DNA of 36,522 nt, from positions 1-36,522 of the forward strand of contig JAHWJV010000002.1 in the NCBI GenBank assembly GCA_019348265.1. The letters run 5' to 3'. This DNA comes from Gemmatimonadota bacterium. Lineage in GTDB: Bacteria > Gemmatimonadota > Gemmatimonadetes > Longimicrobiales > Longimicrobiaceae. The first letter of the stretch is position 1, and every line of letters starts with the position of its first letter. The translations under genes and the position numbers were made by a program. The notes beneath the pieces were generated by a model, which made no database searches, was not told the origin of the DNA, and saw nothing but the letters and a program-made list of their open reading frames with translations. Of this stretch, positions 1 through 36,522 are shown one piece after another.

Positions 1-732
1 GAGGTAGCTCTTCGCACCCACCGAGAGGATGTCGTACATCACGATCGGCTCCCCGAAGCTCGGCGCCTCCGCCAGTCGCACGTTCCGTGGGATCGTGGTT
101 CGGTATACCTTCGGGCCGAAGTACTCCTTCGCCTCGTCCGCGACCTGCTTCGAAAGGTTCAGGCGGTGATCGTACATGGTGAGCAGCACGCCCTCGATCT
201 GCAGCGAAGGGTTGAGGTTCTTCTGCACGATCCGCACGGTATTCAGCAGCTGAGAAAGTCCCTCGAGCGCGTAGAATTCGGATTGTATCGGGATCATCAC
301 CGCGTCCGCGGCGGCGAGCGTGTTCAGCGTGAGCATCCCCAGCGAGGGAGGCGCATCGATGAGGATGAAGTCATAGTCGTCCCGGACCGAAGCGAGCGCG
401 TCGCGCAGGATCGTCTCGCGGCCCTTGCGGCTGACCAGCTCCACCTCGACGCCCACCAGGTCTCGAGTGGCCGGCGCCACGGCCAGGTAGGGAAAGTGCA
501 CCCCCGGGACGACGACGTCCCCGAGGGGTACCCCCTCCACCAGCACGTCGTATAGCGAGCCCTGGATCTGCTCCTTCTTCACCCCCAGTCCGCTCGTCGC
601 GTTCGCCTGGGGATCCACGTCCACAACCAGCGTGCGCTTCTCCGCCACGGCCAGGCAGGCGCCGAGGTTGATGGCGGTCGTCGTCTTGCCCACCCCGCCC
701 TTCTGGTTCGCAATGGCAATGATGCGGGACAC
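1..732 (-). CDS. parA: ParA/Soj chromosome-partitioning ATPase (3' end outside window)
   Basis: Reverse-strand translation from a GTG at 732 reads VSRIIAIANQKGGVGKTTTAINLGACLAVAEKRTLVVDVDPQANATSGLG..., with deviant Walker A KGGVGKTT and later DYDFILIDAPPSLGMLTLNTLAAAD. The ORF track lists only shifted frames here because the start is GTG. Confidence 0.95.
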   Translation of the reverse strand, partial: MSRIIAIANQKGGVGKTTTAINLGACLAVAEKRTLVVDVDPQANATSGLGVKKEQIQGSLYDVLVEGVPLGDVVVPGVHFPYLAVAPATRDLVGVEVELVSRKGRETILRDALASVRDDYDFILIDAPPSLGMLTLNTLAAADAVMIPIQSEFYALEGLSQLLNTVRIVQKNLNPSLQIEGVLLTMYDHRLNLSKQVADEAKEYFGPKVYRTTIPRNVRLAEAPSFGEPIVMYDILSVGAKSYL

Positions 733-811
733 CGGGCTCTTTCTCCATGAGGGTAGGTAGGCGGCGCCAATATAACCCGCGCGGTCCGCGTCAGTCTAGC
801 GACGGGCCGTA

Positions 812-827
812 TGTTTCACGTGGAACA
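812..827. promoter_or_regulatory. parS site (ParB-binding)
   Basis: TGTTTCACGTGGAACA. Its reverse complement TGTTCCACGTGAAACA matches the established parS consensus TGTTNCACGTGAAACA at all positions. Confidence 0.93.
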
Positions 828-830
828 GGT

Positions 831-972
831 AGCGGGGAAGGAGGGAAGGAAGAATCAAGAGGGAAAGGAAGAACGGACAGCAGGCCGAGGAGCACGACGG
901 CTGCGGACCAGCACCCGGACTATGCCGAGACCCCGCTCTACCCTCTTTCCTCTTCCCTCTTCCTTATCTTCT
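831..972. repeat. Heptad inverted-arm element E1 (GGGAAGG / CCTCTTC family)
   Basis: Left arm GGGGAAGGAGGGAAGGAAGAATCAAGAGGGAAAGGAAG. Right arm CCTCTTT CCTCTTC CCTCTTC CTTATCTTC, which overlaps the 3' end of mnmG. Confidence 0.6.
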
Positions 973-2839
973 TGACCTCCATCACCAGGTTCTGCAGGTC
1001 GTTCGGGGAGACGCCCGGGATGCGCGAGGCCTGGCCGAGAGTGGTCGGTCGCACCCGCGACAGCTTCTGGCGCGCCTCCGTGGAGAGGGAGAGGAACCCG
1101 TCGTAGCCGAGGTCGGCCGGGAGGGCGAAATCGCCCTGGCGCTGGACGGTGGCGGCCCGTCGCCGCTCGCGCCCCAGGTAGCCCTCGTAACGCAGCTCCA
1201 TCTCGGCGCCCGCGAGAACTTCTTCGAGCTCCGCGTCCGAGCTGGCGTCGAAGGGGGCGGCATCCGCGACGGCCTCCAGCAGGCCCGCGATCGGGATGCC
1301 AGGGCGGCGCAGCAGGGCGGCCAGTCGCGTCGGCTCCCGCAGCGGCGCGGAGCCCACCGTCTCCAGGAAATGGTTGACGCGCTCGGGAGCGGCACTGGTC
1401 TCTTCCAGCCATGCGCCCACCCGGTCCGCGAGCTCCAGCCGCTCGTCCAGGCGGCGGCGCTGGGCGTCGCTGAGCAACCCGGTGGCGGCGGCGAGTGGGC
1501 CCAATCGCGCGATTGCGTTGTCCTGCCGCAGGAGAAGGCGGAATTCCGCGCGCGAGGTGAATAGCCGATACGGTTCGTCCGTCCCCTTGGTGACCAGGTC
1601 GTCGAGCAGCACGCCGATGAAGGCGCGGTCGCGCTCCAGGACGACCGGCTCCCGATCCAGCGCCTGCAACGCCGCGTTCGCTCCGCCTATCAGCCCCTGC
1701 CCCGCCGCCTCCTCGTACCCCGTGGTCCCGTTCACCTGCCCCGCCAGGAAGAGCCCCTCCAGCGCCTTGCTCTCCAGGGTGGGATGCAGCTGGTGGGGGG
1801 GATAGTAGTCGTACTCGATGGCGTAGCCCATCTTCGTCATACGAACCTTCTCCAGCCCGGGCAGGCTGCGCAGCATCGCGAGCTGCACCTCCAGAGGAAG
1901 CGAGGTGGACAGGCCGTTGACGTACATCTCGCTGGTCTCGAGTCCCTCCGGCTCAAGGAAGATCTGGTGGCGCACCGCGTCGGGGAACTTGACGATCTTG
2001 TCCTCGATCGAGGGGCAATAGCGGGGGCCCCGCCCCGCGATCTCGCCGCCGTACAGCGCGGACCGGGAGAGGTTCTCCTGCACAACCTCCTTGAGCTGGT
2101 CACCCGTCCAGGTGATCCAGCAGGGGAGCTGCGGAAGTAACGGCTCCCGCGCCCACTGCGAGAGCCGGTACTCGGGATTCTCGCCGTGCTGCACCTGCAA
2201 CGACGACGTGTCCACCGAGCGCCCGTCGATCCGCGGAGGCGTGCCGGTCTTGAAGCGCGCGACCTCCAGCCCGAGTGCCTCCAGCTGCTCCGCGAGGTTG
2301 ACCGAAGGAGCGTCCCCCGCCCTTCCCGCCCCGACGGTCGGAACGCCGCCGACATGGATTCTGCCGCGAAGAAAGGTCCCGGCCGTGAGCACCACCGCCC
2401 GCGAAGCGAAGTCGATCCCGGACTCGGTGCGTACCCCGGCCACGCGGGCGCCGTCCAGGCGCAGCGATCCCACCATCCCCTGGAAGAGGGAGAGGGACGG
2501 GTTGGCTTCGAGGAGCGAGCGCGCGGCGCGGGGATATAGTCCGCGGTCGCATTGCATGCGCGGCGCCCACACGGCGGGACCCTTCGACCGGTTCAACATG
2601 CGGAACTGGATACGAGCGCGGTCGGTCGCGCGCGCCATGACGCCGCCCATCGCGTCGACTTCACGGACCACGGTCCCCTTCGCCACCCCGCCGATCGCGG
2701 GGTTGCAGCTCATCTGCCCGACGGCCTCCAGGTTGGGCGTGATCAGCAGCGTCCGGGCGCCGAGCCGCGCCGACGCAGCGGCGGCCTCCACCCCGGCGTG
2801 TCCCCCACCGATCACAATCACCTCGTAAGTCCTCTCCAT
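938..2839 (-). CDS. mnmG: tRNA uridine-5-carboxymethylaminomethyl(34) synthesis enzyme MnmG (GidA)
   Basis: MERTYEVIVIGGGHAGVEAAAASARLGARTLLIT..., with SCNPAIGGVAKG, RFKTGTPPR and GQVNGTTGYEEAAGQG signatures. Start chosen at 2839 rather than the upstream ORF start. Confidence 0.96.
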   Translation of the reverse strand: MERTYEVIVIGGGHAGVEAAAASARLGARTLLITPNLEAVGQMSCNPAIGGVAKGTVVREVDAMGGVMARATDRARIQFRMLNRSKGPAVWAPRMQCDRGLYPRAARSLLEANPSLSLFQGMVGSLRLDGARVAGVRTESGIDFASRAVVLTAGTFLRGRIHVGGVPTVGAGRAGDAPSVNLAEQLEALGLEVARFKTGTPPRIDGRSVDTSSLQVQHGENPEYRLSQWAREPLLPQLPCWITWTGDQLKEVVQENLSRSALYGGEIAGRGPRYCPSIEDKIVKFPDAVRHQIFLEPEGLETSEMYVNGLSTSLPLEVQLAMLRSLPGLEKVRMTKMGYAIEYDYYPPHQLHPTLESKALEGLFLAGQVNGTTGYEEAAGQGLIGGANAALQALDREPVVLERDRAFIGVLLDDLVTKGTDEPYRLFTSRAEFRLLLRQDNAIARLGPLAAATGLLSDAQRRRLDERLELADRVGAWLEETSAAPERVNHFLETVGSAPLREPTRLAALLRRPGIPIAGLLEAVADAAPFDASSDAELEEVLAGAEMELRYEGYLGRERRRAATVQRQGDFALPADLGYDGFLSLSTEARQKLSRVRPTTLGQASRIPGVSPNDLQNLVMEVKKIRKREEERG

Positions 2840-2925
2840 CGCTCTCCTGGACGTTCGCTGCGGCTCGACCGTGGAGTGCCTATAACCCGGGCGAGGCGGG
2901 CGGTTCCTCGCTCGGCCGGCAGGAT

Positions 2926-2941
2926 TGTTCCACGTGGAACC
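2926..2941. promoter_or_regulatory. Second parS-like site upstream of mnmG
   Basis: TGTTCCACGTGGAACC contains the 14-bp perfect palindrome GTTCCACGTGGAAC. It is near-consensus parS (deviations only at the degenerate/terminal positions). Confidence 0.85.
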
Positions 2942-3054
2942 CCGGCGACGGGATCGTTTCCGCACCTTCGGAGTGTAAGACCAAGCAGGTGCCGCAGATG
3001 GCATATGGATTGCACCCGAGCTGGAAAACCAGGCCCCGAACCGAGGAGCGCAGC

Positions 3055-3495
3055 ATGGACGAGCAGGAACAGGGAATGGGCGGCGCGGCGAACATGCCGC
3101 CGTTCGGCCGCGAGTCCATGGGCCGCACCGAAGGCGCGCCGTACGACTACGCTGATGAGGACGAGACGCCGCTCCGCGCGCGCAGGCGCCCCGGCGGGCC
3201 GCGCGAGCGGATCAACGATGCGCTCTTCGAGATGGCGGAGCGCGTGCAGATGGCGGCCGACCGGCTCGGAGAGCTAGCGGACGACCGCTTCGGCGATGAA
3301 GACGGCGCGGCGGGCCGCGCGGGAGCGCTGGTCCAGGACCTCGCCGCCCGGCTCGACGGGGTCGCTGACTACCTGCGGAGCAGCGACGTCGACAGCGTCC
3401 GCGACGGGCTCGAGCGCCAGGTTCGCGAGAAGCCCATCCACTCGGTGCTGATCGCGGTAGCGGCCGGGTGGGTCGCCGGGAAGATCATCCGCTGA
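3055..3495 (+). CDS. Small YqjD/ElaB (DUF883)-like protein with C-terminal membrane anchor
   Basis: MDEQEQGMGG..., helical middle and C-terminus REKPIHSVLIAVAAGWVAGKIIR. Adjacent to a DUF1469-like gene. Confidence 0.65.
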   Translation: MDEQEQGMGGAANMPPFGRESMGRTEGAPYDYADEDETPLRARRRPGGPRERINDALFEMAERVQMAADRLGELADDRFGDEDGAAGRAGALVQDLAARLDGVADYLRSSDVDSVRDGLERQVREKPIHSVLIAVAAGWVAGKIIR

Positions 3496-3506
3496 ACACC
3501 AGGATC

Positions 3507-3998
3507 GTGAACGGCACCGGCGCCGCGGGGGAACCGGACCCAGACGAGCCCGAGCCCTCGCTCGGTGGTCTGCTCCGTGACCTCGCCGGCGAGACGCAGG
3601 AGCTGTTCCGCCAGGAGGTGGAGCTGGTCCGGGCGGAGCTCGGGGATGGCGTCCGGCGCACCGCCGCTGGTGTGAGTTGGGTCGCCGCCGGAGCGGCGAT
3701 CGTCCTCATCGCCATGCTGGTGCTGCTCGCGGCGCTGGTCGTTGGGCTGGGTGACCTTCTCGACAGCTACCTGCTCTCCACGCTGATCGTCGGCCTTCTC
3801 TTCGTCCTGATCGGCGCGGCGCTCGCGATCACCAACGCCGCGGCCAGACGGAGACGGGAACCGGCCCTGCGCGCCGCCATCGGCACCTTGCACGCAGACA
3901 AGCGATGGGCCGGGGCGGAGGTGCAGCAGCTGACGCACGATCTTACCCGCCCTCCGAGTGAGGGACCCAGGAGGAGCAAACATGGACAGGATGGATGA
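3507..3998 (+). CDS. Phage holin family / Holin-X (DUF1469, YqjE-like) membrane protein
   Basis: SLGGLLRDLAGETQELFRQEVELVRAELGDGVRRTAAGVSWVAAGAAIVLIAMLVLLAALVVGLGDLL...LIVGLLFVLIGAALAI: two TM hairpin typical of the family. GTG start at 3507 assumed. Confidence 0.8.
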   Translation: MNGTGAAGEPDPDEPEPSLGGLLRDLAGETQELFRQEVELVRAELGDGVRRTAAGVSWVAAGAAIVLIAMLVLLAALVVGLGDLLDSYLLSTLIVGLLFVLIGAALAITNAAARRRREPALRAAIGTLHADKRWAGAEVQQLTHDLTRPPSEGPRRSKHGQDG

Positions 3999-4458
3999 AG
4001 GGCTCAGGGGTGCCGAGGTACACACCCATATCGGGATGGGTCCCCGGCAGCACCACGACGGCGTCGACGGGCTCGAGGAGCTTTCCGAGGCGGGTGGCGA
4101 GGCACGAAGTGGGCGCGCCCGGAACTTCGCGAACGAGGCGCGGCAGCGTGCTGCAGGGGCGCTGGGCCGCGCTGCGAGCGGGCTGGACGAGCGCACCGGC
4201 GTGGTCCGTCTGGTCCGGGAGAATCCGCTCGCCGCAGTCGGGGTCGCGTTCGCGGTCGGGTTCCTGGTGGCTGGGAAGAGTCAATCCGAGGGGCGCTTCG
4301 GGAGGGCGAAGCAGCAGCTGCGCGGCGCGATCATCGGAGCGATCAGCGCGGCCGTGGCCCAGGAGACGCGTAACCTGGCTGGCATTTTTGGCGACGACGA
4401 GGACGAGGAGGAGGAGCGCCCGACCGGGCGCCGACCGCGCCGCCCACGCGAGTACTGA
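3982..4458 (+). CDS. YqjD-like / DUF3618-like membrane-anchored protein with acidic tail
   Basis: VRENPLAAVGVAFAVGFLVAGKSQ hydrophobic anchor followed by GDDEDEEEERPTGRRPRRP. Overlaps the preceding CDS by 17 bp. Confidence 0.65.
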   Translation: MDRMDEGLRGAEVHTHIGMGPRQHHDGVDGLEELSEAGGEARSGRARNFANEARQRAAGALGRAASGLDERTGVVRLVRENPLAAVGVAFAVGFLVAGKSQSEGRFGRAKQQLRGAIIGAISAAVAQETRNLAGIFGDDEDEEEERPTGRRPRRPREY

Positions 4459-4472
4459 GGGCGGAGCAGCGA

Positions 4473-4742
4473 ATGCCAGCACGCCGCTTCCGCGTTCAGG
4501 GGAGGGTCCAGGGTGTCGGCTTCCGCTGGTGGACGCGGTCCCTGGCCAGCGAGGTCGGGCTCACCGGGAGCGTGCGCAATCTTCCTGACGGCTCGGTTGA
4601 AATCTGTGCACAGGGCAGCGAGAGCGCGCTGACGCAACTCCGCGCAAGGCTCGATTCCGGCCCGCCTGGCGCCGAAGTCGACTCCGTCGAGGAAGAGCCC
4701 GCGGCGGAGGCTCCTACGGGCGGCTTCGACATCCTCCACTGA
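4473..4742 (+). CDS. Acylphosphatase
   Basis: RFRVQGRVQGVGFRWWTRSLASEVGLTGSVRNLPDGSVEICAQG: acylphosphatase signature GRVQGVGFR and GxVRNLPDGSVE. Confidence 0.93.
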   Translation: MPARRFRVQGRVQGVGFRWWTRSLASEVGLTGSVRNLPDGSVEICAQGSESALTQLRARLDSGPPGAEVDSVEEEPAAEAPTGGFDILH

Positions 4743-4769
4743 CGCTCCCGAACACATCCCGAATAGAAC

Positions 4770-4796
4770 GGCGCTCAGAATTCGCTCCTGAGCGCC
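4770..4796. terminator. Bidirectional hairpin between convergent acylphosphatase and mnmE
   Basis: GGCGCTCAG / CTGAGCGCC 9-bp perfect stem, 9-nt loop. No clear U-tract. Confidence 0.6.
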
Positions 4797-4874
4797 GATC
4801 TCGCGTCCGCCATACGTCCGGGCTGCCCCGGGCCCCGCAAACGCTCTGCGCGCCTCCTCCGCGGTTTTCCGCCG

Positions 4875-6257
4875 CTACTTACCGATGCAGAACTGGGCGA
4901 AGAGCTGCCCGAGGACCTCGTCGGGGGTGACGGCCCCGATGAGCTCCTCCAGATGATCGCGGGCCGCCGCGAGGTGGGTCGCGGCGATCTCCGGCGGGAC
5001 GTCACCGTCCACGGCCGTGACGAAGCTCGTGAGCTCGTCCATGGCCGAGCCCAGTGCGCGGGCGTGCCGCTCGCGTGTGACGAGCGGAGCCTCGCCGGGC
5101 TCGCCCAGGATTCCTCCGAAAGCAAGCCGCAGCAGCTCCTCCCGCAGTCGAGCGAGGCCGGTGCCGTCCACGACGGACACGGCGATCGCAGGAGGCGAGC
5201 CGTTGACCGGTGCGGACCCGGGGCGGCGGGCCCCGAGCTCGTCCGCCTTGGTCCTGACGAGTAGGGCATGCGAAGGGTCGACGCCGGCGAGAAAGCCGAG
5301 CTCAGCCGGGTCGAGATCTCGCGCTGCGTCAGCGCAGAACAGGACGATGTTGGCGGCGCGGAGGTAGCGCCGGGCGACTTCGATACCGATGCCTTCCACC
5401 CGGTCCGTCGTCTCGCGAAGCCCGGCCGTATCGGCGAGTCGAAAGGGATACCCGTCGAGTACGATGGAAGCTTCCAGCGCGTCGCGCGTCGTTCCGGGGA
5501 TCTCGGTGACGATCGCCCGCTCGGTACCCAGCAGTGCGTTGAACAGAGAGGACTTCCCGGAGTTGGGCAGACCCGCCAGGACGACCAGCGCCCCTTCGCG
5601 CAGCATCTCCCCCTGTGGAGCGGTCGCGAGGAGGGTGCGGATCCTCGCGGTAATCTCACGGGCCGCGGCCGCGGTGCGGGCGGGCGGGACGGGTGGCTCG
5701 TCCTCTTCCGGGAAGTCGATGGAGTAGGTGAGGAGCGCCTCCACGTGCAGGATCGCGGCGCGCAGCTCTTCGATTCGCCTGGAAAGGCCGCGCTCCATCT
5801 GGAAGATCGCCGCCCGGTGCAGCGCGGGCGAGCGTCCCTCGACCAGGTCGAGCACCGCCTCTGCCTGCAGGAGGTCGAGCTTTCCGTTGTCGAGCGCGCG
5901 GTGGGTGAACTCGCCGGGCCGGGCGACGACCGCGCCGGCGGCGCAGACGGCCGCAAGCACCAGCTGCGGTGTCAGGACGCCGCCGTGCGTGGAGATCTCG
6001 ACCGTGTCCTCACCCGTGTAGCTGTGCGGCGCGGGGAAGTAGGAGACGAGTGCGCGATCGACGAGATCGCCCGTGTCGGGGTGGCGCACGACGAGCAGCC
6101 GCTGAACGCGCGGGGCGGGGGGCTCGGCCCCCAGCGCCGGGCACACCCGCAGCAGACAGCCGGCGGCATCCGCCCCGGAGATTCGTACGAGCGCTACCGC
6201 GCCGCGGCCCGCCGGGGTAGCGATAGCCGCGATGGTCGTGGCGAGGGAGCTGGGCAT
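4875..6257 (-). CDS. mnmE: tRNA modification GTPase MnmE (TrmE)
   Basis: TTIAAIATPAGRGAVALVRISG..., GLPNSGKSSLFNALLG, DTAGLRETTDRVEGIGIE and C-terminal FCIGK. Confidence 0.97.
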   Translation of the reverse strand: MPSSLATTIAAIATPAGRGAVALVRISGADAAGCLLRVCPALGAEPPAPRVQRLLVVRHPDTGDLVDRALVSYFPAPHSYTGEDTVEISTHGGVLTPQLVLAAVCAAGAVVARPGEFTHRALDNGKLDLLQAEAVLDLVEGRSPALHRAAIFQMERGLSRRIEELRAAILHVEALLTYSIDFPEEDEPPVPPARTAAAAREITARIRTLLATAPQGEMLREGALVVLAGLPNSGKSSLFNALLGTERAIVTEIPGTTRDALEASIVLDGYPFRLADTAGLRETTDRVEGIGIEVARRYLRAANIVLFCADAARDLDPAELGFLAGVDPSHALLVRTKADELGARRPGSAPVNGSPPAIAVSVVDGTGLARLREELLRLAFGGILGEPGEAPLVTRERHARALGSAMDELTSFVTAVDGDVPPEIAATHLAAARDHLEELIGAVTPDEVLGQLFAQFCIGK

Positions 6258-6305
6258 GGGGGAGAATGACGCCGCCGGCGCGCGGGAGCAAGCGCCGCGG
6301 AGCGG

Positions 6306-6782
6306 CTACTCGAGGCGAGACCTCGCGGCGGCGGCGGCCTTGGCGGCGGAAAGCTCCGCCGGCTGCAGGTCCAGGAGGTTGGCGATCTTGCGCGTGAGGT
6401 AGTGCTCGTGGTCCGCGATATCGCCATCAGCGAGAACGAGGCCCCACATACTCTCCGCGAGCGACATCTTCTGCTCGAAGTCGTACCCGGTGCGCAGCAG
6501 CGTGGTGAACCGGTGGTGGTCGATCGAAGCGCTGCGCTCGGACTCCGCCAGCTGGAGAAGCTCCCGCCCCGCCGCCGCGTCCAACGAAAAGTGGCTGACG
6601 AGCACTGACTCCAGGTGCTCGCGCTCCGCCTGCGAGAACTCGCCGTCCGCATGCGCGATCTCCAGCAGGAGCGCGCACGCGGCGACATGCCGCGCGTCCG
6701 CCCTGGCCGCGCCGTTCAGCTCTGGCTCATCGGAGCCCGTGCTCCCGGACCCGAAGAGTGCGCGAATCGACTCGAGGAACAT
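6306..6782 (-). CDS. TerB-like (tellurite resistance TerB family) protein
   Basis: ACALLLEIAHADGEFSQAEREHLESVLVSHFSLD...SMWGLVLADGDIADHEHYLTRKIANLLDL. Start MFLESIRALFG at 6782. Confidence 0.8.
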   Translation of the reverse strand: MFLESIRALFGSGSTGSDEPELNGAARADARHVAACALLLEIAHADGEFSQAEREHLESVLVSHFSLDAAAGRELLQLAESERSASIDHHRFTTLLRTGYDFEQKMSLAESMWGLVLADGDIADHEHYLTRKIANLLDLQPAELSAAKAAAAARSRLE

Positions 6783-6799
6783 GAAAGGGCTGCGACCGT

Positions 6800-8020
6800 T
6801 CAGCGTGGACGGGACGAGCCGGTCGCCACCAGGTCGTAGTACCGGCGGACGCGTCCCGAATCGTACTCCCCCACCAGCGTCGGCAGGCTCTGAAGGAGCT
6901 GTGCGCTCCGCCAGGGGGAGCTCGTCTGCGCGATCGGTACGGACGCCGGCCCGCGAAATACACTCCGGATGATGACGCTGCGCTCGTCCAGCGGAAGCCG
7001 CTTCACGTTCGCCAGGAAGGGATCGAGCTTCCCATCCCGCACGACATAATAGTCCACATTCGAGATGTAATAAGCCGAAACGCGCTCGCCCCGTGCGCGC
7101 AGGAAGCTCGCGATCGCCGGCAGAGCCCCGGCGCCGGCGAGGTCGCCCACTGCAGGGATCACCCCGTTTCGTAGCTGAAGGGAGCGGACGAACTGGAAGG
7201 AATGGTCGCTGGCGAGATAGCTCGCCTGCCGCCCGCCCATGTCCCGCTCCAGGATGAGCTGCCGGAGGCTCGGGTAGTGCGGCTGGGGAGCGCGCCCGAA
7301 GCTCTCGAATCGAAGCCCCAGCCCTTGCTCGGCGAAAGCGGAGTGGAAGCGGCGCAGCGTCCGCCACTCCCCTGAATCGATAGGGACACCGTATCCACGT
7401 ATCCGCTGCACCACGCGTGCGTGCGAATCCTCGAAGGCGGAGCGGAGAAGAGGAGTCCTGTCCAGGTACTCGACGATCGAGTCGATGGGCTCGGCGGGAT
7501 CGCGGGTCGCGGGCACCGGGCGTCCCGTGAGCAGCGCGAGGTACTCCAATCGGTCGCGAGAGAGCTCGAACAGAGACTTGAAGAGGAGGTGCTCGAGCAG
7601 ATTGTCCCGCCGGATATCCACCAGAATGGCGATGGCCGGTCGAATCCTGGCGATATAGGAGAAGTTCTGATCCGGGCCGACGCCGATATAGGCCCCGCCG
7701 CGCACGCCACGCGCGTCCAGCTCGTCCATCACGTGGAGATAGGAGCCCTCATTGGAGATGAGGTTGTCCGTATCGAAGAAGCCGCCTGGCTCGGAGAGCC
7801 GCGCAACCTGGGTGGCGAAGGCGGTGTCCGCCTGTACCGCCGCGGCCTCTCCGCGACCCTGTGCGCAAGCGGGGGCCAGCGGGAGAAGCAGGCCGAGGAG
7901 GAGCGGCAGCAGGCGAACCGCGGCGCGACGGCAGCGCGGCAGGCCGGGCGGTGCTGTCGGGGTCGATCGGAAGTAACGCACCGGGGAAGCTCCGGGACGG
8001 GGCTGTGCGCTGGAGGTCAC
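6800..8020 (-). CDS. Exported protein of unknown function (possibly LIC_10091-like)
   Basis: Signal-like LLPLLLGLLLPLAPACAQ, then DNLISNEGSYLHVMDELDARGVRGGAYIGVGPDQNFSYIARIRPAIAILVDIRRDNLLEHLLFKSLFE. Family recalled, not verified. Confidence 0.7.
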   Translation of the reverse strand: MTSSAQPRPGASPVRYFRSTPTAPPGLPRCRRAAVRLLPLLLGLLLPLAPACAQGRGEAAAVQADTAFATQVARLSEPGGFFDTDNLISNEGSYLHVMDELDARGVRGGAYIGVGPDQNFSYIARIRPAIAILVDIRRDNLLEHLLFKSLFELSRDRLEYLALLTGRPVPATRDPAEPIDSIVEYLDRTPLLRSAFEDSHARVVQRIRGYGVPIDSGEWRTLRRFHSAFAEQGLGLRFESFGRAPQPHYPSLRQLILERDMGGRQASYLASDHSFQFVRSLQLRNGVIPAVGDLAGAGALPAIASFLRARGERVSAYYISNVDYYVVRDGKLDPFLANVKRLPLDERSVIIRSVFRGPASVPIAQTSSPWRSAQLLQSLPTLVGEYDSGRVRRYYDLVATGSSRPR

Positions 8021-8379
8021 CCGGTTGAGTGGCTCTCCGTCTGTTGGTTGAACACCGGCTCCGGCTCGGGCGCGGCTTCGGGAACCGGCAGCTGCAGCGC
8101 GCGGCGGCGATGACCCAGGCGCTCAATGTACTCCACACCCTTTTCGGTGATGCCGACCGGACGGCCGGTGCCGTCCCAGGTGAGGAAATCCGCGTAGGTG
8201 AGATGCGCCACCACCTGTACGGCCGACCCTACCGGCAGCCCGAGGTCCGACGCCAGCTTTCCAACCGCGACCACCCCCTGCCCCTCGCACGCTAGAGAAT
8301 AGACGTGCTGCAGCAGAATGAAGCTTCCCCGTTCCCTCTCCTCCGCCGCGAAATCCCACGTCCGCTCTGAATCGTTCAT
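8017..8379 (-). CDS. Small winged-helix-like DNA-binding protein
   Basis: MNDSERTWDFAAEERERGSFILLQHVYSLACEGQGVVAVGKLASDLGLPVGSAVQVVAHLTYADFLTWDGTGRPVGITEKGVEYIERL resembles a wHTH with ITEKG wing. Overlaps the downstream CDS by 4 bp. Confidence 0.6.
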   Translation of the reverse strand: MNDSERTWDFAAEERERGSFILLQHVYSLACEGQGVVAVGKLASDLGLPVGSAVQVVAHLTYADFLTWDGTGRPVGITEKGVEYIERLGHRRRALQLPVPEAAPEPEPVFNQQTESHSTG

Positions 8380-9200
8380 CTCCCCCGGTCTCCCAGGCGC
8401 GCCGTGCCTCTCGGCCCGAACTTTCCGTCGCGCACAAAAAGAAAACGCCGCCAACAGTCGACAACTCAGGTCGATCGCTGGCGGCCCGGCGGACATGACG
8501 ACCCAGGTCGCGTTAGTCCCGTGGCTCTGCGTCGCCGCCTTTCGGCGGGTTTGCTCTGAGCAGCGTCAGAACTGTAACTGTCCTTCCGTCCTTCTGGAGG
8601 CCCGCCGCGCGAGCCGCTCAGTCATAAAGGTGGCGCAAAGCCGCCGCCAGGGGAAGAGGGAGCACGAGAAGCCCTGCCCCCGCAGCGTTCCCGGCGGCCG
8701 CCAAAGGCCCTCTCGCTTGACTCGTCGGAGCGAAGCCGCAGATTAGCTGCTGAGCAGCCAGTATTCTGCTCCGGTCAGGCGAAGCGACGGCGCACGAGCC
8801 TGTGAGCAGCCCCGCGTCAGCCGCTGAATCCGCGAGCCCAGGAACGGGGGTCCACCGCTCCACCGAGCTCAACCGTCTGGCCGAGCGTGCTGCGTTCGCC
8901 CGGACGTGCGTTTCGGTGGAACAGTGATGGGCACCCGCGGTACTGTCTATCCTGAGCCGAGTTTCCGCGCCGCCCCTAGCAATCCGCGTAGCGCACGAGA
9001 CCCTGCTGCTGCATTGGTGGTGCCCGGAACAGCACCCCGTGGGCTGACGGGACCGCCCCGCGTCAGGGAACGCTCGACCGGGCTAGAGCTCCCGTCGGTT
9101 TTCCAATTGACAAATTTCAACGACCAGACGGTCCGCCGCGCCGGCGCCGTCGTGCTCCGACCTCTTCCGTGTCGTCGGACTCAACCTGATCGTATCGAAG

Positions 9201-12200
9201 ATGAGACTCCTGATCGTCGCGGCGCTGCTCACTTTCTCAGGCTGCCGCCTGGGGGATGACCCGCCCCTTTTCGTGCTTCGCTCGGCCGATGAGACCGGGA
9301 TAACCTTCGCCAACAGGCTACAGGAAGACGACTCGGTCTACAATCCGATCGCCTTCGACTACATCTACAATGGTGGGGGCGTAGCCGTCGGGGACCTGAA
9401 CAACGACGGGCGGCAGGACGTGTATTTCTCCGGCAACATGGTCTCCAGCCGGCTCTACCTCAACCGCGGCGAGCTCCGGTTCGACGACGTGACCGAGCGC
9501 GCGGGGGTGGGCACGCAAGCCTGGGCGACCGGGACGACGCTGGTGGACATCAACCAGGATGGGCTTCTGGACATCTACGTCTGTGTCGCCGGCAGGGTCC
9601 CCGACGAGCAGCGGGCGAACCTGCTGTTCGTGAACCAGGGCGTGGACGCGTCGGGGACGCCGCGATTCGTGGAGCAGGGGAAAGCGTACGGGGTCGCCGA
9701 CACGGGGTACAGCACCCACGCGGCCTTCTTCGACTACGACCTGGACGGAGACCTCGACCTGTACGTCTTGACCAACGCGCTGGAAGAGTTCAGCCGCAAC
9801 ACGATTCGGCCCAAGCTGGTCAACGGAGAGGCGGCGAGCACCGATCGGCTTTATCGGAACAACGGCGACGGCAGCTTCACGAACGTCTCGCGCGAAGCAG
9901 GGATCCTGATCGAGGGTTTCGGGTTGGGGATGGCGGTGAGCGACCTGAACCGCGACGGCTGGCCGGACGTCTACGCCGCCAACGACTTCATCACCAATGA
10001 CCTGGTCTGGATCAACAACCGGGACGGGACCTTCACCGACCGCGCGCCCCAATACCTGAAGCACCAGGCCCACAACGCGATGGGGACCGACGTCGCGGAC
10101 GTGAACAACGACGGCCTGGTGGACATCGTCACCCTCGACATGCTGCCGGAAGACAACCTCCGCCAGAAGCTGATGCTCTCGGGGAGCAACTACGACAAGT
10201 TCCGCATGAGCCTCTACTACGGCTACGCGCCGCAGTACGTGCGGAACACTCTGCAGATCAACAACGGACCGGGCCCGTCGGGCGAGCCGACCTTCAGTGA
10301 CGTGGGGCAGCTGAGTGGGATCCACAACACCGACTGGAGCTGGGCCGCCCTGCTTGCCGACTTCGACAACGACGGGCTGCGCGACCTGTTCATCACCAAC
10401 GGGTATCGCCGGGACGTCACCAACCTCGACTACATCGTCTACACCACCCAGGAGACGCAATCGCTGGCGGACCCCGCCCGACGCAGGAAGGAGCTGCTGC
10501 AGAAGATGCGGGAGCTGCCGGAGGTAAAGCTCCCCAACTACATGTATCAGAACCGGGGCGACCTGACGTTCACGGACCGGAGCGAGGACTGGGGGATCAA
10601 GATCCCCAGCTTCTCGAATGGCGCGGCGTACGCCGACCTCGACAACGACGGCGATCTGGACCTGGTGGTCAACAACCTCGACGACGAGGCCTTTCTCTTC
10701 GAGAACCGTGCGAGTGAGCTGCCCGGCCGCCACTACCTCCGCGTGGCCCTCCGGGGCCCGCGGGGCAACCTGCCGGGGCACGGAGCGAAAGTTGTGGTTC
10801 ACGCCGGCCGAGGGCAGCAGTACCACGACCATTCGCCGTACCGCGGCTACAAATCCACGGTGGAGAGTCCGATCCATTTCGGCCTCGGGGCCGCCACCAG
10901 GGTAGACTCCCTCGAAGTATTCTGGCCCGACGGCGCCTACCAGCGGCTGACCGGGGTGACCGCTGATCAGATGGTCACTCTCGACCACCGCAACGCGACG
11001 CTCCGACGCCCGCCTCAGCTTCGCCGGGCGGCCCCGCTCTTCCGGACCGCGTCCGCCGTCGGCCTCGCGCACCGGCACGAGGAGCGGGAGCTCGCCGACT
11101 TCAAGATATCGCCGGCGCTGCCGCACAAACTGTCCAACCTCGGCCCCGGGATCGCGGTCGGGGACGTCGACGGAAATGGGCTCGACGACGTCTACGTCGG
11201 CGCGGACCGAGGCAAGCCGAAGGAGCTTTTCCTCCAAACCGCGCAGGGCCGATTCGCCAAGCGCGCGCTGCCGGGGGACCTCGATTACGAGGACATGGGC
11301 GCGCTCTTCTTCGATGCGGAAGGGGATGGCGACCTGGATCTATACGTCGTCAGCGGGGGCGGGTACCCGGACATGGACGACACGTACCAGGACAGGCTGT
11401 ACATCAACGACGGACGCGGCGGGCTCGTGCGCGACCCGCGGGCTCTGCCTCGTGAGACTGCCAGCGGCTCTTCCGTAGTGGCCGCGGATTACGACCGCGA
11501 CGGCGACCTCGATCTGTTCGTGGGAGGGCGGGTCCTCCCCGGCAGCTATCCGAGCGCGGGTCGCAGCTACCTGCTGCGCAACGACTGCGGCCCGGGCGGC
11601 CCAGCGAAGTTCACCGACGTCACCCAGCAGGTCGCTCCCGGTCTGGCCGAGGCCGGCATGGTCACCGCCGCCCTCTGGACGGATTACGACCAGGATGGGC
11701 AGGTCGACCTGCTCCTCGCCGGCGAGTGGATGCCCCTCACCTTCTTCCACAACGAGCGGGGGCGCCTCGTCGACGCCAGCCGCTCCGTCGGGCTCGGTGA
11801 CACGCGTGGGTGGTGGAACAGCCTCGCGGCTGGGGACTTCGACAACGACGGGGACGTCGACTACATGGCCGGCAACCTGGGCCTGAACACCCGGTATCAG
11901 GCATCGCCGCGGCAGCCGGTGCGGGTCCACGCAGCCGACTTCGACCAGAACGGCAGTGTGGACCCGATCCTCTCCAGGTACATCGGCGGCGAGAGCTACG
12001 CCGTCGCTTCGCGCGACATCCTCATCGACCAGATCATCGGGATGAAGGGGCGGTTCCCGCGGTACGCCCACTACGGCAACGCCAGGCTCGAGGAGACTCT
12101 GTCGGGAGACGAGCGGGAAAAGGCGACCGTTCTGGAAAGCGTGATGTTCGCCAGCAGCTACCTCGAGAATCTCGGTCGCGGTAAGTTCGCTATCCGTCGG

Positions 12201-12716
12201 CTCCCGAACCGGGCGCAGCTGTCGCCCGCCTTCGGAATGCTGACGGGAGACTACAACTCCGACGGCAACCTGGACCTGCTGATGGTTGGGAACTCGTACG
12301 CGACGGACACCCAGGCCGGCTGGGAAGACGCCTCCGTCGGCAGCGTTCTCCTCGGCAATGGCAGGGGGCAGTTCCGGTACCTGAGCGGCAGCGAGAGCGG
12401 CTTCTTCGTGGAGGGCGACGCGAAGGGGATCGCCGAGATTCGTCGCGATGGCGCCCCACCACTGCTGCTGGTTACCCAGAACAACGACAGCCTCCGCACC
12501 TTCACGCCCAGCGGGCCGCCGAGCAGGGTGGTGAAGCTCGATCCGGCAGACGCGTATGCGATGCTGACCTTCAAGGACGGCCGGGTGCGCCGCGAAGAGT
12601 TCCACTACGGCTCGACCTATCTGTCGCAGTCGTCCCGTGCTCTGAGCGTGCCGGCGACGGTCGTCAGCGCGGTGATCTACGATTCCGCCGGCAGGCGTCG
12701 ATCGGTCGGATTCTGA
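9201..12716 (+). CDS. VCBS/FG-GAP repeat lipoprotein with ASPIC/UnbV domain (CRTAC-like)
   Basis: Lipobox MRLLIVAALLTFSGC; many D-x-D/N-x-DG repeats (GDLNNDGRQDVYF, DYDLDGDLDLYV, DYDRDGDLDLFVGG); ASPIC/UnbV-like HDHSPYRGYKSTVESPIHFGLG...VDSLEVFWPDG. Confidence 0.93.
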   Translation: MRLLIVAALLTFSGCRLGDDPPLFVLRSADETGITFANRLQEDDSVYNPIAFDYIYNGGGVAVGDLNNDGRQDVYFSGNMVSSRLYLNRGELRFDDVTERAGVGTQAWATGTTLVDINQDGLLDIYVCVAGRVPDEQRANLLFVNQGVDASGTPRFVEQGKAYGVADTGYSTHAAFFDYDLDGDLDLYVLTNALEEFSRNTIRPKLVNGEAASTDRLYRNNGDGSFTNVSREAGILIEGFGLGMAVSDLNRDGWPDVYAANDFITNDLVWINNRDGTFTDRAPQYLKHQAHNAMGTDVADVNNDGLVDIVTLDMLPEDNLRQKLMLSGSNYDKFRMSLYYGYAPQYVRNTLQINNGPGPSGEPTFSDVGQLSGIHNTDWSWAALLADFDNDGLRDLFITNGYRRDVTNLDYIVYTTQETQSLADPARRRKELLQKMRELPEVKLPNYMYQNRGDLTFTDRSEDWGIKIPSFSNGAAYADLDNDGDLDLVVNNLDDEAFLFENRASELPGRHYLRVALRGPRGNLPGHGAKVVVHAGRGQQYHDHSPYRGYKSTVESPIHFGLGAATRVDSLEVFWPDGAYQRLTGVTADQMVTLDHRNATLRRPPQLRRAAPLFRTASAVGLAHRHEERELADFKISPALPHKLSNLGPGIAVGDVDGNGLDDVYVGADRGKPKELFLQTAQGRFAKRALPGDLDYEDMGALFFDAEGDGDLDLYVVSGGGYPDMDDTYQDRLYINDGRGGLVRDPRALPRETASGSSVVAADYDRDGDLDLFVGGRVLPGSYPSAGRSYLLRNDCGPGGPAKFTDVTQQVAPGLAEAGMVTAALWTDYDQDGQVDLLLAGEWMPLTFFHNERGRLVDASRSVGLGDTRGWWNSLAAGDFDNDGDVDYMAGNLGLNTRYQASPRQPVRVHAADFDQNGSVDPILSRYIGGESYAVASRDILIDQIIGMKGRFPRYAHYGNARLEETLSGDEREKATVLESVMFASSYLENLGRGKFAIRRLPNRAQLSPAFGMLTGDYNSDGNLDLLMVGNSYATDTQAGWEDASVGSVLLGNGRGQFRYLSGSESGFFVEGDAKGIAEIRRDGAPPLLLVTQNNDSLRTFTPSGPPSRVVKLDPADAYAMLTFKDGRVRREEFHYGSTYLSQSSRALSVPATVVSAVIYDSAGRRRSVGF

Positions 12717-12759
12717 TGGGATCGAGGTGCACCGCCCCCGCGCGGGATGGGCGAAAATT

Positions 12760-13944
12760 ATGACCCGAAGGGTCAGGCGGGCTCTCGCCATGGTCGGCGT
12801 GGCGGCCCTGCTGGCCGCCACCGTCGGAGTCATCTTCCTGCGCGGGCGCGGGGACCGCCCGCCCAGGTTCGGCGACTTCGTAGGCAACGAGACCTGTCTC
12901 GGCTGTCATACGGAGCAGCGGAGCTTCGCCGGAACGGCCCACCACCGCACCTCGGCCCCGGCGTCCAGCCGGACCATCGCGGCGTCCTTCGCTCCGGGCG
13001 AGAACACGCTTTCAACGCCGAACCCGGCCCTGCGCTACCATATGGACGCGCGGCCGGACGGGTTCTTCCAGACCGCGGTCGTGGGAGAGCCCCCGGACAC
13101 CAGCACGATCAGCAAGCGCATCGACCTCGTGATCGGCTCCGGCCGGAAGGGCCAGACCTACCTCTACTGGGAAAGTGGAGACCGGCTCTACCAGCTCCCG
13201 ATCTCGTACTGGACGGCGCTCCAGGCGTGGATCTCCAGCCCCGGCTACCCGGAGGGAGTAGTCAACTTCGAGCGGCCGGTCGCCCCGCGCTGCCTGGAGT
13301 GCCACTCGACTTTCTTCGAGCCTGCCGCGGACTCGCAGGGGGTTCACCGCTACGCCGAGGGTCGAAGCATCCCGGGTATCTCCTGTGAGAAGTGCCATGG
13401 CGCTGGCCGCGACCACGTGGCTCGCCAGCGCTCGCCAGTCACGCGGTTCCTGGGCACTCCGATCGTGAACCCGGCCGAGCTCCCGCGCCAGCGTCAGCTC
13501 GAGCTCTGCGCCCAATGCCACGGCGGCGTTGGCGAGCCAGTCACCCCCTCCTTCTCGTACCGACCCGGGCAGCCACTCGAGCAGCACCTCCGCCTCCCGC
13601 CCACCCTCCCGAACGAGGCCCTGGACGTGCACGGCAACCAGGTGGCGCTCTTACAGCGCAGTACCTGCTTCGCCGCCTCCGACATGACCTGCTCCACCTG
13701 CCACGACGTTCACCAGACACAGCGGAACCCGGCCGCGTTCTCCGCGCGCTGCCTCTCCTGCCACCAGGCGCAGACCCATGAGGCGGTGCCCGAGCTCGGC
13801 GCGACCATCACGAACCGCTGCGTGGACTGCCACATGCCGGAGCTCCCCTCGCGCATGATCGTTTCCCGTCAGGATGGGCGCTCCGTTCAGCCGCGCATCC
13901 GCAGCCACTGGATCCGCGTTTACGCCGCCGGCGAGTTGAATTGA
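12760..13944 (+). CDS. Membrane-anchored multiheme cytochrome c (7 CxxCH motifs)
   Basis: N-terminal TM ALAMVGVAALLAATVGVIFL. CxxCH motifs: CLGCH, CLECH, CEKCH, CAQCH, CSTCH, CLSCH, CVDCH. Confidence 0.92.
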   Translation: MTRRVRRALAMVGVAALLAATVGVIFLRGRGDRPPRFGDFVGNETCLGCHTEQRSFAGTAHHRTSAPASSRTIAASFAPGENTLSTPNPALRYHMDARPDGFFQTAVVGEPPDTSTISKRIDLVIGSGRKGQTYLYWESGDRLYQLPISYWTALQAWISSPGYPEGVVNFERPVAPRCLECHSTFFEPAADSQGVHRYAEGRSIPGISCEKCHGAGRDHVARQRSPVTRFLGTPIVNPAELPRQRQLELCAQCHGGVGEPVTPSFSYRPGQPLEQHLRLPPTLPNEALDVHGNQVALLQRSTCFAASDMTCSTCHDVHQTQRNPAAFSARCLSCHQAQTHEAVPELGATITNRCVDCHMPELPSRMIVSRQDGRSVQPRIRSHWIRVYAAGELN

Positions 13945-14136
13945 GGGCTTGCGGGAATCCGGCGGCGAGCTGATCTTTTCACTGACTATAACTGCCGTGA
14001 CTCGGCCTACCTTATCGCGTGGACGTGGTGAGGTACTCCGGCTTCCGATTGCCCGAAGATGGTTCCCGCCCGCTCATCGGTACGACCGGGGCGCGAAGGA
14101 ACGCGCTGAGTCGCACTGAACATACCGAATTGCAGG

Positions 14137-15486
14137 ATGCTAAAAATCTCTCTCACGCGCGCAGGCATAGCGGCCGCCATGTTCCTGGCGGCGAGCTGTC
14201 GCTCGGAGCCGGTCGACCCGCGCCAGTTTCACGACCCCGAGCTGCTGCACGGCGCGGTGAATGTGGTCACCAACGCAATGATGGAGAGCGTCACCAGCCC
14301 TCCGGTCGCGAGCCGCATCTACGCCTACTCGAGCGTCGCCGCGTACGAGGCGCTGCGCCCGGGCGCCAAGGCGTATGAATCGCTGGCCAATCAGTTGAAC
14401 GAGATGACGCCGGCGCCGCTTCCCGAGACGGGGGAGGAGTACCTGCTCCCGGTCGCCAGCGTCAACGCCTTTCTCACCGTCTCGGAGGCGCTGGTGTTCG
14501 CGCCGGAAAAGGTCGCCGCGCACCGGGACTCGCTGGTCGAGCAGCTTCGCCAGCGCGGTGTGCCCCGCGCCCTCCTGAACCGCTCGCTAGAGTACGGCGC
14601 CGCCGTGGGCCGCCACGTCCTGGCTTGGGCCGGCAAGGACGGGATCAAGATGGCACGCGCGAGCGCCCGGCTCGAGATCATCCGGGAGCCGGGGCGCTGG
14701 GTTCCGACCGGGCCCGCCTACTTCGATCCGGTCGAGCCCAGTTGGGGCATGCTGCGGCCGTTCGTGCTCGACTCCGCCCGGCAGTCCGCTCCGCCGCCGC
14801 CCAATCCGTACGATACCGCGGCGGAGAGCCGATTCTCCCGAGAAGTGCGCGAAGTATATGAGACGTGGCGCGGCCTGACCCCGGAGCAGCGGGCCATCGC
14901 GGCCTTCTGGGACTGCAATCCCTTCGCGGTGCAGTCGGTGGGCCACCTGATGTCGACCACCAAGAAAATCTCCCCCGGCGGACACTGGATGGAGATCACC
15001 GCCCTCGTCGCGCGGAAAACAGACGCCGACATGATGCGGAGCGCGGAAGCGTACGCGCGGGTGTCTGTGGCACTCGCCGACGGCTTCATCAGCGCATGGA
15101 ACGAGAAATACAACAGCGTTCGCGTTCGCCCGGAGACGGTCATCCAGGAGCGGATCGACCGCCGCTGGCAGCCGCTCCTGCAGACTCCGCCTTTCCCCGA
15201 GTACCCCAGCGGGCACAGCGTGATCTCGACGGCCGCCGCGGAGGTGCTGACCGATCTGTTCGGCGACGACTTCGCGTACACAGATGACACCGAGAAGCGC
15301 TTCGGCCTTCCGGAACGCTCCTTCACATCCTTCCGTCACGCAGCGGAAGAGGCGGCATACAGCCGTCTGTACGGCGGGATCCACTACCGCGACGGGGTCG
15401 AGGGCGGCATGGTCCAGGGCCGGGAACTCGGTCGTACCGTGGTCGCTCGTCTCAAGACCCGCACGGTTCGCGTGTCGACGAGATAG
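14137..15486 (+). CDS. Vanadium-dependent haloperoxidase / PAP2-superfamily lipoprotein
   Basis: Lipobox MFLAASC; FPEYPSGHSVISTAAAEVLTDLFG and SRLYGGIHYRDGVEGG match the VHPO/PAP2 SGH and GxHxxxD core. Confidence 0.9.
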   Translation: MLKISLTRAGIAAAMFLAASCRSEPVDPRQFHDPELLHGAVNVVTNAMMESVTSPPVASRIYAYSSVAAYEALRPGAKAYESLANQLNEMTPAPLPETGEEYLLPVASVNAFLTVSEALVFAPEKVAAHRDSLVEQLRQRGVPRALLNRSLEYGAAVGRHVLAWAGKDGIKMARASARLEIIREPGRWVPTGPAYFDPVEPSWGMLRPFVLDSARQSAPPPPNPYDTAAESRFSREVREVYETWRGLTPEQRAIAAFWDCNPFAVQSVGHLMSTTKKISPGGHWMEITALVARKTDADMMRSAEAYARVSVALADGFISAWNEKYNSVRVRPETVIQERIDRRWQPLLQTPPFPEYPSGHSVISTAAAEVLTDLFGDDFAYTDDTEKRFGLPERSFTSFRHAAEEAAYSRLYGGIHYRDGVEGGMVQGRELGRTVVARLKTRTVRVSTR

Positions 15487-15585
15487 GGAACAGGAACAGC
15501 GGGAAACAAAAAGCAGGGGCCGACATCTCACCCGATGTCGGCCCCTGCTAGTGTAGTGTAGCGCAGGCTGTTCCCTATCTCGTCG
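15476..15585. repeat. Heptad inverted-arm element E2 (GGGAACA family) with nested hairpin
   Basis: Outer arms 15476-15493 CGACGAGATAGGGAACAG and 15568-15585 (reverse complement, 18 bp perfect) enclose a separate perfect 16-bp hairpin at 15512-15549. Left arm contains GGGAACAGGAACAGCGGGAAACA. Confidence 0.75.
15512..15549. terminator. Bidirectional terminator-like hairpin between haloperoxidase and yidC
   Basis: AGCAGGGGCCGACATC / GATGTCGGCCCCTGCT, 16-bp perfect stem, loop TCACCC, preceded by AAACAAAA. Confidence 0.8.
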
Positions 15586-15589
15586 TCCG

Positions 15590-17311
15590 TCAACCCTTCT
15601 TCCGCTTTCCCTTGCTCGCCGTCGCAGGCTGCGGCTTCGGCGGGTTGTTCCGCTTCTGCTCCTCCGACGTTCGTTTGCGCTCGAGAGCGATCAGCATCTG
15701 CTGCGGCATGCTGGCGACATTGGTCGCGGCGTAGTAGAGGTTCAGGCCCGACGGCATGGTGAAGAAGAAGATCCCGATCATTAGCGGCATGATGTACATC
15801 ATCATCTTCATCTGCGCGTTCTGCTCCATGCCGCTCAGCTTGGTGCTGATCCACTGCAGCGCGAACATGGACGCGACGAGGAACAGCGGCAGGATGTAAA
15901 ATGGGTCACGCAGCGAAAGATCTGGGAGCCAGAGGAACTCGGCTCCGCGGAAGCCGATGGTGCTCTGGAAGACGAAGAAGAGCGTGATCAGCACCGGGAA
16001 GGGCACCAGCATGGGGAGGCACCCGGCCATCGGGTTGAAGCCCTCCTCCCTGTACAGCCGGAGCATCTCCTCCTGCTGCTTCTGCGGGTTGTCCGCGTAT
16101 TTTTCGCGGATCTCCTGCATCAAAGGTGCGACGGCTGCGTTCTTCATCTGCGCCCGCATGGCGCGCGCGTTGAGGGGCCAGAGGACGACGCGCATCATCA
16201 CCCCGAAGATGACGAGGACCCAGCCGTAGCCGATGCCGAGCTTGTCGTGCAGGTAGTTGAGGATGGAGACGATCAGCGCGGCGAACGGACGGATGACCGG
16301 CTGGAGCCAGCGGTACCCGTACGGTGTCGCGTCCTCGAGCTCGTATCCTACGGCCTTGAGCCGGCCGTACTCCTGCGGCCCGAGGTAAGCCTGAAAGGCG
16401 AAGGTGCCATCGGTCGCGATCGGCAGCTCGGTGGTAAGTGCCGCGCGGGGGAGCTCGACGACCGAGGTGTCGCCGTCCTCGACGAATGCCTGACGAACGT
16501 CCGGGAGATCGACCACCCGGCCGCCGCTCATCGGCCGGTCGTCGCCGGCCACGATGGCGGCGAGGAAGTACTTGTCCTTGATCCCGGCCCAGGCGAGCGG
16601 CCCGGGAATGGTCGCGGTGCCTTCGAGCTTCCCGAGTGCCTCACGGTCTACCTTGCCCGCGACGCGGGTCACCAGCGCGAGCTCCCGCTCGGAGTGGTGG
16701 TCGAAGGCCTCGTGCGGCGCCAGCCCCGGGCCGACGTTCGTCAGCAGTGTGGCGCGGTCCTGTAGTCCGGTGACCCGCCCCTGCACTCCGACCAGGTAGG
16801 TGCCTGGTCGGAAGGTGTAGGTGAGCTCCGCCCCGAAGCCGGAGGGATCCGCGTACGAGAAGCGAACGGTCTGCGTCCCGCCCGCGGAATCCACGACCAG
16901 CGAGCGGGCGCTCGGCTGAAAGGGTGCGGCCCGGAGGTTCAGCGTGTCCGCGCCGACTACGATCCGATGCGCAAGGAAATCGCTGGTTCCGCCCGGGACG
17001 AGCTGTACCGGCTTCCCAGGGTGCGTGTAGGAGGGGTAGCGAAACAGCTCCGCCCGGGTCAGTGCCGCCCCGCGGGTGGAGAAGACGTACTCGTACAGAT
17101 TCGAGCGCACGACGACGGAGTCCCGCGCCGCGGCCGGAGCCGTCTGAAGGGCGGGTGCCGCCGCGACCGGCCGCGCAGGTCGCGGCCGCGCGATGGCGGC
17201 ACTGTCCGCCTTCGCCCCCGGCTCGACCGGCGCAACGGGGGGAAAGAAGATGTTGGTGATCATGATCACGGCGCCCATGAGCAGCACCGCGATGAGGAGA
17301 CGTTTTTCCAT
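15590..17311 (-). CDS. yidC: Membrane protein insertase YidC
   Basis: MEKRLLIAVLLMGAVIMITNIFFPP..., YGWVLVIFGVMMRVVLWPLNARAMRAQMKNAAVAPLMQEIREKYADNPQKQQEEMLRLYREEGFNPMAGCLPMLVPFPVLITLFFVFQ. Confidence 0.97.
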   Translation of the reverse strand: MEKRLLIAVLLMGAVIMITNIFFPPVAPVEPGAKADSAAIARPRPARPVAAAPALQTAPAAARDSVVVRSNLYEYVFSTRGAALTRAELFRYPSYTHPGKPVQLVPGGTSDFLAHRIVVGADTLNLRAAPFQPSARSLVVDSAGGTQTVRFSYADPSGFGAELTYTFRPGTYLVGVQGRVTGLQDRATLLTNVGPGLAPHEAFDHHSERELALVTRVAGKVDREALGKLEGTATIPGPLAWAGIKDKYFLAAIVAGDDRPMSGGRVVDLPDVRQAFVEDGDTSVVELPRAALTTELPIATDGTFAFQAYLGPQEYGRLKAVGYELEDATPYGYRWLQPVIRPFAALIVSILNYLHDKLGIGYGWVLVIFGVMMRVVLWPLNARAMRAQMKNAAVAPLMQEIREKYADNPQKQQEEMLRLYREEGFNPMAGCLPMLVPFPVLITLFFVFQSTIGFRGAEFLWLPDLSLRDPFYILPLFLVASMFALQWISTKLSGMEQNAQMKMMMYIMPLMIGIFFFTMPSGLNLYYAATNVASMPQQMLIALERKRTSEEQKRNNPPKPQPATASKGKRKKG

Positions 17312-17466
17312 GAGGCTGTCGGCTATCGGCTATCGGCTATCGGTCGACGAACCCATCTACGACCGGCCGGCCGTTCTGGTTGCAACTTTCTGGGTGCCAT
17401 CTACCTCGCGCCGCGGCGGGTCCCAGGAGCAGGACCGATAGCCGACAGCCGATAGCCGATAGCCTC
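17312..17466. repeat. Heptad inverted-arm element E3 (TCGGCTA family)
   Basis: Arms 17312-17345 GAGGCTG TCGGCTA TCGGCTA TCGGCTA TCGGTC and 17433-17466 GACCGATAGCCGACAGCCGATAGCCGATAGCCTC are reverse complements at 32/34 positions around an 87-nt spacer. The element exactly fills the gap between the yidC ATG and the yidD stop. Confidence 0.88.
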
Positions 17467-17679
17467 CTATTCCACCGGATCGTACCCGCCCTTCGCGAAG
17501 GGATGACAGCGCAGGATGCGGCGAAACGCCATCCATCCGCCGCGGGCGGCGCCGTACTTCTGCACTGCCTCCAGCCCGTAGGCGGAGCAGGTCGGGTAGT
17601 AGCGGCAGGAGGGGGGCGTCAGCGGTGAGATGCGCTTCCGATAGAAGCGGATCGCGCCAAGCATCATCCCCTGGAGCAC
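17467..17679 (-). CDS. yidD: Membrane protein insertion efficiency factor YidD
   Basis: [62 protein letters not shown]. Confidence 0.97.
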
Positions 17680-18059
17680 AACTCCTCCCGCAGCTGAACC
17701 AGCTCCTCGCGCAAAGCCTCGAAGGTCGCGTGGTATGCCTCCGGGCGGGCCCGCACCAGCAGGTCCAGCGAGCGGCCTGCGGCGTCCAGCGCCGGGAGCA
17801 TCTCCCTGCGCCCGATCTCCCGCAGCCGCCGCTTCACCAGGTTGCGGCGGACGATCTTCTGCTTGTGCTTCGGAACCACCACGCCCCAGCGCGAACGCGA
17901 GACGGGGGAAGCGGAGACGAACACGTCCAGGTGACGCGTCCTCTTCCGTTTCCCCCGTCTGAACAACGCTCGAATCTCCTCGGACGCCGTGATCCGCGCC
18001 TCCGGCGGGAAGCGATGACGCCCCCCCTCGCCACCACCCTGCGCCCGCTCTTCGCTCAA
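17664..18059 (-). CDS. rnpA: Ribonuclease P protein component
   Basis: [32 protein letters not shown] core; position between rpmH and yidD. Confidence 0.92.
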
Positions 18060-18087
18060 GGCACCGGGCGGAAAAGCGATCCGCCGG

Positions 18088-18246
18088 CTAGCGGCCGTGC
18101 TTGGAGCCGATCGTGATGACCAGCTGGTGCCGGCCCTTCTTCCGGCGCGCGTTCAGGACCTTGCGGCCCCACTTGGTCGCCATCCGGGCGCGGAACCCGT
18201 GCTTGTTGATGCGCTTGCGGTTGCGCGGACGATAAGTCGGCTTCAT
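18088..18246 (-). CDS. rpmH: 50S ribosomal protein L34
   Basis: Reverse-strand translation [52 protein letters not shown] (52 aa), absent from the ORF track because it is short. Confidence 0.95.
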
Positions 18247-18302
18247 CGGAAAACTCTATTCGGGAGCTGCTCCCTACGGAAAATTAGGGGCGTAGACCGG
18301 GG

Positions 18303-18331
18303 AATATAGCAGGGGCGGCGGCGGGGGTCAA
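18303..18331 (-). promoter_or_regulatory. Sigma70-like promoter for rpmH-rnpA-yidD
   Basis: Reverse strand: TTGACC - 17 nt - TATATT upstream of rpmH. Confidence 0.7.
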
Positions 18332-18342
18332 CGGGAAAAGGA

Positions 18343-18373
18343 CGTCAGTCTTCAGTCGTCAGTCTTCAGTCTC
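18343..18373. repeat. Heptad element E4, single arm (TCAGTCT family)
   Basis: TCAGTCT TCAGTCG TCAGTCT TCAGTCT. No clear inverted partner nearby. Confidence 0.75.
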
Positions 18374-18459
18374 CTACTACTATCGCTGAGGGCGGATTCG
18401 CGGCGCGGACTCAGATTGCGCCGATGGTATGCAGGATGCATCGGTAGCGGGGCACCGGA

Positions 18460-19221
18460 ATGAATGGCGCGAAGGATACCTCACCTGTGCTGGAGTGGAG
18501 AGTGACGAAATCCCCACGCTGGATCGTCCTGCTGTCGCTGTTGCTGATCGGCTTCACCTCGTGCCAAATGTTCAGGAGCGGCAGGAATCAAGGCGATCTC
18601 GAATATTGGGAGGAGAGGGCCCGGCGGCACGGCGGCCGCGCCGTGTACGATCTCGGCCACTCGGAGGCCGAGCTGGATTCGGTCACACGTTACCAGATGG
18701 ATGTCCTCTTCCCCGTGCTTCGCCGCCACCTGAAGGGTGATGAGAAACTAGTCCTGGACTTCGGCTCCGGTACGGGCCGCTTCACCCCAGCGCTCGCGGA
18801 GCTGATCGACGGCCGCGCGCTCGGGGTCGATCCGATCCAGCGCTTCCTGGATCTCGCGCCGCGCACCGAGAGGGTCGAATACCGGCTGCTCGAGAACGGA
18901 CGGATTCCACTTCCCGACCAGTCTGCAGACGTCGTCTGGATCTCGCTCGTGCTCACGGCCATCCCTGAGGACTCCACGTTGCGGCGGAGCGTCGCCGAAA
19001 TCGAGCGCGTGCTGCGTCCGGGTGGATTGCTCTTCCTGGTGGAGAACACCCACGACCGGCCGAACCTGCCGCACCTCGCCTACCGGCCCGTCGAGTTCTA
19101 CGCTTCGCTCTTCCCCTCCGTTCCGCTCCAGCACGAGGGAGGCTACTACGACCGGGGGGAGCGTATTTCCATCCTCGTGGGCCGGAAGCGGGCAGGAGCG
19201 ACTCCATCGGCGGCATTCTAG
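18460..19221 (+). CDS. Class I SAM-dependent methyltransferase with N-terminal hydrophobic/lipobox-like segment
   Basis: VLDFGSGTGRFTPALAELIDGRALGVDP motif I; IERVLRPGGLLFLVEN. N-terminus WIVLLSLLLIGFTSC. Confidence 0.85.
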   Translation: MNGAKDTSPVLEWRVTKSPRWIVLLSLLLIGFTSCQMFRSGRNQGDLEYWEERARRHGGRAVYDLGHSEAELDSVTRYQMDVLFPVLRRHLKGDEKLVLDFGSGTGRFTPALAELIDGRALGVDPIQRFLDLAPRTERVEYRLLENGRIPLPDQSADVVWISLVLTAIPEDSTLRRSVAEIERVLRPGGLLFLVENTHDRPNLPHLAYRPVEFYASLFPSVPLQHEGGYYDRGERISILVGRKRAGATPSAAF

Positions 19222-19296
19222 CGACACCAGGCGCGGGATCTCGGATCGGCAGCCTTCGCACCAGTCGGCGAGCTTTCGGCCCGGCGCTCACCGAGT

Positions 19297-20739
19297 TTAT
19301 TCGGCGTGGCCATCCCCTCGAACGCCGTCACCTTGGGGGTAGCGGCGTTTGAGGCGTATGAAGACGAGCAGCGCTCCTCCGATCCCGAGAACCCCCGCTC
19401 CGACCAGCGCGCCGATCCCGGTATATGCCACGCTGGAGTACAGGAGATAAGCCGACGTCGCACTGAGGAACAACGGCGTGAGCGGGTACCCGGGAACGCG
19501 GAATGGGCGTGGTGTGCTCGGATCGCTATGGCGGAGCACGATGACGGAGAAGCCCGACAGCATGAAGAAGAGCCAGAACACCGGAGCCGTGTAACTGACC
19601 ATCGTCTCGAATCCTCCGCGTGCGAGCGTGCCCAGCACGACCAGCGCGAGGGCCCAGCCGGCCTGCGCGAGGAGGGCATTCGTCGGGGTGTTGACGCGCT
19701 CGTTCCAGCGACCCAGCCAGGCGAGAGAGGGGAAGTCACGCCCCAGGGCGTACCCGGTGCGCGCACCCGTAAAGACGGTGGTGTTGGCGGAGGTGAGCGC
19801 GGAAACCGCGATGAGTAAACTGATGATCTGCGGAGCCAGCCCCCCGAAGGCTCGCTCCATCAGGTCGGCCGCAACCGCGTCGGAGCGGGCCACGCCCACG
19901 AGGCCGAGCCCCCGCAAGTACGCGAGGTTCACGAGGAGATAGAGGGCAGTGATCAGGCCGATGCTCAACAGCAGCGTGCGCAGCATGTTGCGCTCGGGTT
20001 GGCGCACCTCGGCCGAAACGTAAGCCGCTTCGCTCCAGCCTCCGTACGTGAGCAGCACGAGAACCAGTGCTGTGCCGAAGCTGCCGCCCCCGGACGGATG
20101 CACCAGCGGCGCCTGCGCCGATTCCGCTGGCGAAGTGACGAGGACGAGGCCGACCATCGCGATGATGAACAGCCCGAACACCTCCGTGGTGGTCAGCACC
20201 TTCTGCACGCGCTTGCTCTCGCGGACACCGACGGCGTTCAGGGCTGTCAGTCCCACTACGGCCAACCCCGCGTACACTGCTGACGAGTGGGTTCCGAGGT
20301 AAAATAAGCGCGAGGCGTAATCGCCAAAGATGAAGGCTAGGAGCGCAATCGAGCCGGTCTGGATGACGCCTAAGCGCGCCCACGCGAATAGGAAGCCGAC
20401 GTGCGGTCCATACGCTCGCGAGAGGTAGTGATAGTCACCGCCGGCGTTCGGGTAGGTGGTGGCGAGTTCCGCGTAGCAGAGTGCCCCGATCACGGAAACC
20501 CCGCCTCCAAGAGCCCAGGCAAGCAGCACCAGAGCCTCGCTCCCCGCGCTCGCCGCCACCAACGCCGGAGTCTTGAAGATCCCCGCCCCAATGACGATGC
20601 CCACCGTAAGCGCGACAGCATCCGCTACTTCCAGGGTGGGCCGCGGGATGCCGGGTCCAGCCGCCGCGGTCGACGAAGTGGATGCCGGGTTCTCACCCTG
20701 TGGAGCTTGACTGGCAGACTGCAGCGGCAACTGGGCCAT
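19297..20739 (-). CDS. APC superfamily amino acid permease
   Basis: DAVALTVGIVIGAGIFKTPALVA..., ELATTYPNAGGDYHYLSRAYGP, multiple TM segments. Confidence 0.94.
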   Translation of the reverse strand: MAQLPLQSASQAPQGENPASTSSTAAAGPGIPRPTLEVADAVALTVGIVIGAGIFKTPALVAASAGSEALVLLAWALGGGVSVIGALCYAELATTYPNAGGDYHYLSRAYGPHVGFLFAWARLGVIQTGSIALLAFIFGDYASRLFYLGTHSSAVYAGLAVVGLTALNAVGVRESKRVQKVLTTTEVFGLFIIAMVGLVLVTSPAESAQAPLVHPSGGGSFGTALVLVLLTYGGWSEAAYVSAEVRQPERNMLRTLLLSIGLITALYLLVNLAYLRGLGLVGVARSDAVAADLMERAFGGLAPQIISLLIAVSALTSANTTVFTGARTGYALGRDFPSLAWLGRWNERVNTPTNALLAQAGWALALVVLGTLARGGFETMVSYTAPVFWLFFMLSGFSVIVLRHSDPSTPRPFRVPGYPLTPLFLSATSAYLLYSSVAYTGIGALVGAGVLGIGGALLVFIRLKRRYPQGDGVRGDGHAE

Positions 20740-21054
20740 TTCCCGCGGATTCAGGTGCCTTTCGGACGCAATTACCCAATCCTGTCATGTCTGCCGTGCC
20801 TCTCGTACCCCCTCGAAAACGGCGGCGGGGGCTCGCGTTCGGCTGCATCAGAGCACGAGCAGATGGAGAAGGGCTCGGCTCTAGCACTTACGACGAGGGT
20901 TGAGCGCGCCAACAGGAGATGCATGAGAAATACCAAGTGATCGGTTCGTATATACTCGCCTGGAGCGCACGGCCCGGTGAACTCACTCCGGGTAGACGCT
21001 TCATCCTCGCTGTAACTCGGTAGCCCGGCCTGCGCCGGGACCCTCCCGCGCCGC

Positions 21055-22398
21055 CTAGTCGAGATGGCCGGCGCGGGCCCGCGCGGGGCGCCCCCCGAGC
21101 AGCTCGTGGCGTCGGCGCATGAACCGTGCTTTCCGCTCCCGGGTGGTCTCGGTGCTGTAGAGCCGCGCTGCGAGGTCGCGGAAGCCCGTCTCCAGGTCGC
21201 GAACGCTCATCTGCTCGGGCTGGTAGTTCACGTCGAACAGGGTACAGAGCTCCCAGGCGTCCTCGCGAAGGATGCGGCCCTCGCGCTGCAGGCGCTGGTG
21301 CAGGGGGGTGCCGGGGAAGGCGGTCATGACGGTGATCTGCACCTCGAAAAGCCCGCTGTCGCGGACGAAGGTCCAGACGTCGTCGAAGCTCTCCGGCCCC
21401 GTTCCGTCCAGGCCCAGGACGAAGCAGCCGTTCACGGTGATACCGCGGTCCTGGATCCGGCGGACCGAGCGGGCGTAGCGGTCGAGCTGCTTCGCCTTCC
21501 AGTTGGTGCGCTCCTCCAGCCCCTGGAGCCCCCCGAGCGAGGGGCTCTCGAACCCAATCAGCACCTGGGCGCAGCCACTCTGGGCCATCAGGTCCAGGAG
21601 CTCGTCGTCCTCCGCGATCGAGAGGTCGGATTCGGTGAACCAGCGCACGTTCTCGCGGCCGAGCGCACGGAGCAGCTGCTTCGAGTGCGCGCGGCGAACG
21701 AAGCTGTTGTCGTCCGCGAGCTCGATGAACGGCGCGGGCCAGATCTCCTTGATGCGGCGAATCTCCGCGATGACCTTTTCGACGGGCTTCACCTTGTAAG
21801 TGGGGGAGATGCGCATTGACGCCGCGCAGAAGTCGCAGCGCCACGGGCACCCGCGCTGCGTCTGTACGGTGATGCGGTTGTAGCGCTCGACGTCCAGCAG
21901 GTGGAAGGCGGGCATCGGGGCGTCGGCGAGGTCGAAGCTCTGGCCGCGGGCGTCGACTACGGCGAGATCGCCGCGACGCAGGTCCCGGAGCACGGCCGGC
22001 CAGGCGGACTCCCCCTCACCGATCACCACCGCGTCGGCGTGCTGCATCGCCTCTTCAGGGGCGGCGCTCACGTGCAACCCGCCGAGCACCACGAGGGTAC
22101 CCGCCGCGCGGTAAGCGTCGGCCAGCCGGTACGCCTCGCGGATCTGGGCGCTGAAGCTCGAGATGGCGACCACGTCGAATTCGCCCGGCAGCCGATCCAG
22201 CCCGCCGACGTCCGGTACCTCGAGGTACTCGATCTCGAATTCCTCCGGCGTCATCCCGGCCAGGGTGAGCAGCCCGAGGCTCGGGAGGGAGGCGATCACC
22301 CTGCTTCGCTCAACGAAGCCGGGGAGGGTGAGCCCGAGCTCCATCAGCTCCTTGTTGTACGCGCGCACGCCGCTCAGCGCGATAAAGCCGATCCTCAT
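21055..22398 (-). CDS. B12-binding-domain radical SAM protein
   Basis: Start MRIGFIALSGVRAYNKELMELGLTLPG; VVLGGLHVSAAPEEAMQHADAVVIGEGE; radical SAM TQRGCPWRCDFCAAS (CxxxCxxC). Confidence 0.93.
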   Translation of the reverse strand: MRIGFIALSGVRAYNKELMELGLTLPGFVERSRVIASLPSLGLLTLAGMTPEEFEIEYLEVPDVGGLDRLPGEFDVVAISSFSAQIREAYRLADAYRAAGTLVVLGGLHVSAAPEEAMQHADAVVIGEGESAWPAVLRDLRRGDLAVVDARGQSFDLADAPMPAFHLLDVERYNRITVQTQRGCPWRCDFCAASMRISPTYKVKPVEKVIAEIRRIKEIWPAPFIELADDNSFVRRAHSKQLLRALGRENVRWFTESDLSIAEDDELLDLMAQSGCAQVLIGFESPSLGGLQGLEERTNWKAKQLDRYARSVRRIQDRGITVNGCFVLGLDGTGPESFDDVWTFVRDSGLFEVQITVMTAFPGTPLHQRLQREGRILREDAWELCTLFDVNYQPEQMSVRDLETGFRDLAARLYSTETTRERKARFMRRRHELLGGRPARARAGHLD

Positions 22399-22784
22399 GG
22401 GGCCCCCCAGCCGGCGAGCATGGCCACGACCCCGGCGAGCAGCCCGGCAACGGGAATGGGGAAGAGGTGCCGGAACGGCTTCCGCCAGGCGGTGAGGAAG
22501 CAGCAGGTGGGCATGGTGATCGCGCCGATGATGAAGCCGATCGAGGCGACGCGCAGCGCAAACGCCGGGAGCGCCACCACCATCGTAGTCACGGCGAACA
22601 TCATGTTGAGGAAGCCGAGGCCGAAGAAGGAGATGTGCCCGAGCCGCGTCATCCTTCTGCGGAAGGACGCATACCCCTCCATCCAGTCTTCCCGGTGGAA
22701 GTAGAGGCCGATGATCGCTCCGGAGGCGACACCCCCGAGCATGCCGATCCAGCCGGCGAGAAGATTGTCCGTCGCTATGCTCAT
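22395..22784 (-). CDS. Small multi-TM membrane protein, translationally coupled to radical SAM gene
   Basis: MSIATDNLLAGWIGMLGGVASGAIIGLYFHREDWMEG..., several hydrophobic segments. Stop overlaps the downstream start (ATGA). Confidence 0.7.
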   Translation of the reverse strand: MSIATDNLLAGWIGMLGGVASGAIIGLYFHREDWMEGYASFRRRMTRLGHISFFGLGFLNMMFAVTTMVVALPAFALRVASIGFIIGAITMPTCCFLTAWRKPFRHLFPIPVAGLLAGVVAMLAGWGAP

Positions 22785-22945
22785 TGCGTGACTCCTCCAG
22801 GCCGGTCGCGAAACCATGGGCGACTCGGACAAGTTCTGGGTGAAAAGTGCGGCCAGATCGGTGGCGGGTCGGGACACGATGACACACCTGGCTCCACGCG
22901 GTCTCAATCGCCGATCAATCGCTCGTCGCGGGCGATACGAGTCGC

Positions 22946-23449
22946 TCAGTAGAGGTATCCGAGTCCCATGTAGAAGGGTGCGGTCGCCTCGCTGGAGTGC
23001 CCGATTTCGATCGCGGCGACGAAGTTCTCCCCCATCCCGAGGCGGACACCCCCGCCGAACCCGCGGTGCAGATCGCTGAATAGCTGGCTCGCTCGGGGCT
23101 GGTCCTGCCACACCCGCCCGGAATCCACGAACCCGCTGAGGACCAGGTGCGACGGCTTGCCAAGGAGCGCGAGCTCCGCCGCGCGCCAGCGCAATTCGGC
23201 GTTCCAGAGGAATAGGCCACGCCCGGCGTAGCGGTTCTTCGGCACGCCGCGGATGGTCTTCGCGCCCCCCAGTCCCTCCTGCTGCTTGAAGGAGGTCTGC
23301 ACCTGCTGGAGGTCGTAGAAGGGGGCGTCGCCCCGGACGCCCTGAACGGTGAACCGGTTCGCGAAGATCAGGCGGTCGGAGCGGAGGGGGAGGTAACGCC
23401 GATCCGTCAGCGGTTCACAGTCCAGCCGACCGTCAGCTCCGCGGCGAGG
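22946..23449 (-). pseudogene. C-terminal remnant of an Omp85/BamA-type surface antigen beta-barrel
   Basis: RRYLPLRSDRLIFANRFTVQGVRGDAPFYDLQQVQTSFKQQEGLGGAKTIRGVPKNRYAGRGLFLWNAELRW...GFVDSGRVW...GGGVRLGMGENFVAAIEIGHSS...LGYLY*. The 5' part is missing. A plausible upstream beta-strand GTTFLAAELTVGWTVNR lies in another frame, suggesting a frameshift. Confidence 0.7.
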
Positions 23450-23516
23450 AAAGTGGTCCCACTTCCACGCGCTGCACGAGCAGTGGGGCGAGACGTACGA
23501 CCGGGAGGGCGGGGAC

Positions 23517-24578
23517 GTGTTCGCGGTCCAGGACGAGATCGCGCGCGCGGTCGTCGGCGCGCTGCGCGGACATCTCACCGAACGGGAGAGCGCGGCGCTG
23601 GTCCGGTCGTCCACACCCAACGTCGAGGCGTACAACCTCTACCTCAAGGGCCGCTACCACTGGTACCGTCGAACCACCGACGGGCTGCGCCAGGCGATCT
23701 CGTTCTTCGAGCAGGCGGTGGCGCGCGATCCCACCTATGCGCTCGCCTATACCGGAATCGGGGACGTCTACAGCCTGCTGGGCTCGCACGACTACGGTGC
23801 CGTACCGCCAGCGGAGGCGTTCCCGGCGGCGCGGCGCGCGCTCGCGCGAGCGTTGGAGCTGGACCCCGGATCGGCCGCCACTCACGCCACCCTGGGCAAC
23901 GTCCACTTCATCTTCGACTGGGACTGGACCGCCGCCGAGCGGGAGTTCCGGCGCGCGCTCCAGTTGGAGCCGGCGTGCGCGCCGGCGCATCACTGGTACG
24001 CGCTCGGACTGATGGCGACCGGGCGCGGGGAGGAAGCGATGACGGCCATTCGCCGGGCGCGCGAGCTCGAGCCGCTCTCGATGGTGCTCAGCACCGCGCT
24101 CGCCCGCGTCCTCTATTTCGCGGGCGAGTCCAGGCGCGCGATCGAAGAGTACCGCCGCGGGTTGGAGATGGACCCCACCTTCGTGACCGCGCATCTGGGG
24201 CTCGGCCTCACCCTGGTACAGAGCGGCGATCCGGAGCCGGCGATCGCGGAGTACCAGGCAGCGAAGGTGCTGCTCGGCGGCGAGCCGCCGCTGGTCCTGG
24301 CGCTGATCGCCCACGCGAGCGCCGTCGCCTCCGACCGGGCGGAGGCGCGCTCGATCCTCGCGCGGCTACAGTCCGACTCGACCCGGAGCTACGTCCCCGC
24401 CGAATACATCGCTCTGGTGCACCTGGGGCTCGGCGAGCGAGGCGAGGCCGTCCACGCGCTCGAGCGCGCGTTCGCGAACCGCTCCGGGGCTATGGCTTTT
24501 CTGCGGGTCGACCCACTTCTCCACCCGCTCCGCGGCGACCCCGCGTTCGAGTCGCTGCTGGGCAGGATCACCCTCTGA
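23517..24578 (+). CDS. TPR protein, apparently 5'-truncated (C-terminal half of a kinase/CadC-TPR-like protein)
   Basis: WGETYDREGGDVFAVQDEIARAVVGALRGHLT is a motif normally internal to TolB-like/TPR proteins, followed by TPR repeats (YNLYLKGRYHWYRRTTDGLRQAISFFEQAVARDPTYALAYTGIGDVY). Confidence 0.75.
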   Translation: MFAVQDEIARAVVGALRGHLTERESAALVRSSTPNVEAYNLYLKGRYHWYRRTTDGLRQAISFFEQAVARDPTYALAYTGIGDVYSLLGSHDYGAVPPAEAFPAARRALARALELDPGSAATHATLGNVHFIFDWDWTAAEREFRRALQLEPACAPAHHWYALGLMATGRGEEAMTAIRRARELEPLSMVLSTALARVLYFAGESRRAIEEYRRGLEMDPTFVTAHLGLGLTLVQSGDPEPAIAEYQAAKVLLGGEPPLVLALIAHASAVASDRAEARSILARLQSDSTRSYVPAEYIALVHLGLGERGEAVHALERAFANRSGAMAFLRVDPLLHPLRGDPAFESLLGRITL

Positions 24579-24618
24579 CCACCCCCTCCGGAGCGGCTGT
24601 CGGCGAGGGAACTTCGGC

Positions 24619-24647
24619 TTGACTTTTCCACACCCCAATCCTACGTT
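24619..24647 (+). promoter_or_regulatory. dnaA promoter candidate with overlapping DnaA box
   Basis: TTGACT - 17 nt - TACGTT. DnaA-box-like TTTTCCACA at 24624-24632 overlaps the -35/spacer. Confidence 0.55.
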
Positions 24648-24695
24648 GCCGCCTCCCACTCGGTACCGCTTTTTCGCTGGCTCTTCGAGGATTTC

Positions 24696-26141
24696 ATGGA
24701 GCTGACCGCTGCCGAGGTCTGGTCGCGGATCCTGGACGAGGCCCGCGCGGCAGTCCCCGAGCAGGCCTTCCGCACCTGGCTGGCGCCGACGGAAGCAATC
24801 GCGTTTTCACAGGACACCCTGATCGTCTCCACCCCCAACCCGTTCGCGGCCGACTGGGTGGAAGACAAGTACGCGGAGCTTCTGACGGCGATCGGTGAGC
24901 GGCTGATAGGGCGGCGCTTCCACCTCTCGGTGAAGCCGGAGATGAACGGCCAGGGAGTACGGCCGGCTTTCGGTGAGGGGGCGCATCGAAACGGGTCGCC
25001 GGCCGAACCGACTGCGCCCTTCGCGCCCCCAGCGACGCGGGCTCACGCAGCGGTCCCGACCGGGCCGTATATCGGCTCCAGCGGCGCGTCTCCCTCCGGC
25101 CTCACCTACAACTCCCCGCTCAACGACCGGTACACCTTCGACCGGTTCGTCGTCGGCAACAACAGCCAGCTCGCGGCCGCCACCGCCCACGCGGTCGCCG
25201 AGGCGCCGGCGCGGATGTACAACCCGTTCTTCATCTACGGCGGGGTGGGTCTCGGGAAGACGCACCTGATGCACGCGATCGGACACGTCGTCCTCTCGCG
25301 CGACCCGGGGAAGCGCGTCATCTACGTCTCGTCCGAGCAGTTCACCAACGAGCTCGTCTCCGCGATCCAGGAAGGAACGATGGCGGAGTTCCGGCGCCTG
25401 TATCGCCAGATCGATCTGCTCCTGGTCGACGACATCCAGTTCCTGGAGGGGAAGGAGCGGACGCAGGAGGAGTTCTTCCACACCTTCAACGCTCTGCACG
25501 ACGGGAGGCGCCAGATCGTGCTCACCTCCGATCGGCCGCCGAAGGAGATCGGGCTGGAGGACCGCCTCATCTCCCGCTTCGAGTGGGGGATGGTGGCGGA
25601 CATCAAACCCCCCGATTTCGAGACGCGGGTCGCGATCCTGCGCAAGCGCGTGGAGGAGGACGGGCTGGAGATCTCCGGGATGGAAGAGGTGCTGCAGTAC
25701 ATCGCGCGGAACTGCACCTCATCGGTGCGGGAGATCGAGGGCGCGGTGATCAAGCTGCTCGCCTTTGCGTCGCTCACGCGGCGGGAGATCACGATCGAGC
25801 TCGCGCGCGAGGTGCTCGGAGGCGTGCTCCAGGCGGGCGACGGATCCGGCGTGGCTCGCGCCACCCCGGACCTGGTCCGTCGCAAGGTGGCGGAAGCCTG
25901 GGGCGTTTCCGCGGAGGGCCTCCAGTCGAAGAAGCGGACGAAGGACCTCACCGTCCCCCGCCAGGTCGCCATGTACCTGATCAAGGACCTGTTCGACACG
26001 CCCCTGGTCGAGATCGGCCGCCTCTTCGGCGGGCGCGACCACTCCACCGTCATCCACTCCATCTCCAAGGTGGAAGAAGACATGGCCAACGATGTCGCCT
26101 TCCGGGAGCGGGTGGATACGCTGAGGAAGGCGATGGTGTGA
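24696..26141 (+). CDS. dnaA: Chromosomal replication initiator DnaA
   Basis: NPFFIYGGVGLGKTHLMHAIGH, LLVDDIQFLEGKERTQEEFFHTFN, LISRFEWGMVADI and C-terminal GGRDHSTVIHSISKVEE. Confidence 0.98.
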   Translation: MELTAAEVWSRILDEARAAVPEQAFRTWLAPTEAIAFSQDTLIVSTPNPFAADWVEDKYAELLTAIGERLIGRRFHLSVKPEMNGQGVRPAFGEGAHRNGSPAEPTAPFAPPATRAHAAVPTGPYIGSSGASPSGLTYNSPLNDRYTFDRFVVGNNSQLAAATAHAVAEAPARMYNPFFIYGGVGLGKTHLMHAIGHVVLSRDPGKRVIYVSSEQFTNELVSAIQEGTMAEFRRLYRQIDLLLVDDIQFLEGKERTQEEFFHTFNALHDGRRQIVLTSDRPPKEIGLEDRLISRFEWGMVADIKPPDFETRVAILRKRVEEDGLEISGMEEVLQYIARNCTSSVREIEGAVIKLLAFASLTRREITIELAREVLGGVLQAGDGSGVARATPDLVRRKVAEAWGVSAEGLQSKKRTKDLTVPRQVAMYLIKDLFDTPLVEIGRLFGGRDHSTVIHSISKVEEDMANDVAFRERVDTLRKAMV

Positions 26142-26143
26142 GA

Positions 26144-26225
26144 GAAGTTGGCAGTTGCCAGTTACCAGTGCGCGCCGACCCCGTGCGAACGCCCGACTGG
26201 CAACTGGTGACTTGCAACTGGAGAC
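26144..26225. repeat. Heptad inverted-arm element E5 (CCAGTTG family)
   Basis: Left GCAGTTG CCAGTTA CCAGTGC; right CTGGCAA CTGGTGA CTTGCAA CTGGAGA. Begins just after the dnaA stop. Confidence 0.78.
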
Positions 26226-26547
26226 CGTCGCTCTCCCCGTGGACAACCGCTGTGGGGAAGTTGTTGAAAGGGTGTGGGAGTCGGAGAGGTGTGGGAAGGA
26301 GCGTTCGGCGGTGGAGAAGGCGGGGCGTTTCCACGGACCAATCCACACGCTGCTGAGGTTGCCCAAGGTGCCTTCCGGCAAACAGGTGCGGGGTGCGAAA
26401 GAGAAGCCGTCCACCTTTCCACACCCTCTATTACTAGTACTACCATTCCTATTTAATTAGGAAGTAGAAGCCTTCCAGTGGAAAGCGTCGCCTCGGAGCG
26501 AGCCGACACCCGGGCAGGACCATCCGTAATCCCGATTCCGCATCGCC
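26226..26547. other. oriC: Candidate oriC (DnaA-box cluster plus AT-rich tract) in dnaA-dnaN spacer
   Basis: DnaA-box-like sequences: TTGTCCACG(-) 26238, TTCCCCACA(-) 26251, CTTCCCACA(-) 26290, TTTCCACGG 26328, CAATCCACA 26339, CTTTCCACA 26415. AT-rich TCTATTACTAGTACTACCATTCCTATTTAATTAGGAAG at about 26427-26464. Confidence 0.75.
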
Positions 26548-27654
26548 ATGAAATTCACGATCACGCGTGAGAACCTGCAGGAGGGGCTGAGCGCCGTTGG
26601 TGGGAGCATCCCCACGCGAACGACGTTGCCGGTGCTGTCGAACCTTCTGATTGAGACGGAGGACGGTGGCGTAAGGCTGAGTGGCACAGACCTGGACACC
26701 GCGGTGTCGATGCTCGTGAAGGCCGAGGTTCACGAGCCCGGCGCGATCACGGCTCCGGCGCGGAAGCTCCAGGAGATCGCGCGGGAGCTGCCTCCGTCGG
26801 CGGTGGACGTCGCGACGCAGGGCGACGGCATCACCATCAGCAGCGGCCGCACGCGCTTCCGGCTGAACGGGCTTCCGAAGGACGAGTTCCCGGCCTTTCC
26901 GGCGGTGTCGTTCGAGGAGAGCTGGAAGCTGACGGGGAAGAACCTGAACCAGCTGATCTCACATGTCTCCTTCGCGGTTTCCACCGAGGAGACGCGCCCG
27001 ATCCTCAACGGCGTGCTATGGGAGCTTCGGGAGACGGAGATGCGGATGGTGGCCACCAACGGCCACCGGCTTGCGAAGATGACGCTGCCGCGGGAGAGCG
27101 GCACGGGGACGGGTGACCTGATCGTCCATCCGCGCGCACTGGCGCAGGTTCAGAAGCTCTTCGGCGCCGAATCTGAGGTAGAGGTGGGCCGGTCGGAGAA
27201 CCACCTGGGCTTCCGTGGCAACGGCGTGGTGATCTTCACCCGGCTGATCGAGGGGCCGTACCCGAATTACGAGCAGGTAATCCCGAAGGACAACGACAAG
27301 GAGCTGGTGGTCGAGAAGGCGCCGCTGACCGGCGCGATCCGGCGGATGGCGATCGTCGCTTCCGACCAGACGCACCGGATCCGGCTCTCGCTCGGGGGCT
27401 CGGCGCTGAAGTTCTCGGTCCAGACGCCGGATCTCGGCGAGGCGGCGGAGGAGCTGCCGGTGGAGTACGATGGCGAGCCGATCGAGATTGGCTTCAACGC
27501 GAACTACCTGCTCGAGCTCTTGCGCTACATGCCGACCAGCGAGGTAAAGATGACCTTCAAGGCACCGGAGCGCGCGGCAACGATGGAGCCGGTCGGGAAC
27601 GAGGACACGCCCGAGTTCGTCTGTCTGGTCATGCCGCTGAGACTGCTCGACTGA
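26548..27654 (+). CDS. dnaN: DNA polymerase III beta clamp
   Basis: MKFTITRENLQEGLSAVGGSIPTRTTLPVLSNLLIE...TNGHRLAKM...EFVCLVMPLRLLD. Confidence 0.98.
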   Translation: MKFTITRENLQEGLSAVGGSIPTRTTLPVLSNLLIETEDGGVRLSGTDLDTAVSMLVKAEVHEPGAITAPARKLQEIARELPPSAVDVATQGDGITISSGRTRFRLNGLPKDEFPAFPAVSFEESWKLTGKNLNQLISHVSFAVSTEETRPILNGVLWELRETEMRMVATNGHRLAKMTLPRESGTGTGDLIVHPRALAQVQKLFGAESEVEVGRSENHLGFRGNGVVIFTRLIEGPYPNYEQVIPKDNDKELVVEKAPLTGAIRRMAIVASDQTHRIRLSLGGSALKFSVQTPDLGEAAEELPVEYDGEPIEIGFNANYLLELLRYMPTSEVKMTFKAPERAATMEPVGNEDTPEFVCLVMPLRLLD

Positions 27655-27675
27655 AAACGCGCGGCGGAGTACAGA

Positions 27676-27711
27676 GCGCGGTGGGAAGGGGTGAGGCCCT
27701 TCCCACCGCGC
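27676..27711 (+). terminator. Terminator-like hairpin after dnaN
   Basis: GCGCGGTGGGAAGGG / CCCTTCCCACCGCGC, 15-bp perfect stem, 6-nt loop. Confidence 0.8.
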
Positions 27712-27825
27712 CGTCGTTCATGGAAGCGCCAGCTCCGGGCCGGGCGAGTCGACTCGCTGCCGATCAGCGACTTCTACCGCGGGGAGGATGTCCAGCTGAG
27801 TCGGTGGCGGAGAGCGGCACGGAAG

Positions 27826-28587
27826 TCACCATGTCCGGAAGCGGACCTCGATGGTTTCCGGCCCGAGCAGAATCGCAGCCGGGGCCGCATCGTCGTGCCT
27901 CCGCCTGCGGTGGATCAGACCGAGCGCGGCGCGACTCGACGCCGCACCTATCAGCGCGCCCCCTACCACGTCGCTGGTCCAGTGCTTGTCCGCGTAGATC
28001 CGTGACCAGCCGACCAGCGACGCGGTCCCGTACGTCAGCGCGGTGACCCACCCGTGGCCTGCTTCCTCCGATATGGACGCGGCCAGAGAGAAGGCGACTA
28101 CCGCGTGGCCCGACGGGAAGGACTGCCAGCGGTTGCTGGAATTGAAAGGCCGGAAGGAGAGAGCGTCGCCCCCGACCGGCCTCTGCCGGCCGACGGCGTA
28201 CTTGATGGTGCCGTTCGCCACGCCGGAGGCAACGAGTGCTGCCAATACGTGCGCGGAGGATGCGGAGAGATCCGGAGCGCGCGCCAGCCTCGCCCCGGCG
28301 TACCCCAGCGCCAGTACCGGCACGACATAGCGCGGGTTGCCCAGATGGTTGAGCTGGTCGGTGGCTGCGTCCCACCGCTCGCCACCGCCCGTCGGTACCA
28401 GCGCGCGGAGCGCCTCGTCGAGCAGCAGGCTGCCCCCGAGTAGTGTGGCGCCGGTGACCCATACCGCGGTCTGAACCGAAGGGGCATGCTCCTGTGCGGC
28501 AGAGGCCCGCACCCCCGGCGGCGACGCGGCGAGCAGGACCGCCAGACCGAAGCTCCGCAGCTGGCGTGCGTCAGGAACAGAAAGCAT
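27826..28587 (-). CDS. PAP2 family phosphatase
   Basis: KYAVGRQRP...FPSGHAVVAFSLA...WSRIYADKHWTSDVVGGALIG: the three PAP2 motifs. Start MLSVPDARQ at 28587 assumed. Confidence 0.92.
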   Translation of the reverse strand: MLSVPDARQLRSFGLAVLLAASPPGVRASAAQEHAPSVQTAVWVTGATLLGGSLLLDEALRALVPTGGGERWDAATDQLNHLGNPRYVVPVLALGYAGARLARAPDLSASSAHVLAALVASGVANGTIKYAVGRQRPVGGDALSFRPFNSSNRWQSFPSGHAVVAFSLAASISEEAGHGWVTALTYGTASLVGWSRIYADKHWTSDVVGGALIGAASSRAALGLIHRRRRHDDAAPAAILLGPETIEVRFRTW

Positions 28588-28821
28588 CGACCTGGAGGAG
28601 AGGGGTGAATCCGGCCGGAAGCTTACCCCCGCAGCGGTAGCGTCGGCAACCTGACGCGTCGGACCCACAGCTTGCCCCGGCCGCCCCAAATCCGCGCCCG
28701 CCGCCTTCGCCGACGCATTCCGCCGCGCTCCCGCGATGGCGAAGCCATCGTGGCGGTCATGCTCGGCTCCGGGCTTTCCGGCTTACGCGGGCCGCTGTCT
28801 CCGTTCCGACGAACATAGCAG

Positions 28822-28865
28822 AAGGAAATGCGCGTGGCTCCTCGACGGAGTACGCGCATTTCCTT
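28822..28865. terminator. Strong hairpin between PAP2 gene and V4R-like gene
   Basis: AAGGAAATGCGCGT / ACGCGCATTTCCTT, 14-bp perfect stem extended by CTCC/GGAG, loop TCGAC. Confidence 0.7.
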
Positions 28866-28967
28866 GCTATCTCAAAAGGCTCGCTGATGGAAGCCGAGAC
28901 CTATGTCTTTGTCGCGATCCGCCGGGCCTACATCACCGCCTCTGCGCCGGCGTGTCGTTTGATCCCG

Positions 28968-29011
28968 CTGTTCCCGGTTCCCTGTTCTCCGTCCCTGTCT
29001 CCTGTTTCCTT
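28968..29011. repeat. Heptad element E6, single arm (TGTTCCC family)
   Basis: TGTTCCC GGTTCCC TGTTCTC CGTCCCTG TCTCCTG TTTCC, abutting the TAA of the V4R-like gene (29012-29014). Confidence 0.65.
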
Positions 29012-30280
29012 TTACCTAAGGCCTCTCAGCAGCTTGGTCGTGAGACCGGCGCTTAGCGGGTTGACGAGCAGCTCGCAATGGGGGTCGTCGATGGCGCGGC
29101 AGCGGGACTCGGCGGCTCGGAAGCTCAACGGACTGCGGAAGAGCTGGTTGTAGTACGAGGGCGTGAGCTCCGGCGCGGTCGTGATGTCGCCCACGTATAG
29201 GAGGTTCATCAGAGCTGCGGCCGTGCCGCGGGAGAAGTAGCACTTCGCGCTTTCCGCCTTGCCGAACCGGTGCCGATAACCGGTCCCTTCGTAGCTGTCG
29301 TACACGCGGATGGTCGCGCGCTCTCCGGGCACGAGCGCCTGCACCCGCCACGTGCCCCATCCGAGCGTGTTGATCACCGCGACCGCGGCATGGAGCCAGT
29401 CCTCCCGGGTCTCGAGCAGGGGCACCACTCTCTCTCGCCATTCGTCCGACCGCATGATCCCGCCGAAGGTATGAAAGGCGCAGCTGTGGCCCGCCTCGAC
29501 CAGGACCAGCGAGGGAAGGTTGGCGAACTTGTTGCCCATCGCGCGGGGCACCTCGCGCTCGAACCGGAAGGAGATCTGGTTGTAGAGCTCCGCCCAGAGT
29601 CGGGTCACCGTTCCGCCGAAGGCCGGGATTCGGCCTTCCGGGTCCGCACTCGGCAGCACGTCCAGCAGGGCTGCCACCACCGCGAGCTCGTCGAACGCGG
29701 GGGGCACGGGCGCCGGCAAGGAGAGGGGAGTGTCCAGAGGAGGCGTCTCCTCCGCGAACGGGACCTCCCCGTCGAGCGGCGTCACCCGGAACCTGCAGCC
29801 CGACTTGCCCTGCCCGACACAGGCGACTTCCACGACGCTGAAGGGGCGGTCGAAGGCCGCTGCCAGAGCCCCGGCGATGTAGCCGCCCGCGACCGCGCAG
29901 ACGGGCTGCCCCGGAGGTCCGTACTTCTTCACCCATGCGTCGGTGAAGTGGGAGCCCGTGACCCGAGCCTCGCCGCCTTGCTCCGTCACGGAGCTGAGGT
30001 CGAGATCCCCCAGGCCGGTGCTGCCGAACAGCCCCGTCGCCTCGCTCAGCCAGCGCTTCGCGCCACGCCACTTTTCCGTCTTTCCGCGCTGCCGCAAGGT
30101 CTGGAATGCGACCTCTCCGGAAGCGGTCTCCAGAATGGAGCGGGCGTCGATCTGCTCGGTCGTGAGCACCGTGCGCACCAGAGCGAGGTTGTAGTGATCC
30201 GAGTGGATCACTCTGCGTCCCGCGACGGGTGACGCGCCGGACAGCTGGTTGGCGTTCAGGCCGGCATCAAGCATGGTCAT
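29012..30280 (-). CDS. Protein with two V4R (4-vinyl reductase)-like domains
   Basis: [23 protein letters not shown] and [22 protein letters not shown] resemble V4R C-terminal motifs. Start MTMLDAGLN at 30280. Confidence 0.6.
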
Positions 30281-30421
30281 CCGGCACCTCCTCTGGCGGT
30301 GTTCCCCTCCCGTGTCGGCGATTGTCCCGACCACCGGAGTGAGATGCGAGTGGTAGTTGGTCTGCGTGTCTCCTGGTCTACATGAAGGTCGGCAACGGTA
30401 TGGGAAACCTTAAACCGGTAC

Positions 30422-30524
30422 AAAGGTGCGGAAGGGCGAAAGTGCGACCGTGCAACGACTTAGCGCAGCCGCCGTGGCTCTCGGCCGTACTCTCGCACTC
30501 TCGTAATCCCGTACTATCGCACCC
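30422..30524. repeat. Inverted-arm element E7 (octad GAGTGCGA family)
   Basis: Left AGGTGCGG AAGGGCGA AAGTGCGA CCGTGCAA. Reverse complement of right arm GGGTGCGA TAGTACGG GATTACGA GAGTGCGA GAGTACGG. Abuts the TAA of the GT2 gene. Confidence 0.75.
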
Positions 30525-31682
30525 TTAAACCCGGTTCGCGCGTAGCTGATCCAGCGGGTACAGCGTGTCGCGCCAGCGGATCCCGCGACGATGCAGCGCG
30601 AGCACCGCCGAGCGCACGATCACATAGAGCAGGAGCAGCGTCGCCAGCGGGTACGCGAGCCCATAGGCGGGGTGGGCTCCGGAGGCGCGCGTGCTCGCGG
30701 CGCAGGACACCGCCGCGATGCCGGCGCTGAGCACGTTGAGCCAGCGCGTCGACCCGCCCGTCAGCAGGATCGCGGCAAAAGGCCAGACGTCGATCGCGAG
30801 GCTGGCAAGGCACGCGCCGATCACGGCCGGGACGGAGTAGTTGAGCCCGGCGAAGGCGTTCTTCTCCAGCCCCCCCACGGCCTCTCGCAATGAGCCGTAC
30901 CACTCCACGCTCACCATCTCCCCGCCGGTCACCATCTCCTGCGTGCACCCCGACATCTTCAACAGCTTGGCGAGCTTCATATCGTCGTCGGGACGCATCG
31001 CCAGCGGGCGGTGGCCTCCCACCTTCCAGTACGAAGACGCCCGGACCAGGTTGAATGCGCCGATTCCCACGTGCCGCCTGCTGCGCGGATCACGCGCCTT
31101 CCAGGGCTTCGCGAAACGCGCGAAGAAGAAGGCGAACACAGCGGTGAAGGTGCTGAGCACGGCGCCGGGCATCATCAACCGGGGCGCGATCGTCAGGTGA
31201 TCGAGACCCTCCCGCAGCGTGTATCCCATCGCTCGCGAGATCACGCTCGGCTCCATCTTCACGTCCGCGTCCGTGAACAGGATCCACTCGCCAGCGGCCG
31301 CCCGGGCGCCGTGTTCCAGCGCGTGGTTCTTCCCCAGCCATCCCGCAGGTAACTCCGTGATGTGGCTCACCCGCAGGCGCCCCGCCGACCGGGTCATCTC
31401 GTCGAGAATGGCGCCCGTTTGGTCGTTCGAACGATCGTTAACCACCAGGACCTCGATCCGCGGGTAGTCCTGCCGGAGAACGGATCGCAGCGCTGAGGCG
31501 ATCTTCTGCTCCTCGTTGCGCGCGGCGACCACCACCGTCACGCTCGGCGCCTGGCGCGCATCGAGCGGGGGGATCTCTTCGAGCAAGCGGATGCGTCGCA
31601 TACCGATCCCTGCCTCGAGCGTACTCACCACCCAGATGAGCAGGGTAACGACGGCGAGCCAGAAGAGGGCGCTCTCGAGCAT
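30525..31682 (-). CDS. Glycosyltransferase family 2 (CrtQ/HpnB-like)
   Basis: PSVTVVVAARNEEQKIASALRSVLRQDYPRIEVLVVNDRSNDQT...WILFTDADVKMEP, C-terminal TM segments. Confidence 0.9.
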   Translation of the reverse strand: MLESALFWLAVVTLLIWVVSTLEAGIGMRRIRLLEEIPPLDARQAPSVTVVVAARNEEQKIASALRSVLRQDYPRIEVLVVNDRSNDQTGAILDEMTRSAGRLRVSHITELPAGWLGKNHALEHGARAAAGEWILFTDADVKMEPSVISRAMGYTLREGLDHLTIAPRLMMPGAVLSTFTAVFAFFFARFAKPWKARDPRSRRHVGIGAFNLVRASSYWKVGGHRPLAMRPDDDMKLAKLLKMSGCTQEMVTGGEMVSVEWYGSLREAVGGLEKNAFAGLNYSVPAVIGACLASLAIDVWPFAAILLTGGSTRWLNVLSAGIAAVSCAASTRASGAHPAYGLAYPLATLLLLYVIVRSAVLALHRRGIRWRDTLYPLDQLRANRV

Positions 31683-31825
31683 GGACGATCAGCGGTTCAG
31701 GGACGGAACGGGATCTATTCACCGGTCCACGACGGATCCGTGCCACAGGAGCACGACCTTTGCACAGGAGCACACCTGTCCAGCTATGCAAGCGGGACGG
31801 GCGCTTTTGCATTTTTAGCAGGCAA

Positions 31826-32371
31826 ATGAGCAATCAATACGAAGTCGAGGTCGTCTTCCGACAGCGGGCGGTCTACCGTATCGACGCGCCGGATCGCCAG
31901 GCCGCCGAGCGGATCGCCGCGGAGCGGTGGCGTGAAGGAGCGCCGAGCGTGGCACCCGGCTACGATTGGTGCGAGCTCGAGGCCGTGCGAGCGGTGGAGG
32001 CGGGAGGGCCCGAGGGGAAGGAGCAGGACGCGGAGCTGGTGCTCCGGTTTCTGAAGGAGCGGGAGCGGCTGATCCTGAAGCTCGGCGGCGACGTTTTCTT
32101 CCGCAGCGTGAACGATGCGATCTCGGCGGCCCAGGTGGCGGCGGACCTCGGGTGGTCGCGAGCGGGCGTGACGAGCGGAACGGCCGCGCCGGACATCCTC
32201 CGTGCAACGGAGGCTCTCGAGCTCCTCTGCCGCCAGCGCCGCGTGGTCTGCTTCGAGCGCCCGCGGGTGCGCGTGGGCGAGCGGGGTGAGATCCGTCTGT
32301 ACTGCACGCCCGAGTATCTCCAGTCGCTCAGCGACAGCCTGGAGACCGTCGAGGAGCGCCAGGCCGTCTAG
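31826..32371 (+). CDS. Hypothetical protein with possible winged-helix C-terminal region
   Basis: MSNQYEVEVVFRQRAVYRIDAPDRQAAERIAAERW (ferredoxin-like/DpnD-PcfM-like start), then SVNDAISAAQVAADLGWSRAGVTSGTAAPDILRATEALELLCRQRRVVCFERPRVRVGERGEIRLYCTP. Confidence 0.7.
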   Translation: MSNQYEVEVVFRQRAVYRIDAPDRQAAERIAAERWREGAPSVAPGYDWCELEAVRAVEAGGPEGKEQDAELVLRFLKERERLILKLGGDVFFRSVNDAISAAQVAADLGWSRAGVTSGTAAPDILRATEALELLCRQRRVVCFERPRVRVGERGEIRLYCTPEYLQSLSDSLETVEERQAV

Positions 32372-32568
32372 GGGAGGAGATTCGCCCGATCCGCATCTCG
32401 CGGCGGGCTTTCCACCCCGGCATCCCGATCCGCGTCGTCCACCGTCTCCCGCTCCACCCCACCCGCACTCCCGTCTTCCTCCCCCTCCCGCTCTTCTCCC
32501 GCGCTGGACTCTCGCTCCGGCAGCTCCTCCGATATGGACGAGTCGAGGCCCGGATCATCGTTCCGCAT
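32368..32568 (-). CDS. Small acidic disordered protein (66 aa)
   Basis: MRNDDPGLDSSISEELPERESSAGEEREGEEDGSAGGVERETVDDADRDAGVESPPRDADRANLLP*. Its stop overlaps the convergent upstream stop in CTAG at 32368-32371. Confidence 0.4.
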   Translation of the reverse strand: MRNDDPGLDSSISEELPERESSAGEEREGEEDGSAGGVERETVDDADRDAGVESPPRDADRANLLP

Positions 32569-32699
32569 CGTACGCTCTCGGCCAGGGTGGCAACTCACTT
32601 GGGAAGTGCTGGTTGAGCTTTGCACTTTTCGCTCCCCCGCGGGTGGAGTATCTTCGCTTCTCTCAGGACGCCGATGCTCATCCCAACGGATCGGAAGTG

Positions 32700-33506
32700 A
32701 TGATCGAACCGCGCACTCTCCACCTCGAGCTGGATGGCGGCCGTGTACTCCCGGTGGAGATCCGCAAGCAGACCTCGGAGCGGTCGGCCCATACCGGACG
32801 CGACCTGGTGGAGCTACACGGGCGCGGCACCACACGCGAGCCGGATCAGCACGAGTGGATCGTGGGCGTGCTCGGCGCCATCGGCGATCGCCCGGTCCAT
32901 GCGCATGACGACGCTGGCGAGTTCGCCGGCCGCTGGACGATCTCCTGGAACTCTTACGGTGAGACCGCCGGCGAGCACATCTACACGCTCCTGCTGAGGG
33001 AGGCCGAGGAGCTTTCGCTCGAGGTGCTGCTGGTGGACGGGCTGGAGCTGCACCCCTATGAATACCGCGAGGAGGTGATCGGCGACGGTCTCACCATATG
33101 CGCCAAGGTAGTCGGAACCGAAGCCGACGTGCTGCGGCTACGCGCGCTCATGCGCTCGCAGCAGACGCTGTCGGTCACCCGTCGCGGCATCCAGGACGAG
33201 CCGAGGGAGATGCGCCTCGGGGTCGGCGAATGGTCTCAGATGGAGGACAGCGTCAAGTACCGGCTGGTCCTCGTCGATCGTGGTCTCGAGACCAATGCCC
33301 GCTCCGAGCTCGCCCGCTTCCAGGAGGAGCGGAACCGAGTCGCGCTCGGGTTCTACGCCAACTTTCTCGAGCGGCTCGCCGATCTCATGGTGGAAAAGGG
33401 CATTCTCTCCCGCGAAGAGCTCCACCAGCTGCGGGAGGGTGCTCGCTCCGCCCCCGGCGTGGCGCGTCACGAGATGTGGCACGTCCCGGACGTCGACGAA
33501 TTATGA
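32700..33506 (+). CDS. Conserved hypothetical protein
   Basis: MIEPRTLHLELDGGRVLPVEIRKQTSERSAHTGRDLVELHGRGTT...MWHVPDVDEL*. Start chosen at 32700, since the upstream extension in the ORF track is low-complexity. Confidence 0.75.
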   Translation: MIEPRTLHLELDGGRVLPVEIRKQTSERSAHTGRDLVELHGRGTTREPDQHEWIVGVLGAIGDRPVHAHDDAGEFAGRWTISWNSYGETAGEHIYTLLLREAEELSLEVLLVDGLELHPYEYREEVIGDGLTICAKVVGTEADVLRLRALMRSQQTLSVTRRGIQDEPREMRLGVGEWSQMEDSVKYRLVLVDRGLETNARSELARFQEERNRVALGFYANFLERLADLMVEKGILSREELHQLREGARSAPGVARHEMWHVPDVDEL

Positions 33507-33509
33507 GGG

Positions 33510-33583
33510 CGAATTATGACTGATGAACATGAATGATCGATGCGGTCCCAATCCGGCATCCATCATCCATCATTCATAGTTGC
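33510..33583. repeat. Heptad inverted-arm element E8 (GATGGAT family)
   Basis: Left GAATTATGACTGATGAACATGAATGATCGATGC. Right GCATCC ATCATCC ATCATTC ATAGTTGC. Starts 3 nt after the stop of the 32700-33506 gene. Confidence 0.65.
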
Positions 33584-33680
33584 TTTTCCCCTACTCCTTT
33601 GCGGGACCGGTACTTGCACTGTTACGGCCGGTCGCGGCGGTGCCGCGGAAGCGAGGACCAGGTCAGAAAAGGAGGCGGTG

Positions 33681-34088
33681 ATGAGTCGTTACGGAAGAGA
33701 GTTCAACGGGCGGCCGATGGGGCGGTACGGCGGTGAGTATCAGCAATGGGGAGGGACGCCCCAGTACGATCGTGACTTCGGCTACGGTAGCGATCGGCGG
33801 GGCTGGTTCTTCGAACCGGACTTCTCCGCGTACGGCGGTCGGCAGCAGGGATACTGGTCCGGCCCACGCTACGATCGGGGGTTCGGCGATCGCGGCCAGG
33901 GTTATGGGTATCGCGAGCGCTATGGACAGCAGTATGGGCAGTCGCGCGGCCCCTCCTACGGCCAGGACATCTTCGGCTACCGCGACACCCGTGACTACCC
34001 CTCGCCATGGAGAGACTCCCACCCCGGCCAGAGCTACGGCTACGGCCTGGGCTTCGGGCAGGGCCGCGGGCAGTTTATTTACAAGTAG
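33681..34088 (+). CDS. Low-complexity Gly/Tyr/Arg/Gln-rich protein
   Basis: MSRYGREFNGRPMGRYGGEYQQWGGTPQYDRDFGYGSDRRGW...RGQGYGYRERYGQQYGQSRGPSYGQDIFGYRD...GYGLGFGQGRGQFIYK. My count of 135 aa gives about 31 G, 18 Y, 18 R, 13 Q. Preceded by AAAAGGAGGCGGTG RBS. Confidence 0.85.
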   Translation: MSRYGREFNGRPMGRYGGEYQQWGGTPQYDRDFGYGSDRRGWFFEPDFSAYGGRQQGYWSGPRYDRGFGDRGQGYGYRERYGQQYGQSRGPSYGQDIFGYRDTRDYPSPWRDSHPGQSYGYGLGFGQGRGQFIYK

Positions 34089-34193
34089 CTATCTATCGGC
34101 TATCGGCGGTCATTCCCCGCTCCACCGCTGTGGAGCGGGGGACTTGCTGCCGATTATGCTGCCACCTCGCCTGCTTCCGATAGGCCGACAGCC
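34089..34193. repeat. Heptad inverted-arm element E9 (TCGGCTA family) with nested hairpin
   Basis: Left CTATCTATCGGCTATCGGCGG begins right after the TAG at 34088. Right CCGATAGGCCGACAGCC. Inner hairpin at 34115-34140. Confidence 0.65.
34115..34140. terminator. Hairpin after the Y/G/R/Q-rich gene
   Basis: CCCCGCTCCAC / GTGGAGCGGGG, 11-bp perfect stem, loop CGCT. Confidence 0.7.
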
Positions 34194-34313
34194 TTCCGCT
34201 CCAGTACACAGCAGACGTGGCGACGAATCGGCGCACCGGCTGCCGGTGGGGTTCGGGCTGCTGGCTCCGTCGGGGTACTACGCGGTGGGAGGACGTTCGT
34301 CGTGCGCCTGAGA

Positions 34314-34784
34314 TCAGAAGATCGCCCTGCCGATGCTGACCAGGATCCACCCGGCGACCACCGCGCTCGCGACGAGCATGAGTACCACGCCGACCGCCAC
34401 ACCGAGTATCCAGCCACGGCTCGCGCGCTCGGTACCGGCGGGGTTCGCCAGGTGCGCCTCGAGGAGCCGAAGGTTGCGGAGGTTCGCCTTCCACCCGGCG
34501 TCGAACAGGTCCCCCACCACCGGAACGGTGCCGACGCTCGCCTCCAGAGCGACGTTCCCCGCCATTCGCAGCAGCGTCGCTTTCGGCGCGCCGAGCCGGC
34601 CCGCTTCCACCAGGACATAGGCCGAGAGGGCGGCACCGCTCGCGTCCCCGATTCCCGGAACCAGTCCGATCAGCGCGTCGAGCCCGAACCGGAATCCGGT
34701 GCCCGGCACCCTGAGCGAGTCGTCCAGGAGGTGCGAGAGCACCCGCAGGCGCTGGAGTGGGGCGGGCGGGGGAGTAGGGGGCAT
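34314..34784 (-). CDS. DUF4112 domain membrane protein
   Basis: LSHLLDDSLRVPGTGFRFGLDALIGLVPGIGDASGAALSAYVLVEAGRLGAPKATLLRMAGNVALEASVGTVPVVGDLFDAGWKANLRNL. Confidence 0.93.
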   Translation of the reverse strand: MPPTPPPAPLQRLRVLSHLLDDSLRVPGTGFRFGLDALIGLVPGIGDASGAALSAYVLVEAGRLGAPKATLLRMAGNVALEASVGTVPVVGDLFDAGWKANLRNLRLLEAHLANPAGTERASRGWILGVAVGVVLMLVASAVVAGWILVSIGRAIF

Positions 34785-34790
34785 GAGGAA

Positions 34791-34870
34791 GCAAATTTTG
34801 AGTTTTGAATTTTTTAATTTGAATTCTGCCAGTCTCAATTTAAAATTCAAAATTCAAAATTCAAAATTGC
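34791..34870. repeat. Heptad inverted-arm element E10 (AAAATTC family)
   Basis: Left AATTTTG AGTTTTG AATTTTTTAATTTG AATTCTG. Right CAGTCTCAATTTAAAATTC AAAATTC AAAATTC AAAATTG. Strongly AT-rich island in GC-rich DNA. Confidence 0.85.
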
Positions 34871-34909
34871 TCTTGTCCGGGTGGGTCCCACGCGCGAGAA
34901 TTCACACCC

Positions 34910-35530
34910 ATGAGCGATTCCCGCTGGCTGGCGTGGACCCGACGGATCGCGGCGCTCGCTCAGAACGGGCTCGCTTATACGGAGGGGCCCTTCGACCGCG
35001 AGCGGTATCTCGAGCTGCGGCGTATCGCGGCCGAGATGATGGGCGCGTACGGGGACGCGTCGCCCGAGCACATCATCGCGCTGTTCGCGGGGGAGGCGGG
35101 ATACTCGACGCCCAAAGTCGACGTGCGGGGGGTCGTCTTCAAGGAGGGGCGGATCCTGCTGGTCCGCGAGCGGGAGGACGGGCTCTGGTCGCTACCCGGC
35201 GGGTGGGCCGACGCCGGCGAGTCGCCAACGGAGGCGGTGGAGAAGGAGATCCGCGAGGAGTCGGGGTATGAAACCCGCGCGGTGAAGCTGCTCGCCGTGC
35301 ACGACCGCGACCGCCACGGTTCGCCGCCGCTCCCCTGGGCCGTGTACAAGCTCCTGATCCGATGCGAGCTGCTCGGAGGCGAGCCGTCGCTCAGCCTGGA
35401 GACGGAGGGGGTCGATTTCTTTGGCGAGAACGAGGTTCCGGCGCTCTCGGAGGGACGGGTCACACCCCAGGAGATCCGCAGGATGTTCGAGCATCTGCGG
35501 AATCCCGAATGGCCGACGGACCTCGATTGA
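34910..35530 (+). CDS. NUDIX hydrolase with N-terminal helical extension
   Basis: GLWSLPGGWADAGESPTEAVEKEIREESGYE matches the Nudix box Gx5Ex7REUxEExGU. Confidence 0.95.
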   Translation: MSDSRWLAWTRRIAALAQNGLAYTEGPFDRERYLELRRIAAEMMGAYGDASPEHIIALFAGEAGYSTPKVDVRGVVFKEGRILLVREREDGLWSLPGGWADAGESPTEAVEKEIREESGYETRAVKLLAVHDRDRHGSPPLPWAVYKLLIRCELLGGEPSLSLETEGVDFFGENEVPALSEGRVTPQEIRRMFEHLRNPEWPTDLD

Positions 35531-35565
35531 CGGGCTGATCACATACGCAACGACTAGGAGAATCG

Positions 35566-36165
35566 ATGACCGCGAGGAGCAATCCCCCGGAGAAGCAGCT
35601 GCCCGATCTGCCCTCCGCGTTGACCGATCCGATCCGCGAGAGGCTGTTCAAGTCGCGATCGCTGATCATCAGCGGGGAGATCAACCAGCAGCAGGCCTCC
35701 AACGTGATCTCGCAGCTGATCGCGCTGCAGGACGTGTCCGACGACCCCATCACCCTGTACATCAACTCGCAGGGTGGTCACGTGGAGTCGGGCGATACCA
35801 TCCACGACATCATTCGCTTCGTGAAGCCGCGGGTTCGCATGGTGGGAACCGGGTGGGTGGCGAGCGCGGGCGCACTGATTTACGTCGCCGTGCCCAAGGA
35901 GGACCGCTACTGCCTCCCGCAGACTCGTTTCCTGCTCCACCAGCCCGCCGGCGGCATGGGCGGGACGGCCTCGGACATCGATATCGAGGCGCGGGAGATC
36001 ATCCGCATGCGTCAGCGGCTGAACCAGATCTTCTCGGAGCAGACCGGTCAGCGCATGGAGCGCATAGAGCAGGACACGCGGCGCAACTTCTGGCTCTCCG
36101 CCGATGAGGCCATCGAGTACGGCCTGGCGGGAAGAGTCGTCCGCACGATCGACGAGATCGAATAG
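35566..36165 (+). CDS. clpP: ClpP-like protease subunit (Ser-His-Asn triad)
   Basis: [35 protein letters not shown] (Ser), [10 protein letters not shown] (His), [25 protein letters not shown]. Confidence 0.9.
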
Positions 36166-36240
36166 ACCGCAGTCTCCAGTCGCCAGTCGCCATTTTCCAG
36201 CCGACCCGGGCTGGCGACTGACGGCTGGCACCTGCAACCA
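36166..36240. repeat. Heptad inverted-arm element E11 (CCAGTCG family)
   Basis: Contiguous heptads from 36169: GCAGTCT CCAGTCG CCAGTCG CCATTTT CCAGCCG | ACCCGGG | CTGGCGA CTGACGG CTGGCAC CTGCAAC. Bounded by the clpP stop and the msrA RBS. Confidence 0.85.
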
Positions 36241-36250
36241 AGGAGTGACC

Positions 36251-36522
36251 ATGCGGAGCGAGACGGCGACACTGGCGGGCGGCTGCTTCTGGTGCCTGGA
36301 GGCGGTGTACGACGAGCTGAAAGGAGTCGAGGACGTGGTCTCCGGCTACGCCGGCGGCGCCGACCCGAACCCCACCTATGAGGCGGTCTGCCGTGGAACG
36401 ACCGGTCACGCGGAGGTCGTCCAGGTCACCTTCGACCCGGAGGTGGTCAGCTACCGGGAGATCCTGGACGTCTTTTTCACCATTCACGACCCGACCACGC
36501 TGAACCGCCAGGGCGCGGACGT
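36251..36522 (+). CDS. msrA: Peptide methionine sulfoxide reductase MsrA (3' end outside window)
   Basis: [31 protein letters not shown]...[40 protein letters not shown]. Confidence 0.95.

Follow-up and report, generated by a model that had tools for sequence, protein, structure and literature searches.

Cyanobacterial heptad repeats were recognised decades ago, and we know of no agreed function or mechanism of spread for them.

The hairpin-forming cyanobacterial heptads were described as STRR (PMC2670836; see also PMC4692102). The repeats studied here resemble STRR in being 7-bp tandem units which are intergenic, dispersed over many spacers, represented by several families per genome and able to form hairpins. 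They differ in belonging to another phylum and in their G+C-shifted main heptad, GATAGCC. The STRR accounts (PMC2670836; PMC4692102) include neither an end-to-end polarity of the arrays nor a link to the S23 protein, both of which are described below.

TAACTGA repeats, proposed to act in translational control in Beggiatoaceae and also present in cyanobacteria and Bacteroidetes (PMC4679880), have a heptad related to the one found here (TAACTGA to TAGCTGA/TAGCCGA), likewise point towards start codons devoid of a Shine-Dalgarno (SD) sequence and include essential genes among their targets. However, 132 out of 170 TAACTGA arrays lead to starts without a ribosome binding site and 12 to stops (PMC4679880), whereas arrays at stops and inverted pairs are equally common in the genome considered here.

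The intervening sequences of 23S rRNA constitute another relevant group. In Coxiella, heptameric repeats are located upstream of the S23 gene and vary between strains, and the stem of the intervening sequence is cut by RNase III (PMC4990558). The Coxiella sequence and an Azospirillum one (L307, see below) share with our locus an inverted-repeat stem with heptads, and their core can hold S23. In contrast, the copy next to yidC lies between protein genes, has no S23 in its core and belongs to a lineage where no RNase III was found; another locus of the same genome (L188) does have S23 in the core. MITE, REP and REPIN elements are similarly small, dispersed, intergenic and palindromic, but here there is no conserved core, and the tandem-heptad arms differ between species.

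The yidD-yidC spacer

The window, i.e., the whole stretch of 36,522 nucleotides analysed, is contig C222 of a fragmented 3.8 Mb Gemmatimonadota assembly (72% complete) from an uncultured organism. The gene order on its minus strand is rpmH, rnpA, yidD, yidC; YidD, RnpA and YidC identities are supported by profile search, and rpmH is our own reading of the sequence. The yidD-yidC gap is exactly 155 bp long and is divided into a 34-nt arm, an 87-nt core and a second 34-nt arm (Table 1). Read along the minus strand, the stop codon TAG of yidD (17469-17467) is followed immediately by the element (17466-17312), which in turn adjoins the ATG of yidC (17311-17309); there is no spare base at either end, precisely as originally predicted.

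Table 1. Features of the yidD-yidC region and the S23 remnant of the window.
Feature	Position	Strand	Remarks
yidC	15590..17311	-	Start MEKRLLIA kept in relatives; profile match
yidC-side (3') heptad arm	17312..17345	-	GACCGATAGCCGATAGCCGATAGCCGACAGCCTC in yidC sense; last base adjoins yidC ATG
Core (87-nt hairpin loop)	17346..17432	-	Occurs once in the genome; search gave no relative
yidD-side (5') heptad arm	17433..17466	-	GAGGCTATCGGCTATCGGCTGTCGGCTATCGGTC in yidC sense; starts directly after yidD stop
yidD	17467..17667	-	Profile match
S23 / 23S_rRNA_IVP (PF05635) remnant	28782..28940	+	GTTCCCT-type array just downstream (~28968-29010)

Each arm comprises about four heptads plus flanks. The arms are complementary at 32 of 34 positions (94%), and the two differences, also correctly reported in the original prediction, appear within the 34-bp stem of the yidC-sense RNA as one G.U pair and one A.C mismatch. 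The sequence upstream of yidC had been described as consisting entirely of repeat, which is true of the arm adjoining the ATG and untrue of the spacer as a whole: the arms cover only 68 of its 155 bp, and the core is non-repeat. The predicted hairpin has a folding energy of -96.1 kcal/mol compared to a mean of -62.8 kcal/mol for shuffled sequences (z = -8.2), which is far from chance.

We could find neither an S23 remnant nor an ORF of the S23 family in the core, and it matches no other sequence in the genome. No known RNA family was found at the spacer. A MITE with a conserved core was rejected, as the core at yidC is a single copy and the 21 cores compared are mostly unrelated. An intrinsic terminator was rejected too: there is no GC hairpin followed by a U run, and the stem runs directly into the ATG.

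The element had been said to replace the intergenic region, but no relative has a spacer that can be clearly aligned with the core or with the entire 155 bp. The only hint of alignment was obtained for the relative G001 (p 0.03), the other relatives not exceeding shuffled sequences, and a conserved non-repeat origin of the spacer was sought among relatives and not found. In G001 itself, yidC is preceded by a separate short hairpin and by degenerate heptads.

Elsewhere in the window, further heptad arrays, belonging to other families, occupy spacers at 18345-18372, 34837-34868 and 36170-36192 (CAGTCTT, AATTCAA and CAGTCGC, respectively). A c-di-GMP-I riboswitch (RF01051, 57.8 bits) is located at 8477-8565 on the minus strand, before the gene at 8017-8379.

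Heptad arrays are numerous and polar

The census of period-7 arrays covered 793,500 bp of the genome: contigs C1-C47 were unselected, and the others were chosen for holding the heptad. Genes were called with a purpose-written hexamer model, so the start positions are approximate. GGCTATCGGCTATCGG and its variants (up to 2 mismatches) occur at 292 places in the genome. There are 166 period-7 arrays in the 793,500 bp, 147 of them intergenic. The preference for this period is evident from contigs C1-C47, which contain 45 period-7 arrays and 0 to 7 arrays for every other period from 4 to 15 except 14.

The arrays of the CTATC/CAGTC families obey a polarity rule. GGCTATC is found beside the left gene (L) and GATAGCC beside the right one (R) in 82 out of 92 cases (p 3e-15); in the gene's own sense, GATAGCC precedes starts and GGCTATC follows stops. 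Spacers with two arrays are arranged as LR 30 times, RR once and RL never. The rule also holds in the unselected contigs (23/24, with seven LR pairs), and the second family, AGGGAAC/GTTCCCT, has the same polarity (15/17). Of the LR pairs, 23 lie between co-directional genes, 4 between divergent and 3 between convergent ones. At starts there are 40 forward arrays and one reverse array, and 42 arrays are found at stops. The median distance from an array is 3 nt to the stop codon and 21 nt to the start, the start calls being less certain.

The original prediction treated the yidC copy as exceptional. This view is not supported, given the number of arrays in 793 kb and the lack of SD in front of yidC in relatives as well: the copy is ordinary within its own genome and belongs to a widespread and poorly understood element.

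Selection for RNA pairing was sought as an excess of G.U among arm mismatches, and there was no sign of it (13 G.U vs 21 A.C in the sense strand). Since such an excess is missing, the hairpin may simply accompany the element instead of being a selected RNA structure. The cores of L070, L191, L198, L201 and L276 have in common a GC-rich hairpin of the CCCCCGCTCC type; these hairpins are probably terminators retained between the arms. On contig C9 (L001, ~1490-1530), a GGCTATC array is apparently translated as the N-terminus of a signal-peptide-like protein (MKKKRLSAIGCRLS...).

Heptad sequences differ between genomes. GATAGCC triplets are present at 96+88 places here, at few in G001, G007 and G008, and at none in the rest of 61 genomes. 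G007, the nearest relative by yidC (61% identical), has nearly the same density of period-7 arrays (94 per Mb vs 98 in this genome) and the same LR arrangement, including an LR pair in the ilvB-ilvN spacer, but its heptads are GGATAAC and AATTACG. As density and layout match while the heptads differ, the architecture is kept and each genome has its own heptad "dialect". The orthologous leuD spacer was considered for comparison and dropped, as the gene was not found in this assembly. In a Nostocales cyanobacterium (G062), period-7 arrays reach 303 per Mb and follow the same polarity (26/32) with TAACTGA heptads. AACAGGG, AATAGGG and AGCTATC are common to this genome and the cyanobacterial one, three tandem copies of TARCYGA occur in both, and the main heptad GATAGCC is two transitions away from GATAACT.

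Translation of yidC

An SD sequence was accepted 4-13 nt upstream of the start, after PMC4679880, and the printed spacers of relatives were judged by eye. The reported lack of an SD sequence next to the yidC ATG was borne out: the only GGAGG overlaps the yidD stop codon, about 150 nt from the yidC start. In nine relatives of the same family, where yidC begins with MEKR or MERR and the spacers are 29-174 nt long, no SD was present at the usual distance (0/9). A yidC start further downstream with a normal ribosome binding site was looked for in relatives' spacers and not found; the MEKR/MERR start is conserved among relatives, and the downstream start was therefore rejected. In this genome, SD precedes 141 of 448 genes (31%) without an upstream array, compared to 16% for shuffled sequences; where an array is present upstream, the figure is 1 of 26, and about 69% of genes have none. 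Since yidC of relatives and most genes here lack it, the absence of SD is a lineage trait and not an effect peculiar to the element.

Opening the yidC start in the full read-through RNA was predicted to require 35.8 kcal/mol, compared to 7-13 kcal/mol in relatives and 12.8 kcal/mol for shuffled spacers. For RNAs starting 10-140 nt upstream the cost is 4-17 kcal/mol, and it rises steeply once most of the 5' arm is included. Since the full-length hairpin buries the start in these folding models, yidC is probably translated from RNAs which start or are cut inside the spacer.

We searched for RNase III with PF00636, with PF14622 in most genomes and with TIGR02191 in G000. No RNase III domain was detected in this genome or in seven related Gemmatimonadota (the eight being G000, G001, G006, G007, G008, G011, G021 and G022), while the controls and two cyanobacteria were matched. 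The lineage may lack this enzyme, and excision by RNase III, as in rRNA intervening sequences, is not supported here. With the natural cutter missing from the search results, the model would need either a different nuclease or transcription from a promoter within the core; no sigma-70-like promoter or terminator was recognised in the spacer or its core.

Association with S23

In the same genome, a locus upstream of ilvN (L188, contig C140) contains a (GGCTATC)4 arm at 5722-5751 and a (GATAGCC)4 arm at 6122-6151, with an intact S23 gene (23S rRNA intervening-sequence protein, PF05635, E 4e-36) between them. As this is the end of the contig, ilvB is outside the sequence. The window also has an S23 remnant (Table 1), and the array after it precedes the stop of the next gene; the remnant with its array represents another element of this kind, in a decayed state. 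Contig C265 gave a weak S23 match.

S23 genes were then picked from a plasmid collection by protein similarity alone, giving 34 records, nearly all cyanobacterial. Period-7 arrays flank 12 of the first 15 cyanobacterial S23 genes on both sides, compared to 4 of 79 other genes (p 1.5e-9), and inverted complementary flanks accompany 13 of these 15 vs 5 of 79. With ten more S23 genes, inverted flanks are found in 18/25 vs 5/100 and arrays on both sides in 13/25 vs 4/100. Several plasmids have one context, and about a dozen of those in the first batch are independent, so that the p value given above is an understatement. S23 elements are also located inside operons, between nrdB and nrdA (L293), cas6 and cas4 (L292, L305) and cmr2 and cmr3 (L308). 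The cas6-cas4 site holds S23 with different heptad arms in two cyanobacterial genera.

One of the ten added genes, from Azospirillum (L307), is an S23 insertion within the 23S rRNA gene and has degenerate heptad arms, and the inverted arms of a Gemmatirosa S23 gene (L303, 2840-2925 and 3352-3388) have period 8 instead of 7. The association is thus based mostly on cyanobacterial plasmids together with two cases here, one in Gemmatirosa and one in Azospirillum. No S23 was found in phages or viral contigs. Our literature search returned no account tying S23 to heptad repeats in general.

Discussion

Our preferred explanation, to which we assign a probability of roughly 0.65, is that the yidD-yidC spacer is a copy of a dispersed heptad-armed element which lacks S23 here and is tolerated, with yidC expressed from RNAs started or cut within the spacer. 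It is built from sequence and computation. The spacer is one of many dispersed inverted repeats with inward tandem-heptad arms and a variable core. Arm length would change in 7-bp steps, and the arms would be homogenised within each genome to the local dialect. We infer from the arms and architecture in common that the yidD-yidC copy is a putative S23-less relation, either non-autonomous or decayed, of the elements that include 23S rRNA intervening sequences. A position outside coding sequence, in a genome where most genes are translated without SD, could explain why the copy is tolerated. In RNA its arms would pair into a 34-bp stem that reaches down to the AUG of yidC, so that little YidC would be made from full read-through transcripts. 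Translation from RNAs begun or cut in the spacer would unlink yidC from rnpA-yidD.

The heptads might instead be neutral and microsatellite-like, slippage building the arrays and template switching turning them into palindromes with no element or protein involved. Arrays that vary in length and in their heptad both inside a genome and from one genome to another, mostly unrelated cores and the lack of detectable selection for RNA pairing all agree with this, yet slippage leaves unexplained why period 7 is favoured exclusively, why single and paired arrays are polar relative to gene ends in two phyla and why S23 is enriched between the arms. We therefore regard a neutral origin as unlikely. Even less probable, in our opinion, is translational control, in which start-side heptads would bind a protein of the S1, Csp or Csr type that replaces SD. 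The 40 forward arrays leading to starts, the single SD among the 26 genes with an upstream array and the parallel with the Beggiatoaceae TAACTGA repeats (PMC4679880) speak for it; however, the 42 arrays at stops are as many as those at starts and are placed more tightly (3 vs 21 nt), convergent spacers also hold pairs, and relatives without arrays lack SD too.

A feature acting at the DNA level, i.e., cruciform extrusion or binding of nucleoid proteins at gene boundaries as proposed for REP/BIME, would account for LR pairs occurring alike in co-directional, convergent and divergent spacers. There is no conserved core or fixed heptad for a protein to read, though, and this proposal appears very improbable to us. 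The S23-less heptad-armed element remains the reading we favour.

We also consider, rather tentatively and at somewhat less than even odds, that heptad repeats of cyanobacteria and other bacteria and 23S rRNA intervening sequences form one mobile class, inserted at gene ends or in rRNA, in which S23 would take part in the spread and S23-less copies, like that at yidD-yidC, would depend on it. The inverted heptad arms of this class would occur with or without the gene for S23, which is a four-helix-bundle protein.

Overall, arrays that are polar in two phyla and linked to S23 genes point to a specific candidate protein and yield a model that can be tested. Repeat and rRNA-insertion biology would thereby be extended to mRNA operons of Gemmatimonadota, where an essential gene, yidC, can follow immediately after a 34-bp stem, the lineage initiating translation mostly without SD.
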